From Bacteroidaceae bacterium (GTDB lineage Bacteria > Bacteroidota > Bacteroidia > Bacteroidales > Bacteroidaceae), in contig JAGCVH010000043.1 of assembly GCA_017962495.1 (NCBI GenBank), positions 28,439 through 92,438 of the forward strand: 64,000 nt of DNA. Reading direction: 5' to 3'. Below, in pieces: positions 1 to 64,000 of the stretch (the stretch's first letter is position 1; each line of letters begins with the position of its first letter). The position numbers were made by a program, and so were the translations under genes. Under the pieces are notes generated by a model. That model had not been told where the DNA came from. It worked only from the letters and a program-made list of their open reading frames with translations, and made no database searches.

Positions 1-51
1 TGCAAGGCATGATAGCCAAGATTAGTCGTGGCCAAGAAAACATCATAGTTC

Positions 52-1827
52 GTGGAATATAAGAAAATCCTTTCCCTATTAATTCCTTTCGTCTGTCTTA
101 TCTCTTGTACGGTAGGACAGCGGGGAACAACGGACGAAGCAATGGAGCAATCACAGAAAATCATTATCTATCAGGTGCTGCCCCGTCTCTTTGGCAACGA
201 TAATCGCACCTGCCAGTCATCTGGTACAAAACAAGTCAATGGTTGCGGTAAGCTTGACGATTTCACGCCTCGCGCCCTCGACCAAATCCGTAGTCTCGGA
301 GCTACGCACATCTGGTATACCGGTGTCATTGAACACGCCACTCAGACCGACTATTCCCTCTTTGGTATTCGTGCCGACCATGGTGCAGTCGTTAAGGGTA
401 TTGCCGGTTCGCCTTATGCCATTCGCGACTATTACGACATCGACCCTGATCTTGCCACCAGCATACCCGCTCGCATGGCAGAGTTCGAGGCTCTTGTTCG
501 TCGCAGTCATGAGGCAGGATTGCGTGTTATCATCGACTTCGTGCCTAACCACGTTGCCCGTCAGTATCACAGCGATTGCCGTCCCGACGACGCCATCGAC
601 TTCGGAACTGCCGACGACACCACCCTTGCCTTCTCGCCTCAGAACAACTTCTATTATCTCCCTGGCGAGGAACTACATGTAGAGGGACTTGACCAGCAGG
701 ACTATTACGAGATGCCTGCGCGTGCTACTGGTAATGACCAGTTCACCTCGCATCCAAATCGTGACGACTGGTACGAGACCGTGAAACTTAACTATGGTGT
801 CGATTATCTCAACAATCGCACGACACACTTCGACCCCGTGCCTCGCACCTGGAAGATGATGCTCCACATCCTTCAGTACTGGGCTTCTAAGGGTATCGAC
901 GGCTTCCGTTGCGACATGGCTGAGATGGTGCCTGTTGAGTTCTGGCGTTGGGCTATCACGCAGGTGAAGGCACAACATCCCGAAATCATCTTCATTGCTG
1001 AGATATATAATCCCCAGGCATATGCCACCTACATCCAGCAGGGACATTTCGACTATCTCTATGATAAGGTAGGCATGTACGATTGCCTGCGTGCCGTTAC
1101 TGAAGGCCGTCAGCCAGCTATGGATATCACGCAACAATGGCAGCAAACCGATTCCTTGCGTCCTCACATGCTCTATTTCCTCGAGAACCACGACGAGCAA
1201 CGTCTTGCCAGCGACTTCTTCGCAGGCGATGCAGAAAAGGGCCGCCCAGCCATGATTATTGCCACTTGCCTTGGCACTAACCCTACTATGCTCTACTTTG
1301 GTCAGGAACTAGGTGAGCGCAGCATGGACACGGAAGGCTTCAGTGGACGCGATGGACGCACCACCATCTTCGACTATTGGATGCTCGACAAGATACGTCG
1401 CTGGCGCAATGGCGGACGCTTTGACAACCGTCAGCTTACTCCCGACGAAGTATCTCTGCAGCAGTTCTATAGCCGATTGCTTAATCTGGCTAACTCAGAG
1501 TCCGTTCTCCGCGAAGGTGAAATGTACGACCTCATGTACGCCAATCTTCGCAACCCCAACTTCAATCCCGGCAAGCAATTCGCCTTTGTGCGTCGGCTGG
1601 GCAACGAGATTGTGCTTTGCGTGGTCAACTTCGACGATCAGGATGCAAACGTTAGCATCGACATTCCCGAACACCTCTTTGAGTTCTGGGGACTCTCGCA
1701 GGCCGATGAAGTGAATGCCGACGGACTGCTCACGGGTTGTCCCTTCCACATCTCCTTCTGCACAGGCAAACCCACTCGCCTGCTCGTTCCCGCCAATAAC
1801 GGACGTCTGCTCAAGTTCACGCTGTAG
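52..1827 (+). CDS. GH13 alpha-amylase family lipoprotein
   Basis: Predicted retaining alpha-glucan hydrolase of family GH13, probably anchored outside the inner membrane. The only in-frame start after the upstream stop is GTG at 52; it gives a lipoprotein signal with lipobox LISC at about residues 16-19. The four GH13 conserved regions are visible: DFVPNH (about 161-166), GFRCD with the nucleophile D288, the acid/base E317 in FIAEIY, and NHDE with D381. At 591 residues it fits a single catalytic domain plus a C-terminal beta domain. No SusC/SusD pair lies next to it, so a classical starch-utilisation locus is not supported here. Exact substrate (starch, maltodextrin or other alpha-glucan) cannot be read from the sequence. 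A terminator hairpin follows. Confidence 0.9.
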   Translation: MEYKKILSLLIPFVCLISCTVGQRGTTDEAMEQSQKIIIYQVLPRLFGNDNRTCQSSGTKQVNGCGKLDDFTPRALDQIRSLGATHIWYTGVIEHATQTDYSLFGIRADHGAVVKGIAGSPYAIRDYYDIDPDLATSIPARMAEFEALVRRSHEAGLRVIIDFVPNHVARQYHSDCRPDDAIDFGTADDTTLAFSPQNNFYYLPGEELHVEGLDQQDYYEMPARATGNDQFTSHPNRDDWYETVKLNYGVDYLNNRTTHFDPVPRTWKMMLHILQYWASKGIDGFRCDMAEMVPVEFWRWAITQVKAQHPEIIFIAEIYNPQAYATYIQQGHFDYLYDKVGMYDCLRAVTEGRQPAMDITQQWQQTDSLRPHMLYFLENHDEQRLASDFFAGDAEKGRPAMIIATCLGTNPTMLYFGQELGERSMDTEGFSGRDGRTTIFDYWMLDKIRRWRNGGRFDNRQLTPDEVSLQQFYSRLLNLANSESVLREGEMYDLMYANLRNPNFNPGKQFAFVRRLGNEIVLCVVNFDDQDANVSIDIPEHLFEFWGLSQADEVNADGLLTGCPFHISFCTGKPTRLLVPANNGRLLKFTL

Positions 1828-1856
1828 AAGTGCTGCGAGATAAGTATCATACATTT

Positions 1857-1889
1857 GGGAGGCCCCATCACGAGGTCTCCCATTTTTTA
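1857..1889 (+). terminator. Rho-independent terminator after the GH13 gene
   Basis: GGGAGGCC pairs with GGTCTCCC (one G-U pair) across a short loop, followed by a run of T. It starts 29 bases after the stop codon. Confidence 0.85.
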
Positions 1890-1931
1890 TGAGCAGACGC
1901 TTAATGGCCTTGTAGAAGAGTATACATTCCT

Positions 1932-2095
1932 ATCTCAAATCTCAAATCTCAATTAAAAAAAGATACCCTCTACATGGAAAACCTCTATTATATCTATTAT
2001 AACTAATTAATAATCAATAATATATATAATAATAAATAGTATAATAGAGATTTGTATACCCCTTAAAATTTTAACTGAGATTTGAGATTGAGATT
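1932..2095. repeat. AT-rich module bounded by inverted 7-bp repeats
   Basis: Three copies of ATCTCAA (1932-1952) stand on the left. The inverted word is found on the right at 2073-2095. The arms 1939-1954 and 2073-2088 are inverted copies matching at 15 of 16 positions. The 118-bp core between them is almost pure A/T. The rest of the gap to 2700 has more scattered GAGATT/AATCTC words but no gene that I can support. The architecture resembles the module at 44096-44265 although the words differ. Confidence 0.6.
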
Positions 2096-2447
2096 GTATA
2101 TATAATTGTTAATTATTTATTAATCAATGAGTTATATCTTCTTTACTAGGCATCTCAACATCAAAATACCTGTTTTAGGGCGTAATTGAGATTGATTTTC
2201 CCCTAAAAAAGTATCAAAAATCATGCTTTGAACGCTTGTTTTTATGATTATTTCTAGCGTTGGCGTATGAAATTGCGTTCTAAATTTTTGAACTTTTTTT
2301 CATTTATTTGAGATTATTTAGCCCAATATTGCATATCAAAGCCAATAAGTGAGATTAAATTTGGTCTTTTGCATCTCAAATATTACGATTTTTCCGATTC
2401 TTTGAGACAGAAACGGATGATAAACATGCGCTTGTGCAGTTGATACC

Positions 2448-2535
2448 GAACGCATATACATGCACTCACGAACGCTTATACAAGTGATGTCGAACACTTA
2501 TACAAGCAATTATGAACGCATGTGCAAGCGAAGCT
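2448..2535 (+). repeat. 22-bp tandem repeat, four units
   Basis: Four exact-length 22-bp units start at 2448, 2470, 2492 and 2514, each opening with GAACGC or GAACAC and holding a TATACA or TGTGCA core. Divergent extra units may flank them on both sides. Reading frames run through the array, but the protein start of the downstream GH30 gene lies 170 bases later. Confidence 0.8.
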
Positions 2536-2651
2536 TAACATTTATGCATCCTACGATGCCTTCTTTCATTAAATATATAGCATTCTTCTTGTTTATATGT
2601 TTCTTAATTGTTCAGTTTTATACACTTCGATGCGAAATTCTGCAAATAGTT

Positions 2652-2682
2652 TTTGCTTTTCACTTGCTTATTTGTATTTTTG
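2652..2682 (+). promoter_or_regulatory. Promoter of the GH30 gene
   Basis: TTTG at 2652-2655 is separated by 19 bp from TATTTTTG at 2675-2682, the Bacteroidota -33/-7 pattern. The start codon at 2706 would have a leader of about 17 bases. Confidence 0.7.
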
Positions 2683-2705
2683 CAAAGTCGAACAATCATT
2701 TTTGT

Positions 2706-4223
2706 ATGAAAAAGATTTTTACTTCTTTTGTGCTGCTGGCACTTGCCTTGACGGTTAAGGCAGCAACGGTGGTGGTGACGGTGAATAACTATCGCTACCA
2801 GACGATTACGGGCTTTGGTGCTGCTTGTTGCGACGGAGCTATGTGTCCCTTCGGCACTGACACACAACCCGTGAAATTGCTCTATGGTCCCCGTTCTAAG
2901 GTGGGACTGAACATCATGCGCATGGAGATTTCGCCTAACTTCAAGGGTGATATTACTGCTGCGGACATAGGATGGGACACACCTTATGACTGGCAGGGTT
3001 CTGTTCCAAGTGCTCTTGAGGTTAAGAAACGTGGTGGTATCGTATTCGGTACGCCTTGGTCGCCCCCAGGTGAATACAAGACGAACGGAACGGCTCAGGG
3101 CGGTAATAGCGACGATCAGGGAAACCAGCGTGGCGAACTGCGTGAGGATTGCTACGAGAAGTTCTTCCCATGGCTAAACTCTTTCCTGAAATATATGAAG
3201 TCGAAGGGCGTGGATGTGGATGCTGTCTCAATCCAGAACGAACCCGACTGGTGGGTTAACTATTCGGGTTGTCTCTACACACCGCAGCAACAGCTGAATC
3301 TCGTGAAGAACTACGCCCACATGCTGGACCGTGAGACCTACCCTGGCGTGCGTCTTATTAGTGCTGAACCCTTGGGCTTCGACCCTAAGTATTATACCCC
3401 GTTGATGAATGACGCAACGGCACGCGAACAAATCGACATCCTTGCGGGACACATCTACGGACACCCACCCTTGGGGAACATGAAGGAGGTTGCCACCACG
3501 GCTTCGAAGTACGGCAAAGAAGTGTGGATGACGGAGCACTCTTCGACGGATAACATCGGTAACCGACTGCCTAACTGGCACGAACAACTGCTGTTTGCCG
3601 AGGAACTGAACGAATGCATGCTTGCTGGCTGCACGGGTTACATATATTGGTACATGCGTGCGCATTGGGCCTTCGTGGGTACGGGCGAATCAAAATACGG
3701 CTCTGCCAATAAGAAGAATCAACTTCTTCCTCGTGCCTATGTGATGTCGCACTTCGCGAAGCATGTTACGGGTTCGACTCGACTTGGCACGAGAGCTAGT
3801 GTGTCTACCGGCACGGAATCGGCATTCGAGACTTCTGCCTACATCAAGGGCGACTCCATCATTGTTATGGCCATCGACACTACTGCAAATGCTCGTGACA
3901 TTAGGATTCGACTGCCCTTCGAGGTTATGAGTGGCATACACATTGTTTCCACATCCAACGAGTCGCTGTGTAAGCAATCAACAATCGAGATCGAAGAACC
4001 CACCAAGGACATAACTATTCCCATGCCAGAACGCAGCCTGAACACCTTCATCTTCATGATTTACAACAAAGAAACGGGCATCCGTGAGGTGGAGAAACAA
4101 GAGAGTAACGAAATCGTGAGTGGCGAAAGTTATGACTTGCAAGGTCGTCCTTCTACCAAGTCGCGTGGCATCATTATTCAGAAGGGGAAAGACGGTAAAG
4201 TGAAGAAGGTCATAAAACGTTAA
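2706..4223 (+). CDS. GH30 family secreted glycoside hydrolase (xylanase-type)
   Basis: 505-residue secreted hydrolase with a signal peptide cut near VKA at residue 20. ATG 2706 is chosen because it begins the signal peptide and lies just after the promoter; an upstream in-frame extension would run through the 22-bp repeats. GH30 features: TPWSPP region, SIQNEPDW with acid/base E179, and WMTEHSS with nucleophile E277, plus a YIYWYMR segment. These look closest to the subfamily that cuts glucuronoxylan, though subfamily assignment is inference. The C-terminal end (YDLQGR followed by a short GIIIQKGKDGK region) resembles the sorting-type tails of Prevotella secreted proteins. It is convergent with the sulfotransferase operon. 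Confidence 0.88.
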   Translation: MKKIFTSFVLLALALTVKAATVVVTVNNYRYQTITGFGAACCDGAMCPFGTDTQPVKLLYGPRSKVGLNIMRMEISPNFKGDITAADIGWDTPYDWQGSVPSALEVKKRGGIVFGTPWSPPGEYKTNGTAQGGNSDDQGNQRGELREDCYEKFFPWLNSFLKYMKSKGVDVDAVSIQNEPDWWVNYSGCLYTPQQQLNLVKNYAHMLDRETYPGVRLISAEPLGFDPKYYTPLMNDATAREQIDILAGHIYGHPPLGNMKEVATTASKYGKEVWMTEHSSTDNIGNRLPNWHEQLLFAEELNECMLAGCTGYIYWYMRAHWAFVGTGESKYGSANKKNQLLPRAYVMSHFAKHVTGSTRLGTRASVSTGTESAFETSAYIKGDSIIVMAIDTTANARDIRIRLPFEVMSGIHIVSTSNESLCKQSTIEIEEPTKDITIPMPERSLNTFIFMIYNKETGIREVEKQESNEIVSGESYDLQGRPSTKSRGIIIQKGKDGKVKKVIKR

Positions 4224-4277
4224 CCTCTCCTCGTCCCTCTTCCAAGGAAAAGTTAAATCAATTCAGATAGAAATAAG

Positions 4278-4311
4278 AAAGGCGGCCCACTTCATGTGAG
4301 TCGCCTTCTTT
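4278..4311 (+). terminator. Terminator after the GH30 gene
   Basis: AAGGCG pairs with CGCCTT around a partly paired loop, followed by a T-rich stretch. It lies between convergent genes and may serve both. Confidence 0.65.
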
Positions 4312-4406
4312 ATGTGATTTATAATGTATTTGTTTGGTTTTAGCCTTTCCAATTCTCTCCCTCACGGGGAAAGTAAGGATTCATTTTAACTTTTAATAGG
4401 TATGAC

Positions 4407-5528
4407 CTATATCCTCTCATAACCCCATTGGTCGAGGATTGGTCCCCAGGCATCGTTGACGAGTTGGATTGTACGCGGGTCGTACTGATACTTATTCTTC
4501 TTGTATCCACGCTTGCCCTCGATGTATTTCTCGATATTCGGACGGGCTTCTTCCCAACCAGGCAGAGATAGCTCACGATAAAGGCGTTCGGCAAGTCCCA
4601 TAGCATCGGCCTCCACATCCTCGAAGCGAATCTCCACGAGGTTGCCCTTCGGGATGTATTTCTTCTGTTCCTGATAGGCATCGTGCAGTTCCACATAATT
4701 ACGAAGGATGTTGCGTTCCATCTGGTCGAGGGGTATGGAGTGCAGTTCGAGTGGAGCAATGGTGTTGGTGAAGAACGAGCGTGAAGACTCAAACACGGTG
4801 TAGGGATTACGCATAAGATAGATGAACTTGGCGTTGGGGAACATCTCCACAAGCGTCTTTATCTTACCCGTGTGAGGGGGATTCTTCGAGAGATACTGGG
4901 CGTCCTTAACCTCGCGACGCGAGTTCCACATCGATACCTTCACAAGCTTCATAAACTTGTCTTTGAAGTCCTCAATCTCCTCCTCGGTGGCCTTCTTCAT
5001 GGTGAGGAAACGGTCGCAGTATTCCTGCATGCGTTCGGGGTAGAACCAGAAGAGGTAGTAGGATGTCGGACAGGTGTTCTGCAAAGCAAACTCCTCCTCT
5101 TGTGGCAGATCGGGCGCCAGCTCCATATTGTCGGTAGGACGATGACTGGGCATGAGCCACCCCATGACAGGCTTGAAGAGCCATTGCATGGCCATCATGT
5201 AGTGTGGGAACACGGTCTGATAAGTGGTGGTGTAGCCAAAGCGAGGGTCTTGTGCCAAGATATTGTGAACGAAGGTCGTACCTGAGCGCCAATGGCCAAG
5301 GATGAACACAGGGTCGTGCTCAAGCGGTTGGTTGGCAAGTAGTTTCTTGTATTTGCGTTCTTGCAAGGGAACGGCAACGCTCAGCAGGCGACAAATGGCT
5401 TTCGTGAGTCGGTATTTTGTCTTTTTTTCCTTGGCTATGTGTTGTCCTTCAGTTACTGCCTTAAATGTTTTCCAGTCGGCACCAACAAGTGTGTTGACAG
5501 GAAGTTTGCTAAATTCAATTAGTCCCAT
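4407..5528 (-). CDS. PAPS-dependent sulfotransferase (sulfotransferase_3 type)
   Basis: 373-residue cytosolic sulfotransferase. The 5'-phosphosulfate loop is GHWRSGTTFVHN at about 79-90, and the 3'-phosphate site is YLMRNPYTVFESS at about 237-249. It transfers a sulfonate from PAPS to a hydroxyl of an unknown acceptor. It is the last gene of cysC-cysD-DUF559-cysN-sulfotransferase, 40 bases after cysN. The layout (sulfotransferase with its own APS kinase and ATP sulfurylase) matches the Bacteroides thetaiotaomicron cluster reported to sulfonate steroids with flat A/B rings. Steroid acceptor is therefore a reasonable inference, strengthened by the steroid-reductase operon at 15.6-18.5 kb, but not shown by sequence alone. 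Carbohydrate or lipid acceptors remain possible. Confidence 0.85.
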   Translation of the reverse strand: MGLIEFSKLPVNTLVGADWKTFKAVTEGQHIAKEKKTKYRLTKAICRLLSVAVPLQERKYKKLLANQPLEHDPVFILGHWRSGTTFVHNILAQDPRFGYTTTYQTVFPHYMMAMQWLFKPVMGWLMPSHRPTDNMELAPDLPQEEEFALQNTCPTSYYLFWFYPERMQEYCDRFLTMKKATEEEIEDFKDKFMKLVKVSMWNSRREVKDAQYLSKNPPHTGKIKTLVEMFPNAKFIYLMRNPYTVFESSRSFFTNTIAPLELHSIPLDQMERNILRNYVELHDAYQEQKKYIPKGNLVEIRFEDVEADAMGLAERLYRELSLPGWEEARPNIEKYIEGKRGYKKNKYQYDPRTIQLVNDAWGPILDQWGYERI

Positions 5529-5534
5529 TCTTTA

Positions 5535-5558
5535 TTTGACAAATTGACAATTACACAA
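5535..5558. repeat. 8-bp tandem repeat in the cysN-sulfotransferase gap
   Basis: Three 8-bp units with the common pattern TTGACAA (TTTGACAA, ATTGACAA, TTACACAA) fill most of the 40-base gap. Confidence 0.5.
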
Positions 5559-5568
5559 TTCATTAGCC

Positions 5569-7068
5569 TTAGGCCTTTTCAACCTTAATCTCAATTCCTT
5601 GTCGGCTCAACTCCTTGACAGCCTTGTCGATGGCCTCATAGTGTTCTTGACCGATGCCAAGGGCTGGCAAGTTGAGCGTGGGAACATCCAAGACATTAAT
5701 CTCGCCCTCTTCAAGTGGACGGATAATCATACCCACAGCTGAGGTGTTGTTCGTGATTGGGTCGATAAGGATGAATGCTCCTGTTGCCCTGTTCTGCTTG
5801 TAGGCATCAAAGAAGAGAGTCTTGGCTGTGGTAATGCGAACGCAACCAATCTCGTTGAGTTGGAAGTCACGACCTTCCTGACGCTCCATTGTGTTCACAT
5901 CTACTCGATATTCAATATCGTCGATGCTTGCTCGAGTGGTGTTGGTATTGTGCTTCAGGAAGAACTGCTTCGTGCGGTCCATAGGCTCTTCGTCCATCCA
6001 TACGAGCATGGTCTGGAACGAACGCCCGATGTGAGGCAAGTTATCGGGATGAACAATCATCTCACCACGACTGATGTCGATTTCATCCTCCAGACAGAGC
6101 GTAACACTTTGTGGGCAGAATGCCTCTTCGAGTTCGCCTTCGTAGGTGACGATGCTCTTCACGCGGCTACGCTTCATCGATGGCAGGGCAACCACTTCGT
6201 CGCCTTTGTAAATGACACCGCTTGCTACCTTGCCACAGAATCCGCGGAAGTCGAGGTTCGGACGTAATACATACTGCACTGGATAGCGGAAGTCATGCAT
6301 ATTGCGGTCGTGATGGATGGGTACTGTCTCCAGATAGTCGAGCAACGACTGGCCCTTGTACCAAGGCGTGCGCGAACTTGTTTCCACCACATTATCGCCT
6401 TCTTTGGCAGAGATGGGGAAACAGGTTACATCATCGATGCCCAATTGTTCTGTGAGTGCAAGGTATTCCTTCTTGATGCAGTTGAACACTTGTTCGTCGA
6501 AGTCCACGAGGTCCATCTTGTTTACTGCCAACACAATATGCTTGATTCCCAAAAGTGAAACCAAGAAGGTGTGACGGCGCGTCTGAGTGATGATGCCATT
6601 ACGAGCATCTACCAGAATTATGGCAAGATTGGCCGTAGAGCCGCCCGTAATCATGTTGCGGGTATATTGTTCGTGACCCGGAGTGTCGGCAATGATGAAC
6701 TTGCGCTGGTTGGTGGAGAAGTAACGGTAAGCCACATCAATGGTGATACCTTCCTCGCGCTCAGCCTTTAGACCGTCTAACAGCAGGGCATAGTCAATCT
6801 CCCCTGCCCCGGCATTACCTACGCGCTTTGAGTCGCGCTCAAGGGCTTGAAGTTGGTCTTCATAAAGTTTCTTTGAGTCGAAGAGCAGGCGTCCTATGAG
6901 TGTGCTCTTGCCGTCGTCCACACTTCCTGCCGTCAGTAATCGAAGCAAATCCTTTTTCTCATCGGCATCAAGGAATGCTTTTATATCAATACCGACCCCA
7001 TCCCCTTTCCCTTCCCGAGGGAAGGGAGTATTTGCAGATAAGTCCATGTTATTTCTGTTATTATCCAT
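5569..7068 (-). CDS. cysN: ATP sulfurylase large (GTPase) subunit
   Basis: 499 residues. CysN hydrolyses GTP to drive formation of adenylyl-sulfate (APS) by CysD. GTPase motifs: GSVDDGKST (about 48-56), DTPGH (128-132), NKMD (183-186), followed by EF-Tu-like beta-barrel domains. The family usually begins about ten residues before DEKKDLL. Here there is an N-terminal addition of roughly 25 residues ([17 protein letters not shown]...) encoded by a G-rich repeat element and adjoining bases. The codon in the expected native start position (7 codons before DEKKD, giving IDIKAFL) reads ATT. This suggests an insertion supplied a new start. No CysC domain is fused; cysC is separate. Confidence 0.93.
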
Positions 7069-7504
7069 TCTGTTATAATGCTTTATTTATTATATTCAAT
7101 ACTTCTTCTATATTATTGAGAACTTTTTGATTTTCAAAACGAATCACTTGAAAGCCTAACCTCGATAAGGCCATTGTTCTATCAAGATCATTCATTTGCT
7201 GTTCTTCTTCATAATGGTAGTCCCCATCAAGTTCTATAACTAGTTTCTTCTCCAAACATACAAAGTCTACGATATAATCTCCAATAATATGTTGTCGATT
7301 AAACTTGACTCCTAATTGCTTTTTTCTTATATGATACCATAAATACTTTTCTGCTTCAGTTGGAAAGTCTTTATGTTTCCTAGATAGTTCCTTAAGCAGC
7401 AAGTATCTGTCAGGCGAAGCTGTATTGTATTTGTAATTCACTAATTATTATTATGCTTACCCTTACTCGTCCCTCCCTCGGGAGGGGTTTGGGGGTGGGG
7501 TCTC
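6994..7504. mobile_element. Candidate small element: DUF559 nuclease between inverted G-rich repeats
   Basis: Two similar G-rich elements of about 33 bp lie at 6994-7028 (reading on the minus strand) and 7471-7504 (reading on the plus strand). Both hold CCCTCGGGA followed by GGGG tracts and end in TGGGGTC. They point outward and enclose the DUF559 gene at 7073-7441. The enclosed DNA is clearly richer in A/T than cysN or cysD. The block splits an otherwise normal cysD-cysN pair. Target-site duplication is not visible to me, so mobility is inference. Confidence 0.5.
7073..7441 (-). CDS. DUF559 family endonuclease-fold protein
   Basis: 122 residues of the DUF559 family, related to the Vsr/restriction-endonuclease fold. 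The family pattern is visible: TEAEKYLW (about 28-35), then LGVKFNRQH, and the likely metal site IVDF ... ELDGDYH with conserved D and E residues (about 57-75), and VIRFEN near the end. The gene lies between cysD and cysN, where nothing is normally found, and its base composition is more A/T-rich than its neighbours. Inverted G-rich repeats flank it. A role in moving or maintaining those repeats is possible; a housekeeping repair function is the alternative. Confidence 0.8.
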
Positions 7505-7505
7505 C

Positions 7506-8414
7506 TTAGAAGTATCCCTCCCTCTTCTTTTGCTCCATCGAAGCTTCTTGGTCGAAGTCGATAACGCGGGTTGTGCGCTCGCTCTTGGTAGTAGTCATCA
7601 TCTCTTCAACAATCTCTTCGATGGTCGAAGCAGTTGACTCTACAGCACCGGTCAAAGGCCAGCAACCAAGCGTGCGGAAGCGAACCATGCGAGGATGAAT
7701 CTTCGGCACGAGTTCCTTGGGCAAGCGGTCGTCATCGGCCATAATCAGGTTGCCGTCAATCTCCACACAAGGCCTTTCTTTAGCATAATATAGAGGAACG
7801 ATGGGTATCTTCTCGAGACGAATGTATTGCCAGATATCCAACTCTGTCCAGTTCGACAAAGGGAAGACGCGAATGGACTCACCCTTATGCACACGCGAGT
7901 TGTAGATGTCCCACAACTCCGGACGCTGGTTCTTAGGATCCCATTGGTTGAACTTATCACGGAAGGAGAAGATTCGTTCCTTGGCACGACTCTTTTCCTC
8001 GTCTCGGCGAGCGCCACCAAACGCAGCATCGAACTTGTACTTATTCAGGGCGTCCAACAAAGCTTTGGTCTTCATGAGGTCGGTATGTACCTTACTTCCA
8101 TGAGTAAACGGACCTACGCCCTGACGGAAGGCTTCCATATTGGATTCGACGATGAGATTCCATCCGTGTTCTTTTGCATACGAGTCACGAAACTCTATCA
8201 TTTCGCGGAACTTCCATTTCGAATCGATGTGCATCAAAGGGAAAGGTACTTTGCCAGGGGCAAAAGCCTTCTCTGCCAAGCGTACCATCACACTTGAGTC
8301 CTTGCCTATGCTATAGAGCATGACAGGATTTTCAAACTCTGCAGCAACCTCGCGGATAATGTGTATTGACTCCGCTTCCAGTTCCTGAAGGTGAGATAAA
8401 CTATATTCTTTCAT
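7506..8414 (-). CDS. cysD: ATP sulfurylase small (adenylyltransferase) subunit
   Basis: 302 residues, the usual length. It joins sulfate and ATP into APS as the catalytic partner of CysN. The PP-loop reads [10 protein letters not shown] at about 35-44, the CysD variant of [22 protein letters not shown] and the [15 protein letters not shown] segment are typical. It overlaps the cysC stop by 4 bases (ATGA), so the two are translationally coupled. The partner cysN now starts 438 bases downstream because of the DUF559 block. Confidence 0.96.
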
Positions 8415-9010
8415 TCTTTTGTTTGTTGTTTCAATATCATTTCCACCACCTTCATGACGTTCTCCTGAAGGGGTGTTGTCGTTGTGTCAATAGTCAAGGC
8501 TGGATGTTCGGGTGCTTCGAAAGGTGCGGAAATGCCCGTAAACTCTTTCACCTCGCCTCGACGGGCGCGTGCATAGAGACCTTTCACATCACGACGCTCG
8601 CACTCGGATAAAGGCGTGGACAGATACACTTCGAAGAAGTCCTTCTCGCCAATGATGTTGCGCGCCATTTCGCGTATCTCCTCGGTTGGGCTCACGAAGC
8701 AAGCGAGGGTGATGATGCCTGTGTCAACCATCAGCTTACCCACTTCGGCTATGCGACGGATGTTCTCCCTGCGGTCTTCTGGTGAGAATCCCAAACCACG
8801 ATTGATGCCGTCGCGTATATTATCGCCATCGAGCAGACGGCAAAGCAGGCCTCTCTTATGGAGTTCGCGCTCCACACCGAGAGCAACGGTCGATTTGCCC
8901 GAACCGGACAAGCCCGTCATCCAAACCATCATTCCTTTCTGACCAAGCAATTGTTCGCGTTCCTGGCGCGTCATCATTCGGTCATAGATAGGATATATGT
9001 TTTCAGCCAT
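8411..9010 (-). CDS. cysC: Adenylylsulfate (APS) kinase
   Basis: 199 residues. It phosphorylates APS to PAPS, the sulfonate donor. The P-loop is GLSGSGKST (about 33-41), with [18 protein letters not shown] and DRRENIRR as in the family. First gene of the operon, 31 bases after a clear promoter. No PAPS reductase or sulfite reductase gene is present in the window, so PAPS made here can be used directly by the sulfotransferase. Confidence 0.96.
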
Positions 9011-9040
9011 ACATTATTATAATAATGTGTTTATGAAATG

Positions 9041-9071
9041 CAAAATTACAAAAAATCTTACAAAGTGCAAA
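9041..9071 (-). promoter_or_regulatory. Promoter of the cysC operon
   Basis: On the minus strand TTTG (9068-9071) is followed after 19 bp by TAATTTTG (9041-9048). Confidence 0.75.
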
Positions 9072-9128
9072 ATGATTTAGTATTTTAATGATTCCCAGCA
9101 ATTCCTAATTTCTCTTCTCCGAGCTCGA

Positions 9129-9166
9129 TAAAAAGAAAGAAGGAAGCCCGACGACTCCCTTCTTTT
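9129..9166 (-). terminator. Terminator of the SLC13 transporter gene
   Basis: AAGAAGG and CCTTCTT form a stem on the minus strand, followed by a T-rich tail. It separates the transporter from the cysC promoter. Confidence 0.7.
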
Positions 9167-9188
9167 ATGCACTTTCTCGCTATTCGCT

Positions 9189-10817
9189 TTACAATCCGTA
9201 GATGAGTGGAATGAGGAATACGGAGAGGACAAAGACAATGATGTTCATGGGCAGACCCACTTTGACAAAGTCGGTAAACCGATATCCTCCCACACCCTGA
9301 ACGATGAGGTTCGTCTGATAGCCAATAGGCGTTGAGAATGCCGAACTTGCGGCAAAACAGATGCAGACAACGAAAGGCATGGGATTGAGCCCCATGTTCT
9401 CGGCTACCGAAAGGGCAAGCGGGAAGGCAAGGGCTGCTGCTGCGTTGTTCGTGATCAGTTCCGTGAAGATATTCGTAATCACAAACAGAGCGGCCAGAAT
9501 GATATAGATGGACCATCGGCTTCCTTGAATGTTATCGGTTAGGGATATGATATATCCTCCCACGAAATCGGCAAAACCAGATTTGGTCATCGCTGTGGAG
9601 ATGGCGAAGGCGCATGCGATGGTGATAAGCACATCCCACGAGAAGAACTTGGTGTATTTCTTTGGTGAGAACATGCGTGTCCAAGCCATGATGATGGTAG
9701 TTACACACGCGAAGAAGAACATGTCTAACTTGAGGAACTTGAAGTTCTCTGTAACGATAGGCAATTCTCCAACCGTTGCGCCAATAATCATCATGATGAG
9801 CAAAGCCAAGGCAAAGAAGCGCTTCTTACTGCCCATGGGCGGCTCGAAGTCTCCAACGCGGTTTATCATCCAGAAGACTCGACTGTCTTTCCACGTAGGA
9901 TAGAAATCTTCGGGCGCATCTACGATGAGCGTGTCGTCGTGGGTCATCTTGATGTTGGTGTAATCTCCTTCGATGATGGACCCTCCTCTGTTGATGGCAC
10001 GAACATGTCCGCCGTAGCGACGATAGAAGTCAAACTCACGAAGCGTCTTACCCAAACCCGGGAAGCGATTGCCAAGCATGATTTCGTGGCGTATGGCTCC
10101 TGGTGGGACAATAGCCGTCTGGTCAGTATCTTCGTCAGATTTGCGTTGGTTAGGAAGCAGGTGCCGAGAGAAAAAGATGAGGTAGATGAGTCCCACAACG
10201 GCAATGATGATACCTACTTTCGAGAGTTCGAACATGTGCATTCCATCGATTCCGTATCGGAGGAGAATACCCTCTCCTGCCCCGTTCGCAACGGCTTTCA
10301 TCTCGTCCTTATGCTCTTGCAGCAACATACCGTGAAGCACCAAGTTGGTGGTGGTACCAATCAGCGTACAGATACCGCCAATGATGGTGGCATAACTCAG
10401 GGGTATGAGGAATTTGGTGGGGGGCAGTTTCATCTTGCGCGCCCAGTTCTTAATCATCGGGGCAAAGATAACGACAACGGGAGTGTTGTTAAAGAATGCC
10501 GAGATAAGTGATACCAAGGGGAAGAAGCGCAGGTTGGCTCTCGTGATGGTAACGTTCTTTTTAGGAAGAACTCGGAACATGATGCGTTCCAAGATTCCGC
10601 TCTTTCGCACTCCCTCGCTTACGAGATACAGCAGGGCAACGGTTATCATACCCTTGTTCGAGAAGCCTTTTATGGCCTCCTCGGGGTTGATGATTCCCGC
10701 ACATAGGAGCAGGACCACTGCAGTAAACAGGATAAGTCCTGGTCTCAAGTATTCGCGCATCAATGCAATTAGCATAAACACGAGTACGAGTGCTACAAAT
10801 ACGATTTGAAATGACAT
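9189..10817 (-). CDS. SLC13-family anion permease (probable sulfate uptake)
   Basis: 542-residue inner-membrane permease with about 10-12 hydrophobic segments. A soluble TrkA-C-like domain sits in the middle (about 215-285, containing GNRFPGLGKTLREFDFY). The C-terminal half carries the SLC13/DASS signature around ITNNAAAALAFPLALSVA and the mirrored FNNTPVVVIFAP segment in the N-terminal half. The family moves sulfate, dicarboxylates or other anions with sodium. Sulfate is favoured because the PAPS-synthesis operon follows directly on the same strand, but it has its own terminator and so is a separate unit. The 22-bp repeat array lies just upstream. Confidence 0.85.
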   Translation of the reverse strand: MSFQIVFVALVLVFMLIALMREYLRPGLILFTAVVLLLCAGIINPEEAIKGFSNKGMITVALLYLVSEGVRKSGILERIMFRVLPKKNVTITRANLRFFPLVSLISAFFNNTPVVVIFAPMIKNWARKMKLPPTKFLIPLSYATIIGGICTLIGTTTNLVLHGMLLQEHKDEMKAVANGAGEGILLRYGIDGMHMFELSKVGIIIAVVGLIYLIFFSRHLLPNQRKSDEDTDQTAIVPPGAIRHEIMLGNRFPGLGKTLREFDFYRRYGGHVRAINRGGSIIEGDYTNIKMTHDDTLIVDAPEDFYPTWKDSRVFWMINRVGDFEPPMGSKKRFFALALLIMMIIGATVGELPIVTENFKFLKLDMFFFACVTTIIMAWTRMFSPKKYTKFFSWDVLITIACAFAISTAMTKSGFADFVGGYIISLTDNIQGSRWSIYIILAALFVITNIFTELITNNAAAALAFPLALSVAENMGLNPMPFVVCICFAASSAFSTPIGYQTNLIVQGVGGYRFTDFVKVGLPMNIIVFVLSVFLIPLIYGL

Positions 10818-10863
10818 AATACTTATTTCAATACTTAATGTTCTTTACTATATCCTTTATGCC

Positions 10864-11060
10864 TTCCGGCAATCGAACCTATATTCAAAGGCAATCGAAC
10901 CTATATTCGAGGAGAATCGAACCTATGTTCAATGGCAATCGAGCCTATGCCTTCCGAATTGTGCCTTAGGCCTTCCGCGATAAGCCCTTAGGCCTTCCGT
11001 CATAACCCTTAGGTCTTCTGCGATAAGCCTTAGGCCTTCTGTGATAAACCTTTAGGCCTA
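10864..11060. repeat. 21-22 bp tandem repeat array between carB and the SLC13 gene
   Basis: Two dialects are joined. CGAACCT or CGAGCCT words start at 10874, 10896, 10918 and 10940, exactly 22 bp apart. TAGGCCTT-type words start at 10967, 10989, 11010, 11031 and 11053, 21-22 bp apart. The last one supplies the TAG stop codon of carB (minus strand). Nothing else is seen in this 240-base gap. Confidence 0.85.
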
Positions 11061-14000
11061 CTTGTACTCTTCCCAAGACTTGATGGCCAGTTGGTCGGGC
11101 TTTATCGTGCAGAATGCAGTTATGAAAGCTGCTGCCAGACGGCTATTCGTGAGCAAGGGAATATTCAGGTCAACGGCTGTACGACGAATCTTGTATCCGT
11201 TCGTTAGCTCGCCTGCCGACAAGTCTTTGGGGATGTTCACCACGAGGTCAATCTCATGCTGATGCAAGAGGTCGAGTGCTTGTGGCTTCATGTCGGTGTC
11301 GCTCGGCCAGTGAACAAGCGTGTTGGGAATGCCCTGCTCTGTCAGATAGCGGCTTGTGCCTCCTGTCGCATACAAGGGATAGCCGTGCTCATGGAGCATG
11401 CGTGCAGCATCGAGCATAGCAGCCTTCTCTTTCGCACCACCTGTCGATAGCAAGATGCCGCGCTGAGGAATGCGGTGTCCCACACTCAGCATTGCCTTCA
11501 TCAGGGCGCAGTTGGTATCGTCGCCCAAGCAACCTACTTCTCCTGTCGAACTCATGTCTACGCCCAGCACGGGATCGGCCTTTTGCAGACGGTTGAAGGA
11601 GAACTGGCTTGCCTTGATGCCCACATAGTCGAAGTCGAAGAAACTCTTGTGCAATTTCTCTACGGGTAGGCCCATCATTACGCGAGTGGCCATCTCTATG
11701 AGGTTGACCTTCAATACCTTCGACACGAAGGGGAAGGAACGCGAAGCACGTAAATTACATTCGATGACCTTAATCTCATTGTCTCGTGCCAGATACTGAA
11801 TATTGAAGGGACCTGAGATGCAAGGTTCACGGGCAATCTGAGCCGATATCTTCTTGATGCGACGAACGGTCTCGACATAAAGCTTCTGGGCGGGGAACTG
11901 AATTGTAGCATCGCCCGAGTGAACGCCTGCAAACTCGATGTGTTCGGAGATCGCGTATGCAATGATTTCTCCATTCTTGGCCACAGCATCCATCTCCACC
12001 TCCTTCGTGTTCTGCATAAACTTGGAGATGACAACCGGGTGCTTTTTCGACACATTTGCGGCCAGACGCAGGAAGCGTTCCAATTCCTCTTGATTCGAGC
12101 AGACATTCATTGCGGCACCGGAAAGCACATAGGAAGGACGCACCAGGACGGGGAACCCAACGCGTTGGATGAAGGCATTCACGTCCTCCATCGTAGTCAA
12201 GGCACTCCACTCTGGCTGGTCCACTCCGATGCGGGAAAGCATAGCAGAGAACTTTTCGCGGTCTTCGGCGTTGTCGATATACTTGGCTTGTGTACCCAGA
12301 ATGGGAACTTTCTGTGCATCGAGCTTAAGTGCCAGATTGTTAGGAATTTGTCCGCCAGTTGATATGATTACACCCTGCGGTGCTTCCAATTCCACGATAT
12401 CCATAACGCGCTCAAATGTGAGCTCGTCGAAATAAAGTCGGTCGCACATGTCATAATCCGTCGAAACCGTCTCGGGATTATAGTTAATCATGACTGAGCG
12501 CAGGCCTTGCTTGCGAATGGTATTCAGGGCTTGAACACCACACCAGTCGAACTCAACACTCGAACCAATGCGATATGCTCCGCTTCCAAGCACTACGATG
12601 CTGCGATTGTCGTGTTCGAAAGGTATATCGTGAGCAACACCACTGTAGGTCAAATAGAGGTAATTGGTCTGAGCTGGATACTCGGCGGCAAGTGTGTCTA
12701 TCTGCTTCACAAAAGGAAGTATGCCCATCGCCTTACGACAATTGCGTACTGCAATTACGGCTTCCTCCATATCCATCTCATCCTCAAGTCCGATGGCGCG
12801 AGCAATCTGGAAATCGCTGAATCCATATACTTTCGCCTTGCGCAGGAGTTCGGCATCAAGGCCTTCGAGCCCTTTGCACTCATGCAGTTGATTATCGAGC
12901 GTGCGGATATTCTGTAATTTGCGAAGGAACCATTTGTCTATCTTCGTCAAGTCGTATATTTGGTCGATACTGTATCCTTGGCGCATCGCTTTCGAGATAA
13001 CAAGCACTCGCTTGTCGGTAGGCTCGCGAAGGGCAGCGTCTATGTTCTCGATCTCCAGCTCTTTGTTTTCGACAAATCCATGCATGCCTTGGCCTATCAT
13101 GCGTAAGCCCTTTTGGATGGCTTCCTCGAATGTGCGTCCGATGGCCATCACCTCTCCTACCGACTTCATGCTGCTGCCCAACTCGCGGTCGACACCCCTG
13201 AACTTACCCAAGTCCCAACGAGGAATCTTACAAACCACATAGTCGATTGCAGGCTCGAAGAAGGCTGTTGTGTTCTTCGTGACTGAGTTCTTCAAGTCGA
13301 AGAGACCATATCCGAGTCCAAGTTTACATGCGACAAATGCCAAGGGATAGCCTGTGGCCTTACTTGCCAACGCTGATGAACGACTAAGACGAGCATTTAC
13401 CTCAATCACTCGGTATTCCTCGCTTTGCGTGTCGAAAGCAAACTGAATGTTACATTCACCCACAATGCCGATGTGGCGAATAATGCGAAGACTGAGCTCG
13501 CGCAACTTCTGTACTTCGTGGTTGTTGAGGGTCTGAGCCGGTGCAACAACGATGGATTCGCCTGTGTGAATGCCAAGCGGGTCGAAGTTCTCCATGCTGC
13601 AGACGGCAATGCAATTGTCGTAGCGGTCACGAACAACCTCAAACTCTATCTCCTTCCAGCCTTTCAAGCTCTTTTCAACTAAAACCTGAGGCGAGAAAGA
13701 GAAGGCCTTTTCTGCCAAGCGATTAAGTTCTTCCTCATTGTCGCAGAAGCCTGAACCAAGACCACCTAAGGCAAAAGCGGCACGAATAATCACGGGATAG
13801 CCCAGCTCGGCAGCTGCCTTGCGAGCATCTTCAATATTCTCACATGCCTGACTCTTGATGGTGTTGACGTTAATCTCGTCGAGGCGCTCAACAAACAATT
13901 CACGGTCTTCCGTATCAATAATGGCTTGAACGGGCGTACCCAATACTTCAATACCATACTTTTCCAGAATGCCTTCCTTGAAGAGCGTTACTCCACAGTT

Positions 14001-14285
14001 GAGTGCCGTTTGTCCGCCAAAGGCAAGGAGTATGCCTTGTGGGCGCTCTTTCTCAATAACCCTTTCCACAAAATATGGCGTGACAGGCAGGAAGTATATG
14101 TGGTCGGCAACGCCTTCACTTGTCTGGACGGTCGCAATATTAGGGTTGATAAGTACTGTCTCTATACCCTCTTCTTTGAGTGCTTTTAAGGCTTGCGAAC
14201 CGCTGTAGTCTAATTCGCCTGCCTCGCCTATCTTCAGGGCTCCAGAGCCCAGGAGCAGGACTTTCTTAATATGTTTGGCTGGCAT
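11058..14285 (-). CDS. carB: Carbamoyl-phosphate synthase large subunit
   Basis: 1075 residues, normal for CarB. It makes carbamoyl phosphate from bicarbonate, ammonia and two ATP for arginine and pyrimidine synthesis. Two homologous ATP-grasp halves are visible: the first from KKVLLLGSGALKIGEAGE with LVEKSLKGWKEIEFEVVRD, the second from VVLGSGAYRIGSSVEFDWC. An MGS-like regulatory domain ends the protein (GILLSTGGAKEKAAM, YPLYATGGTSRYL). It begins 2 bases after carA ends, so the subunits are coupled. The stop codon lies inside the first unit of a TAGGCCT repeat array. Confidence 0.97.
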   Translation of the reverse strand: MPAKHIKKVLLLGSGALKIGEAGELDYSGSQALKALKEEGIETVLINPNIATVQTSEGVADHIYFLPVTPYFVERVIEKERPQGILLAFGGQTALNCGVTLFKEGILEKYGIEVLGTPVQAIIDTEDRELFVERLDEINVNTIKSQACENIEDARKAAAELGYPVIIRAAFALGGLGSGFCDNEEELNRLAEKAFSFSPQVLVEKSLKGWKEIEFEVVRDRYDNCIAVCSMENFDPLGIHTGESIVVAPAQTLNNHEVQKLRELSLRIIRHIGIVGECNIQFAFDTQSEEYRVIEVNARLSRSSALASKATGYPLAFVACKLGLGYGLFDLKNSVTKNTTAFFEPAIDYVVCKIPRWDLGKFRGVDRELGSSMKSVGEVMAIGRTFEEAIQKGLRMIGQGMHGFVENKELEIENIDAALREPTDKRVLVISKAMRQGYSIDQIYDLTKIDKWFLRKLQNIRTLDNQLHECKGLEGLDAELLRKAKVYGFSDFQIARAIGLEDEMDMEEAVIAVRNCRKAMGILPFVKQIDTLAAEYPAQTNYLYLTYSGVAHDIPFEHDNRSIVVLGSGAYRIGSSVEFDWCGVQALNTIRKQGLRSVMINYNPETVSTDYDMCDRLYFDELTFERVMDIVELEAPQGVIISTGGQIPNNLALKLDAQKVPILGTQAKYIDNAEDREKFSAMLSRIGVDQPEWSALTTMEDVNAFIQRVGFPVLVRPSYVLSGAAMNVCSNQEELERFLRLAANVSKKHPVVISKFMQNTKEVEMDAVAKNGEIIAYAISEHIEFAGVHSGDATIQFPAQKLYVETVRRIKKISAQIAREPCISGPFNIQYLARDNEIKVIECNLRASRSFPFVSKVLKVNLIEMATRVMMGLPVEKLHKSFFDFDYVGIKASQFSFNRLQKADPVLGVDMSSTGEVGCLGDDTNCALMKAMLSVGHRIPQRGILLSTGGAKEKAAMLDAARMLHEHGYPLYATGGTSRYLTEQGIPNTLVHWPSDTDMKPQALDLLHQHEIDLVVNIPKDLSAGELTNGYKIRRTAVDLNIPLLTNSRLAAAFITAFCTIKPDQLAIKSWEEYK

Positions 14286-14287
14286 AA

Positions 14288-15370
14288 TTATAGGAGTTTC
14301 ACGAATTTGTCAAATAGATCTTCTGCATCCACGGGACCTGAACAAGCTTCAGGATGGAACTGAGCCGATAACCAGGGGTTCTTCTTGTGACGTATGCCCT
14401 CATTAGAGCCGTCGTTCATATTCACGAACAGGGGTTCCCAATCAGCACCAAGCGTCTTGTCGTCAACGGCATATCCATGATTCTGGCTTGTAATATAACA
14501 ATGTGTTGTACCCAATTGGCGTACGGGTTGATTGTGGCTTCGATGGCCATACTTCAACTTATATATCTTTGCCCCAGCTGCTTTTGCCAACAATTGGTTA
14601 CCCATACAGATTCCCATGCAAGGACGAACAACGGGATTGGCAAGGAACTTGCGAATGTTCTGAACCGTAGCCTCGCAGATGTCAGGATTACCTGGGCCGT
14701 TTGCAAGGAATAGGCCGTCGAACTCCATATCGTTGAAGTCATAATCCCAGGGAACGCGAATCACGTCCACCCCTCGATTAATAAGGCAACGAATGATATT
14801 CTCTTTCACACCACAATCCACAAGTACGACTTTCTTCGCATTTGCTTGTCCTGACTTGTATGTAATTATTTCCTTACAGCTTACTTGCTCAACGAAGTTC
14901 ACGCCTTCATATTCTGCCGTAGGAATGTTGTCTGGTTCATCGTCAAACAGAATCTTTCCCATCATCACTCCTTGTTCACGCAGAACCTTTGTGAGTTCGC
15001 GGGTATCAACTCCTGTCACACCCGTTATCTGCTCGCGCTTAAGCCAGTCGGCAAGGCATTCCTTTGCGTTCCAGTGGCTATAGGCTTCACTATAGTCCGT
15101 CACGATAATGGCGCGAGGATGTATGCGGTCGCTTTCCATATAGGTGGTGAGACCATTAGGCTCTTTTGACAACGCGGGAACTCCGTAATTCCCGATAAGT
15201 GGATAGGTTAAGACCATTATCTGGCCCTCATAAGAGGGGTCGGTAAGGCTCTCTGGATACCCCATCATAGCGGTGTTGAATACAACCTCGCCTGCAACGG
15301 GTTTTTCGTATCCGAACGATGTTCCATGGAACTTTGTCCCATCATCCAACAACAATGTTACTTTTCTCAT
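14288..15370 (-). CDS. carA: Carbamoyl-phosphate synthase small (glutaminase) subunit
   Basis: 360 residues. It hydrolyses glutamine and feeds ammonia to CarB. The class I amidotransferase domain shows the nucleophile in CMGICMGNQLLA and the HPEAC histidine/glutamate near the C terminus (SAQFHPEACSGP). The N-terminal domain starts with VTLLLDDGTKFHGTSFGYEK. First gene of carAB, about 210 bases downstream of a promoter with a terminator-like hairpin in the leader. Confidence 0.97.
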   Translation of the reverse strand: MRKVTLLLDDGTKFHGTSFGYEKPVAGEVVFNTAMMGYPESLTDPSYEGQIMVLTYPLIGNYGVPALSKEPNGLTTYMESDRIHPRAIIVTDYSEAYSHWNAKECLADWLKREQITGVTGVDTRELTKVLREQGVMMGKILFDDEPDNIPTAEYEGVNFVEQVSCKEIITYKSGQANAKKVVLVDCGVKENIIRCLINRGVDVIRVPWDYDFNDMEFDGLFLANGPGNPDICEATVQNIRKFLANPVVRPCMGICMGNQLLAKAAGAKIYKLKYGHRSHNQPVRQLGTTHCYITSQNHGYAVDDKTLGADWEPLFVNMNDGSNEGIRHKKNPWLSAQFHPEACSGPVDAEDLFDKFVKLL

Positions 15371-15437
15371 ACAATCTTTATATACTACCTTTCGTGGTTA
15401 TTGATAAATATTCTTATTTGCGAAACCAAACGGATGG

Positions 15438-15485
15438 ATAAAAGAAAGGGCACGCTTACCAGTTGTTGAATACCGGAGGTGCCCT
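15438..15485 (-). terminator. Terminator-like hairpin in the carA leader (possible attenuator)
   Basis: On the minus strand AGGGCAC pairs with GTGCCCT, with a further CCGG/CTGG pairing inside, followed by TTTCTTTT. It lies about 100 bases after a TATCTTTG promoter element and 68 bases before carA. It is thus inside the carAB leader. An alternative role is terminator of the upstream steroid operon, whose last stop is 168 bases upstream. Confidence 0.6.
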
Positions 15486-15588
15486 ATGTAAATCTTATCT
15501 GCCAAAGGCATAAACTTTAAGTGAATCAATGCCATTATGCAATTAAGCTTTATTTGTTCCATTTAACGCGTTTTTACAAAATGCCGTG

Positions 15589-15596
15589 CAAAGATA
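15589..15596 (-). promoter_or_regulatory. -7 element of the carAB promoter
   Basis: TATCTTTG on the minus strand. A T-rich -33 region lies about 20 bp upstream. It falls between the SDR stop at 15653 and the leader hairpin. Confidence 0.6.
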
Positions 15597-15652
15597 CAAA
15601 TAAATGACAAATTATTAAACAACGTAGCCATTTTTTTTCAATTTATTTGTCA

Positions 15653-16495
15653 TTATTTTAAGTATTCCTTAACTACTTCCTCTGTCCTTTGCCAAAGTTC
15701 ACTCATTTGCTTGTGCTGTTGATACTTCTCGCTGAGCTTTACGATATGGTTCGAGCGGTTGAATGTTCCCGTTTGTTCAGCCTTGTCCTCATCAAGTAAC
15801 AAATGAATGGCAGTATCTGCTCCTTGTCGGGGTGTTCGGATGAATGGACGGAAGAAAAGATCCGTAAGCGGGTCGAAGAACATTTGCATGCGTATAATTT
15901 CTGTATCCACAATACCTGGGTCGGAAGCATTCACGGTAATGCCTTTATCCTTAAGCCGACTTGCAAGGTCGAGCGTAAAGAGCGTAATGGCAAGTTTGGT
16001 GTTGCTGTAAACTGGTATGCGCCAAAATGCGCCTTTGCGGCCTCGTGTGAAAAAGTCAGGGAAATCGAGATGCCCCATACGATAGACAAGTGATGCCATA
16101 TTCACGATACGGCTCCCTTGCCCCATTAATGGTAATAGTAAACGAGTAAGTAGATAAGGACCAACATAATTAACACTAACCGTTCTTTCTAAACCGTCAA
16201 CAGTCATATGACGACCTGTCTCCATCGTCCCAGCATTGTTCATCAGCAAGTCGAGATGCTCAAAGCGTTCCTTTACTTTATCGGCAAAAACTTTAACGGA
16301 TGCGAGATTTGCTAAATCAATACCTATTACCTCTATATTATTATTACCTGTTTCCTTAATAAGTTGCTTCCGCTTCTCCTCTGCCGTTTTTGGACAATAG
16401 CAAGCCATTATCGTATAGAAACCTTGTTCGGCTACGGCTTTGGCTTCTTCATATCCCATACCACTATCGGCTCCAGTAATGATTGCAAGTTTCAT
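15653..16495 (-). CDS. Short-chain dehydrogenase (candidate 3-hydroxysteroid dehydrogenase)
   Basis: 280-residue classical SDR. The start at 16495 is chosen because MKLAIITG begins the Rossmann fold directly and overlaps the preceding stop by 4 bases (ATGA). Motifs: TGADSGMG cofactor loop (7-14), NNAG (86-89), Ser135, Tyr163 and Lys167 in YSNTK. It uses NAD(P)H to interconvert a hydroxyl and a ketone; the substrate is not fixed by the motifs. It is third in a tight 5-alpha-reductase, flavin reductase, SDR operon. In gut Bacteroidales such a trio is reported to make isoallo-bile acids, where the SDR acts as 3-beta-hydroxysteroid dehydrogenase. That role is inference. Confidence 0.85.
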   Translation of the reverse strand: MKLAIITGADSGMGYEEAKAVAEQGFYTIMACYCPKTAEEKRKQLIKETGNNNIEVIGIDLANLASVKVFADKVKERFEHLDLLMNNAGTMETGRHMTVDGLERTVSVNYVGPYLLTRLLLPLMGQGSRIVNMASLVYRMGHLDFPDFFTRGRKGAFWRIPVYSNTKLAITLFTLDLASRLKDKGITVNASDPGIVDTEIIRMQMFFDPLTDLFFRPFIRTPRQGADTAIHLLLDEDKAEQTGTFNRSNHIVKLSEKYQQHKQMSELWQRTEEVVKEYLK

Positions 16496-17739
16496 GGGTT
16501 TTGGTCCTTTTCTATGCGAGCAATTTCTTTCTTTATATCGCTTGGAAGTTCTTCCATAATATGCTGATGACAAGCCATTTCAAGTGTGTACATTCGACCA
16601 ATACAATAATTGCTGTGTTTGCATCCGCACCTATGGTGTGGGTCGTCTTTAAGACGATTCACGAAGTCTGGTTCATTTAGCAAAGAACGTGCCATCTGCA
16701 CCGCTTCAAAACCATGCGAAAGCACTTCGTTGATAACATCTCCAGCCACAAGTCCTCCTACATAAATAAACTTCATATCGGGCATAGCCTCGCGGAATTT
16801 TAATGCATCTTCCAAGAAGAAAGCTTCTTTGTAGTCAACGGTAGGCGTGAGAAACTTCTTAACGAAAGGTTTTCCTGCACGAATGCCATATTTAAGCCAG
16901 GCCTTATCCATATAGTGAGTCATCGTTTGCAAGGGCATTTCACCGCGCATGACATAAAGTGGAGTGGCACTTACAAGTCCTCCACTCAACACCAATGCAT
17001 GAACACCCAATTCTTGCAGACGACGTGCTACGGGGATGCTGTGTTCCTCAAGCGAAATGCCATGCTTAAGACCATCGCGCATATTCATCTTGCATACCAC
17101 AGCCATATCGTCTTTTACCGCTTTCATCACTTCCTCGATGCACATCGTCATAAATCGCATTCTGTTTTCCAATGAACCTCCATATTCATCGCGACGATGA
17201 TTGAAGTAAGGATTGAGGAATTGGTCGATAAGATATCCATGTCCACAGTGTATCTCTACCTCATCGAAGCCTGCCTCGCGAGCAATATTAACGGCCTCGC
17301 CAAACTTCTTTGCCAAAATCGGGAGTTCCTCACGACGAAGGCCGCGAACGATAGTAGGACTATATAGATTAAAACCATTGCATGCTCCCACCGGAATGCA
17401 TCCACATATGTCCTTGTGGCTCATGTTTCCACAATGACCAAGCTGTATGCCTGCTGCAGCACCTTCGCTATGAATACCGTCTGTAAGCTTTCGTAAGCCA
17501 GGAATAATCTCTCGCTTCATTACCAACTGACGATCAAAGCTTAATCCGCTCTCCGTTACAGCGGCATAGGCAATAGTGGTCAACCCTACTCCCCCTCGTG
17601 CTACACTTGTGTGATAATCGTATAACATTTGGCTTGGTTCGTGGCCAGGACACATGCTTTCGAAGGCGGCACTTCGTATAGTCCTATTTCGAAGTGTAAG
17701 TGGACCAATATGAGCCGGTTCAAATATCTTGTTCTCCAT
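16492..17739 (-). CDS. NADH:flavin oxidoreductase, Old Yellow Enzyme type (candidate steroid 5-beta-reductase)
   Basis: 415 residues. An FMN-binding TIM barrel of the OYE/BaiCD class is seen: NRTIRSAAFES near the N terminus, IQLGHCG at about 95-101, and the HCGHGYLIDQFL ... NHRRDEYGGSLENRMRF block at about 176-208. Four cysteines (371, 373, 379, 390) near the end could hold an iron-sulfur cluster. The large FAD/NAD(P) domain found in full-length BaiCD-like enzymes is absent, so electrons must come another way. Located between the 5-alpha-reductase and the SDR with 12-base and minus-4-base junctions. The family reduces C=C bonds next to a carbonyl, which fits a 3-oxo-delta-4 steroid. Confidence 0.85.
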   Translation of the reverse strand: MENKIFEPAHIGPLTLRNRTIRSAAFESMCPGHEPSQMLYDYHTSVARGGVGLTTIAYAAVTESGLSFDRQLVMKREIIPGLRKLTDGIHSEGAAAGIQLGHCGNMSHKDICGCIPVGACNGFNLYSPTIVRGLRREELPILAKKFGEAVNIAREAGFDEVEIHCGHGYLIDQFLNPYFNHRRDEYGGSLENRMRFMTMCIEEVMKAVKDDMAVVCKMNMRDGLKHGISLEEHSIPVARRLQELGVHALVLSGGLVSATPLYVMRGEMPLQTMTHYMDKAWLKYGIRAGKPFVKKFLTPTVDYKEAFFLEDALKFREAMPDMKFIYVGGLVAGDVINEVLSHGFEAVQMARSLLNEPDFVNRLKDDPHHRCGCKHSNYCIGRMYTLEMACHQHIMEELPSDIKKEIARIEKDQNP

Positions 17740-17751
17740 TAGATGATTGTA

Positions 17752-18519
17752 TTAATAAATGTAGGGGAATATACGTTTGCGCTTTCCCACGGCATCATCT
17801 CCGAACTCTTGTCTATACCGCTTATTTATTGCGTGCGCGCGAGGAATCAAGTTTGCGGCAGTCCATATGGGGAATACCCATGCCACGAGTGTATTAGCAG
17901 CTAAAGCAAATCCCACCCACTCCATCAATTCACCCAGGTAGTTAGCACTGGTCACATAACGATACATTCCTTTCTGAGGTAAGTAATGATGGGTATCGCC
18001 CGGTTTCCTTAGATTGCGTATTACATGGTCACTATGCCAGTTGATGGTGATGCCTACAAGGAATAGCAAAATGCCAAGAACGGCATTCCATCGACATAGA
18101 TATGAAACTCCTTCTGAGAAATCAGGATTGGGAAACCAATAAAGGCCTGCGCCTTGCATGAATCCGTTTATCACATTGAATGTGATACCCATAAGCATAA
18201 TGGCAACAGGCATTTGACTATGCCCGTTCATCATCCAAGGAAAGAGGAAACTACGCTGGAAGTAGTGTATCTCAAATAAAGAGAAAAGCACCAATTGTGG
18301 CAAATGCCATTGAAGCGGAGAACTAAACCAGATAAACCACATTATAAGGAACACTGGAGCCTCCATTAGCATCCATGCCCAACGATTATCGATGCTCCAT
18401 CCCCATTGCTTGGAACGAAACTGCCCATACCCAGCATTAACGAAATAAAGGCTGACAAAGACAACTACTGCCATTCCTAACATAAGCCATATCAGATGGT
18501 TTAGTATGTCTTGTGTCAT
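17752..18519 (-). CDS. Steroid 5-alpha-reductase family membrane protein
   Basis: 255 residues, the size of human SRD5A1/2, with about six or seven hydrophobic segments. The C-terminal NADPH-binding region is strikingly like the human enzymes: HSDHVIRNLRKPGDT, then YVTSANYLGELMEW, ending with a basic segment and IFPYIY. E53 in LMEAPVF and Y86 in HYFQRSF occupy the places of SRD5A2 E57 and Y91, which hold the substrate C3 ketone. It should therefore reduce a 3-oxo-delta-4 steroid to the flat 5-alpha form. It follows the PurF-like gene by 38 bases and precedes the OYE gene by 12. Confidence 0.9.
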   Translation of the reverse strand: MTQDILNHLIWLMLGMAVVVFVSLYFVNAGYGQFRSKQWGWSIDNRWAWMLMEAPVFLIMWFIWFSSPLQWHLPQLVLFSLFEIHYFQRSFLFPWMMNGHSQMPVAIMLMGITFNVINGFMQGAGLYWFPNPDFSEGVSYLCRWNAVLGILLFLVGITINWHSDHVIRNLRKPGDTHHYLPQKGMYRYVTSANYLGELMEWVGFALAANTLVAWVFPIWTAANLIPRAHAINKRYRQEFGDDAVGKRKRIFPYIY

Positions 18520-18557
18520 ATCCTTACAGTATCAAAGGAGATAGGACTGGTTTTAAT

Positions 18558-19964
18558 CTAGAAATGCGATGTGCCGTCGAAACAATGCGTACAAACCTTT
18601 TCCTTTGGTAATCCGATGCTCCGTATGAGAATTTCAAGCGTATTGAATTTCAGTGAAGAGAGCCCTAATCGATTACCTATCTCCTCAACCATCTGGCGAT
18701 ATTTAGGCGAGTCGGTCTTGGCATACTCTTCTAGATTCTTATTGGGATCTCCTTCCAAATCAGCAATAACGCGTCGGGTTATAAGTTCGAGATCACTTTT
18801 GGATGCAGAGAAGTTGATAAACGGACATCCATATATTAGTGGCGGACAAGCAATACGCATGTGTACCTCTTTGGCACCAAGTTCGAACAAACCTCGAATG
18901 TTATCACGAAGCTGAGTTCCACGAACAATACTGTCGTCGCAGAATAGGCAACGCTTACCTACTAGCATGTCGCGATTGGGGATAAGCTTCATCTTAGCCA
19001 CAAGGTTTCGAGTCTCCTGTGTTGCAGGCATGAAGCTACGTGGCCATGTAGGAGTGTATTTGGAAATAGCTCTGCGGAAGGGAACTCCCAGGCCTTCGGC
19101 ATAGCCAGTGGCCATACCTACGCCGCTGTCAGGTATTCCGCTTACACTATCCACCTGAACATTATCCTCCTTGGCCATTTCCAAGCCACATTGGTGGCGC
19201 ATATCTTCCACATTGCGTCCTTCGTAGGTGGATGTGGGGAAACCATAATATACCCATAGGAATGAGCAAACTTGCATTTCTATTTCAGGCTTACGCATTT
19301 GTTCGACTCCATTGGGTGTCAAACGAACTACCTCGCCTGGTCCTATGAATCGTTCCACTTCATAACCTAAGTTGGGGAACGCAGTACTCTCTGAAGAAGC
19401 AGCAAAAGCATCATCCTTGCGTCCAATAATGATTGGAGTTCTGCCCAGGCGATCGCGAGCAGCAATCAGTCCATCCTCTGTCAGGATGAGCATTGAGCAT
19501 GACCCTACCACTTTATTGTACACATTCTCTATCCCGCTTACCCAATCTTTACCACGAGTAATCAGGTGTGCTACAAGTTCAGTTTGATTTGTTCTACCAG
19601 ATGACATCTCAGAGAAGTGTCCACCATCGTCGAGTAACTCATTGGCTATTTCTTCCAAATTATTTATTTTCCCAACAGTAACGATGGCCATACGTCCCAG
19701 ATGCGAACGCATGAGTATGGGTTGCGGTTCAGTGTCGGATATAACACCAATGCCGCTATTTCCTTCAAATTTATCTAATTCGTCCCCAAAACGAGAGCGA
19801 AAATAAGCATTCTCCAAATTGTGAATGCTACGAAAAAAACCTTTGCTAGCAGAGAAGGTGGCCAAACCACCGCGTTTTGTACCAAGATGTGAATTATAAT
19901 CGGTGCCGTAGTACAGATCCATTATACACGGCTTAGTTGAGATGGTTCCGAAAAATCCTCCCAT
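18558..19964 (-). CDS. Amidophosphoribosyltransferase-like protein lacking the N-terminal cysteine
   Basis: 468 residues with the two domains of PurF: an N-terminal Ntn-type glutaminase fold (ARDRLGRTPIIIG, SSESTAF) and a C-terminal phosphoribosyltransferase with the PRPP loop CDDSIVRGTQ. PurF becomes active when Cys follows the initiator Met; here the start is MGGFFGTIS, with no cysteine at that place and no better start upstream. It either uses free ammonia, has lost glutaminase activity, or does something else. It also lacks the longer form typical of a main purine PurF. First gene of the operon that contains the steroid-type reductases. Confidence 0.8.
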   Translation of the reverse strand: MGGFFGTISTKPCIMDLYYGTDYNSHLGTKRGGLATFSASKGFFRSIHNLENAYFRSRFGDELDKFEGNSGIGVISDTEPQPILMRSHLGRMAIVTVGKINNLEEIANELLDDGGHFSEMSSGRTNQTELVAHLITRGKDWVSGIENVYNKVVGSCSMLILTEDGLIAARDRLGRTPIIIGRKDDAFAASSESTAFPNLGYEVERFIGPGEVVRLTPNGVEQMRKPEIEMQVCSFLWVYYGFPTSTYEGRNVEDMRHQCGLEMAKEDNVQVDSVSGIPDSGVGMATGYAEGLGVPFRRAISKYTPTWPRSFMPATQETRNLVAKMKLIPNRDMLVGKRCLFCDDSIVRGTQLRDNIRGLFELGAKEVHMRIACPPLIYGCPFINFSASKSDLELITRRVIADLEGDPNKNLEEYAKTDSPKYRQMVEEIGNRLGLSSLKFNTLEILIRSIGLPKEKVCTHCFDGTSHF

Positions 19965-19990
19965 ATTATATCATTTTTGTTTTGAGAGCA

Positions 19991-20022
19991 CAAAGTTATA
20001 AAAAGTCTCGCATATATGCAAA
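19991..20022 (-). promoter_or_regulatory. Promoter of the PurF-like/steroid reductase operon
   Basis: On the minus strand TTTG (20019-20022), 20 bp, TAACTTTG (19991-19998). It gives a leader of about 20 bases before the start at 19964. Confidence 0.65.
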
Positions 20023-20050
20023 TTCGTCAAGTGCTTTTCTATCCTCGTTT

Positions 20051-20081
20051 TTTGCTATTCCCGAATATTTTTGTATCTTTG
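20051..20081 (+). promoter_or_regulatory. guaA promoter
   Basis: TTTG at 20051-20054, 19 bp, TATCTTTG at 20074-20081. This places transcription start just after 20081 and supports the ATG at 20116. Confidence 0.75.
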
Positions 20082-20115
20082 TCCCGAAATCAAAAATATA
20101 CAAAAAACAATAGTC

Positions 20116-21642
20116 ATGCAGGAAAAGATAATTATTCTTGACTTTGGAAGCCAGACAACACAGCTAATAGCTCGACGCTTACGCGAGTTGGACACTTTTT
20201 GCGAGATTCTGCCTTACAATAAGTTTCCCGTAGGTGATGATAGTGTTATTGGGGTTATACTTGCTGGTTCGCCTTATAGTGTCTATGACCCAGAAGCCTT
20301 TAAGGTAGATTTGTCTCAATTCATGGGACGCATCCCAGTCTTGGGTATTTGCTATGGTGCTCAATTTATCAGTCACACATTAGGTGGTCGTGTTGAGCCC
20401 GCAAATAGTCGTGAGTATGGACGCGCCAATCTTGGATTCATTGATAGCGAAAGCCCTCTCTTCAAAGGCTTTGATTCGGGAAGCCAAGTGTGGATGAGCC
20501 ATGGAGATACGATTACGGCTTTGCCTCAAGGGTATCATGCAATTGCCAGTACAGACAATGTTCATTATGCTGCTTATCAAGCGGACGAAATGCCTGTCTA
20601 TGGCGTACAGTTCCATCCAGAGGTATCCCATTCGCTGCAAGGAACATTATTGTTGCGCAACTTCGTCGTTGATATCTGTGGCGGACATCAGGATTGGAGT
20701 CCTGCGAACTTCGTTGAAACAACAGTTGAAGAATTGCGTAAGCAGATAGGTAAAGACCGCGTGATATTAGGTCTTTCGGGTGGAGTGGACAGTAGCGTGT
20801 CCGCAGTCCTGCTTAATCGGGCGATTGGCCATCAGCTTACCTGCATCTTTGTGGATCATGGAATGCTTCGAAAGGATGAATTCAAGAATGTGATGCGCGA
20901 TTATGAAGGGCTCGGCTTGAATGTGATTGGGGTCGATGCTTCCGAAAAGTTTTTCCAAGACCTTGCAGGCGTAAAAGAGCCTGAGAAAAAACGCAAGATT
21001 ATAGGTCGAGATTTCATTGAGGTATTTGATGCAGAAGCACGCAAGATTACTGATGCTCGCTGGCTTGCTCAAGGTACCATCTATCCCGACCGTATCGAAA
21101 GTTTGAATATTACAGGCAAGGTGATTAAGAGTCATCACAATGTAGGCGGACTTCCAGAGGAGATGAACTTGCAGTTGTGTGAACCTTTGCGTTGGTTATT
21201 CAAGGATGAGGTTAGGCGTGTAGGTCGTCAGTTGGGAATGCCTGAACATCTTATTTCGAGACATCCTTTCCCTGGACCAGGCCTTGCTGTTCGTATCCTT
21301 GGCGACATCACTCGTGAGAAAGTGCGTGTGTTGCAGGAGGCTGATGACATCTTTATCCAGGGCCTGCGTCAATGGGGCCTTTATGATCAAGTTTGGCAAG
21401 CAGGGGCTATTTTGTTATCAGAGGTTAGAAGCGTGGGCGTTATGGGTGATGAACGCACATATGAGAATCCAGTGGCCTTGCGAGCTGTAACAAGTAGTGA
21501 TGCAATGACTGCCGACTGGGCGCACTTGCCTTATGATTTCCTTGCACAAGTGTCTAATGAGATTATTAATAAGGTAAGAGGCGTCAATCGCGTTTGCTAT
21601 GATATCTCATCAAAGCCACCAGCAACAATCGAGTGGGAATAG
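20116..21642 (+). CDS. guaA: GMP synthase (glutamine-hydrolysing)
   Basis: 508 residues, normal length. It converts XMP to GMP using glutamine and ATP. The start at 20116 ([13 protein letters not shown]) is chosen because it directly begins the amidotransferase domain and lies downstream of the promoter; an earlier in-frame start would fall before transcription begins. Motifs: GICYGAQ nucleophile region, VQFHPEV, the PP-loop LSGGVDSSV near residue 220, and a C-terminal dimerisation domain ending in PPATIEWE. Divergent from the PurF-like operon. Confidence 0.97.
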
Positions 21643-21674
21643 AAGGAGTGAGGAAACGATGAAGTGATGAAGTG

Positions 21675-23222
21675 ATGGAACAACTGCAACAATTATATAA
21701 ACAATATACGGGAAAGCTACCTGCTACCTGCCAACCTATAACAGGTAGTGGAAGCAATCGCGATTACTATCGTTTAAGCGATGGTGAGGGACATTCTGTA
21801 ATAGGTGTTATCGGCACTTCACGCGATGAGAATCATGCTTTCATCTATCTTGCCCGTCATTTTACCCGACGTCAATTGCCAGTACCCCAAGTGCTTGCCG
21901 TAAGTGACGATGGACTTCGTTATCTTCAAACCGACCTTGGGCAGACTTCGCTCTTCGATGCGTTGCGAAAAGGACGCGAAGCTGGGGGGCGTTATACGCA
22001 GAAAGAACGTGAACTGCTTCGTTGTACCATTGCTCAATTGCCTAATCTCCAGATACGTGGTGCGCGAGGACTCGACTTCTCACATTGTTATCCACAAGCA
22101 GAGATGGATAGGACAAATGTCTTGTTCGATCTCAATTACTTCAAATATTGTTTCCTTAAGCCTGTAAATATAGACTTTCATGAATTAAAGCTTGAGGCCT
22201 CTTTCCAACTTATGGCAAAGGACCTGACAGAGGGAGACGATGGTCTGGGTAACACGCCTTCATTTCTCTATCGCGATTTCCAAGCGCGTAATGTCATGCT
22301 TGATTCCGAGGATCGTCCTTGGTTCATTGATTTCCAAGGAGGAAGGCGCGGACCTGTACAATATGATGTGGCTTCGTTCCTTTGGCAGGCTTCGGCTCAA
22401 TATTCATCGGAATTAAGGCAAGAACTTATAGATGTATATATCCAGTCGCTTAAGCAATATACAGAAGTTAATGAAGCGCGTTTCCGTGAGAAGTTGAATC
22501 TATTCGTTCTCTTCCGTCTGCTTCAGGTCCTTGGCGCATATGGTTTTAGGGGATACTTCGAACGCAAGCGTCATTTCCTCGAAAGCATTCCGCCCGCCAT
22601 GCGTAACCTCTCAGACCTTTTGTCGGAAGGCCTATGTCCTTATCCCTATCTGGCACAGGTTTTAGGTGAATTGGTCGCATTACCTCAGTTTGCACCAATT
22701 CCTGCCGAACCTGTTACACGTGCGGATGGTTACAAGACAACGGAGAACAATCCCTATAAGCCCCACCCTGCTGACGGACCGGCTACTTTCTCGAAATATG
22801 ACGGAAAAGGACCTCTTCGCGTGCGCGTATATTCCTTTTCTTATCGTAAGGGCATACCCGAGGATGAGAGTGGAAATGGAGGTGGATATGTGTTTGATTG
22901 CCGTTCGACCCATAATCCTGGGCGATACGAACCATACAAGCAATTGACAGGACTTGATGAACCTGTCATCCGTTTCCTTGAGGATGATGGGGAGATCTTG
23001 ACCTTCCTCGAGAGTGTCTATCGACTTGCGGACGCTCATGTAAGACGTTATTTGCAACGAGGCTTTTCCGACCTTATGTTCTCATTCGGATGCACGGGTG
23101 GTCAGCATCGAAGCGTTTATTGTGCTCAACATCTCGCCCAACATCTTAATGAGACGTATGGTATTCAGGTCGATATACATCATCGTGAACAAGATATTCA
23201 TCAAATACTTGCAGCCCGATGA
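21675..23222 (+). CDS. AmgK-like sugar kinase fused to a RapZ C-terminal domain
   Basis: 515 residues, two parts. Residues 1 to about 330 are an aminoglycoside-phosphotransferase-type kinase: LYRDFQARNVM catalytic loop and FIDFQGGRRGPVQYD metal-binding loop. This resembles AmgK, which phosphorylates the anomeric carbon of N-acetylmuramate/N-acetylglucosamine in peptidoglycan recycling. From about 370 to the end is a RapZ C-terminal domain (FSFGCTGGQHRSVYCAQHL), which in E. coli senses glucosamine-6-phosphate. ATG 21675 is preferred to the adjacent GTG 21672. The stop overlaps the MurU-like gene by 4 bases, which strongly supports the recycling role. Confidence 0.82.
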   Translation: MEQLQQLYKQYTGKLPATCQPITGSGSNRDYYRLSDGEGHSVIGVIGTSRDENHAFIYLARHFTRRQLPVPQVLAVSDDGLRYLQTDLGQTSLFDALRKGREAGGRYTQKERELLRCTIAQLPNLQIRGARGLDFSHCYPQAEMDRTNVLFDLNYFKYCFLKPVNIDFHELKLEASFQLMAKDLTEGDDGLGNTPSFLYRDFQARNVMLDSEDRPWFIDFQGGRRGPVQYDVASFLWQASAQYSSELRQELIDVYIQSLKQYTEVNEARFREKLNLFVLFRLLQVLGAYGFRGYFERKRHFLESIPPAMRNLSDLLSEGLCPYPYLAQVLGELVALPQFAPIPAEPVTRADGYKTTENNPYKPHPADGPATFSKYDGKGPLRVRVYSFSYRKGIPEDESGNGGGYVFDCRSTHNPGRYEPYKQLTGLDEPVIRFLEDDGEILTFLESVYRLADAHVRRYLQRGFSDLMFSFGCTGGQHRSVYCAQHLAQHLNETYGIQVDIHHREQDIHQILAAR

Positions 23223-23953
23223 AGACTATGATATTTGCCGCAGGCCTTGGCACTCGCCTTCGTCCACTTACGGACACAATGCCGAAAGCCCTTGTCCCCA
23301 TTGGAGGACACCCTTTGCTTGAGATTCTTCTTCGCAAGCTTGGCGAGAGTGGCTTCCGTGATATTGTCATCAACATTCACCATTTTGCCGACCAGATAGA
23401 AGAATGGGTCGAAGTCTTCCTATCTCAAAACCCAGAATTCACAGTTGCTCTTTCCGATGAACGCGTTCAACTCCTTGAAACAGGAGGCGGTATTCGTCAC
23501 GCCGCTCCCCTCTTTGGTGATGCCAAGCGCCTTCTCATTCACAATGTTGATATATTAAGCAATTGCGATCTTTCTCAATTTATCAAAGAAGGAAGCGACC
23601 ATGCTGCAACGTTGTTGGTTAGTCAAAGGAAGACACAAAGGTATTTACTTTTCGATGAGAGCAATCGACTTGTCGGTTGGACGAATCTTTCTACAGGTCA
23701 GGTTCGTTCTCCTTATGCCAATCTTGAGCCATCGCGTTGTCGAATGCTTGCCTTTGCTGGCATTCATCATATGTCAACGTCCTTGTTGCCATTAATGAAT
23801 GCTTGGCCCGAAAAGTTCTCAATCATTGATTTCTATCTTTCTATATGTGACCGTTATCCAATCTTAGGATATGTGCAACCCGACCTGCGTCTTATGGATG
23901 TAGGAAAGATAGATTCTTTGGCTGAGGCCGAAAGGTTTGTGACTTCGTTATAG
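23219..23953 (+). CDS. MurU-like nucleotidyltransferase
   Basis: 244 residues. It carries the sugar-phosphate nucleotidyltransferase signature FAAGLGTRLRPLTDTMPKAL at the N terminus and the ETGGGI segment around residue 90. The best match by size and context is MurU, which makes UDP-MurNAc from MurNAc-1-phosphate and so bypasses de novo synthesis. Start codon overlaps the stop of the AmgK-like gene (ATGA). Other NDP-sugar pyrophosphorylases share these motifs, so specificity rests on the gene pair. Confidence 0.8.
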   Translation: MKTMIFAAGLGTRLRPLTDTMPKALVPIGGHPLLEILLRKLGESGFRDIVINIHHFADQIEEWVEVFLSQNPEFTVALSDERVQLLETGGGIRHAAPLFGDAKRLLIHNVDILSNCDLSQFIKEGSDHAATLLVSQRKTQRYLLFDESNRLVGWTNLSTGQVRSPYANLEPSRCRMLAFAGIHHMSTSLLPLMNAWPEKFSIIDFYLSICDRYPILGYVQPDLRLMDVGKIDSLAEAERFVTSL

Positions 23954-23955
23954 GA

Positions 23956-25134
23956 TTACCCTTTCCAGATGCCTAATATCTTGCGTCTAAGAGCAATGAT
24001 ATTGAGCACGGAAACCAAGAGACAAAGCGAAATGCCAAGTATGATTGTTGGCAGATAACTTCCCGATGGCATCGTTGGGAACATACTCCAAAGCATCTTC
24101 ATATAATGGCCTCTTAACCACCATAGCAAGGCAAGGGCAAGTAGAAGAACAAGTACGTTTATTCCTACAGTTAATAACTGATACGGCAAACTAACTCGCG
24201 CAGGACTATAACCCAACAGAAGCAGGGTTTGAAGCTTGCGCGTATTCTTTTGCACGAGCAAGTATATGCTTAGCATAAGAATAAAGAAGGAAAGCAAAGT
24301 AATAAGCAATCCCACTGCCATAACAATACCGCTAACAATTTTGAGCACATATGTGGCCTTGCCTGCCTGAAGGCGATCGTCATCGACATCATAACCATGA
24401 CTCTGAGCGAACTTAACTATGCGTTCGTCAGCAGTATTGCCTACCTCAAGGATAAGTCTCGTTGGGGAGGTATCGGCTTGAGGAGCAAATTGCTCGTTGC
24501 TCCAATCAATGAAGTCTTGTGGTACAAGTATGGTGTTGAGTCGAGTTGTGAACCCTACAACTCGTCCTTTCATTTGTTGCTCCTTGCCTTGCCCTCTAAG
24601 GACGAGCATTAACTCGAGCGTTGACACAAGACCCTCAGACAGACGAGGCAATGAACGACTTTGTGCGAAGCCAAAGTTATAAATGGCAAGATAGTTGCGC
24701 GGAAGTATGATTGGTACAAACAGGTCGCCTGGTGTATAATGCCATTCCTGGCTGTGAGTATCAACAAATTGGTCGGGTACAGATTCAAAATACATCTGAG
24801 TGCCGAAGGTCGCCATTCCCTGAATACCCATTGAACAGCTTACTTGATATTGGCTTGCAGTGAAGGCACCTACATTACGGGCAAAGGGTTGAGAGGACAA
24901 TTCTTCGATTTCTTTTTCCGAGAATGTGGAGGCTGTCAGACCTGTCGTCGATATGCGCTTTGAAAGGATAATGTAGTCGTTGCTAATGAATCCGTCGTTC
25001 TGTGAAAATATGGGACGCACATCGTTGTAAAACTGCATAGCAAGTAAGACAACGAATACTCCAAGAAGGTTAGCAAGGAAGAATCCGAGCAGTTGCAAAG
25101 GCGATATATGCTGACGGAGGAGTTTCCAAATCAT
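23956..25134 (-). CDS. ABC transporter permease, FtsX-like
   Basis: 392 residues with the MacB/FtsX layout: one N-terminal membrane segment (about 14-37), a large extracytoplasmic domain, and three membrane segments near the C terminus (about 260-385). Works with the ATPase encoded 41 bases upstream. Such permeases usually act on lipoproteins, peptides or cell-wall enzymes rather than pumping solutes; the substrate here is unknown. Convergent with the MurU-like gene, with only 2 bases between stops. Confidence 0.8.
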   Translation of the reverse strand: MIWKLLRQHISPLQLLGFFLANLLGVFVVLLAMQFYNDVRPIFSQNDGFISNDYIILSKRISTTGLTASTFSEKEIEELSSQPFARNVGAFTASQYQVSCSMGIQGMATFGTQMYFESVPDQFVDTHSQEWHYTPGDLFVPIILPRNYLAIYNFGFAQSRSLPRLSEGLVSTLELMLVLRGQGKEQQMKGRVVGFTTRLNTILVPQDFIDWSNEQFAPQADTSPTRLILEVGNTADERIVKFAQSHGYDVDDDRLQAGKATYVLKIVSGIVMAVGLLITLLSFFILMLSIYLLVQKNTRKLQTLLLLGYSPARVSLPYQLLTVGINVLVLLLALALLWWLRGHYMKMLWSMFPTMPSGSYLPTIILGISLCLLVSVLNIIALRRKILGIWKG

Positions 25135-25136
25135 AA

Positions 25137-25171
25137 GGTCAATGTTTAACGCTTAATGTTTATCGTTTAAT
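25137..25171. repeat. 7-bp repeat-like spacer
   Basis: AATGTTT, AACGCTT, AATGTTT, ATCGTTT follow each other at 7-bp spacing between the ATPase and permease genes. Confidence 0.45.
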
Positions 25172-25175
25172 GGAT

Positions 25176-25820
25176 TCAAAGATGTAGGATTTGGTCGTAA
25201 TGAATGGATATGTGCTTTCCAATGCTTGTAACGATTAATGCAGCACCTTGGCGTTGCACTTCCTGAAGCATTAGGTCCGACATCTGTTGGGCATTATTGT
25301 CATCGAGATGACTTATAGGTTCGTCTGCCATCAGGAGGTCGAACGGTTGACACAAGGCTCTCATGAGAGCCACACGCTGTTGTTGTCCGAAACTCATCAA
25401 ACCTACTTTCGTGTGCAGTTTATCGGCAATACCAAGTTCCTCGAACCAAGCCGTTATTTCCTTTTTCTTCTTATGTCGAGTCAATCGGTTCTTTATCTCC
25501 ACATTCTCCCACGCAGTTAGTTCTGTGAACAGACGTAATTCTTGCCACATGAGGCTCAAGTGCTTCTGTCTCAGACGCGTCCATTCACTAATAGAGAAGG
25601 TGCGTATGTCACGCTCGTCGAACATAATTGTTCCGAGATAGTCGGAACGGTGTCCGTAGAGGTAACTGCATAATGAAGACTTCCCAGTCCCACTGCTTGC
25701 CTCCACAAGATATAGGTGTCCCTTCTCGAAAGCGAGTTCCTGACACCAGACGTCGCTTTGGATTTCAGGTTGTTGAGCGAAGACCTGAGGCAGGGTTTTC
25801 AGGAGTTTAATGCTATTCAT
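25176..25820 (-). CDS. ABC transporter ATP-binding protein
   Basis: 214 residues. Walker A SGTGKSS (about 43-49), signature MSFGQQQRVAL, Walker B DLLMADEP and a following D-loop SHLDD. Closest in style to LolD/MacB-type ATPases. It starts 4 bases before the end of the DUF4836-like gene and precedes the permease, so all three are likely one transcript beginning at rsmE. Confidence 0.9.
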   Translation of the reverse strand: MNSIKLLKTLPQVFAQQPEIQSDVWCQELAFEKGHLYLVEASSGTGKSSLCSYLYGHRSDYLGTIMFDERDIRTFSISEWTRLRQKHLSLMWQELRLFTELTAWENVEIKNRLTRHKKKKEITAWFEELGIADKLHTKVGLMSFGQQQRVALMRALCQPFDLLMADEPISHLDDNNAQQMSDLMLQEVQRQGAALIVTSIGKHISIHYDQILHL

Positions 25821-27229
25821 TTCAGGCTTTCAATATCTAATAAGTCGAGCAGGTTCTCGCCATCATTAAGTACAAGTTGCAGTTGCAAGTTCTTCGAGTT
25901 CGATGCCGATATTGTGAGGCGTTGGAATGCCTTAAGCATTTTTGCGCTTTCACTATTGTTCATATACTTCTTGGCAAATTGTGAAAGGTCGATGCTTGCA
26001 TAGAGCCGTTGTCCCTTTATCTCATCTGCAAAATTATAAGCAATATCGTGATGTCCAGTAGAATTAGCTATTGCTTCGGAAGACGAGATTGTAAGCATAT
26101 CCTGATTAGAGGAAAAATAATAGGGCTTGCCTTTATAAGTGAGCATAGCTCTATGTTTGTCCTGAGCATAGAATTGGAAGCCAGCGGCCCGACTTATGGC
26201 ATCGTTCCAAGAAGCTACGTTTTGCATGAACTTGTCATCAGACAGCTTTACCTGCAGGACGGGATCTCCATCGATTTGAGGCAAGCTAAAAGCCAATGCC
26301 CCATCTATGCTTTTGAGAATCATATCAAGGTCGAACACGTTGTTAAGCATAAGTAAAACGGTGCGAATGACTTTGTTCTCACGCAGGATGCGCAGTAGTT
26401 TCTCACCTTTCAGACCTATTTCAAGGTGTAGGATAGAATTGGTTGGAGAAGCTGCAAGCATAGAGCCGTCAAGTGGTTGAAGTATGTCATCGAACTGATT
26501 GATAGCCTTATCAATCTTTGCGTTCTCTGAGTTTGGCGTAAGGTTAAGAATTACTCTGTCACGCTTAGCCATAAGTCCGGCAGAGAGTCCAAGGTCGTTT
26601 AAGTTGATGTCACCGAGATAACGACTCAGGGAAGACGGCAGTACGGTTTGTGGCAAAGCCTCGAGTGAAGTGGCAAGAGCCAAGGGCTCGTCGCGTTTCT
26701 CAAGATTCTTATACAGAAGTGTATTCTTTCCGCTTTCCGATTCGCTTTGGTCTATGCACGAATAGATAACATTTCGCAGTTGCTCTTGCTCGCTTCCAAC
26801 GGCAGGACCCATAATCATGGCACGATCTTTGGCTATACCCGCCAGCATGTTGCCATTGATGATACACCACTTCATTCCTCGTTGGTCTTCGACAGCATAT
26901 CCTTTTGTCTCAAGCATCTTGCAGAAATCACCCTTGTCACTCAAAGGTATGATGGCACCAAGCGTACCTTGGGAAGTAAAGAGATAAGCAGGCGTCATCA
27001 GGTCGACACCCATTTCCTTGTCGTTGTCCAAAAGGAGCAGTTTCCGTATGTCCTCGAGAGAGAGCCCATAGTCAAGAGCCAGTTGTTTGGCGTCCAGGCG
27101 CGAAACGGCTGTTATGTCCTTGGGCAGAGACGATGCCATAGCGTCGCCACGACCATGAAACATCTTCCATCCGATGAATGCGGCTATGCCTACTGCCACG
27201 ATGGCGGCAATGATTCCATATTTCTTCAT
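25817..27229 (-). CDS. DUF4836-like membrane-anchored protein
   Basis: 470 residues with an N-terminal membrane anchor (about 5-25) and a large extracytoplasmic part. Sequence style (repeated lines such as LPKDITAVSRLDAKQL and a late DIAYNFADEIKGQRLYASIDL segment) resembles the Bacteroidota DUF4836 family, of unknown function. It overlaps rsmE upstream and the ABC ATPase downstream by 4 bases each, which suggests it works with the transporter in the envelope. Assignment to DUF4836 is from memory of the family and should be read as probable. Confidence 0.65.
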   Translation of the reverse strand: MKKYGIIAAIVAVGIAAFIGWKMFHGRGDAMASSLPKDITAVSRLDAKQLALDYGLSLEDIRKLLLLDNDKEMGVDLMTPAYLFTSQGTLGAIIPLSDKGDFCKMLETKGYAVEDQRGMKWCIINGNMLAGIAKDRAMIMGPAVGSEQEQLRNVIYSCIDQSESESGKNTLLYKNLEKRDEPLALATSLEALPQTVLPSSLSRYLGDINLNDLGLSAGLMAKRDRVILNLTPNSENAKIDKAINQFDDILQPLDGSMLAASPTNSILHLEIGLKGEKLLRILRENKVIRTVLLMLNNVFDLDMILKSIDGALAFSLPQIDGDPVLQVKLSDDKFMQNVASWNDAISRAAGFQFYAQDKHRAMLTYKGKPYYFSSNQDMLTISSSEAIANSTGHHDIAYNFADEIKGQRLYASIDLSQFAKKYMNNSESAKMLKAFQRLTISASNSKNLQLQLVLNDGENLLDLLDIESLK

Positions 27230-27942
27230 AATCTTTCGTTTATGTCTTTAACTTGATACAAGTGAACAGCCATAAGGGCTGCAGTCTCTGTTCTTAATCT
27301 ACTTGGACCTAAGCTAACGGCTTGATACCCGTTTTGCTCAGCCATGCGCACTTCCTCAATAGAGAAGTCCCCTTCAGGACCTATAAGTATAGTTGCCTCC
27401 TCCCCTGCTTTCAGTACATCGAGCAGATAGGGCTTCTCGCCTTCATAGCAATGACAGATGAACTTCTGACCCTTGCGCTCTGTCGTTATGAACTTGCGGA
27501 AGGGTTGCATCTCATTGACTTGAGGTAACCAGCCCTTACGGCTTTGTTTCATCGCAGAAATGACAATCTTGTTTAGGCGTTCCGTCTTCACCACATCGCG
27601 CTCTGAGAACTGGCAATCGAGGAAAGATAGTTCATCGACTCCCACCTCCGTTGCTTTCTCGACGAACCATTCCGTTCTGTCGATGAGCCTTGTCGGAGCC
27701 ATTGCCAAATGCAGGTGTCCTTGCCATTGAGGCTTTTGCGGAAATGATTGGATGATGCGATAAGTGCAATGATGATTAGAGGCAAGCGTAATCACAGCCT
27801 TGTGGAAACTTCCTTTGCCGTCCATCAACCACATCTCATCCCCTTCTTTCATGCGAAGCACCCGGACGGCATGTTGTGTGTCGTCCTTTGTCAATTCGCC
27901 TGCATCTATGTCTGGCTGATAGAAGTATCGCTCCTCCTTCAT
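27226..27942 (-). CDS. rsmE: 16S rRNA m3U1498 methyltransferase
   Basis: 238 residues, the normal length. SPOUT-class methyltransferase that methylates U1498 of 16S rRNA. An N-terminal PUA-like domain (HAVRVLRMKEGDE) is followed by the knot fold: EKATEVGVDEL, LIGPEGDFS and SLGPSRLRTETAA. First gene of a set that includes the DUF4836-like protein and the ABC transporter, with overlapping ends. Confidence 0.95.
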   Translation of the reverse strand: MKEERYFYQPDIDAGELTKDDTQHAVRVLRMKEGDEMWLMDGKGSFHKAVITLASNHHCTYRIIQSFPQKPQWQGHLHLAMAPTRLIDRTEWFVEKATEVGVDELSFLDCQFSERDVVKTERLNKIVISAMKQSRKGWLPQVNEMQPFRKFITTERKGQKFICHCYEGEKPYLLDVLKAGEEATILIGPEGDFSIEEVRMAEQNGYQAVSLGPSRLRTETAALMAVHLYQVKDINERL

Positions 27943-27956
27943 ATTTAATTATTGTT

Positions 27957-27992
27957 TCTAGAGGTTCTAGATTAACTAGATTGTCTAGAGGG
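27957..27992. repeat. 9-bp tandem repeat with TCTAGA core, four units
   Basis: TCTAGA, TCTAGA, ACTAGA and TCTAGA start at 27957, 27966, 27975 and 27984. They fill the gap between the nucleoside permease stop and rsmE. Confidence 0.6.
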
Positions 27993-27993
27993 A

Positions 27994-29259
27994 TTAATCT
28001 TCCTTTACTTCGTGCTTATATCTGAATAAGATAGCAAATAGGATTGCCACAACTAGAGCATAACCTGCAAAGATGTACCAGCAAGTCTGCCAGCCCGGCA
28101 AAGTATCGCTTCCCTCAGGCAGGTTGAAGACGTAGTGGTTCACAACCATTTGTGCGGTCAGCATGCCTACTGTGGCTCCGAAGCCGTTAGTCATCATCAT
28201 AAACAAACCTTGCGCAGAGTTGCGAATGCCGAGGTCAGTTTCTTTGTCCACAAAGAGAGAGCCCGAGATGTTAAAGAAATCGAAGGCGACACCGTAAACA
28301 ATCATGGAAAGTATGATGAATATAAATCCGCTGCCCGGATTACCTATGGCAAAGAACCCGAAGCGGAACACCCAGGCGAACATGGACATAAGCATAACCT
28401 TCTTGATACCGAATCGACTGAGGCAGAAAGGTATCAGCAGGATGCATAGAGTCTCACTCATCTGCGAGATTGAGGTTATGATGACACTGTACTTCACCAT
28501 TATTGAGTCGGCATATTGCGGAAGTGCTCCCCACGCCTCGAGGTAGGATGTTGCGTATCCATTGGTTATCTGGAGGCAAGAACCCAAGAGCATGCTGAAG
28601 ATGAAGAATACAGCCATGCGATAGTCCTTGAATAGTGCGAAGGCACGCAAGCCAAGGGCTTCGACGAGAGACTTCTTTTCTCCTCCCTTGTTGGTGGGAC
28701 ATGCTGGCATCGTGAGCGAATATACAGCCATGATGAGACTAAGCACGCCAGAAAGTGCAAACTGGTACGCGGTGGCTTTAATGCCCAGCAAGTTGACTGC
28801 CCACATAGAACAGATGAAGCCCACAGTTCCCCAAACACGGATGGGTGGAAAGGCTTTCACCGTATCAAGTCCTTCTTTCTCCAAAGCATTGTAAGCGACT
28901 GAATTAGTGAGCGCTATGGTTGGCATGAAGAAGGCCACGCTAATGGTGTAGAGCGTGAATAAGATGCCGAAGCTCACATTGCCTGCTGCTGACAATCCGT
29001 ACATGCATGCGGCAATCATGGAGATTCCGGCTATGGCGTGGCAAAGTCCCAGCAAGCGTTGAGCCTGAATCCATTTGTCGGCAACAATGCCCATGAGTGC
29101 TGGCATACAAAGGGAGACGAAACCTTGGACAGAATAGAACCAACCGATGTTGCTGCCAAGTCCTTCACTACCCAGATACAGGCCCATCGAAATCAGATAG
29201 GCACCCCAAACTGCGAACTCAAGGAAGTTGAGAATCGTCAATCTAATTTTAATGTTCAT
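27994..29259 (-). CDS. Nucleoside:H+ symporter family MFS permease
   Basis: 421 residues, about 12 membrane segments. The start at 29259 (MNIKIRLTILNFLEFAVWG) is the usual NupG/XapB-type opening; ten extra in-frame residues upstream are not typical and would overlap the 7-bp repeat. Takes up nucleosides with protons in characterised relatives. Monocistronic by position, with 7-bp repeats directly upstream. Confidence 0.88.
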   Translation of the reverse strand: MNIKIRLTILNFLEFAVWGAYLISMGLYLGSEGLGSNIGWFYSVQGFVSLCMPALMGIVADKWIQAQRLLGLCHAIAGISMIAACMYGLSAAGNVSFGILFTLYTISVAFFMPTIALTNSVAYNALEKEGLDTVKAFPPIRVWGTVGFICSMWAVNLLGIKATAYQFALSGVLSLIMAVYSLTMPACPTNKGGEKKSLVEALGLRAFALFKDYRMAVFFIFSMLLGSCLQITNGYATSYLEAWGALPQYADSIMVKYSVIITSISQMSETLCILLIPFCLSRFGIKKVMLMSMFAWVFRFGFFAIGNPGSGFIFIILSMIVYGVAFDFFNISGSLFVDKETDLGIRNSAQGLFMMMTNGFGATVGMLTAQMVVNHYVFNLPEGSDTLPGWQTCWYIFAGYALVVAILFAILFRYKHEVKED

Positions 29260-29278
29260 AGGATTTATTTTTTTGATG

Positions 29279-29327
29279 TCAAATGTCAAATGTCAAATGG
29301 CAAATGTATTATGTTTAATGTAAAATG
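29279..29327. repeat. 7-bp tandem repeat, seven units
   Basis: TCAAATG three times, GCAAATG, TATTATG, TTTAATG and TAAAATG lie head to tail without a gap. They fill the space between the RNA methyltransferase stop and the nucleoside permease start. Confidence 0.8.
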
Positions 29328-30506
29328 TTATTCCACATAAAGCACGAGGCCCTTCAGGTATTCGCCTTCGGGATGATATATGTTGACTGGGTGGTCGGCG
29401 GGTTGATGCAACTGATGGAGCAATCGAACCTTTCGACGCGCAAGCGTAGCCGCCGTGAACACAGCCATGCGGAACTGCTCTTTACTGATGGCTTGCGAGC
29501 AGCTGAAGGTGAAGAGCAGACTTCCTGCAGGCATCTTCTCCATTGCTCGCGCGTTCAGTTTGGTATAGCCCTTTATTGCATGACGGACAGCATCGCGATG
29601 CTTGGCAAATGCAGGTGTGTCGAGGATGACGAGGTCATAGGCTTCCGTCATCGTGTCCAAGTATTTGAAGGCATCTTCGGCATAGGCCTGGTGGCGGGCA
29701 TCGTCAGGGAAGTTGAGTTGGATGTTAGCATTCACGAGGTCGATAGCCTTTTGACTACTGTCGACGGAATGAACCAGACGGGCTCCTCCTCGCATGGCAT
29801 AGACGCTGAAACCGCCTGTATAGCAGAACATGTTCAAGACTTTGCGGCCTTTGGAATATTGTTCGACGAGAGCCCGATTATCGCGTTGGTCGACGAAGAA
29901 TCCCGTCTTCTGTCCACGAAGCCAGTCGATGTGGAATCGCAGACCATTTTCCATAGCGATGTTGTCGGTGGTGGAACCAAAGAGGAATCCGTTTTCCTGC
30001 CCCAGTTCGGCTTTGAACGGAAGTGTTGTCTCGCTTTTGTAGTAGATGCTGTTCAGGCGTTCGCCAAGCACCTCGCGCAGGGCTTCGGCAATTTCATTTC
30101 GGCACACGTGCATTCCCACGCTATGTGCCTGCATCACAGCCGTTTGTCCGTAGAGGTCAACCACAAGTCCGGGCAGGTTGTCGCCTTCGCCATGAATGAG
30201 TCGGAAGGTTGTGTTCTCGGGATTGTCCGCTAGTCCGATGGTTTTGCGAACATCAAAGGCGGCTTGTATGCGCTGAACCCAGAAGCGGCGGTCGATGGGC
30301 TCATCCTCGAAGGTAAGCACGCGAACGGCAATGCTCCCTATTTGCCAGTGTCCTATGGCTATGAACGAGCTGTCGTGCGTAAGCACCCTCACCAAGTCGC
30401 CCTCTTGCAGTTTGCCATCTATGTGGTTGACTGCGCCAGAGAAGACCCACGGATGGTAGCGTCGCAGGCTTTCGTCCTTTCCTTTATTCAGATATAGGTT
30501 CTTCAT
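29328..30506 (-). CDS. Class I SAM-dependent rRNA methyltransferase (RlmI-like)
   Basis: 392 residues. A PUA domain at the N terminus (PWVFSGAVNHIDG) is followed by a Rossmann methyltransferase domain with VLNMFCYTGGFSVYAMRGGA and LDTPAFAKHRDAV. Relatives methylate 23S rRNA cytosine (RlmI). Start 30506 is chosen because MKNLYLNKGKDES matches the family opening; it lies inside the last 23 bases of the exonuclease gene, in another frame. Confidence 0.9.
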   Translation of the reverse strand: MKNLYLNKGKDESLRRYHPWVFSGAVNHIDGKLQEGDLVRVLTHDSSFIAIGHWQIGSIAVRVLTFEDEPIDRRFWVQRIQAAFDVRKTIGLADNPENTTFRLIHGEGDNLPGLVVDLYGQTAVMQAHSVGMHVCRNEIAEALREVLGERLNSIYYKSETTLPFKAELGQENGFLFGSTTDNIAMENGLRFHIDWLRGQKTGFFVDQRDNRALVEQYSKGRKVLNMFCYTGGFSVYAMRGGARLVHSVDSSQKAIDLVNANIQLNFPDDARHQAYAEDAFKYLDTMTEAYDLVILDTPAFAKHRDAVRHAIKGYTKLNARAMEKMPAGSLLFTFSCSQAISKEQFRMAVFTAATLARRKVRLLHQLHQPADHPVNIYHPEGEYLKGLVLYVE

Positions 30507-31113
30507 CCTCAATAAGTTCCCAGTTGTTGTCTTTCTTAATCTCTTCGAATCTCTCATATAGCTTCAGACACGCCCAAGCATCGGTTGCGGCGTACAGCTT
30601 CTGCGCTTCAGTTAGCGCGTCCGCTTCCCAATTCGTCAGTTGCTGCCCTTTCGAGATTCTCTCTTCGAATACGTTGGCATAGAGCTTCTGCAGGCTTTTG
30701 TCTTCTATCCCGAAGGAGGAGACATAGTTTTGCAGTTCTATGAAGCCTTCCATATCGACGTCTCCCAGGCGTTTGAGTTGATTGGTATCGTCGCGCCATG
30801 AGAGTGCAACCTTCTTTACGCCTTTGTCTGACAGCAGTCGGACAAGCGAGGGTGTGAGTCCCATCCTATTGAGGCGAAAGAGGAAACAAGTGTCCTCGGT
30901 TGCCACTTGTAGGAGTGCGACGTGATTCATTGGGCCTGGGCGGAATGTGGGTCGCGTCTCCGTGTCGAAACCCAAAAGGCTTTGCGTCAACAGATAATCG
31001 ACTGCCTTCTCGGCTTCGCTTTCGCTCTGAATGACGAAAATGCGTCCCTCGAACAACACCCGAGGGAGTTCTGCCAATCGCGTCTTATCGTATTTCTTAT
31101 ATAGTCGAATCAC
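30484..31113 (-). CDS. 3'-5' exonuclease, RNase D-like (DEDD family)
   Basis: 209 residues containing only the DEDD nuclease domain: GFDTET (DExD I), SWRDDTNQL (II region) and YAATDAWACLKLY (III, the DEDDy tyrosine missing in favour of the D/W context). No HRDC domain, so it is not a full RNase D. Function could be RNA or DNA trimming. Its 3' end overlaps the RlmI-like gene. Confidence 0.85.
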   Translation of the reverse strand: MIRLYKKYDKTRLAELPRVLFEGRIFVIQSESEAEKAVDYLLTQSLLGFDTETRPTFRPGPMNHVALLQVATEDTCFLFRLNRMGLTPSLVRLLSDKGVKKVALSWRDDTNQLKRLGDVDMEGFIELQNYVSSFGIEDKSLQKLYANVFEERISKGQQLTNWEADALTEAQKLYAATDAWACLKLYERFEEIKKDNNWELIEDEEPISE

Positions 31114-31142
31114 TTTCTGTCTTATTCCTTTGTCTTATTGTC

Positions 31143-31276
31143 GAAAGCCCTAGGCCTTATTTCGGAAGCCCTTAGGCCTTATTGCTATCGAACCTATATT
31201 CGTTTGCCTTCGAACCTATATTCGATTGGTCTCGAACCTATATTCATTTGCCATCGAGCCTATGCTCGTTTTCTAA
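31143..31276. repeat. 22-bp tandem repeat array downstream of the DUF5063 gene
   Basis: TAGGCCTT words at 31151 and 31173 and CGAACCT/CGAGCCT words at 31189, 31211, 31233 and 31255, each 22 bp apart within its dialect. The same two dialects occur at 10864-11060, with the order of dialects reversed on the plus strand. It fills the gap between two minus-strand genes. Confidence 0.85.
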
Positions 31277-31806
31277 TACTCCTTTTCCTTATTAAAACAA
31301 ATCAAGTGCAAACGCTTCAGCGCGTCCACGAGTGCCTCGCCCCAATAGAGTTCGAAACTGTCGCGAATTGCCCATAGGGCGTCCATCATGCAATCCTCTA
31401 CCCCATCCTGATAAGTGGCGAGAAAGTTCCTGAGCGGTTGATAGATGTCTGCCAGATGCTCGGACAGAGACTTCCACTGGGTTTCGTCCGTCTCCATATC
31501 GCGGTCGTAGGAAACATCGAGATATTGGTCGTCGTCGGGCAAGATATCGTAAACCGTCCGCCGGATGTAGTTGTAATCGTCCTCCGTGACCTTGCCTTGC
31601 GGCAGGAAATCGCCTTCGCTCACCACTTCGGGCAAGAGCATGGCCTTCATGTAAAGCAGAGGCAAGAGTTTGAGCATCTTGTCGAGGAAATCCTGACGCG
31701 GGCGTCCGGGTGATTTTTCCAGAAATGCGCAGTACTCTATGCCTACGGTCACAAACTCCAGCGTATCGTGGTGATAAATGGTCTTCGCTTTATCGTTGAC
31801 TTGCAT
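31273..31806 (-). CDS. DUF5063 family protein
   Basis: 177-residue, probably all-helical cytosolic protein. It resembles the DUF5063 family of Bacteroidota (opening with a TLEFVTVGIEYC helix and ending with WGEALVDALKRLH). No catalytic motif is recognised. Precedes the exonuclease and the RlmI-like gene on the same strand with a repeat array between. Confidence 0.75.
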   Translation of the reverse strand: MQVNDKAKTIYHHDTLEFVTVGIEYCAFLEKSPGRPRQDFLDKMLKLLPLLYMKAMLLPEVVSEGDFLPQGKVTEDDYNYIRRTVYDILPDDDQYLDVSYDRDMETDETQWKSLSEHLADIYQPLRNFLATYQDGVEDCMMDALWAIRDSFELYWGEALVDALKRLHLICFNKEKEY

Positions 31807-32023
31807 TCTTCTGTATCTTCTATTACGAGGTCAAAGATACGAATAAGCGAGTGAAAAGCCAAATAAATAAAGAAAAATGAATGAAAAAGTTCCCTTTTTC
31901 GTTTGTTATCCGTCGGCAAATCGCTCTCTGCATCTGGCAAATACGGCTTTGAGGGGTGGAGCCTTCATCTGATTTACCGCAAATACGCGCTCGTGAAGCA
32001 TAGAATAAGGTACAAAGTGGCGT

Positions 32024-32059
32024 TTTGTTTGCTCCATTGAGAAAAAAAGCTTAATTTTG
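32024..32059 (+). promoter_or_regulatory. Promoter of the DUF4421 gene
   Basis: TTTG words at 32024 and 32028, then TAATTTTG at 32052-32059, spacing about 20 bp. The remaining part of the 31807-32099 gap shows nothing else that I can support. Confidence 0.6.
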
Positions 32060-32099
32060 CATCACTAAGTAGTTATTATTGCATACGATATATCGGATA

Positions 32100-33095
32100 A
32101 TGGGGCGTCGGGAACTAATCGTCTGTCTGTTGTTACTCCTAAGCGGTGCAAGCTTCGGCCATTCGCGTTTTATGGAGAAGAAGTTTGTGCAGCAGGTATT
32201 GCGCCTTGATAGCATCATGACAGCCCATTATCGCAATCCAAACATAGATACTGCTTATGTGATGAGACCCCAGACTCGATGGACGGTTGCCGGGCGTTTC
32301 AATCTCGCCGGAGCTAAGTTCAAAGTGGAGGGAATAGACGAAGGCAATCATTTCAATTCGGAGTTGAGAGCCGACTTTAAATCGACACTTGCACTTTACT
32401 TGAAATATCTGGGCTTTTCAGTTTCCCTTTCACTCAATCCCGCAAAGTTGGCTGGCAAGTACCGCGACTATGAACTCGGATTCGTCTATTATGGAAGGCA
32501 GTACGGTTTCGACCTTATTTATCAGGACTCGAAAAACTATACGGGCTATCACAAGCAAGAGTCCTATCCTCGCATAGAACTGCCTGCCGACTTGTTCAAA
32601 ATGAAGACATTCAACATAAGCGGATATTATGTCTTCAATCATAAAAAGTTCTCCTACCCTGCAGCAATGACGCAGGGATACATACAAAAGCGTTCGGCAG
32701 GTAGCTTTATGTTGGCTCTCTCGGGTCAAGGTCAGCATGGAAAGCTTAAAGGCGATTATGGAATCGATTTACGCATAACTAATATAGGTATCGGAGGCGG
32801 ATACGGGTTCAACTATGTGCCTGCCCGGCGTTGGTTGCTTCATATTTCGGCTTTGCCTACATTTATTGTCTATAGCCACACATCCCTCACCTTCAATGAC
32901 TCGAAAATACCCCTTCGCTACCACTTTCCTGAAGTCATCATCACCGGACGAGGGGCTATCGTGTATCAGGTAACGAAGAACCAGTATATGGCACTCTCGG
33001 GCGTCTATTACTTTACGGATATTGGAAGTAAGAAGCGCCTTAGAATAGAGAACGAGAAGTGGCGTGCTCGCCTGACCTATGGCTTCCGTTTCTGA
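32100..33095 (+). CDS. DUF4421 family outer-membrane protein
   Basis: 331 residues with a signal peptide and a pattern of alternating beta strands ending in an aromatic residue (TYGFRF), as in outer-membrane barrels. Resembles DUF4421. ATG 32100 is preferred to an in-frame TTG seven codons earlier. Function unknown; relatives are found across Bacteroidota. It stands alone between the repeat-flanked gene set and ftsK. Confidence 0.75.
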   Translation: MGRRELIVCLLLLLSGASFGHSRFMEKKFVQQVLRLDSIMTAHYRNPNIDTAYVMRPQTRWTVAGRFNLAGAKFKVEGIDEGNHFNSELRADFKSTLALYLKYLGFSVSLSLNPAKLAGKYRDYELGFVYYGRQYGFDLIYQDSKNYTGYHKQESYPRIELPADLFKMKTFNISGYYVFNHKKFSYPAAMTQGYIQKRSAGSFMLALSGQGQHGKLKGDYGIDLRITNIGIGGGYGFNYVPARRWLLHISALPTFIVYSHTSLTFNDSKIPLRYHFPEVIITGRGAIVYQVTKNQYMALSGVYYFTDIGSKKRLRIENEKWRARLTYGFRF

Positions 33096-33235
33096 GGCTT
33101 CGAACTTAGGTTTTCCCGTCACGAAGGTTAATTTCGGTTATCCTCAAAAATAAGTGCGATTTGTACTTAATTTTCGTCTTTAATCCTTCTTTAAAGTATT
33201 GAAGAAAGATTGCATCTCGGAAAAATCAAATATTA

Positions 33236-33267
33236 TTTGTTATTTCATTCGCTTTTTACTATCTTTG
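33236..33267 (+). promoter_or_regulatory. ftsK promoter
   Basis: TTTG at 33236-33239, 20 bp, TATCTTTG at 33260-33267, 37 bases before the start codon. Confidence 0.7.
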
Positions 33268-33304
33268 TGCGCTTAAAACAATTCTTAATCAAGAAGAATA
33301 CTCT

Positions 33305-35734
33305 ATGGCAAACGAACTGAAAACCAAGAATACAAGAAAGGATACGAGGACGAGGAAGCGCGTTAACACCAATGGTGATGTGGAAGAACCCGTAAGCAAG
33401 ATTGAACTCACGCGATGGATCGTGGGCGGATTGCTCGTTTTCTTCGCCATCCTCCTCCTTATTGCCTTCACTTCGAACTTCTTCACGGGTGCTGCCGATC
33501 AGCATCTCGTAGCAGGCGAACATCCCCACAACTGGCTGGGTGGCTTTGGCGTGTGGCTAATCGCGAATGTGATGAACCGCTCTTTTGGTTTGGCAACATT
33601 CTTCCTGCCCATACTCATGATAGCCATCGCATTCAAGATTCTGCAGATTGGAAAGGTCAGAATCTGGAAGTGGCTCCTCAACTGCATCCTGCTCACGATT
33701 TGGTTCTCTGTAGCTGGTGCCTTGTTGCAACGCTTCTTCTTCAAGGAGAGCTTCATCATCTTCGGAGGTATGCATGGGGAAACGGCTTTGGATTATCTGC
33801 AGGGAAAGATTGGTATCGTCGGAACCATCATAGGTATCATCATCACCGCAATTGCGTATGTGGGCTATCTGAGTGGCGAGACCATTCACTTCATCCGAAA
33901 GACACTCGAACGCGCTCGCAGACGCGCCGAACAGGAAAATTCCATGAAGGAGGAGGGCAAGTACCAGCAGGACGAAAGCGAACGCCCGACTGTCATTGAC
34001 CTGAATGATAAACCAACAGAGGGCGAAGTTAAGCCCGACAATATTGCAACAACGATTACCTTTGGGGCAGACACAAAGGCGGAAGAACCCAAACCTGCTA
34101 AGGATGTGGACTTTGAGGTGGAAGTAACTGGCGATACAGGTGAGGAAACGGGAATGAAGGTTAATATCGGACAAGGTGAAGAAAAGGCTGACCTCGATGA
34201 GACGCTTTCCTTAGAGCCTTATGACCCGAAACTGGACTTGAGTCAATATAAGTATCCCACCATCGACCTCCTGAAGAAATATGATGTGGACAATATTGGA
34301 GTCGATATGGAAGAACAGCGCATGAACAAGGATCGTATTGTTCAGGCTCTGCGCAACTTTGGTGTGGAAATCAGCAGTATTAAGGCCACCGTAGGTCCTA
34401 CTATTACCTTATACGAAATCACGCCTGCGCCTGGAGTCCGCATCTCCAAGATTCGTAACCTGGAGAACGATATTGCCCTCTCGCTCTCGGCTTTGGGCAT
34501 TCGTATCATAGCTCCAATCCCGGGCAAGGGAACGGTGGGTATCGAAGTCCCGAACGCTCGTCCGAAGATGGTTTCGATGGAGAGCATCATCAACAGCAAA
34601 AAGTTCCAAGAGACCGACTTCGAGTTGCCTATGGCTTTAGGCAAGACCATTACGAACGAGATATTTATGGTCGACCTGGTGAAGATGCCCCATCTCCTCG
34701 TGGCGGGCGCAACCGGTCAAGGAAAATCCGTAGGTCTGAACGCCATCATTACTTCTTTATTATATAAGAAACATCCAGCCGAGCTGAAATTGGTTATGGT
34801 CGATCCCAAGAAGGTGGAATTCTCCGTCTATAACCCCATTGTTAATCATTTTCTTGCCCAGGTTGAAGGCAACGAAGACGCAGAAGAGCCCATCATCACT
34901 GATGTGAACAAAGTAGTGCAGACGCTGAAGAGCCTTTGTGTGGAAATGGATACGAGATACGACTTGCTTAAGTCTGCCCATGCGCGTAATATTAAGGAAT
35001 ATAACGAGAAATTTAAAGACCGCCGACTCAATCCTAAGAACGGACACAAGTTTATGCCCTATATCGTCGTTATCATCGATGAGTTTGGTGACTTGATAAT
35101 GACAGCCGGCAAGGAAATAGAATTGCCCATTGCCCGTATTGCCCAATTGGCTCGTGCCGTAGGTATTCACATGATTATCGCCACGCAAAGGCCTACGACA
35201 AACATCATTACGGGTACCATCAAGGCGAACTTCCCTGCTCGCATGGCATTCAAGGTTAGTGCGATGATAGACTCCCGAACCATCCTCGACCGTCCGGGTG
35301 CTAATCAACTCGTGGGCAAGGGCGACATGCTCTTCCTGGCAGGGACTGAACCCATTCGTGTCCAATGTGCATTTGTCGATACGCCTGAGGTTGAGCGCAT
35401 CTGCAACTTCATTGCCTGCCAGCAGAGCTATCATGCACCATTCCCCTTGCCACCAGTCGCTTTGGAGGGCGAGGAAGGCGGTGGTGCCGCAGATGTGGAT
35501 ATAAACCATCTCGATCCTATGCTTGAGGAGGTTGCAAAACTGGTTGTCAGCACGCAGCAAGGAAGCACAAGTATGATTCAACGCAAGTTCTCCATCGGCT
35601 ACAATCGCGCTGGACGCCTGATGGACCAGTTAGAGCGAATCGGAGTCGTTGGTCCTGCACAAGGAAGTAAACCAAGAGAGGTTCTTTGTGTCGGAGATAT
35701 AGAGCTATTGAGAATTCTTGATAATCTAAAGTAG
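33305..35734 (+). CDS. ftsK: DNA translocase FtsK/SpoIIIE
   Basis: 809 residues. Hexameric motor that moves chromosome ends through the division septum. Four membrane segments lie in the first 200 residues, then a charged linker to about 290, then the motor: GATGQGKS Walker A (468-475), VIIDEFGDLIM Walker B, and a C-terminal winged-helix gamma domain that would read orientation sequences (MIQRKFSIGYNRAGRLMDQL). The linker is short compared with E. coli. lolA follows after 7 bases. Confidence 0.95.
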   Translation: MANELKTKNTRKDTRTRKRVNTNGDVEEPVSKIELTRWIVGGLLVFFAILLLIAFTSNFFTGAADQHLVAGEHPHNWLGGFGVWLIANVMNRSFGLATFFLPILMIAIAFKILQIGKVRIWKWLLNCILLTIWFSVAGALLQRFFFKESFIIFGGMHGETALDYLQGKIGIVGTIIGIIITAIAYVGYLSGETIHFIRKTLERARRRAEQENSMKEEGKYQQDESERPTVIDLNDKPTEGEVKPDNIATTITFGADTKAEEPKPAKDVDFEVEVTGDTGEETGMKVNIGQGEEKADLDETLSLEPYDPKLDLSQYKYPTIDLLKKYDVDNIGVDMEEQRMNKDRIVQALRNFGVEISSIKATVGPTITLYEITPAPGVRISKIRNLENDIALSLSALGIRIIAPIPGKGTVGIEVPNARPKMVSMESIINSKKFQETDFELPMALGKTITNEIFMVDLVKMPHLLVAGATGQGKSVGLNAIITSLLYKKHPAELKLVMVDPKKVEFSVYNPIVNHFLAQVEGNEDAEEPIITDVNKVVQTLKSLCVEMDTRYDLLKSAHARNIKEYNEKFKDRRLNPKNGHKFMPYIVVIIDEFGDLIMTAGKEIELPIARIAQLARAVGIHMIIATQRPTTNIITGTIKANFPARMAFKVSAMIDSRTILDRPGANQLVGKGDMLFLAGTEPIRVQCAFVDTPEVERICNFIACQQSYHAPFPLPPVALEGEEGGGAADVDINHLDPMLEEVAKLVVSTQQGSTSMIQRKFSIGYNRAGRLMDQLERIGVVGPAQGSKPREVLCVGDIELLRILDNLK

Positions 35735-35741
35735 AACGACT

Positions 35742-36392
35742 ATGAAACGCATTACACTATTCTTCATCCTCGCTCTGACAAGCGTCTTCGCCACTTCGGC
35801 ATTAGGCGCAGGCAAGGACAAGGAAACGAGAAAGATACTTGACGCAACCGCCCAGAACATCACGAAATCGGGTGGCACCAGCATTAAGTTTACTGCCACT
35901 ACCCTTTTGGGTAAGACCAACCAAGGAAGCATTAGTGGCACGATGGACATTCAGGATAAGAAGTTCCTCATGAACACTTCCGAGATGAAGACTTGGTTCG
36001 ATGGTAAGACGCAATGGAGCATGCAGGCGGGTGACACTGAGGTTAATATGACGGAACCCACGGGAACCGAACTTCAGGCAATGAACCCTTATGCCTTTGT
36101 CGACATCTATAAGCACGGCTTTAACTATAAGATGAAGCAAGGCAGTCTGATTAATGGCAAGCAAGGCTACAAGATTTATCTCACTGCCGATAACTCCAAG
36201 CAGGAAATCCGAGAGATCTATCTTGAAGTGGACAAGCAATTAAATCCTGTTCGCGTGTCCATGCGTCAGGGAAAGAACCAATGGGTTCGCATCGTTGTCG
36301 ATAGCTTTACCACAGGTCACAAGTTTGCCGATTCGCTCTTCACCTTCCCTAAGGACAAGTATCCCGATGCCGATATCATCGACCTTCGATAA
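35742..36392 (+). CDS. LolA-like outer-membrane lipoprotein carrier
   Basis: 216 residues with a signal peptide cut near residue 22. It has the LolA/LolB-type half-barrel pattern (LDATAQNITKSGG, GTMDIQDKKFLM, FTFPKDKYPDADIIDLR). It would carry lipoproteins across the periplasm. Located 7 bases after ftsK, an arrangement seen in other bacteria (ftsK-lolA). Confidence 0.88.
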   Translation: MKRITLFFILALTSVFATSALGAGKDKETRKILDATAQNITKSGGTSIKFTATTLLGKTNQGSISGTMDIQDKKFLMNTSEMKTWFDGKTQWSMQAGDTEVNMTEPTGTELQAMNPYAFVDIYKHGFNYKMKQGSLINGKQGYKIYLTADNSKQEIREIYLEVDKQLNPVRVSMRQGKNQWVRIVVDSFTTGHKFADSLFTFPKDKYPDADIIDLR

Positions 36393-36410
36393 ACATGTTT
36401 AACTGCTTTT

Positions 36411-36549
36411 ATAACTCCTTGACGAAGTCGTTAACTCCTTATTCGAAGAATATTAACTCCCTGAGCAAAGCGAAATAACTCCCCATATAACTCCCCTTTA
36501 ACTCCCTGAGCAAAGCGAAATAACTCCCCTATAACTCCCCTTTAACTCC
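36411..36549 (+). repeat. Helically phased TAACTCC array upstream of trxB
   Basis: TAACTCC starts at 36412, 36432, 36454, 36476, 36488, 36499, 36521, 36532 and 36543. The steps are 20, 22, 22, 12, 11, 22, 11 and 11, i.e. one or two DNA turns. The last copy ends 11 bases before the trxB start. A GAGCAAAGCGAAA filler occurs twice. Confidence 0.9.
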
Positions 36550-36559
36550 TTTTAAAATC

Positions 36560-37492
36560 ATGGAACATATTCGTTGCCTTATTATCGGCTCTGGCCCTGC
36601 AGGCTACACAGCAGCCATCTATGCAGGACGAGCCAATCTGAATCCCGTTCTGTATGAAGGCATTCAACCTGGTGGACAATTGACTCAAACCACCGAAGTA
36701 GAGAACTTCCCAGGCTATCCCGATGGCGTGCAAGGCTTTGATATGATGGAAGATATCCGTCGGCAAGCCGAACGATTCGGATGTGAAATGCGTCCAGCCA
36801 TTGCCGTCCGCACCGATCTCAGCCAGCGTCCCTATCATGTTTGGTTCGATGACGAGAGTGAAGTGACAGCCGACTCCATTATCATCGCCACTGGAGCAAC
36901 TGCCAAATACCTCGGACTGCAGGACGAGAAAGATTTCAACGGCCGAGGAGTTAGTGCCTGTGCCACATGCGACGGCTTCTTTTATCGCAAGAAGACGGTT
37001 GCGGTAGTAGGTGGCGGAGATACTGCTTGCGAGGAAGCCAGCTATCTGGCGCAATTGGCATCGAAAGTATATTTAATCGTTCGCAAGCCCTACTTGCGTG
37101 CCACGCAGATTATGCAAGATAGAGTCTTGAATAACCCAAAGATTGAAGTCCTTTTCGAACACAATACCGTTGGCTTGTTCGGAGGCGAACATCTCGAAGG
37201 CGCTCATGTGGTTTATCGTAAGGGAGAGGCCGACGAACGCCAATATGATATTCAGATAGATGGCTTTTTCCTCGCCATTGGCCACAAGCCTAATTCCGAC
37301 ATCTTCCGTCCGTGGGTCAAGACAGACGAGATTGGTTACATTATTGTCGAAGGCGATAGTCCCCGTACGGGTGTGCCTGGAGTCTTTGCCGCAGGCGATG
37401 TGGCAGACCCGCATTATCGCCAAGCCGTGATTGCTGCCGGAAGTGGGGCTAAAGCCGCCATCGAAGCAGAGCGATATCTTGCAAACCTATGA
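36560..37492 (+). CDS. trxB: Thioredoxin reductase
   Basis: 310 residues. NADPH-dependent flavoenzyme that reduces thioredoxin. FAD site GSGPAGYTAAIYAGR (about 9-23), redox pair CATC (C134, C137), NADPH site VVGGGDTACEEA, and FAAGDVADPHYRQAV near the end. Overlaps the DUF5687 permease by 4 bases, an unusual partner. Upstream lies the phased TAACTCC array. Confidence 0.96.
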   Translation: MEHIRCLIIGSGPAGYTAAIYAGRANLNPVLYEGIQPGGQLTQTTEVENFPGYPDGVQGFDMMEDIRRQAERFGCEMRPAIAVRTDLSQRPYHVWFDDESEVTADSIIIATGATAKYLGLQDEKDFNGRGVSACATCDGFFYRKKTVAVVGGGDTACEEASYLAQLASKVYLIVRKPYLRATQIMQDRVLNNPKIEVLFEHNTVGLFGGEHLEGAHVVYRKGEADERQYDIQIDGFFLAIGHKPNSDIFRPWVKTDEIGYIIVEGDSPRTGVPGVFAAGDVADPHYRQAVIAAGSGAKAAIEAERYLANL

Positions 37493-38985
37493 ACAAATTC
37501 CAACTCTATCGTCTCTTAGAACGTACGGAAGAGCTTAAGGCCAAGCGACACCCTATGTTCGAGAAGAACCGCTTCATGAAGTTCCTGATGTGGTTCATGG
37601 TTGCCTATTATGCCGCTATCATGATATTCATGGGAGTCTCCATGGGTTTCGGGCTTAAAGGCGACTATTCTGCTGCCTACCATCGCTTGGATGGTGGTTT
37701 CTATTGGATGCTTATCATCGACTTCTGGATGCGATTCATGTTGCAAGAGACTCCTGCCCAGAAGTCGCAAACCTATGCCCTACTGCCCATACGCCGTTCT
37801 TTCCTCATGAACACGTACTTGATTCAGTCCATGCTTTCATGGGGCAATCTGTTCTGGGCATTCTTCCTGGTGCCATTCGGACTTGTGAGTATCGTACCCA
37901 TGCTCGGATGGATGAGTTTCATCGGATGGTTACTCGGCTATTGGTTGCTCTTCGTCTTCAATGGCATGTGCTATCTCTTTGTGCGAGCCCTATGCATGAA
38001 GCACATGCTTTGGTTCCTTGTTCCATTGGCCATACATGCAGGCATCATTTGCTATGCCGTTATTCCCGACCATAATGCTTTACGCGTTCCCTGCGTTTAC
38101 TTTATCCAAGGTTTCGTCGAGTGGCAATGGTGGGCTTTCGCTATTGTTGCCGTTCTCATCGCCTTGGTATATTGGGCAAATTATGTCCTGCAAATGGGTA
38201 TGGTGTACAACGAAATCGGGAAGAAGGAAGAGGTCGATATGAAGAGCGTCACTCAGTTCTCCTACCTCAACCGCTATGGCGTAATGGGAGAATACCTCAA
38301 GCTTGAGTTCAAGTTGAGGATGCGTAACAAGCAGGCGAAGATGCAATTCTTCATGGGTCTGGGTTTCATCTTGTTCTTTGGCGCTATGCTCTATTTCACA
38401 GATGTCTATGACGGACCCTTTTGGAGGTCGTTTATTTGCCTCTACGATTATGTGATTATGGGCGTGGTGACGCTTATCACTATTATGTGTTACGAAGGCA
38501 ACTATATCGATGGGCTCATGTCTCGACGCGAAACCATCTACGACCTGCTTCGTGCCAAATATTTCTTTAATACTGTCATACTCCTCATCCCGTTTATTCT
38601 CATTACTCCCCTAATGATTATTGGAAAGATATCCGTTTGGATGAACCTTGGCTATCTCTTCTTCACGGCAGGTGTCCTATTTCCGTGTGTCTTCCAACTT
38701 GCCGTCTATAACAAGAATACGCTATCCCTGAATGTCAAGCTTTATAAGAGCAATACCGGAACGGCTATGCAGAATATCGTGTCTGCAGTAGCCCTCTTCC
38801 TCCCGATTGCTATAGAGAAGATTTCCGTGCTTTTGCTTGGCAATGTTTGGGGTTATGCTCCCCTTATCGCACTCGGCATCATAGGCATTGCCACACACAG
38901 GCTCTGGCTTCGTAATATCTATCGCCGCTTCATGCTTCGCCGTTATGAGAACATGGAGGGCTTCCGTGCATCAAGAAAATCATAA
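37489..38985 (+). CDS. DUF5687-type ABC transporter membrane protein
   Basis: 498 residues with about 12 hydrophobic segments and no large extracytoplasmic domain. Resembles the Bacteroidota DUF5687 family (opening MNKFQLYRLLERTEEL). It is followed after 5 bases by an ABC ATPase, so it is likely the membrane half of an exporter. Substrate unknown. Confidence 0.75.
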   Translation: MNKFQLYRLLERTEELKAKRHPMFEKNRFMKFLMWFMVAYYAAIMIFMGVSMGFGLKGDYSAAYHRLDGGFYWMLIIDFWMRFMLQETPAQKSQTYALLPIRRSFLMNTYLIQSMLSWGNLFWAFFLVPFGLVSIVPMLGWMSFIGWLLGYWLLFVFNGMCYLFVRALCMKHMLWFLVPLAIHAGIICYAVIPDHNALRVPCVYFIQGFVEWQWWAFAIVAVLIALVYWANYVLQMGMVYNEIGKKEEVDMKSVTQFSYLNRYGVMGEYLKLEFKLRMRNKQAKMQFFMGLGFILFFGAMLYFTDVYDGPFWRSFICLYDYVIMGVVTLITIMCYEGNYIDGLMSRRETIYDLLRAKYFFNTVILLIPFILITPLMIIGKISVWMNLGYLFFTAGVLFPCVFQLAVYNKNTLSLNVKLYKSNTGTAMQNIVSAVALFLPIAIEKISVLLLGNVWGYAPLIALGIIGIATHRLWLRNIYRRFMLRRYENMEGFRASRKS

Positions 38986-38990
38986 AGACT

Positions 38991-39722
38991 ATGAAGATAA
39001 CATTAGAGAATCTAAAGAAATGTTTCGGCGAGAAAGTTGCCGTTGACATCGAGAGTTATGTCATCAACAGCGGAGAGCTTCTGGGTCTCGTGGGTAATAA
39101 CGGAGCCGGTAAGAGTACGCTCTTCCGCCTCATACTCGACCTCATCAAGGCCGACAGCGGTAGTGTCAGACAGAGTGGCATGGTTAATGGGTATAATGTG
39201 GACATAGATGTTTCCCAGACCGAGTCTTGGAAGGACTGGACGAGTGCCTATGTCGACGAGGCTTTCCTTATTGACTATCTCACTCCCGACGAGTATTTCA
39301 ACTTCATTGCTCGCATATCCGGCTTGTCGGAGGATAGGCTTAACGAGGAACTGAAGAAATATGAGCACTTCATGGCAGGCGAGGTCATGGGACAGAAGAA
39401 GCTTATCCGTAACCTCTCGGCTGGTAATAAGCAGAAGGTGGGTATAGTTGCGGCAATGCTCCTCCACCCCCAATTGCTAATCCTCGACGAACCCTTCAAC
39501 TTCCTCGACCCAAGTTCTCAGTCTGCCATCAAGCACTTGCTCACGCAATACAATCAGGAGACAGGAGCAACCATACTTGTGTCCAGTCACAATCTGAACC
39601 ATACGGTTGACATTTGTCCGCGTATTGCCCTCATGGAGCAAGGCCACATCATTCGCGACATCGCCAATCGCGACCGCGAGGCACAAAAGGAACTGGAGGA
39701 TTACTTCGAGATTATCGACTAA
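38991..39722 (+). CDS. ABC transporter ATP-binding protein
   Basis: 243 residues. Walker A GNNGAGKST (about 36-44), signature NLSAGNKQKVG, Walker B LLILDEPFNFLD, and the switch histidine in LVSSHNLNH. Pairs with the DUF5687 protein. Followed by a strong terminator. Confidence 0.92.
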   Translation: MKITLENLKKCFGEKVAVDIESYVINSGELLGLVGNNGAGKSTLFRLILDLIKADSGSVRQSGMVNGYNVDIDVSQTESWKDWTSAYVDEAFLIDYLTPDEYFNFIARISGLSEDRLNEELKKYEHFMAGEVMGQKKLIRNLSAGNKQKVGIVAAMLLHPQLLILDEPFNFLDPSSQSAIKHLLTQYNQETGATILVSSHNLNHTVDICPRIALMEQGHIIRDIANRDREAQKELEDYFEIID

Positions 39723-39741
39723 GGATTACGCAAAAGCGCAT

Positions 39742-39788
39742 AAAAAGAACCCGCCATTCATCTTCCGATGGGTGGCGGGCTTTCTTTA
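39742..39788. terminator. Bidirectional terminator between convergent genes
   Basis: CCCGCCA pairs with TGGCGGG. An A-rich run precedes and a T-rich run follows, so it can act in both directions. Confidence 0.85.
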
Positions 39789-39800
39789 GTTAGTAATAAA

Positions 39801-40208
39801 TTAATACTCCATAACTGCAGGGAGTTCCTTAGCCTGTTCAATCATCTTCTCTACTTCAGACAAAGCGGGAACACGACGAACAAGATGCTTCTCGGCATTG
39901 ATCTCCTCCAACTTGGGTTGCAGGTTAGCAGCAACGCGATGCTTCAGTTCCTTAACGGTGTCAACGCCAGCAGCCTCGAGCAGTTCGGAGAACTGAGGAC
40001 CTACACCATTGATACGCATCAGGTCGGCATGGTTCGCCCAAGTCAGAATCAGTTTGGGACTGATTTCAGTAGCCTCTGCCAGTTCTTTTCTTCCGGCGGG
40101 CTTAGCGCACTTAGCGAGCAGAGTCTCGATGTCAGGAATGCCTGCAGCTTGCAGTTTCTCGGCATAAACAGGGCCAATACCCTCAACTTCTACAATCTTG
40201 TAATTCAT
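39801..40208 (-). CDS. DUF4332-like helix-hairpin-helix protein
   Basis: 135 residues, two helix-hairpin-helix repeats: VEGIGPVYAEKLQAAGI at the start and INGVGPQFSELLEAAGVDT near residue 65. These bind DNA or act as protein contacts. Resembles DUF4332. Separated from rpmA by a terminator; partner unknown. Confidence 0.8.
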   Translation of the reverse strand: MNYKIVEVEGIGPVYAEKLQAAGIPDIETLLAKCAKPAGRKELAEATEISPKLILTWANHADLMRINGVGPQFSELLEAAGVDTVKELKHRVAANLQPKLEEINAEKHLVRRVPALSEVEKMIEQAKELPAVMEY

Positions 40209-40261
40209 AGTTTTCTTGGTATTAATGAGTTAAACATATAGATTATCTGCCCAAAATTACG

Positions 40262-40305
40262 AAAAAAAGCAATCCCCGCCAAACATTTGACGGGGATTTT
40301 TGTTT
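40262..40305 (-). terminator. Terminator of rplU-rpmA
   Basis: AATCCCCG pairs with CGGGGATT, with T-rich sequence on both outer sides; 21 bases after the rpmA stop on the minus strand. Confidence 0.85.
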
Positions 40306-40325
40306 CAGAGAGTTATAATATAACC

Positions 40326-40583
40326 TTAAGCCTCGGGAAGAACGCTTACAGTTGAGCGATCACGACGCCCTTTCTTAAAGGTTACAATACCATCGGTGAG
40401 GGCATACAGTGTGTTGTCCTTACCCATAGCTACATTCTGACCGGGATTGTGGTGAGTGCCACGCTGACGAACGATAATGTTACCAGCGACACACTTCTGA
40501 CCGCCAAAAATCTTAACTCCTAATCTTTGAGCAGCCGACTCGCGACCGTTCTTAGAACTACCACCACCTTTTTTCTGTGCCAT
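40326..40583 (-). CDS. rpmA: 50S ribosomal protein L27
   Basis: 85 residues. Starts [20 protein letters not shown] with the expected unprocessed L27 N terminus near the peptidyl-transferase centre. Follows rplU by 27 bases as in most bacteria. Confidence 0.98.
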
Positions 40584-40610
40584 AATTTGTTCTCCTTCTT
40601 AATTAATGGG

Positions 40611-40928
40611 TTAAGCAACTACTTCCTTGATAGTCAGTTCTGTGAACTGCTGACGATGGCCATTCAGCTTGCGGTAGCCCTTGCGACGCTTCTTGTGGAA
40701 GACGAGCACCTTGTCACCCTTTACCAGGGGAGTTACTACCTCGGCTACAACCTTTGCGCCCTCGATTTCGGGAGCACCTACGGTGATGGCACCGTCGTTG
40801 TCTACCAATAACACTCTCTCAAACTCAACAGTCTGGCCACCTTCTGCACCTACGATGTGGTGTACAAAGAGCTTCTTGCCTGCCTCTGCTTTGAACTGCT
40901 GACCGTTAATCTCTACGATTGCGTACAT
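40611..40928 (-). CDS. rplU: 50S ribosomal protein L21
   Basis: 105 residues, [18 protein letters not shown] opening and the [17 protein letters not shown] tail typical of L21. Preceded by a good promoter and a leader of about 80 bases that can fold but was not assigned. Confidence 0.98.
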
Positions 40929-41016
40929 GTATTTGTTTGTTATTTAACGGGTTTCACCGGGAGGCGAGACGCTTCATGCATCTACTTTACCGAGCCCCTT
41001 CGGCATAAATCGGCTG

Positions 41017-41047
41017 CAAAGATAAAAAAAAAGTCCGGAACAACAAA
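41017..41047 (-). promoter_or_regulatory. rplU-rpmA promoter
   Basis: On the minus strand TTTG (41044-41047), 19 bp, TATCTTTG (41017-41024). Confidence 0.75.
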
Positions 41048-41088
41048 ATTTATTCCGAACTTTTTGTGAATTAATGACCTTTGGTCAA

Positions 41089-41140
41089 GGAGTTAACGAC
41101 TTCGTCGAGGAGTTAAGAGCAATTGCTCAGGAGTTAATTT
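41089..41140 (-). repeat. GGAGTTAA repeat array upstream of rplU
   Basis: GGAGTTAA at 41089, 41109 and 41130 (20 and 21 bp steps). On the minus strand, the sense of rplU, it reads TTAACTCC, the same word as the array upstream of trxB. Confidence 0.75.
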
Positions 41141-41187
41141 TTTTTTCGCTCAGCCTTTAGGACGCTTGCTTAAGCAAAAACTTCCTT

Positions 41188-41219
41188 TTAACCCTTTAAC
41201 CCGTTAACCTGTTAACCCC
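41188..41219. repeat. 8-bp tandem repeat TTAACCCN, four units
   Basis: TTAAC occurs at 41188, 41196, 41204 and 41212, exactly 8 bp apart, just after the GH109 stop codon (minus strand). Confidence 0.7.
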
Positions 41220-41227
41220 TTACTCCA

Positions 41228-42814
41228 TCACTTCTTTTCTTTTTTCGCAGCCTTTTCCTTTGCTTTATCGTACTTTTCCCAGAGCTTCTTCTTTGCAGTT
41301 TGCTCCTTCAAAGCCTTGGTAAAGTCTTCTGCAGCCTTCTCAGCAGCCTTCTCTGCCTCGGGGGTTGCGTAGGCATGTTTGTAGCCCTTTTCCTTATCCC
41401 AGAAACCTCTTGTGAAGTCAGGGAAGGCAACGGCAGCACAGTTGTGATCCATTGACAGGGTGCCTAACTCAGCCAGACAGCACCACTCGGCGAGGTCATA
41501 TACATCCATGTCCAGGGGGAGTCCATTCTGCAGGCAATACACCATGCGGGCATCCATGAAGAAGTCCATACCTCCGTGTCCGCCAACCTTCTGTGCCATT
41601 TCGCCATACTTCTTGATGATGGGGTGCTGATACTTCTGCATCAGGGCGTCGTGCTCTGCCTTGGGCAGGAAGCCGTGGCTGTCGAGTTTGTCCACCTTCG
41701 GAGCCACACCGCTTGCCGTCAGCTGCGTCTTGTCGAGGGCGAAGTGCTGTTCGGGATATTTCGTGGCATAACCCTTCGTACCCGTAAGCTTATAGAGACG
41801 GTTGTAGGGCTGTGGATTCATCACATTATGCTGTATCTCCACCACCTTACCGTTCTGCGTACGCATGAGGGTTGTCGTCTGGTCGCCATTGCGATAGTTG
41901 TTGCAGGGCTTACCAGTCTTCTTCTCCACATATTCCTTTCCATGCACGCTCTTGGTGTCCATAGCCACCAGCGTGGTGAAGCGGTCGCCACGATGGATGT
42001 CCAGAGCCTGAGCCACGGGACCGAGTCCGTGAGTGGCATACACGTCGCCACGGTTCTCCATGTTATACTTCATGCGCCATCCCAGCTTGTCGGGGTCGGT
42101 TCCGTCGGGATTCTTCCAGTAGTAGTCCCAGAAGTCGTCGAGGTTGTGGATGTAGGCACCTTCTGCACGCAGAATCTCGCCAAACACGCCATGCTGAGCC
42201 ATGTTCAGGGCATTCAGCTCGTACCAGTCGTAGCAGCAGTTCTCGAGAATCATGCAGTGCTTACGGGTCTTCTCACTCAGGTTGATGAGCTCCCAGCACT
42301 GTTCGAGATTCATAGCCGAAGGCACTTCGATGGCGGTGTGCTTACCATTCTCCAGCGCACACTTGGCAACGGGGAAATGATGGTCCCAGTCGGTTGCCAC
42401 ATACACGAGGTCGATGTCGGGTCGCTTGCACAGTTCCTCATAACCCTTCTCGCCGCTGTAGATGTCTGCAGGAGGCAGGCCGGCATCGCGCAGATACTTC
42501 TGGCAGGCTTCGGCACGCTTTTCCTCATAGTCGCACAAGGCAATAATCTGAGTACCGGGAATGTAGGTGAAGCGGGCAACAGCACCTGGACCTCTCATAC
42601 CCAGACCCACGAAGGCCACTCTGACCACGGGCATCTTGGGGGCTGTGAGACCCAACACATTTTGTTGTCCGGCAGGCCTTACGGGCGTGTCAACAACGAT
42701 GGTTCCTTCCTCCCAGTGCCATTTGGTGCTGGGCGAAAGACTTTGTGCAAAGGTGTACGCGGTGGATAGCACCATCATCACCAATGCAACCGCAAATTTC
42801 CTTTTAAAATTCAT
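41228..42814 (-). CDS. GH109-type glycosidase (Gfo/Idh/MocA fold), secreted
   Basis: 528 residues. Start 42814 gives a signal peptide (MNFKRKFAVALVMMVLS... cut before Q24); in-frame codons further upstream overlap the promoter region. NAD-binding GLGMRGPG at about 71-78 and the family blocks IEVPSAMNLEQCWELI, HCMILENCCYD and THGLGPVAQ are visible. GH109 members use bound NAD to cleave alpha-N-acetylgalactosamine; other sugars are known. The C-terminal 45 residues are rich in Lys, Ala and Glu and look unstructured. Confidence 0.88.
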   Translation of the reverse strand: MNFKRKFAVALVMMVLSTAYTFAQSLSPSTKWHWEEGTIVVDTPVRPAGQQNVLGLTAPKMPVVRVAFVGLGMRGPGAVARFTYIPGTQIIALCDYEEKRAEACQKYLRDAGLPPADIYSGEKGYEELCKRPDIDLVYVATDWDHHFPVAKCALENGKHTAIEVPSAMNLEQCWELINLSEKTRKHCMILENCCYDWYELNALNMAQHGVFGEILRAEGAYIHNLDDFWDYYWKNPDGTDPDKLGWRMKYNMENRGDVYATHGLGPVAQALDIHRGDRFTTLVAMDTKSVHGKEYVEKKTGKPCNNYRNGDQTTTLMRTQNGKVVEIQHNVMNPQPYNRLYKLTGTKGYATKYPEQHFALDKTQLTASGVAPKVDKLDSHGFLPKAEHDALMQKYQHPIIKKYGEMAQKVGGHGGMDFFMDARMVYCLQNGLPLDMDVYDLAEWCCLAELGTLSMDHNCAAVAFPDFTRGFWDKEKGYKHAYATPEAEKAAEKAAEDFTKALKEQTAKKKLWEKYDKAKEKAAKKEKK

Positions 42815-42907
42815 GTTTAAAAGTTTATTAAGGTTAATAATTATGTTCACGATGCGAAGGTACGAAATAAATATCAAACAAAAAAAGGAAGAGTGCAAAA
42901 TTATTCG

Positions 42908-42915
42908 TAAATTTG
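42908..42915 (+). promoter_or_regulatory. -7 element for the phosphatase gene
   Basis: TAAATTTG, 47 bases before the proposed TTG start. No convincing -33 word. Confidence 0.4.
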
Positions 42916-42962
42916 CACAAAGAAGAACATTTAACAATTTTACACAAAAATATATTGTAGTC

Positions 42963-43523
42963 TTGATACATCTTTATATAACGCGTCACGGACAGACGGA
43001 GGAGAACGTACAACGCATCCTGCAGGGTCAGATGCCAGGACACCTGACTCAGACAGGCATTCAACAAGCCGAGGACCTAAGGGACAGACTCATCGGACAA
43101 CCATTCGATGCCATAATCACAAGCGACCTGAAACGTGCCACCGATACGGCACACATCATCGCCCAGGGGCGTGATTGCCCTGTTATTGAGGAACCCCTGC
43201 TACGCGAGCGCGACTTTGGCATCCACACGGGAGGCCCATACATCAGCATCAGTCATGCCCTCGATCCCAGTGCCGAAACCATGGAACATGTGGCACAGCG
43301 AGCTGCCGACTTCCTCAACAAGATGGCGCGAGAGCGCGATGGCGAGCAACTCCTTGTCGTCAGCCATGGCCTCTTCCTTCGCGTCTTGCAAGCCGTCTTC
43401 CATGGCGTCGAGACCCGTGCCATAGAGCGCATGGACAACGCCGAAGTCCGCCTCCTCGAGCTCGACCCCACCCTGCCCTTCCAAGCTGTCACGCAGACGG
43501 AGGTTGGTGGAACGGCAAACTAA
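42963..43523 (+). CDS. Histidine phosphatase (phosphoglycerate mutase-like) family protein
   Basis: 186 residues. Catalytic RHG at about 8-10 (LYITRHGQTEEN), ITSDLKRATDTA, ERDFGIHTG and VVSHGLFLRV are the family set. No ATG lies close to the conserved start, so TTG at 42963 is proposed; a longer frame exists upstream but would overlap the GH109 gene on the other strand and precede the promoter. Substrate unknown. Confidence 0.82.
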   Translation: MIHLYITRHGQTEENVQRILQGQMPGHLTQTGIQQAEDLRDRLIGQPFDAIITSDLKRATDTAHIIAQGRDCPVIEEPLLRERDFGIHTGGPYISISHALDPSAETMEHVAQRAADFLNKMARERDGEQLLVVSHGLFLRVLQAVFHGVETRAIERMDNAEVRLLELDPTLPFQAVTQTEVGGTAN

Positions 43524-43527
43524 AAAA

Positions 43528-43557
43528 AAGGGGGAGTCCAGTGAGGGCTCCCCTTTG
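43528..43557 (+). terminator. Terminator after the phosphatase gene
   Basis: GGGGAG pairs with CTCCCC, followed by TTTG; A-rich before it, so it may also serve the minus strand. Confidence 0.7.
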
Positions 43558-43585
43558 TCGTCGATAAATGTGTTTGCCTTGAATG

Positions 43586-43969
43586 CTATTCCCTCTTGAA
43601 ACTATAACTGAATGAAACACCATTGCTTGTCGTTCCTACCAAATTCATGTCATATTTGTAAAACGTTACCTTAATTACGAATGTGTTGCCACTGATACTT
43701 TTTGTCGTGAAAGTCTCGCCATTATAGATGTATGTACCTAACTTTCCAAAAGTTTCTGCCGAAGATGTGTAAGTTCCATTGGCCTTGATGACTATTTGAG
43801 CACCCACAAGCAGTCCCTCGACCGTAGTTCCTTGATGAGTATCCAAACTCTTTACGCACATCCATGTACCTTCAATCTTATCCATATCCAGTTATTCGTC
43901 ATCATCGTCTCCACACGATGTGGCAACGAAAGTAAAGGCAGATAAGGCCAACAGTAAAAATATTTTAAT
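43586..43969 (-). pseudogene. Broken small lipoprotein gene (lipocalin-like)
   Basis: On the minus strand a clear lipoprotein signal (KIFLLLALSAFTF, lipobox VATSC, then GDDDDE) is interrupted by TAA at 43892-43894. The same frame then continues as LDMDKIEGTWMCVKS for 99 more residues to 43586. No ATG opens the signal; the codon in place is ATT at 43967. The body resembles small lipocalin-like Bacteroidota lipoproteins (GTYTSSAETFGKLGTYIYNG). Either the gene has decayed, or ATG at 43885 now makes an unexported 99-residue protein. Confidence 0.7.
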
Positions 43970-44095
43970 AATAGTATATTTAATTAGTAAATGTAAATAA
44001 CAAAAAGAGGCGCAGACCTTCGTCATACGCCACACGGTTCACCACAAACCATACACATATACGGGAAAATGCTGGCGGCGGGGAGCGTATATTAC

Positions 44096-44265
44096 AAAAT
44101 TGCAAATTGCATTCGTTTTTTTCAATTGAGCGATGAAGATGATAAGAAATAGATATTAAAATGTATATAATATATTGATATATAACAAGTTATAATAAAA
44201 TTATACTTTATTTTACACTCCTTCTTTTCTCGCTCCGCAAATTTTTGCATGCAATTTGCAATTTT
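44096..44265. repeat. AT-rich module bounded by a perfect 17-bp inverted repeat
   Basis: AAAATTGCAAATTGCAT at 44096-44112 is repeated in inverse at 44249-44265. The arms are built from 7-bp repeats of AATTGCA. The 136-bp core is strongly A/T-rich. Flanks have GCATGC and ATTCG words. The design matches 1932-2095. Confidence 0.65.
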
Positions 44266-44388
44266 GCAATATTTGCATGCATTCGTCGGCTATCCCGAGC
44301 GCTGACAAATTCGATAAGACTCAGCTTTTCAAGATAGTAATTATAGCGCGAAATAAATTAAACAAAAACTTTGATAATATAGGACGAA

Positions 44389-44462
44389 TTAGGTTCGATG
44401 ACGAAAGGCATTAGGGCTTACGGCCGAAGACCTGAGAGCCTAAGACCGAAGACCTTAGATCC
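44389..44462. repeat. 22-bp repeat array in a non-coding gap
   Basis: CCGAAGAC at 44424 and 44446, with TTAGGTTCGATGACG and TTAGGGCTT upstream and GACCTTAGATCC downstream, in 22-bp steps. With the AT-rich module it is the main content of the gap 43970-44580. I see no gene there. Confidence 0.65.
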
Positions 44463-44581
44463 TCCGGACGAGGACAAAAAAGCATTATTAACCCTTTCTT
44501 AAAAGCATGGGGCAGATGCCCCAGCTTTTAGGCAACTAGTAAAACTAGGAGAACTAGGAAAAACTAGCCTATCACCCTGCA

Positions 44582-44620
44582 ACAAAGAGAACCGAGAACC
44601 CCTTTGGGCTCTCGGTTCCT
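44582..44620 (-). terminator. Terminator of the Lys/Glu-rich secreted protein gene
   Basis: GAACCGAGA pairs with TCTCGGTTC; the minus-strand tail is CTCTTTGTT. Confidence 0.8.
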
Positions 44621-44666
44621 TTATACACCTTACACTTTTACATCTGTGAAGCTCTGCCTCACGCTC

Positions 44667-46019
44667 CTATTCTGCTACTGGTTCCTCGGGTTCAGCAGGT
44701 TCTGTGGGCTCGGCCTCCTTTTTAGTGTCTTTTTTCTTGGATTTGGGGGTCGTCTCTTGTTCTGGTGCTACCTCGGGAGCGGTGTCGTCGGAGTCTTTCT
44801 CCTTAGTATCGCGCTGTCTGCGAGCACTGGCGACGGGACCTTCCGCCTTTTGGGCTTCCTTGTCCATCTTCTTGCGAGCCTTTTCTGCCTCGCGCTTCAC
44901 CTTTTCTTCCTCTTTCTTCTTGGCAGCCTCTTCCTTGGCAGCTTTCTTGGCTTCTGCCTTTTCTGCTTTCTGCTTTTCCTTCAGGCGGTCCTCGTAGTAC
45001 TTATTGCGCTCTTTCTGCAGTTGCAGGGCTTGCTTGTTGCTCATGTGCTTGTCGGCAACGGGAGGTGGAGTCTTCTCGGGCTTCTCGGCCTTCTTCGATT
45101 TGCTGGCTTCGGCAGACGGTTCCGTGCCATCAGAACCTACTGATCCTGCACCTTCGGCATCTGCTTCGGGAGTGGGTACTACTGCCTCTTCGGGCGCCCC
45201 TTCGGATTGTTCCTCACCCTCGGATGAAGACTTCCTCCTGCTTCTCGACTTCGATTTCGATGATGCCTTTTCCTCCTTTGCAGCAGGTTCTTCCTTGGCT
45301 TTGGATTTAGAGGCGGGGGGCTGTTCCTTAGCCTTTTCTTCGGTGGTCTCCTCCTTCTTCTTGCTCGAGTTGCGTTCTTTCCTTACAGACACCTTGGCTT
45401 CTTTTTCCTGTGCTGGAGCAACCTCAGCCTCCTGTTCCTTCTTATTGTTAGCCGCGTTACTCCTACGGCTGTTGGTGGTCTTTGTCTCCTTTGCCTTCGG
45501 TTCTTCCTTAGCCTTAGTGGTGGCAGGTTCTTCCTTAGCCTTAGCCTTGGTAGTAGCGGGTTCTTCCTTTGCCGTTGCCTTAGCTTGTGGTTCAGTCTTC
45601 TTGGGTTCAGGTTTCTTCACTTCCGCCTTTGCCTCAGGCTTCTTCGTTTCTGCCTTAGGCTCTACCCTCTTCACTTCCTCTTTCTTCGGCTCCACAACGG
45701 GTTCTGGTGTCTTGGCAAACAGACTTGTGTAGGTGCGTTGCACAGGTTTCGGTGTGAAGTCCTTGCCGCGTTTCTTAGCGTCACGAGCCCTTTCCTTATT
45801 CTGTTGGATGGTGGTTCGCGTACGCTCCAGTTCGGTCTGCAATCTACGCAGGTCTCGTTCCTGATCGCGCAAGAGCGTTCTCGTGTCCCTTGCCTTAGCT
45901 TTCACTGCCTGAATGTCGTCCTTGATGGCTTGCACCACCTCGTCGTCGGTCTGGGCATGCAGACAGGGAATGAAGCAAGGACTACTTAATATGATTAGAA
46001 GAAATAAGCGCTTCAACAT
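44667..46019 (-). CDS. Secreted Lys/Glu/Pro/Ala-rich low-complexity protein
   Basis: 450 residues with a signal peptide (cut near HAQ, residue 23). Residues 25-90 are a predicted coiled coil (IKDDIQAVKAKARDTRTLL and following). Then comes a long disordered region with repeated KEEPATTKAK and KAEVKKPEPKK motifs, and a second charged helix at about 325-400 (LQLQKERNKYYEDRL). I do not recognise a family. Charge pattern and export suggest an envelope or cell-wall tether role, but this is a guess. Confidence 0.75.
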   Translation of the reverse strand: MLKRLFLLIILSSPCFIPCLHAQTDDEVVQAIKDDIQAVKAKARDTRTLLRDQERDLRRLQTELERTRTTIQQNKERARDAKKRGKDFTPKPVQRTYTSLFAKTPEPVVEPKKEEVKRVEPKAETKKPEAKAEVKKPEPKKTEPQAKATAKEEPATTKAKAKEEPATTKAKEEPKAKETKTTNSRRSNAANNKKEQEAEVAPAQEKEAKVSVRKERNSSKKKEETTEEKAKEQPPASKSKAKEEPAAKEEKASSKSKSRSRRKSSSEGEEQSEGAPEEAVVPTPEADAEGAGSVGSDGTEPSAEASKSKKAEKPEKTPPPVADKHMSNKQALQLQKERNKYYEDRLKEKQKAEKAEAKKAAKEEAAKKKEEEKVKREAEKARKKMDKEAQKAEGPVASARRQRDTKEKDSDDTAPEVAPEQETTPKSKKKDTKKEAEPTEPAEPEEPVAE

Positions 46020-46054
46020 ATTTTCTTTATCGTTTTATACCATTATTCATATTC

Positions 46055-46083
46055 ACTCCCCCAAGGGGGAGACGGAGAGAGGT
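46055..46083. repeat. G-rich palindromic element
   Basis: CTCCCCCAAGGGGGAG with a trailing GACGGAGAGAGG lies between the GH105 and Lys/Glu-rich genes. It resembles in style the G-rich elements beside the DUF559 gene. Confidence 0.4.
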
Positions 46084-46096
46084 TGCGTTCTCCCTA

Positions 46097-48412
46097 TTAC
46101 TTAACGACTAAGGGGTGCTGAATATTGCGTGCGTAGGTTTGCAATTGTGCTTCCCACACTTGCTGGTTAGGCACATCATACTTGCTCCAGGCGCTTCCTG
46201 CGTAGTAAGTGAAGGTCTGTCCGGCACGATAAGGCGTAATGCCGACGACATGGCCCACTGCCCCACTCTTCTTCTCCGGCAAAGGCAGATAGCGGAGCGA
46301 CTTCATCTTATCCGTAAAGAGCAGACCAATGTAGAGCTGTCCGTTCTGTCCTTTCGGTGTGTCCAGTGCATCGGCATAGGTCACATAACCAGCTTTCTGA
46401 TTGATGACATAGGCGTTGGGTTGACTCTCATGAACGGCGATGCCTGCACAGAGCGATTTTCCGTCAATCTTCTTGCTGTCATCGGCCTCGTAAGAGACTT
46501 GTATCTTAGCCAGATGAGTGCCTTTGTCCTGACTGATGAGCCTTGACTCGTGTACGCCATCACGCTCGTACATCTGCTGCCGAACGGTAAAGCGAAGTGG
46601 ACCGTTATCAAGTATCTCTGCCTTCTCATAGACATCCGGAAGCAACAGATTGTCGCCATCCATCAAGGCAGGCGCACCAGCACCCAGCGTTGCACCTACG
46701 GTATAGGCGTCCATGCCTTGACCCTTGTCGCGATGATAGGTGTACAGGTCGCGATGCACCTGAGCCCATTCGCCTCCACGCCCTTGTCGCTTGAGTTGCT
46801 CGTTTACGCCATAGCTCGTCAGTTCGTTATGGTAGAGTTGGTCTTGAATGGGATAGGTCACATTCTTGGTAAAGGTGTCAAATCCGCTCACGCCCTTGTT
46901 GTGCATCTTAGGCCCATAGAATCGCCAGGCATTGCGGTCGTTTTCCCAAGTCAGGTCGTCCTCGCGATTGGGATAGATGCGTCCGTTCACGTCGAGTCGG
47001 AACACCTTCGGTTCGCCTGTTACCAGGGTGAAAGTTGTCGAAGACTGAGGAGCGAGGAACACCTGAATGAGAAGTTTCCCGTCGTTGGTCAGCTGATAGG
47101 GTTGTTCCACACCATCGCCGTCAAGCACGAGGAACTGGCGTCCGCCACCAATCTGTAACTTGTCGAACACCTGTTGGGCATTCACTTCCACCACATCCTG
47201 ACGATTGTCGTCCGTTGGGTTCTCAATCGTGATAGTCATCCTGCGCGGTTGGTCGGCAATCTGCGGAGCACCTGGCTTCACACCATGCGTGCAGGTGGCA
47301 TCGAGATAACGAACCCGTTCGCAAGCGGCAAGCAACCAGGCACCAGTACCGAAGGGGGCTTGTGAGCGACTATCCACAATCTTCGTGGGGTCGGGCTTCT
47401 CACCGATGGGCTGCACGAAACCTATGCTTCCGTCCTCCTGAAGGGCTTTGGAGCGCAGGTAGTTCCAGGCGCGTTCTATCACAGGCCCATATACGGCTTT
47501 GTCGAGATAGCCATGATTGACACCCCATTCAAGGCCGTAGCAGAAGAAAGCCGTACCGCTTGTCTCTGGTCCAGGTGCGTCGCCTTCGCACAGCATCGAA
47601 CGGCTCCAGTAGCCATCGGCTTGCTGACAGCGTGCCACTCCCTCGGACAGTTGCTGGAAGCGTTGAACGAAAATGTCGCGATGCTTATAGTCGCGAGGCA
47701 TATCGGCAAGAACCTTAGCCATACCTGCCAGCACCCATCCGTCGCCACGAGCCCAGAAACTCTTGCCTCCGTCGCAGGAAGTCTTCACCTTTGGCCAAAT
47801 GTACTTTCCGTCGCGATAGTAGAGCTGTGCCTCGGTGTCCCACATCAGGGAGTCGCTCCAGATGAAGTTCTCGTAGAGTTTATCGAGGTACATCTCATTA
47901 TTAGTGAGGCGATACATCTTCGTCATCACAGGCATAACCATATAGAGCGCATCGGCCCACCACCAGAACTTATTATCCTGCATCTGGCACTCGTAGGCCA
48001 TCACCTCCTTGGCTCGGGCCACTTTATAGTCGGCAGGCACGAGGTTGTACATGTCGATATAGGTCTGGAAGCAGATTTGCCAGTCTCCGAAGAGCACGAA
48101 ATCGTCGCCTTCTCCGTACCACTGGTATTTCCAGTTACGTTTGTCGTTCGACTTGGCACCCTTCCATTCGTTGTGACGGCACCACTGGTCGCTATACTGA
48201 TACCATTGGGCTTTGCCCGTGAGTCGGTAGGCCTCCATGTTTCCTGTATAGTAAGCGGCATGGTCCCAGAAAGCACGCTTGTTTGGCGCGTTATGGGCTT
48301 GCCAGTAGTCATTTACCTTGTCAATCAGGGACAAAACTTCGCGTGAAGATTCGGCTTGCATGCTTAGGAAGCAAAAAAGCGTCAAAAGCAGGCTTAATGC
48401 TGTTTTTTTCAT
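46097..48412 (-). CDS. GH105/GH88 unsaturated glycuronyl hydrolase with C-terminal DUF4861
   Basis: 771 residues, signal peptide cut near MQA at 20. The first half (about 25-375) is the alpha/alpha barrel of GH105: WWADALYMVMPVMTKMYRLT and WARGDGWVLAGMAKVLADMP. The second half (about 400-770) is a beta-rich DUF4861-like domain. GH105 removes unsaturated galacturonic acid from lyase products of rhamnogalacturonan, which fits the PL11 lyase at 59.2-61.2 kb. The two-domain fusion is common in Bacteroidota. Confidence 0.88.
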   Translation of the reverse strand: MKKTALSLLLTLFCFLSMQAESSREVLSLIDKVNDYWQAHNAPNKRAFWDHAAYYTGNMEAYRLTGKAQWYQYSDQWCRHNEWKGAKSNDKRNWKYQWYGEGDDFVLFGDWQICFQTYIDMYNLVPADYKVARAKEVMAYECQMQDNKFWWWADALYMVMPVMTKMYRLTNNEMYLDKLYENFIWSDSLMWDTEAQLYYRDGKYIWPKVKTSCDGGKSFWARGDGWVLAGMAKVLADMPRDYKHRDIFVQRFQQLSEGVARCQQADGYWSRSMLCEGDAPGPETSGTAFFCYGLEWGVNHGYLDKAVYGPVIERAWNYLRSKALQEDGSIGFVQPIGEKPDPTKIVDSRSQAPFGTGAWLLAACERVRYLDATCTHGVKPGAPQIADQPRRMTITIENPTDDNRQDVVEVNAQQVFDKLQIGGGRQFLVLDGDGVEQPYQLTNDGKLLIQVFLAPQSSTTFTLVTGEPKVFRLDVNGRIYPNREDDLTWENDRNAWRFYGPKMHNKGVSGFDTFTKNVTYPIQDQLYHNELTSYGVNEQLKRQGRGGEWAQVHRDLYTYHRDKGQGMDAYTVGATLGAGAPALMDGDNLLLPDVYEKAEILDNGPLRFTVRQQMYERDGVHESRLISQDKGTHLAKIQVSYEADDSKKIDGKSLCAGIAVHESQPNAYVINQKAGYVTYADALDTPKGQNGQLYIGLLFTDKMKSLRYLPLPEKKSGAVGHVVGITPYRAGQTFTYYAGSAWSKYDVPNQQVWEAQLQTYARNIQHPLVVK

Positions 48413-48434
48413 AGATTTTGGTTTAGTTCTTTGG

Positions 48435-48442
48435 CAAAAATA
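48435..48442 (-). promoter_or_regulatory. -7 element of the GH105 gene
   Basis: TATTTTTG on the minus strand, 23 bases before the start codon. 7-bp TTCTTAA repeats lie immediately upstream. Confidence 0.55.
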
Positions 48443-48450
48443 CGAATTTA

Positions 48451-48478
48451 TTCTTAATTCTTAATTCTTAATTATCAA
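48451..48478. repeat. 7-bp tandem repeat TTCTTAA, four units
   Basis: TTCTTAA at 48451, 48458, 48465 and TTATCAA at 48472, between two divergent promoters. A further TATCTTTG lies at 48487. Confidence 0.7.
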
Positions 48479-48546
48479 TTTATTTGTATCTTTGACCAAC
48501 TTCGTATGCTCTTAGATAGGTTGCACCTCAAAAAAACTCAAATAAA

Positions 48547-48578
48547 TTTGGCTTTTTATTCGGTTTACACTATCTTTG
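48547..48578 (+). promoter_or_regulatory. Promoter of the coiled-coil protein gene
   Basis: TTTG at 48547-48550, 20 bp, TATCTTTG at 48571-48578. Confidence 0.7.
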
Positions 48579-48614
48579 TCCCAAATCTTATTAACCAACC
48601 AAATTAATTTCGCT

Positions 48615-49289
48615 ATGAAGAAACTTATTTTTGCCGTTGCTCTGCTCTGCATGAGCACAAGTCTGATGGCTCAGGAAGTAGCCGGTCAGGACAAGTCTTG
48701 CCAGGATTGGGTAAATCAGTTTGAACAGGAAATCGTTGCACTAAAGGCCGATGTTGCCAAGGTTAAGATTGAGTCGAAGGCAGATCCTAAGAACAACGAA
48801 CTTAAGGGTCGCCTGAAGGATAAGCAACTTGCCCTCAAGGCAGCTCAGAACAATCTGAAAGTGGCTAAGAATGGCATGAAGGAAGAAGCTAAGGCCGACA
48901 AGGAAATTGCTAAGGCTAAGGCTCAGGTAGCAAAGCTGCAGAAGCAACAGGACAAGGCTAAAGCCAATGTGCAGAAGGCCGAACAGGGCGTTGTGAAAGC
49001 AGAACAGAAGGTTAATGCCGCCGAGCAGAAGGTTGCCAAAGCCGAACAGGGCGTTGCAAAGGCTCAGCAGAAGGTGGACGAAGCTCGTCAGGGCGTGAAT
49101 AAGGCAAAGGATGACGTAGCAAAGGCTAAGGCCGAAGTGGAGAAGGCAAAGGATGTGGCTGAGAAAGCTGAAAGCACCAGTGACGTGAACACCAACGCCA
49201 TCAAGACCGCCGAAGAAAAGAAGGCTGCTGCCAAGGCCAATATCCTGAAGGGCATTAGCGTTAAGCCTGACGGCACAAGCGGACGATAG
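48615..49289 (+). CDS. Secreted Ala/Lys-rich coiled-coil protein
   Basis: 224 residues with a signal peptide (MKKLIFAVALLCMSTSLMA). Start 48615 is chosen for that reason and because an earlier in-frame start would lie within the promoter. From about 85 to 205 the sequence is one long heptad pattern (AEQKVAK, AEQGVAK, AQQKVDE and similar), i.e. a continuous coiled coil. No family recognised; a periplasmic spacer or scaffold is plausible. Confidence 0.75.
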   Translation: MKKLIFAVALLCMSTSLMAQEVAGQDKSCQDWVNQFEQEIVALKADVAKVKIESKADPKNNELKGRLKDKQLALKAAQNNLKVAKNGMKEEAKADKEIAKAKAQVAKLQKQQDKAKANVQKAEQGVVKAEQKVNAAEQKVAKAEQGVAKAQQKVDEARQGVNKAKDDVAKAKAEVEKAKDVAEKAESTSDVNTNAIKTAEEKKAAAKANILKGISVKPDGTSGR

Positions 49290-49291
49290 TG

Positions 49292-49440
49292 AGGTTTTAG
49301 GGGTTAAGGTTTTGGGTTGAAGGTTTGAGGTTTTGGGTTTAAGGTTAACCTTATAACCTATAAGCGAAGCGACCTTCCAACCTTCCAACCTTCCAACCTA
49401 CAAGCGAAGCGACCTTATAACCTTACGACCTTACGACCTT
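49292..49440. repeat. Converging 7-bp and 8-bp repeat arms
   Basis: Left arm AGGTTTT/GGGTTGA/AGGTTTG units in 7-bp steps (49292-49345), centre AAGGTTAACCTT, right arm of 8-bp units GACCTTCC, AACCTTCC, AACCTACA, AGCGAAGC (to 49440). The arms are largely complementary and could fold into a long hairpin. It lies between two convergent genes. Confidence 0.7.
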
Positions 49441-50301
49441 ATTAAGCTTATTAGTAAATTCGTAATTCTTCAACCCCCATCGGGGTGCTACGAGTAAGGC
49501 GTCAGGTGAACTGCTGACAAAGCGCTCGAGCACAAGTGTTGGAGGAAGAAGGGAAATGTAGTCGAGCACAAGTTCGATGTACTCATCAACGGATGGCAGG
49601 GACCAAGGGGTTTCCTGCCATTCTTCATGCATCTTCGTTCCCCGAATGATTTGCAGTTGATGGAGTTTCAACGAAGTCAGGGGCAACTGACCTATTAGCC
49701 TTGCTTGACGCATCAGTTCGTCGTGATCCTCGCCAGGCAGACCAAGAATCATGTGGGCTCCAACGCGTATTCCCCGCTCTGCAGTCCATTGTACGGCACG
49801 AACGGAATCTGTAAACGAGTGTCCCCGATTGATGCGTTTCAGCGTTTCGTCATTGGCGCTCTCTATACCATATTCTATTATAAGGAAGGTTCTGCGGTTG
49901 AGTTCTGTCAGGTAGTCGAGAAGGGCATCAGGCATGCAGTCGGGTCTTGTCGCAATCACTATTCCTACCACATCCTCCACCCGAAGCGCCTCTTCGTAAA
50001 GGGCTATGCAGTGGTCCACGTCGGCATAAGTGTTCGTGTAGGCCTGAAAGTAGGCAAGATACTTCATGTCGGGATACTTGCGGGCAAAGAATCGCTTGCC
50101 TTCCTCCAACTGAACCGTTACCGACTTGGTCGTCTGACAATAGTCGGGATTGAAGGTCTGGTTATTGCAATAGGTGCAACCTCCCCACCCTACACGCCCA
50201 TCGCGATTGGGACAGGTGAAGCCGGCATTAATCGCTATCTTCTGCACCTTTGCGCCCAACTGCTCCTTGAGCCAGGTTCCGTAGTCTTTGAACTTAATCA
50301 T
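49423..50301 (-). CDS. TIGR01212-family radical SAM protein
   Basis: 292 residues. The cluster-binding region is CPNRDGRVGWGGCTYC near residue 30. EYGIESANDETLKRINRGH and GAHMILGLPGEDHDEL are typical of this Elp3-like family, whose reaction is not established. TAACTTTG at 50306-50313 (minus strand) lies so close to the start that the mRNA would have almost no leader. Confidence 0.88.
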   Translation of the reverse strand: MIKFKDYGTWLKEQLGAKVQKIAINAGFTCPNRDGRVGWGGCTYCNNQTFNPDYCQTTKSVTVQLEEGKRFFARKYPDMKYLAYFQAYTNTYADVDHCIALYEEALRVEDVVGIVIATRPDCMPDALLDYLTELNRRTFLIIEYGIESANDETLKRINRGHSFTDSVRAVQWTAERGIRVGAHMILGLPGEDHDELMRQARLIGQLPLTSLKLHQLQIIRGTKMHEEWQETPWSLPSVDEYIELVLDYISLLPPTLVLERFVSSSPDALLVAPRWGLKNYEFTNKLNKVVRS

Positions 50302-50305
50302 TACG

Positions 50306-50313
50306 CAAAGTTA
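50306..50313 (-). promoter_or_regulatory. -7 element of the radical SAM gene
   Basis: TAACTTTG on the minus strand ends 4 bases before the ATG at 50301, implying leaderless transcription. Confidence 0.5.
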
Positions 50314-50334
50314 ACGATTAATTGACATTTAACA

Positions 50335-50364
50335 TTTGCCATTTGACAATTATTTGTAATTTTG
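50335..50364 (+). promoter_or_regulatory. Promoter of the ECF sigma factor gene
   Basis: TTTG at 50335-50338, 18 bp, TAATTTTG at 50357-50364. 7-bp repeat-like words (ACATTTA, ACATTTG, CCATTTG) lie over the -33 region. Confidence 0.65.
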
Positions 50365-50400
50365 TGTAATAATTCGCAAGCCTGCGGGTCATAAAGTTGT

Positions 50401-50934
50401 ATGAGTGACAGAGAAATCGTTAGAGAAATCGTCGATAATGGGCATCGGAATCGCTTTGCCGACCTCGTGCATAAGTATTCCGGCTTGGTCTATTCCAAGG
50501 CTCTGACCATCTGCCATCGCGAGGAAACGGCATCGGAAATTACCCAGCAGACATTCGTAAAGGCTTACGAACAACTGTCCGTGTGGCGAGGTCAGGAAAT
50601 GGGCGCTTGGCTAAGCATCATCGCAACCCATACCGCCCTCCATCTCCTGGAGAAAGAGAAGCGAAGAATGGGACGACCTGCTGAGGAAATGCACAACTTG
50701 GCGGATGAGGAATTTGACGAGGAACGAGAGGAACAAATACAAATGATGGAACAGGCCATAGGCAGGCTTCCCGAGCAAGATCAGGAATTGATAAAGCGTC
50801 ATTACTATCAGCAAGAGAAGACGGCAGACATAGCCCTGAACATGGGCTTGAGCCAGCAAAATGTATTGGTCAGGCTTCATCGGATAAGGGAGAAACTGAA
50901 ACAGGCCCTTAGGTTCGATGCCTCTCGAACATAG
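50401..50934 (+). CDS. ECF-type RNA polymerase sigma factor
   Basis: 177 residues. Region 2 is seen at about 20-95 (FADLVHKYSGLVYSKAL, ITQQTFVKAYEQL) and region 4 at about 120-172 (RLPEQDQELIKRHYYQQ, QQNVLVRLHRIREKLKQAL). The final residues after KQAL (RFDASRT) and the TAG stop are encoded by the first units of the 22-bp repeat array. Two small membrane proteins follow on the same strand and may regulate it, but neither looks like a known anti-sigma factor. Confidence 0.9.
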   Translation: MSDREIVREIVDNGHRNRFADLVHKYSGLVYSKALTICHREETASEITQQTFVKAYEQLSVWRGQEMGAWLSIIATHTALHLLEKEKRRMGRPAEEMHNLADEEFDEEREEQIQMMEQAIGRLPEQDQELIKRHYYQQEKTADIALNMGLSQQNVLVRLHRIREKLKQALRFDASRT

Positions 50935-50998
50935 GTTCGATGCCCCTCGAACATAGGTTCAATGCCCCTCGAACATAGGTTTGATGAACGGAAGACCT
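50909..50998 (+). repeat. 22-bp tandem repeat overlapping the sigma factor 3' end
   Basis: AGGTTCGA/AGGTTCAA/AGGTTTGA words at 50911, 50933, 50955 and 50977, exactly 22 bp apart, each with CTCGAACAT between. The first unit and part of the second lie inside the coding region. Confidence 0.85.
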
Positions 50999-51049
50999 CA
51001 GGTGTAAAACAAAAAGGATTATATATAATATTAATAAGGTATAGAAATT

Positions 51050-51361
51050 ATGGACGACAGACAATTCGACGAAATCATCATGCAGGCAGTAGAGCGCAAG
51101 CAGACGCTGGCCGAATTGGACCGAGTCATTATTCGGGATGTCAAGCGCAAGGCTCGTCGGGAGTGGATGCGTAAGTGGGCTCGCATCGTGGTCTTTTCCT
51201 TCGGAATGCCGTTTTTGCTGCTCATCTTTGCCGCCGGCATATATTTTGCTTCCACAGTGGGAGACTTACGCATGTATCGCCTTGTCCTCATCATCCCCTG
51301 TGCAACCATCCTGTATTTCGGGTGGAGACTCATGAAAGATTTTTCCATCGAAGACGTGTAA
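51050..51361 (+). CDS. Small two-helix membrane protein downstream of the sigma factor
   Basis: 103 residues: charged N-terminal helix (about 1-40, DDRQFDEIIMQAVERKQ) and two membrane segments (about 46-67 and 75-92). Unrecognised family. Position after an ECF sigma gene suggests a regulatory partner, such as an anti-sigma factor of unusual type, but the repeat array separates them. Confidence 0.65.
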   Translation: MDDRQFDEIIMQAVERKQTLAELDRVIIRDVKRKARREWMRKWARIVVFSFGMPFLLLIFAAGIYFASTVGDLRMYRLVLIIPCATILYFGWRLMKDFSIEDV

Positions 51362-51449
51362 TAATCCCCAGGTTCACGGGTCTTTTAAATGAACGACGTT
51401 CAAAGTTATAATTAAGTAAAACAGTATTAACAACTAAACGATAAGTATT

Positions 51450-51869
51450 ATGATGTTTCATGCAGCAGTTTTAATTCCAATCTTTGCAGTTGTGCTTGGT
51501 CTTTCGATTCCCATCGTGGCCATAATTTCAGGAATTGTCAGTCAAGTTAAGAAGAACAACAACGACCGCGAAATCCGTAGGCTCATCATAGAGAATCATG
51601 TCGACAAAGAGACGGCAAAGTATCTCGTGGAAGAGCCCGAGAAGAAGCAAGGAAGTAATCCCTACCCCGCCCTCCGTTGGGGATCTGTCCTCATAGGCTT
51701 AGGTTTAGGCGCTTTGCTTAACTTCGTACTCAACCTCAATCCCAAACATGACATCTACTTCTGGATTCTGCTTGCCTTCGGATGCGGACTCGGCTTGCTC
51801 TGTTCCTTTATCATCGAGTACAAACTTCAAGGCCGTGCGAAACGCGAACAAGCGAACGAAACGGAATAA
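51450..51869 (+). CDS. DUF6249-like membrane protein
   Basis: 139 residues, three membrane segments (about 8-32, 75-92, 100-122) and a soluble loop with VDKETAKYLVEEPEKK. Resembles DUF6249 of Bacteroidota, often found near ECF sigma factors. A terminator follows, so the sigma factor and the two membrane proteins may be one unit. Confidence 0.7.
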   Translation: MMFHAAVLIPIFAVVLGLSIPIVAIISGIVSQVKKNNNDREIRRLIIENHVDKETAKYLVEEPEKKQGSNPYPALRWGSVLIGLGLGALLNFVLNLNPKHDIYFWILLAFGCGLGLLCSFIIEYKLQGRAKREQANETE

Positions 51870-51921
51870 AGAAAAGCGTACGTACTTTAAGGTTAAACTT
51901 AGAATTAATGGAGTGCTCACT

Positions 51922-51957
51922 CCCTCGTTGCCTGAGATAGGTGGCGAGGGTTTTTGG
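51922..51957 (+). terminator. Terminator after the DUF6249 gene
   Basis: CCCTCG pairs with CGAGGG around an inner GCCT/AGGT pairing, followed by TTTTT. Confidence 0.8.
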
Positions 51958-52064
51958 TTGTTTCAATATTATATCGTATCTATATTGACCTGCGGTCGAA
52001 TATACTCCCGCTCGGAAATGAAAAGAAAAACAAACATTTCTTTTTCTTTTCGCTCGCTTATTCG

Positions 52065-52072
52065 TATCTTTG
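52065..52072 (+). promoter_or_regulatory. -7 element of the DPP-IV gene
   Basis: TATCTTTG, 25 bases before the start codon. Confidence 0.6.
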
Positions 52073-52097
52073 CATGCAGAATCAATAACATAAAGTC

Positions 52098-54305
52098 ATG
52101 AAACGGTTTACACTTTTCCTCATTCTCTCATTCTCTCATTTTCTCACCTTCAACTCTTTTGCCGCCAACATCGACCTGAAGGACCTCTGCTCGGGCAAAT
52201 ATTCTGCAAAGCGCATCTATGGCGTACATCCCCTCAATGATGGGGAACGCTATTCGCAACTGAGTCCAGATTCGAAGCAAATCGTTGCCTATTCCTTCAA
52301 GACGGGAGAAAAGGAAAGCACGCTTTTCGACGTGGCTCAAACGCGAGGAAAGGTAAAGCTGGAACGCATAGACGGATACATCATATCGCCCGATGAGAAG
52401 AACATCCTCATCCAAACGCAGACTCAAAGCATCTATCGCCGTTCCAAGACTGCCGTCTATTATATATATAATATGGTAAACCGCACGCTTACCCCGCTCT
52501 CGGACGGAGGTCCGCAGGAGTGTCCTGTCTGGAGTCCCGACGGTTACATGGTGGCGTTCGTGCGTGACAACAATATCTTCCTCGTGAAACTCCTGTTCAA
52601 TAACAGCGAGAGCCAAGTGACGAAGGACGGCAAGTTTAATCACATCATCAACGGAAAACCCGACTGGGTGAATGAAGAAGAGTTCGTGACGGACAGAAGC
52701 CTTACCTTCAATGCCGACAACACGATGCTTTGCTGGATTCGATACGACGAGACGGATGTTCCCACATTCAGTTTCCCTTGGTACAAAGGTATGAGTCCCG
52801 AGAAGAAGGAATACCTCACCTACCCCGGAAGTTATGAATACAAGTATCCGATGGCTGGGGAGCAGAACAGCCGAGTAAGCGTGCTCTCCTTCGACATCAA
52901 GAGTCACCAGACCCGCACTTTGCAGGTTCCCCTCGACAAGGACGGGTACATCCCTCGCATCTTCCCTACGAGTGACGCGTCGAAGCTTGCCGTTGTCACG
53001 CTCAATCGCCACCAAGACCGCATGGACATCTATATGGCAAATCCTCGCAGCACGGAGGCTCGACTTGCCGTTCGCGATGAAGTGAAGCACTACATTGGCG
53101 AGAACGCCTACAACCAGATGCTTTTCATCGATGGAGGATTCATCCTTTGCAGCGAACGCGATGGCTGGAACCACATCTATCACTATGACCTTAACGGCAA
53201 CCTGAAAAAGCAAGTGACCAGCGGCAACTATGCAGTCACGGACTTTTATGGTTATGACGACAAGACGGGAAGCTATTTCTATGCGTCAACGCAGGAAGGC
53301 GTAACGCGAAGAGCCATTTATAAGACTGACGTCAAAGGCAAGGTCGTGAAGATTTCGGCTAAGCCTGGAACCAATAGCGCCGTCTTCAGCAAGTCGATGA
53401 AATATTTCATGAATGTCTATAGCAACATATCCACCCCTCCTGTCACCACGCTTTGTGACCAATCGGGTCGAACTCTGAAGACGCTCATAGATAATAAGGA
53501 ACTCGTTGATAAACTTGCTGGCTTGAACTTGGGTCAGCGCGAATTCTTCTCCTTCCGCACGTCAAACGGCACAGAGCTTAATGGCTATATGGTTCGTCCT
53601 TCCGACTTCAAACCCTCGAACCGTTATCCCGTCATCCTCTTCCAATATAGCGGACCTGGCAGTCAGCAGGTTCTCGATAGTTGGAATGCAGGAAACATGG
53701 GCGGTTGTCTTTATGAGCAATACCTCGCACAAAGGGGATTCATCAGCGTGTGCGTAGATGGAAGAGGCACTGGAGGCAGGGGTGCAGACTTTGAAAAGCA
53801 GACCTACCTGAAGCTGGGTCAGATGGAGGCACAGGACCAAGTAGAGGCCGCCCTCTATATGGCTTCCATTTCCTATGTCGACAAAAATCGTATAGGTATC
53901 TGGGGATGGTCGTATGGAGGTTTCTGCACCCTTATGTCCATGTCCGAAGGCCGTCCTGTGTTTGCCGCAGGCGTAGCTGTAGCACCTCCCACATGTTGGC
54001 GTTATTACGATAGCGTCTATACTGAACGCTTCATGCGTACTCCTCAGGAGAATCCCGATGGCTATGACGTGAGTGCTATCTCAAGGGCTCCACAGCTCTC
54101 AGGCAATCTTCTCATTTGTCACGGACTTGCCGACGATAACGTTCACTTCCGCAATACTGCCGAATACGTCGAGGCTCTGGTGCAAGCCGATAAGGATTTC
54201 AAGATGCAAAGCTACACGAATCGCAACCATAGCATCTATGGTGGCAATACGCGATACCATCTCTTCCGCCAGATCACTCAATGGTTCGAGCGGGAAATGA
54301 AATAA
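52098..54305 (+). CDS. Dipeptidyl peptidase IV family serine peptidase (S9)
   Basis: 735 residues with a signal peptide (cut near FAA, residue 23). An eight-blade-type beta-propeller region covers about 40-480; the alpha/beta hydrolase part follows. Catalytic residues: S605 in GWSYGG, Asp in ADDNVHF (678-684), H711 in RNHSIYGG. Removes X-Pro dipeptides in the periplasm or at the surface in relatives. Confidence 0.94.
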   Translation: MKRFTLFLILSFSHFLTFNSFAANIDLKDLCSGKYSAKRIYGVHPLNDGERYSQLSPDSKQIVAYSFKTGEKESTLFDVAQTRGKVKLERIDGYIISPDEKNILIQTQTQSIYRRSKTAVYYIYNMVNRTLTPLSDGGPQECPVWSPDGYMVAFVRDNNIFLVKLLFNNSESQVTKDGKFNHIINGKPDWVNEEEFVTDRSLTFNADNTMLCWIRYDETDVPTFSFPWYKGMSPEKKEYLTYPGSYEYKYPMAGEQNSRVSVLSFDIKSHQTRTLQVPLDKDGYIPRIFPTSDASKLAVVTLNRHQDRMDIYMANPRSTEARLAVRDEVKHYIGENAYNQMLFIDGGFILCSERDGWNHIYHYDLNGNLKKQVTSGNYAVTDFYGYDDKTGSYFYASTQEGVTRRAIYKTDVKGKVVKISAKPGTNSAVFSKSMKYFMNVYSNISTPPVTTLCDQSGRTLKTLIDNKELVDKLAGLNLGQREFFSFRTSNGTELNGYMVRPSDFKPSNRYPVILFQYSGPGSQQVLDSWNAGNMGGCLYEQYLAQRGFISVCVDGRGTGGRGADFEKQTYLKLGQMEAQDQVEAALYMASISYVDKNRIGIWGWSYGGFCTLMSMSEGRPVFAAGVAVAPPTCWRYYDSVYTERFMRTPQENPDGYDVSAISRAPQLSGNLLICHGLADDNVHFRNTAEYVEALVQADKDFKMQSYTNRNHSIYGGNTRYHLFRQITQWFEREMK

Positions 54306-54327
54306 GTAGAAAAGTCTTCGATATACC

Positions 54328-54780
54328 TTACTGCTCCTCTCGGAACTTGGCTACTGCTTCCTCGTCGAAGTACATGAGCACGGGGTCGTAGCCTTGTGGC
54401 ACGTAGAGGAATATGGTTCCACCCTCCACGTTCCAGCGCATACCGCTCTGCACCTCTATGGCTTCGCCGTAATGGGCTATGAGCGAGTCGGCTAAGGCAT
54501 TCTGGTCGACCTGTTTGGGCGTAACCGTAATCTTGTACACAGCCCTGCTCTTTCGCGTGTATTCGGCTTTGAAGTATGATTCGTGTCCAAACACGGTTCC
54601 CTTGAAGATGTAGTATCTGTCACCGCCAATCTTCTTCTGAAGTGGATAGCGCTGTTGTATGGTCTTCGTGAACTGGTCGATTGTTACGCCCATGTCGTAT
54701 CCCATGAACTTGAGATTCTGAGCCTGTGCAGATGTGAATGAGCATAAGGCAAAGAGTAAACTTAATGCAATGCTTTTCAT
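54328..54780 (-). CDS. Small secreted protein of unknown function
   Basis: 150 residues, signal peptide cut near AQAQ at 21. A compact body follows with FMGYDMGVTIDQFTKTIQQ, which resembles small periplasmic proteins with one beta sheet. Not recognised. Convergent with the DPP-IV gene (22 bases between stops). Confidence 0.65.
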   Translation of the reverse strand: MKSIALSLLFALCSFTSAQAQNLKFMGYDMGVTIDQFTKTIQQRYPLQKKIGGDRYYIFKGTVFGHESYFKAEYTRKSRAVYKITVTPKQVDQNALADSLIAHYGEAIEVQSGMRWNVEGGTIFLYVPQGYDPVLMYFDEEAVAKFREEQ

Positions 54781-54842
54781 GTCGATGAAACGTTAATTGT
54801 TAAACATTTACCAACCGCATAACTCACCTAATCAAAAAGTAG

Positions 54843-54916
54843 TGACCCCGGAGGGATTCTAACCCTCGACCTTCAGAACCGGAATCTGACGCTCTATACA
54901 GCTAAGCTACGGAGCC
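54843..54916 (-). tRNA. tRNA-Arg (anticodon CCG)
   Basis: Cloverleaf on the minus strand: acceptor GGCTCCG/CGGGGTC, D arm, anticodon stem TCAGA/TCTGA with loop TTCCGGT (anticodon CCG), T arm GAGGG/CCCTC. CCA is not encoded. The D loop has T in place of G19 and the T loop reads TTAGAAT, with A in place of C56, so the usual 19-56 G-C contact would be U-A. Confidence 0.92.
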
Positions 54917-54926
54917 ATTTACGATG

Positions 54927-54934
54927 CAAAGGTA
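54927..54934 (-). promoter_or_regulatory. -7 element of the tRNA-Arg gene
   Basis: TACCTTTG on the minus strand, 10 bases before the mature 5' end. Confidence 0.5.
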
Positions 54935-54983
54935 ATAATTAATTCACAATTCGCAATCCAATATTCACATTTATTTTCTATTA

Positions 54984-55028
54984 ATTCTTCATTCTTAACT
55001 CTTAATTCTTAATTTATTCGTATCTTTG
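54984..55028 (+). promoter_or_regulatory. asnA promoter with 7-bp repeats
   Basis: Four 7-bp units (ATTCTTC, ATTCTTA, ACTCTTA, ATTCTTA; 54984-55011) lie directly before TATCTTTG (55021-55028). No TTTG stands at the -33 position; the repeats occupy it. Confidence 0.6.
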
Positions 55029-55050
55029 CAGCCGATAGATATTAGTTACG

Positions 55051-56088
55051 ATGGTAAATCTGATAAAACCCGAGAGCTATCACGCGCTCCTCGACCTGAA
55101 ACAAACTGAACTTGCTATTAAGAAAATCAAGGATTTCTTCCTCGAGAGTCTTTCCACAGAGCTTCGTCTTCGCAGAGTTACGGCTCCTTTGTTCGTATTG
55201 CGCGGCTTAGGCTTGAACGACGATTTGAATGGCGTCGAGCGCCCTGTTTCGTTCCCCATCAAATGCATGAATGATGCTACGGCAGAGGTGGTTCACTCGC
55301 TTGCCAAATGGAAGCGTGTCACTCTTGCCGAATATGATGTGAAGCCTGGATTCGGTATTGTGACGGACATGAATGCCATACGCGCCGACGAGGATTTGGA
55401 TAATCTCCATTCCCTCTACGTCGACCAATGGGATTGGGAACGCACGATGACAGTCGAAGAGCGTAATCTCGCCTATCTCCGAAAGATTGTCAATAAGATT
55501 TATGGCGCAATCCTGCGAACGGAATTCTTCGTTTGCGAGACCTATCCACAATTGCGTCCCTATCTTCCTGAGGATGTCTTCTTCATTCACAGCGAGGAAC
55601 TGCGACAGATGTACCCCGAACTTACGCCCAAAGAACGAGAGGACGAAATCTGTAAGGAACATGGTGCCGTGTTCATCATCGGCATTGGAGGTCCTTTGGG
55701 CGATGGTAAGCCTCACGACTTGCGTGCGCCTGACTACGACGACTGGTCAACTTTGAATGAGGATGGATATAAGGGTTTGAACGGTGACTTGCTTATTTGG
55801 TATCCCGTGCTGAATCGTGCGATTGAACTCTCGTCTATGGGTATTCGCGTTGATAAGGACGCCCTATTGCGACAACTCGAGATGCAAGGAAAGGAAGACC
55901 GCAAGCAGCTTTACTTCCATCATCGCCTTCTGGACGGCAAACTCCCCCTCAGCATTGGTGGCGGAATTGGGCAGAGTCGTCTGTGTATGGTGCTTCTGCA
56001 CAAGGCGCATATAGGCGAAACGCAATCAAGCATTTGGCCCGATTTGATGCGCCAGCAATGTCGTCAGGCAGGAATGCCTTTGATTTAA
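55051..56088 (+). CDS. asnA: Aspartate-ammonia ligase
   Basis: 345 residues. Makes asparagine from aspartate, ammonia and ATP. Class II aminoacyl-tRNA synthetase-like fold: LRRVTAPLFV, SLYVDQWDWE, and the C-terminal LSIGGGIGQSRLCMVLL motif. Length and order match E. coli AsnA. A long 22-bp repeat array follows. Confidence 0.96.
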   Translation: MVNLIKPESYHALLDLKQTELAIKKIKDFFLESLSTELRLRRVTAPLFVLRGLGLNDDLNGVERPVSFPIKCMNDATAEVVHSLAKWKRVTLAEYDVKPGFGIVTDMNAIRADEDLDNLHSLYVDQWDWERTMTVEERNLAYLRKIVNKIYGAILRTEFFVCETYPQLRPYLPEDVFFIHSEELRQMYPELTPKEREDEICKEHGAVFIIGIGGPLGDGKPHDLRAPDYDDWSTLNEDGYKGLNGDLLIWYPVLNRAIELSSMGIRVDKDALLRQLEMQGKEDRKQLYFHHRLLDGKLPLSIGGGIGQSRLCMVLLHKAHIGETQSSIWPDLMRQQCRQAGMPLI

Positions 56089-56099
56089 GAAATCGGACA

Positions 56100-56319
56100 T
56101 AGGCCTTCTGGAATAACCCCTATGCCTTTTTGATTAAGCCCTGAAGCCTTCGCTCGGAAGACCTTAGGGCTTATTTCGTAGGGCCTCAGGGATTAATTCA
56201 TCGAACCTAAGTTCCCTTTCCATCGAACCTATGGTGCAAATCAATTGAACCTCAGGTGCAAAATCTTCGAACCTCAGGTGCAAAATCCTCGAGCCTAAGG
56301 TTCGATTTCGGAAGGCCTA
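56100..56319. repeat. 22-bp tandem repeat array between asnA and the RNA methyltransferase gene
   Basis: CGAACCT-type words begin at 56202, 56224, 56246, 56268 and 56290, exactly 22 bp apart. TAGGCCTT-type words begin at 56100, 56121 and 56143, 21-22 bp apart. At the right edge a further TAGGCCT-type palindrome supplies the TAG stop of the convergent methyltransferase gene. Confidence 0.88.
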
Positions 56320-57120
56320 CGTCTTCGACGCATACCCCCTTTGCCTTACCGCCTCGAACATGAGTATGGCTGCAGAGACACTTACGTTTAGTGAATCCAA
56401 GCATCCAAGCATGGGAATGCGAATGTGGGCATCAGCGGCTTCGCGCCATTGTGTGGTTAGTCCTGTTGATTCCGTTCCCATCACCAAAGCCGTAGGTCCG
56501 TCCATCGGTGTATCGTAATACAATTCCGAGTCTTGCAATTGGGCGGTAAGTATCTGTATCTTGTTCGACTTCAGGAAAGCAATACATTCCTCCGAGGTGC
56601 AAGTAGCTACTGGAACGGTGAACAAGGCTCCGATGGACGAACGAATCAGGTTCGGATTATAGAGGTCGGTCAGTGGGTCACAAACGATAACAGCATCAAC
56701 GCCTGCTGCATCTGCAGAGCGCAGTACAGCACCAAGGTTCCCGGGCTTCTCAACACTTTCGAGAACGACGATGAGCGGAGATTCGGACTTCAGCCTTCGG
56801 GCAAGTTGTTCAAGTCCATTATCGCGTACCTTCACTTCGGCAATAATTCCTTCCGTCGTTCCGCGATATGCCACTTTGTCGTAAACCTCCTTGCTCAGTT
56901 CGAAGGTTCGGCATTCGGGCAACGATACATTATTTATATTATATAAGGAAGGACAGACAAAAAGCGTGTCGACCTCATATCCGGCTTCGATGCAATGCTG
57001 TAACTCGCGTTGTCCTTCCACCACAAAAAGCCCATGATTCCGACGCTCCGCCGACTTCTGTTGTAAGTCGAGGAGCAATCGGAGTTTAGGATTCTTGGAA
57101 CTTGAGATTAATTCCATCAT
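56317..57120 (-). CDS. TrmH/SpoU-family RNA methyltransferase
   Basis: 267 residues. SPOUT 2'-O-methyltransferase: N-terminal substrate-binding part, then VVLESVEKPGNLGAVLRSAD (motif 1), LVMGTESTGL (motif 2) and LDSLNVSVSAAILMFEA (motif 3). Target (23S rRNA or tRNA) not defined. Two ATGs (57120, 57117) are possible; the first overlaps the GH97 stop as TAATG, so the two genes are coupled. Confidence 0.9.
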   Translation of the reverse strand: MMELISSSKNPKLRLLLDLQQKSAERRNHGLFVVEGQRELQHCIEAGYEVDTLFVCPSLYNINNVSLPECRTFELSKEVYDKVAYRGTTEGIIAEVKVRDNGLEQLARRLKSESPLIVVLESVEKPGNLGAVLRSADAAGVDAVIVCDPLTDLYNPNLIRSSIGALFTVPVATCTSEECIAFLKSNKIQILTAQLQDSELYYDTPMDGPTALVMGTESTGLTTQWREAADAHIRIPMLGCLDSLNVSVSAAILMFEAVRQRGYASKT

Positions 57121-59150
57121 TAATAAAGCACTACCGCACTTTCACCAGGTATCTGCGCCTTCAGCGTTCCACGCTTATCCATAGTTACCTGCTTCTCACC
57201 ATTCGCATCGTCAAGCCATTTTACTTGCTTGCCGGCAAGCATGGGAACTTCCACATTCACTTGCAGAGGTTCCTTCTCTCCATTCAAGGCGCAAACATAC
57301 CAGTCATTACCATTTCGACGTGCCAAAACTACGTATTTGCCAGGATAGCCATCGATGAAACGCGTCTCGTCCCAGCATGTGGGAACCTTACGCATAAACT
57401 CTATCTGGTACTTCGGCGTTACGCTCTCATCCAAGTTCATAGGTGTAAGTGCAAAGTTCTGTCCACTCGATTGGAAAGCAATAGCTGTTCCCAACTCGAA
57501 GACATCGCTTGTGCGACGGATATTACCCTTGTTCGGCTCCTTGTGAAGGCGCTTCTGCAGGACTGTACCTCCATATTCCATTGATGCAACAGTATTGCGG
57601 ACAAAGGGATGAAGGCAGGCGTGACGCGCTTCCATATCGCAGAAGCCCTGACTGAAATATAGGTTCTCGCTGGCAAGAACGGCCTCGCTGCTGCAGTAGT
57701 TGGGATACATTCTCTCCCAACCTCTTGGCAAGGTGCATCCGTGACAAATGACCTGAATGCCATAATCATTGGCATCAGACAGAAGACCTTCATATACACG
57801 CATGGTCTCTTGCTTGTCACCAGCAAAGAAGTCAACCTTGATGCCAGCTACCCCGTGCTTTTGCAACCACTTCATCTCTTGCTTGCGCACGATAGAGTTA
57901 TGCATGCTTTGGCGAGCACATTGGGGTGCGTCGTTCCAAGCTCCGTTCGAGTTGTACCAAACCCAAGGACGAACCCCCTTCTGCTTGCAATAAGCAAAGA
58001 GTTTCTCCATTCCCTCGCGTCCTATGTTCTGGAACCAACCGCCGTCAATGAGGCAACCTTCCCATCCGAGTGCGGCTGCAAGATCGATGAACTTAATTTG
58101 GTCGTCGTAGTTGATACTTGGGTCTTGCCAAATGATCCAAGACCAAGTGTTGCGCGAACCCTTGTAGTCGATGCTGGGTTCATAAAGGGGTTCAACAACG
58201 TCCCATGATATGGTGGTCTCCACAATAGGTTTCAGTGTTGCTCCGATAGTAATAGTACGCCAAGGGGTAACGCCCGCTTGAGAGGAGTTAGGCGATACTT
58301 TGTCGGTGGCAAGACCTATTTGTGCGCCAGTACTGCCAAAACCATTATTCTCTCCCTCCATGGGGAAAGCAATGGTGAACAATCCATCAGGAGTTGCGTC
58401 ACTTAAGTGAGAACCACAATAGTTACTTGTTACTCCTGTCTCGGAAATAAGCACCCAACCCTTGTCCCCCTCGTGGAAAAGGCAGGGGAATGTCCATCCG
58501 TGACCATATTGGCTTCGAGTCGTGATGGGCTTGTCCCAAATGTAACCTTCTTCATAGCTCGGTTTGGTACGCATCCAACCTATCATCGGGTCGCTTTGCG
58601 GGCAAATAAAGGCTGTTGCGTCTGTGGGGAAACGGAAGCCCGAAGCCTCACTTGTGACAACGAGAGCCGAAGTCACACCTGTCTGAATAAATTGGTAGCG
58701 ATAGGCTATGTTATTGTTAAAGACACGAAAATCAACGAGCATCTGCACCCCATGCCTTCTCGCATTTGGCAATGAGAAAGTGGCATAATACTCATTGTAT
58801 TCCGTGCTAATGTTGGTTTGCTTAGCTTGACGCAGGTAATAATTTACACTTTGGGGCTTCTCACTCTTTTTGCTTTGATTGAAGATGAGGTCTTTCGAGA
58901 AGTCACCAACATTGGTTTGGACACCAAGGGGTGAGTCAAGGAGCATTGGCACATCTATGCTGTCTGGCGCTGCCCCCTTCTTCTTGGCTTTCACTAAAGT
59001 GCGATAGCCAGCGCTATAACTCAACTTGCCGTCTTCGAAGCGAAGGTCAACATAAGTCAAGCCATCAGGTGAAAGAATACGTGTTTCCTCAGCATGAAGG
59101 CTGAAAACGGAAGCACAAAGGATGAAAGTCAGTAATGCAATTCGTTTCAT
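57120..59150 (-). CDS. GH97 family glycosidase, retaining type (alpha-galactosidase-like)
   Basis: 676 residues. Start 59150 gives a signal peptide (MKRIALLTFILCASVFSLHA). N-terminal beta-sandwich to about 310, then a TIM barrel (NTWSWIIWQ, GCLIDGGW, VWYNSNGAW). The segment GIKVDFF with D440 is the nucleophile position of retaining GH97 enzymes such as a characterised Bacteroides alpha-galactosidase; SusB-type inverting enzymes use glutamates instead. Second gene after the PL11 lyase, 68 bases apart, so a role in side chains of rhamnogalacturonan is likely. Confidence 0.88.
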   Translation of the reverse strand: MKRIALLTFILCASVFSLHAEETRILSPDGLTYVDLRFEDGKLSYSAGYRTLVKAKKKGAAPDSIDVPMLLDSPLGVQTNVGDFSKDLIFNQSKKSEKPQSVNYYLRQAKQTNISTEYNEYYATFSLPNARRHGVQMLVDFRVFNNNIAYRYQFIQTGVTSALVVTSEASGFRFPTDATAFICPQSDPMIGWMRTKPSYEEGYIWDKPITTRSQYGHGWTFPCLFHEGDKGWVLISETGVTSNYCGSHLSDATPDGLFTIAFPMEGENNGFGSTGAQIGLATDKVSPNSSQAGVTPWRTITIGATLKPIVETTISWDVVEPLYEPSIDYKGSRNTWSWIIWQDPSINYDDQIKFIDLAAALGWEGCLIDGGWFQNIGREGMEKLFAYCKQKGVRPWVWYNSNGAWNDAPQCARQSMHNSIVRKQEMKWLQKHGVAGIKVDFFAGDKQETMRVYEGLLSDANDYGIQVICHGCTLPRGWERMYPNYCSSEAVLASENLYFSQGFCDMEARHACLHPFVRNTVASMEYGGTVLQKRLHKEPNKGNIRRTSDVFELGTAIAFQSSGQNFALTPMNLDESVTPKYQIEFMRKVPTCWDETRFIDGYPGKYVVLARRNGNDWYVCALNGEKEPLQVNVEVPMLAGKQVKWLDDANGEKQVTMDKRGTLKAQIPGESAVVLY

Positions 59151-59164
59151 AATTCTATTATTTA

Positions 59165-59213
59165 TATTTGACATTTAACTTTGACATTCTACATTCTACA
59201 TTTTACATCTACC
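59165..59213. repeat. 7-bp repeats between PL11 and GH97 genes
   Basis: ACATT/ACATC words at 59171, 59184, 59191, 59198 and 59205 (steps 13, 7, 7, 7) fill the 68-base gap. Confidence 0.6.
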
Positions 59214-59218
59214 ACGTA

Positions 59219-61150
59219 TCAGAATTGCATCCCTCTGAACAAGCGTCCACTTCCCTTCAGTTCTGCGCCAAAGTAGAATCCAACTTGAGTGGGTTGGTTA
59301 TAGGCAACATTTTGTGTGGTGATTGAATGCCGGTAAACCAGGTCTTGAAGGAAGGTGTGGAAGCGATAAGGCGTAGGTATGGGCGAAACGTAAATACGCA
59401 GATGCTCATTGTCTCGCGTTCTCACTATCACTTCTTCGCGCCAATCGCCTAAGATGTCTCCTTGCAGACAAGGATTGCTCTTTGTTCCGTTGTTGAACGA
59501 ACAATCTTGCATCGTCATTATGGGTTGACAACGACGTTCTTCAGGAATGTATTTGGAAACCGTTTCGTGGTCAAGCATTTCACGCAGTAAATCCCCATCC
59601 CACCAAACGGCCATATTTACGGGAATGCGCTGAAGGCTGTCCACGACTTCGCCTTTAATATTCCGAATGCCTCCGCTCCTACTACTCCACATCTCAAGAC
59701 CTGGGTTCGAGGGGTCGATGTCTGCAGCCATACAACGGCCCACATCTGTGTTGTCGGGCAATTGGAAAATGACTTTCCCCGTTGCTGCATCGCGTAGTTC
59801 GCTACCATCGCGCTTGTTCTCGTGACAATCCCAAACCTGCAACTTGTCATCGAGTGGGAAGAAGGATGTCAGATGCATTGCATCGCCGTGTCCAAAGCCG
59901 GTGGAATAAAGGCCTTTACCATTATCGTCGACAGCCATCGAACCATAGGTGATTTCATCCCGTCCATCGCCATCGACATCGGCGACACGAAGGTTGTGGT
60001 TACCCTGACCTGCATACATTCGACCTTCCTTGTTAGAGTCGAACACCCATCGCTGGCGCAACTCTTTTCCATCGAAATCCCATGCGGCAAGCACAGATCT
60101 TGTGTAATAGCCTCGACACATGATTGCACTCGGACGAACACCATCAAGATAGGCAACACAAGCCAAATAGCGCTCTGAACGATTGGCGTAATTATCACCC
60201 CAGTCTTGCAAGTTTCCGCGCTCAGGAACATAATCGACTGTATGGATTGCACGTCCAGTCATGCCATCGAAGACAGTTAGGAACTCAGGTCCACGATTAA
60301 TGAATCCTCCCCTCCTACCTCTTTGGTCCTGACGGAATTGCTCGCCTTTGACCATCATTGCTCGGTAGTCCTCATCGCCTCGTTGCTCCATTCCAACTCG
60401 GTGGTCAGCAGTTGGGTCGCCAATGACTTTACCTGTTCCGTCAATCGTTCCGTCGCCTGTCTTGCAAATCATTTCGGCTCGTCCGTCACCATTAAAGTCA
60501 TAAACCATAAACTGAGTATAGTGTGCTCCGCTTCGGATGTTCTTTCCCATGTCTATGCGCCAAAGTCTTTTTCCGTCGAGCCTATATGCATCAATGAATG
60601 TGTTATTTGTCAATCCTGATTGAGAATTGTCCTTCGAGTTCGATGGCTCCCACTTAAAGATAATCTCAAATTGTCCGTCGCCGTCAAGGTCTGCTACCGT
60701 TGCGTCATTGGCGGAATAAGAAATGTCTCGTCCCTCGATGTCCTTGAATCCGGTTGGACGTTCAACGTCAATGTTGATATAGCCAATAGGCGCATTGGCG
60801 GGCAATACCCATTCGCCTTGATCTTCTTTAATAGGCCATATGGGAGCCTTCGCCTTTACCTTATATTTAGTACGCTTGGTCGAAGGATTATAATCCATGA
60901 AAAACGTTCCATGGTCACGCATCACGTTGGCAATCTTCTTACCGTTACGATACACTTCAAATTGCGTGTCTTCGCGGTCGCTTGCAAGGTATCGCCAAGA
61001 GACCATCACGCTGTCTGGCGAGGTTCGAACGGCAACGACTCCTCGATTGAGACGTTCCATCTGAATGTTTGCATAGTCGTATCTGGCTTGTGAGAATGCA
61101 TCGATTGCGAACAAAGCGATAAAGGAAAGCAGGAAGAGAACTCGTTTCAT
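59219..61150 (-). CDS. PL11 rhamnogalacturonan lyase, secreted
   Basis: 643 residues, signal peptide cut near FSQ at 21 (start 61150). An N-terminal Fn3-like part (AVRTSPDSVMVSWRYL) is followed by an eight-bladed propeller with several calcium-binding D-x-D-x-D loops (ADLDGDGQ, YDFNGDGRAEM, ADVDGDGRDE). Matches YesW-type PL11 enzymes that cut the rhamnogalacturonan I backbone. Its products fit the GH105 enzyme encoded at 46.1-48.4 kb. Confidence 0.92.
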   Translation of the reverse strand: MKRVLFLLSFIALFAIDAFSQARYDYANIQMERLNRGVVAVRTSPDSVMVSWRYLASDREDTQFEVYRNGKKIANVMRDHGTFFMDYNPSTKRTKYKVKAKAPIWPIKEDQGEWVLPANAPIGYINIDVERPTGFKDIEGRDISYSANDATVADLDGDGQFEIIFKWEPSNSKDNSQSGLTNNTFIDAYRLDGKRLWRIDMGKNIRSGAHYTQFMVYDFNGDGRAEMICKTGDGTIDGTGKVIGDPTADHRVGMEQRGDEDYRAMMVKGEQFRQDQRGRRGGFINRGPEFLTVFDGMTGRAIHTVDYVPERGNLQDWGDNYANRSERYLACVAYLDGVRPSAIMCRGYYTRSVLAAWDFDGKELRQRWVFDSNKEGRMYAGQGNHNLRVADVDGDGRDEITYGSMAVDDNGKGLYSTGFGHGDAMHLTSFFPLDDKLQVWDCHENKRDGSELRDAATGKVIFQLPDNTDVGRCMAADIDPSNPGLEMWSSRSGGIRNIKGEVVDSLQRIPVNMAVWWDGDLLREMLDHETVSKYIPEERRCQPIMTMQDCSFNNGTKSNPCLQGDILGDWREEVIVRTRDNEHLRIYVSPIPTPYRFHTFLQDLVYRHSITTQNVAYNQPTQVGFYFGAELKGSGRLFRGMQF

Positions 61151-61181
61151 AATTATTTGAGGCAAAATAAGATTAGTCGTA

Positions 61182-61189
61182 CAAAGATA
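61182..61189 (-). promoter_or_regulatory. -7 element of the PL11-GH97-methyltransferase operon
   Basis: TATCTTTG on the minus strand, 31 bases before the PL11 start codon. Confidence 0.6.
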
Positions 61190-61195
61190 AGAATT

Positions 61196-61230
61196 ATTTG
61201 TCATTTACCATTTACCATTTGTCATTTATT
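61196..61230. repeat. 7-bp tandem repeat between two divergent promoters
   Basis: ATTTGTC, ATTTACC, ATTTACC, ATTTGTC, ATTTATT, head to tail. TATCTTTG elements pointing outward stand on both sides (61182 minus, 61234 plus). Confidence 0.8.
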
Positions 61231-61233
61231 TCG

Positions 61234-61241
61234 TATCTTTG
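61234..61241 (+). promoter_or_regulatory. -7 element of the TonB receptor gene
   Basis: TATCTTTG, 44 bases before the ATG at 61286. Confidence 0.6.
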
Positions 61242-61285
61242 CGTTCGGAAAAAGAAAAGCTGCACATATTAACACATTAATAATC

Positions 61286-63325
61286 ATGCACAACAAGGAA
61301 AGAAAAGGTCCTGGTTCCGTTGTCTGGAAGCAATTCTCCAACAAAGGCTGGTGTGCTTTCGCTTCGTTGCGTCTTCAAGTTTGCATAGGCGTTTTATCAG
61401 CCGCAACACTGACTTCAGTTACCCCCGTGCAAGCCGAAGATACTCGCGCCGAGCAAAAGAGCATAGTTGACGAAGGAGAAACATTGAATGAGATTCAGGT
61501 TTCCGGAACCATGTCGCCGCTGACTTTATTACAGTCGGCAAGAATTGTTAGTGTACTCACACGAGAAGATATTCAAGCGGCGGGAGTACAGAGTGTTAAC
61601 GATTTACTGAAATTAGCCTCGGGCGTCGATGTCCGTCAGCGCGGAGGCTTTGGTATTCAGACGGACATCAGCCTTGACGGAGGCACTTTCGAACAGTTTA
61701 CCCTTCTGCTTAATGGTGTAAACGTTAGCAATCCACAAACAGGTCATCTTTCGGCAGACTTACCCATAAGTTTGGCAGACATCGAACGCATAGAAATCCT
61801 TTCAGGAGCCTCCAGTCGCGTCTATGGTGGTTCGGCCTTTGGTGGTTGCATCAACATTGTCACGCATAAAGATGAGATATCAAACGAAAGCGTTGGTGCG
61901 GAAGGTGGAATGCATGCAACGGTTCAAGGCGATGCGAGAATAGCTTTAAAGACAGGCCTTGTGGGCAATCGACTCAGCATAGGCGGAGGTAGGAGTAGTG
62001 GCGGAACTGATAACAGTGATTGGCGCAAAATGCAACTCTTCTATCAAGGCGATGTTTCTCACGAACAATTCAACCTCAATTGGCAATTCGGATTCTCGAA
62101 GAAGAATTATGGAGCAAATACCTTTTATTCTGCATCCTATCCTAATCAATATGAAAGAAACGAACGTTATTCCATAAGTGTGGGGGCGGAAACAAAAGGA
62201 CGCCTTCATTTCACCCCTTCCGTGTATTGGAATCGAAGCTACGACAACTTTGAGCTTATTAAAGGTGAACGCTTTGGTGAGAACTTTCATATGATTGATG
62301 TCTTTGGTTTGCGTTTAACTGGACACATCACTTGGAAACTTGGCACAACAGCGATGGGTGCAGAACTGCGAAACGAAGGTGTCCTTTCAACGAATCTCGG
62401 ACGTCCATTGGAAGAAAAGGAATTGGTGAAGGTACGTGGTGAGAAAGAAATAGCGTATGACCATAAAGATAATCGCACAAACGTTTCTTATAATATCGAA
62501 CATAATATTGTATTCGACCATTGGACTTTGAGCGTAGGTGTGATTGCTAACATGAATACGTCCGTCGACCATCGCTTCCGCTTCTATCCTGGCATCGACA
62601 TTGCTTATAGTCCAACGACCAATTGGAAGATATATGCCTCATATAGTAAAGGTTTCCGCCTTCCTACGTTTACAGACCTTTATTATAAATCTCCAACGCT
62701 AAATGGAAATATCGGCTTACTATCCGAAGAAAATCGTTCTACTCAATTAGGCGTACAGTATCGTTGTCCAGGCATAAGTGCAACCCTGCGAGGATTCTAT
62801 CATAGAGGCCACAGAATGATTGATTGGGTAATGTATTCCGCTGATGACATTTATCATTCGACCTCGTTCAACCTCGACAACATGGGCTTTCAAGTAGAAG
62901 GGAAACTTGACTTTAATCAGCTCGTGAATAAGGATGTGTATCTTCGTTCATTATCAGTCGGTTATACATACATTCATCAACATCGTCATGATAATATACA
63001 GATATTCCGTAGCAACTATGCTTTGGAGTATCTGCGCCATAAACTTACTGCCTCTCTTCACCATAAAATCTTCTCTCGAATGTCGGCAACATGGTTTCTT
63101 CGATGGCAAGACAGAATGGGTGGATATGTTGATGCCCATTCAAAGCAACTGGTTTCGTACGACCCTTATACCACCCTTGACCTGAAACTGCAATGGGACG
63201 AACCTAAATGGATGGTATATCTTCTGGCAACGAACCTAACCAATAAACGATACTATGACTTAGGCAATGTTCGCCAGCCCGGTTGCTGGCTTATGGTAGG
63301 TGCAAGAGTCAAGATTAACCTTTAG
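61286..63325 (+). CDS. TonB-dependent receptor (BtuB-like)
   Basis: 679 residues. Start 61286 lies after the promoter; the opening WKQFSNKGWCAFASLRLQV before a normal hydrophobic stretch (IGVLSAATLTSV) is the extended signal seen in some Bacteroidota BtuB-like receptors. Plug domain at about 65-190 (ILTREDIQAAG-like segment, LLNGVNVSNP, GGSAFGGCINIVTH), then a 22-strand barrel ending in a hydrophobic residue run (GARVKINL). No SusD partner, so vitamin, metal or siderophore import is more likely than glycan import. The receptor is divergent from the PL11 operon. Confidence 0.9.
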   Translation: MHNKERKGPGSVVWKQFSNKGWCAFASLRLQVCIGVLSAATLTSVTPVQAEDTRAEQKSIVDEGETLNEIQVSGTMSPLTLLQSARIVSVLTREDIQAAGVQSVNDLLKLASGVDVRQRGGFGIQTDISLDGGTFEQFTLLLNGVNVSNPQTGHLSADLPISLADIERIEILSGASSRVYGGSAFGGCINIVTHKDEISNESVGAEGGMHATVQGDARIALKTGLVGNRLSIGGGRSSGGTDNSDWRKMQLFYQGDVSHEQFNLNWQFGFSKKNYGANTFYSASYPNQYERNERYSISVGAETKGRLHFTPSVYWNRSYDNFELIKGERFGENFHMIDVFGLRLTGHITWKLGTTAMGAELRNEGVLSTNLGRPLEEKELVKVRGEKEIAYDHKDNRTNVSYNIEHNIVFDHWTLSVGVIANMNTSVDHRFRFYPGIDIAYSPTTNWKIYASYSKGFRLPTFTDLYYKSPTLNGNIGLLSEENRSTQLGVQYRCPGISATLRGFYHRGHRMIDWVMYSADDIYHSTSFNLDNMGFQVEGKLDFNQLVNKDVYLRSLSVGYTYIHQHRHDNIQIFRSNYALEYLRHKLTASLHHKIFSRMSATWFLRWQDRMGGYVDAHSKQLVSYDPYTTLDLKLQWDEPKWMVYLLATNLTNKRYYDLGNVRQPGCWLMVGARVKINL

Positions 63326-64000
63326 GATTTACAGAACATGAGTACAAGACGCCATGCTCCTCGTCCTCCCATGCGTGTATAAAAAGTAAGGAAACGAGAT
63401 ACGACGTTAACAAACCACGAAGATGGAAGATTTAAGTTGCTTGTGTTTGCCCCTTCGCGTAATAGCATCCCATTGAGAATAGCTAAACGAAAACAAAGGG
63501 CGTGACGACTATTGTCGTCATTTATTTCTGCTTCCACAACACTAATGGTCTGTTCACGCTCAACCATACGACTGGCCATAGATGGGCCAGTTAGGCTATC
63601 AGGATGCTGATGTAGAAGATGATAGGCACGTTCGGGCAAAAAAGAAACACGAGGATGATGAAGTAATAAGCGTATGCCCAGCTCCCAGTCTTGCCAAACT
63701 TGCAGTCGTGAATCCCACCCACCAACCTCACGCAAGAAGCTGGTGCGAATGAGCATCCCCTGCGTGTTGAGTGTGGAAGATAATATCTGACTGGCAACAG
63801 ATATTGAGGTAACAAAGCTACGCTTTTGAACGCGTCCGTTTATCACTAGATTCGTTGGAAAAACTAGTAAGTCTCTTTCAGACGAAGCATGAGGCATCAG
63901 TTCACCTAAGAATGATGGCGTAAACTCATCGTCGCAATCAAAGAAATAAATCCACTCAGTCTTGCACTGGTCAAGACCAAGGTTCCGTGCATGGTTGGCC
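63322..64000 (-). CDS. Glycosyltransferase family 2 protein (cut by the window end)
   Basis: About 226 residues are present; the N terminus lies beyond the window. On the minus strand the frame opens with ANHARNLGLDQC and continues through the metal-binding region YFFDCDDEFT, then VGGWDSRLQVWQDWELGIRLL, as in GT2 enzymes. Late part (about 150-226) has a helical tail. It is likely involved in a surface polysaccharide or glycoprotein. Stops of this gene and the TonB receptor gene overlap by 4 bases. Confidence 0.85.
   Translation of the reverse strand, partial: ANHARNLGLDQCKTEWIYFFDCDDEFTPSFLGELMPHASSERDLLVFPTNLVINGRVQKRSFVTSISVASQILSSTLNTQGMLIRTSFLREVGGWDSRLQVWQDWELGIRLLLHHPRVSFLPERAYHLLHQHPDSLTGPSMASRMVEREQTISVVEAEINDDNSRHALCFRLAILNGMLLREGANTSNLNLPSSWFVNVVSRFLTFYTRMGGRGAWRLVLMFCKS

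Follow-up and report, generated by a model that had tools for sequence, protein, structure and literature searches.

Two known steroid-modifying modules appear, on balance, to act in series in the lineage of the Bacteroidaceae bacterium that is the source of the 64,000-nucleotide stretch of DNA analysed here (the window), with the reactions, the substrate and the co-expression all deduced from sequence. A flavin oxidoreductase (OYE), a short-chain dehydrogenase (SDR) and a steroid 5-alpha-reductase (5AR) would together convert 3-oxo-delta-4 (or 5-beta) steroids to flat 5-alpha, 3-beta-hydroxy steroids, and the neighbouring PAPS cluster would then sulfonate the 3-beta-hydroxyl. In other species of the genus, a 5AR gene placed between cysN and a sulfotransferase gene, and accompanied in two species by one for a 3-beta-HSD-like enzyme, would constitute a reduce-and-sulfonate operon; the likely substrates would be dietary, microbial or host sterols and the products stanol sulfates. 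This evidence from relatives is stronger than proximity in the window, and a 5AR gene inside the sulfation operon independently supports the idea that flattening is followed by sulfonation. A more specific proposal, put forward tentatively, is that Bacteroidaceae of the ruminant gut may possess a dedicated reduce-and-sulfonate operon whose slot between cysN and the steroid sulfotransferase took up 5AR on several occasions, in some cases along with a 3-beta-HSD of its own, and which turns sterols into 5-alpha-stanol sulfates where bile is absent.

The flattening and sulfation steps are each already known singly, and both gene sets of the window are of already known kinds; a search of open-licence papers (titles and abstract starts) found no report of both sets side by side. 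Gene orders that link the two steps would tell which organisms go on to sulfate a flattened steroid and offer a two- or three-gene set for testing, and the foregut is a little-studied site of microbial steroid chemistry.

Two gene sets in the window

The sulfation set (4407-10817) and the steroid reductase set (15653-18519) both lie on the minus strand, at a distance of 12 kb, with carAB in between:

4407..5528, minus strand: PAPS-dependent sulfotransferase (Sulfotransfer_3; PF13469, 7e-40)
5569..7068, minus strand: cysN, sulfate adenylyltransferase large subunit (NF003478, 687 bits, over cut-off)
7073..7441, minus strand: DUF559 protein, between cysD and cysN (PF04480, 5e-35)
7506..8414, minus strand: cysD, sulfate adenylyltransferase small subunit (NF009214, 493 bits, over cut-off)
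8411..9010, minus strand: apsK, adenylylsulfate kinase, which makes PAPS (TIGR00455, 229 bits, over cut-off)
9041..9071, minus strand: Bacteroidales-type promoter-like site, preceding apsK-cysD-DUF559-cysN-sulfotransferase
9136..9165, minus strand: terminator-like stem of 13 pairs with a T run, between transporter and apsK
9189..10817, minus strand: SLC13/DASS-type transporter (PF03600, 4e-57; PF00939, 5e-16)
11058..14285, minus strand: carB, recognised from its translation without a family scan; outside the steroid pathway
14288..15370, minus strand: carA, recognised in the same way; outside the steroid pathway
15653..16495, minus strand: SDR (PF00106, 2e-33; TGxxxGxG and YxxxK motifs)
16492..17739, minus strand: BaiCD-like OYE of 415 aa (PF00724, 3e-51)
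17752..18519, minus strand: SRD5A-like 5AR (PF02544, 1e-35)
18558..19964, minus strand: purF-like gene (TIGR01134, 186 bits, below the cut-off of 350)
19991..20022, minus strand: Bacteroidales-type promoter-like site, preceding the purF-like and reductase genes

All claimed genes of both sets are present on the minus strand with open ORFs, and the statement of the initial annotation that the sets lie within 14 kb on the same strand, separated by carAB alone, is borne out by ORFs and family matches. The sulfotransferase, for which an NCBIfam search returned no match, likely corresponds to the steroid sulfotransferase of Bacteroides and is 63% identical to that of G080 (Phocaeicola massiliensis), in which the gene order is the same and the transporter also adjoins apsK. 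The transporter probably serves sulfate uptake.

A profile of 21 5AR relatives scores 232 bits against the solved structure of bacterial SRD5A (7c83) and 175 bits against that of human SRD5A2 (7bw1), but only 50 bits against enoyl-CoA reductase. A Glu and a Tyr aligned with the E57/Y91 pair of SRD5A2 are invariant across the 21 aligned 5AR rows. The best NCBIfam match of the OYE is BaiCD (4e-55), but its 187 bits fall short of the cut-off of 825; the OYE is predicted to be a 5-beta-reductase/dehydrogenase, and the SDR, which likely starts with the ATG at 16495, is predicted to be a 3-beta-hydroxysteroid dehydrogenase. Among the best 80 named 5AR loci, the 5AR gene is flanked by an OYE homologue in 71 and by an SDR homologue in 68.

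Promoter-like sites of the Bacteroidales type, TTTG-N19-TAnnTTTG, number 12 in the window versus 1.4 in shuffles. The scan for terminator-like stems finds 15 sites versus 14.4 expected by chance, so that only its length, the greatest of the 15, speaks for the stem at 9165-9136. The purF-like gene ends 38 bp upstream of the reductase set and is perhaps co-transcribed with it. With their own promoter-like sites, the sulfation and reductase sets look like separate transcription units, and their membership in one operon is rejected, on the same predictions, in view of carAB and two promoter-like sites between them; because of these separate sites, proximity in the window is suggestive only.

Linkage of reductase and sulfotransferase genes across genomes

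Both 5AR and sulfotransferase genes are found in 53 of 139 genomes of the genus (the counts of 67 and 53 both include G217, whose 5AR is fragmented). The distance between them is at most 20 kb in 12 of the 53, versus 0.76 expected for independent genomes of 2.8 Mb; the genomes are related, and hence the 12 represent few independent events. In 39 of the 53 the two genes are on different contigs (compared by eye), and in two further genomes (G224, G241) the reductases remain beside carAB and the sulfotransferase is 33 and 40 kb from 5AR. The mere presence of the one gene is weakly correlated with that of the other in these incomplete genomes (Fisher p 0.04). Outside the genus, linkage was found in 0 of 6 cases in a draw from the family, with three weak 5AR matches (E 1e-5 to 1e-3) left uncounted, and in 1 of 13 orthologue-level pairs in a draw from the order, in which the sulfotransferase search covered all but the 9 weakest-matching of the 89 5AR genomes other than G000; all unlinked pairs are on different contigs, and G013 belongs to both draws. 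Within 10 kb of the best 80 named 5AR loci, sulfation genes occur at three and a sulfotransferase at two. The comparison of co-occurrence with chance that the initial annotation proposed thus comes out above chance inside the genus, and the random co-occurrence that it regarded as contrary roughly describes the genomes outside.

Proximity in the window might instead be a coincidence, in which the sulfation genes neighbour carAB for unrelated reasons, the reductases happened to land on its far side and the modules act independently; this is a serious rival, to be rated just short of probable. The carAB-sulfation order exists with no reductases beside it in five genomes, in four of which (G174, G247, G229, G186) a 5AR search of the genome gave no match, and in G237 the 5AR is on another contig. 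This makes the 12 kb of the window weak evidence when taken alone and rules out that it demonstrates coupling by itself; the separate promoter-like sites and the distant sulfotransferases of G224 and G241 also favour coincidence. Coincidence is opposed by those relatives that hold 5AR within the sulfation operon and by close placement in another family, where the reductase and sulfation operons of G357 are 6.3 kb apart on the same strand. In the genus shared by G357 and G641, 5AR is found in 2 of 8 genomes, and no sulfation genes were found near the 5AR set of G641 in the 22.7 kb read. In G422, a sulfotransferase-like gene with 35% identity lies 3.8 kb from 5AR on the opposite strand, behind a TonB receptor.

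5-alpha-reductase genes inside sulfation operons of relatives

In seven of the 12 linked genomes the 5AR gene adjoins the sulfotransferase gene (SULT) or is one gene off, with cysN visible on the other side in six. The order cysN-5AR-SULT is found in five genomes (G010, G240, G138, G221, G244), where the mechanically called ORFs are separated by 3-100 and 21-63 bp on the same strand; G222 has cysN, 5AR, a 3Beta_HSD-like gene of 512 aa and SULT, and G228 has 5AR-HSD-SULT running to the contig end. Misassembly is unlikely to explain cysN-5AR-SULT, given its recurrence in five genomes, where the contigs measure 16 to 79 kb; two of the operon-type arrangements recur in named records (L138, L139).

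The operon-type 5AR genes have intact reading frames, and dN is lower than dS in all 15 pairs. The six complete ones form one clade (support 97/94) in a tree that gave long-branch warnings and that omits G228 (5AR partial) and G217 (5AR fragmented). The cysN and SULT sequences of the same operons, in contrast, reject a single clade (p-AU 3e-45, 32 rows), in a test that was run after the sulfotransferase tree had been seen and whose bootstrap had not settled, and their tree requires at least five state changes on 32 rows; the sulfotransferase trees hold 36, 39 and 32 rows from the loci at hand out of 98 genomes. Because the 5ARs form one clade and their flanks do not, 5AR is judged from these trees to have been repeatedly gained or lost in one slot of the sulfation operon. 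The flanks thereby speak against a single insertion; the change counts do not separate gain from loss, and one early gain followed by many losses would also fit. The sulfotransferase of G110 groups with the operon-type ones, and a search of that genome for 5AR found none.

The operon-type sulfotransferase might act on another acceptor (e.g. a plant phenol or triterpenoid) and its 5AR on another unsaturated 3-ketone. The operon-type sulfotransferases are 60-64% identical to that of the window, and the family does not fix the acceptor, but this reading is improbable given the far better fit of the 5AR profile to steroid reductases than to enoyl-CoA reductase and the 3Beta_HSD-family genes that adjoin 5AR in G222, G228, G146 and G422. 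The two-stage flattening and sulfonation suggested by the initial annotation gains from the 5AR within the sulfation operon of relatives and loses from the apparent separateness of the window sets and from the occurrence of the carAB-sulfation order with no reductases nearby.

Substrates and comparison with known systems

The source bacterium is a gut organism with close relatives in ruminants, and records matching some linked or near-linked relatives originate from the rumen of goat and the omasum of roe deer. Bile does not reach the rumen or omasum. The bile salt hydrolase family PF02275 has no match in the 13 linked or near-linked genomes (70-100% complete) and is present in four of four comparators. 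Its scarcity in the genus argues for sterols, perhaps within the foregut, and sterols are more likely than bile acids as the substrate class. Sulfated isoallo-bile acids, which had been named as a possible end product, are accordingly doubtful and, as an alternative, unlikely, although PF02275 has matches in 7 of the genus's 139 genomes and one member (G095) is of rectal origin. In Parabacteroides merdae and other bacteria, a reductase set of this kind accompanies the formation of isoalloLCA (PMC10382948), and the Bacteroides sulfotransferase is listed with cholesterol, isoalloLCA and DHEA as substrates in a review (PMC11271093). Reviews already list isoalloLCA sulfonation by the Bacteroides enzyme (PMC11271093, PMC13008668), and one of them reports that isoalloLCA no longer induces Treg cells once bacteria have sulfated it (PMC13008668).

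The cluster described from Parabacteroides merdae and other bacteria unites 5AR, a flavin oxidoreductase resembling BaiCD and a predicted 3-beta-HSDH (PMC10382948). The window resembles this Bacteroidota 5AR/5BR/3-beta-HSDH cluster in its SRD5A-type 5AR with adjacent BaiCD-like oxidoreductase and SDR; it differs in that the set sits between a purF-like gene and carAB, and the operon-type relatives differ in having 5AR apart from OYE. Gut Bacillota have a 3-beta-HSDH/isomerase fused to a 5-beta-reductase, according to a preprint (PMC11722256). Two of the operon-type relatives likewise couple a PF01073-like 3-beta-HSD to a steroid double-bond reductase, but with 5-alpha rather than 5-beta specificity predicted, with separate genes and with sulfation coupled.

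The transporter, PAPS genes and sulfotransferase of Bacteroides share one cluster, Bt_0411-Bt_0416 (PMC9417993). The window, like this cluster (BtSULT, BT_0416), has PAPS genes with an adjacent sulfotransferase and transporter, as judged through the G080 homologue, which lies in the same gene order, rather than through the BT_0416 sequence. Unlike Bt_0411-Bt_0416, the window carries an extra DUF559 gene, and in some relatives a 5-alpha-reductase gene has been inserted beside that of the sulfotransferase, accompanied in two species by a 3Beta_HSD-like gene.

Gene sets of the window and their predicted transcription

The minus strand of the window carries a sulfation set and a steroid reductase set, with carAB (recognised from translations) in between. 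These sets and the candidate signals around them are:

10817 down to 4407, minus strand: sulfation set (SLC13-type transporter, apsK, cysD, DUF559 gene, cysN, Sulfotransfer_3 enzyme)
18519 down to 15653, minus strand: reductase set (SRD5A-type 5-alpha-reductase, BaiCD-like flavin oxidoreductase, SDR)
9041-9071: promoter-like site upstream of apsK (motif scan)
9165-9136: terminator-like stem of 13 pairs, ahead of the promoter-like site at 9041-9071 (stem scan)
19991-20022: promoter-like site upstream of a purF-like gene (motif scan)

Built from 21 relatives, a profile of the 5-alpha-reductase (5AR) scored 232 bits against the solved bacterial SRD5A 7c83, 175 bits against human SRD5A2 and 50 bits against an enoyl-CoA reductase. 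Within the reductase set, the genes of the 5-alpha-reductase and the oxidoreductase are 12 bp apart, and the SDR gene overlaps the latter by 4 bases, provided that its start is the ATG at 16495. The interval between carB and the transporter gene (10818-11057) is filled by short imperfect repeats. The motif TTTG, 17-22 bases, TAnnTTTG, a promoter-like site of the Bacteroidales kind, occurs 12 times in the window versus 1.4 times in shuffles. With such sites before apsK and before the purF-like gene, 38 bp after which the reductases start, the two sets look separately transcribed, as predicted from these motifs; the stem ahead of apsK adds weak support, because the scan gave 15 sites versus 14.4 expected.

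Linkage of 5AR and sulfotransferase genes

Among 121 genomes drawn evenly from the family, a full 5AR occurs in 13, the sulfotransferase in 37 and both in ten. The pair is linked in three of the ten, all of the window's genus (G000, G078 and G010), and lies on different contigs in a fourth genome of that genus (G095) and in six genomes of other genera. Across the genus, 5AR is present in 67 of 139 genomes, the sulfotransferase in 98 and both in 53, a weak correlation of presence (Fisher p 0.04); compared by eye, the two genes share a contig in 14 of the 53 and are on different contigs in 39. They are at most 20 kb apart in 12 of the 53 versus 0.76 expected if the genes were placed at random in 2.8 Mb genomes independent of one another, an excess that is overstated because the genus genomes are related, and links are hidden because many of these genomes are fragmentary.

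Five of the 12 linked genomes (G000, G078, G147, G162, G245) have 5AR and sulfotransferase 12 to 15 kb apart on the same strand with carAB between. The reductases are still with carAB in G224 and G241, where the sulfotransferase is 33 and 40 kb away. In G174, G247, G229 and G186, carAB adjoins the sulfation genes with no reductases beside it and no 5AR match in the genome; in G237, only carB is seen by the sulfation genes, again with no reductases beside, and 5AR is on another contig. In the other seven linked genomes, 5AR adjoins the sulfotransferase gene (SULT) or is one gene away, in the order cysN-5AR-SULT (G010, G240, G138, G221, G244), cysN-5AR-HSD-SULT (G222) or 5AR-HSD-SULT running to the contig end (G228). 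HSD is an extended SDR of 512 aa that matches PF01370 and PF01073 (3Beta_HSD) and is present in six of the 139 genomes; in G146 it adjoins 5AR with no sulfation genes nearby, and in a second operon of G228 it stands between cysN and SULT with no 5AR. In the five cysN-5AR-SULT genomes, a flavin oxidoreductase (OYE) gene lies at a separate locus, and a search for one in G222, G228 and G146 found none. The initial annotation had proposed a functional chain, ring flattening followed by sulfonation, from sets lying within 14 kb; the preference of the steroid-sulfonating enzymes of Bacteroides for flat A/B rings is attributed to Yao et al. 2022. The proposed chain gains from the existence in the genus of operons with 5AR and sulfotransferase together, of which no earlier report was found in the literature searched, but the proximity of the two sets in the window could be coincidence.

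The six complete 5ARs of operon type (between cysN and SULT) form one clade (97/94) in a 72-row tree; the copies are open, with 68-81% mutual identity and dN of 0.13-0.24 versus dS of 0.8-1.8, the latter partly saturated. Their cysN and SULT flanks are not one clade: a tree constrained to make them one is worse by 260 log units (p-AU 3e-45), and the operon-type trait takes at least five changes on 32 rows. This test was run after the sulfotransferase tree had been seen, in which the operon-type enzymes interleave with those of 5AR-less operons, including that of G110. Repeated capture of 5AR in one slot fits these data, as does one early capture with many losses; either history speaks for a link between the operon-type 5AR and its sulfotransferase.

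Several neighbouring genes were also observed. Copies of HSD at L109:7885-9477, L110:8232-9770 and L112:7535-9112 have no 5AR or sulfation genes within the 20 kb covered, and an HSD homologue (68%) in Prevotella sp. UBA2725 (L161:6658-8914) is directly upstream of 5AR, with no sulfation genes in the available flank. In two operon-type species (L083:12510-13178, L084:8740-9423), the next gene after that of the sulfotransferase, with the same orientation, is for a GDSL-type hydrolase, which might be an esterase of the pathway. Between cysD and cysN, some sulfation operons (L084:12889-18066, L086:14429-18268 and others) hold a large DUF4011 helicase that ends in an MTES_1575 nuclease-like part and matches the PADLOC models PDC-S37 and Hhe, and pieces of it adjoin cysN in 14 of 20 further genus loci. 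The same slot holds the DUF559 gene in the window (7073-7441) and in G078, G245, G128, G187 and G218; this gene matched none of the PADLOC models.

In a draw across the order, 5AR occurs in 90 of 393 genomes, and a sulfotransferase search in 80 of these 90 gave 28 matches, of which 13 were below E 1e-180. Within those 13, the two operons are close together in a single genome, G357, from another family: they are 6.3 kb apart on one strand, and the intervening genes include recA and one for a peptidase; the stretch read in its congener G641 has no such sulfation-reductase neighbourhood. Among the 15 weaker matches, 5AR is 3.8 kb away in G422 and 66 kb away in G596. In G422 (L215:2826-12965), 5AR overlaps a 3Beta_HSD-family gene, and the sulfotransferase-like gene (35%), 3.8 kb off on the opposite strand, is behind a TonB receptor.

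Likely substrate

The bile salt hydrolase family PF02275 was found in none of 13 genus genomes with linked or near-linked sets and in four of four comparators. Genus-wide it occurs in seven of 139 genomes (five matches span nearly the whole model), among them G161, G183 and G234, where 5AR and sulfotransferase are both present but unlinked. Matching named records come from goat rumen (G138), roe deer omasum (G147, G146) and red deer (G221, G224); that of G078 is RUG14659, in which RUG means rumen, and G095 came from the rectum of a water deer. The foregut receives no bile. The lack of PF02275 matches in the 13 genomes and the foregut sources therefore make sterols a more probable substrate than bile acids.

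Comparison with known clusters

The initial annotation was right that two genuine sets are neighbours in the window, and each belongs to a known kind. The flanks of the best 80 named 5AR loci contain OYE in 71 and SDR in 68, sulfation genes in three and a sulfotransferase in two. According to a review (PMC10382948), 5AR clusters with a BaiCD-like flavin oxidoreductase and a predicted 3-beta-HSDH. The sulfation set resembles Bt_0411 to Bt_0415, putative PAPS genes that, according to Le et al. 2022 (PMC9417993), adjoin the cholesterol sulfotransferase BT_0416, in a cluster that B. ovatus and B. fragilis have in identical form; cholesterol, isoalloLCA and DHEA are given as substrates of BtSULT in another review (PMC11271093).
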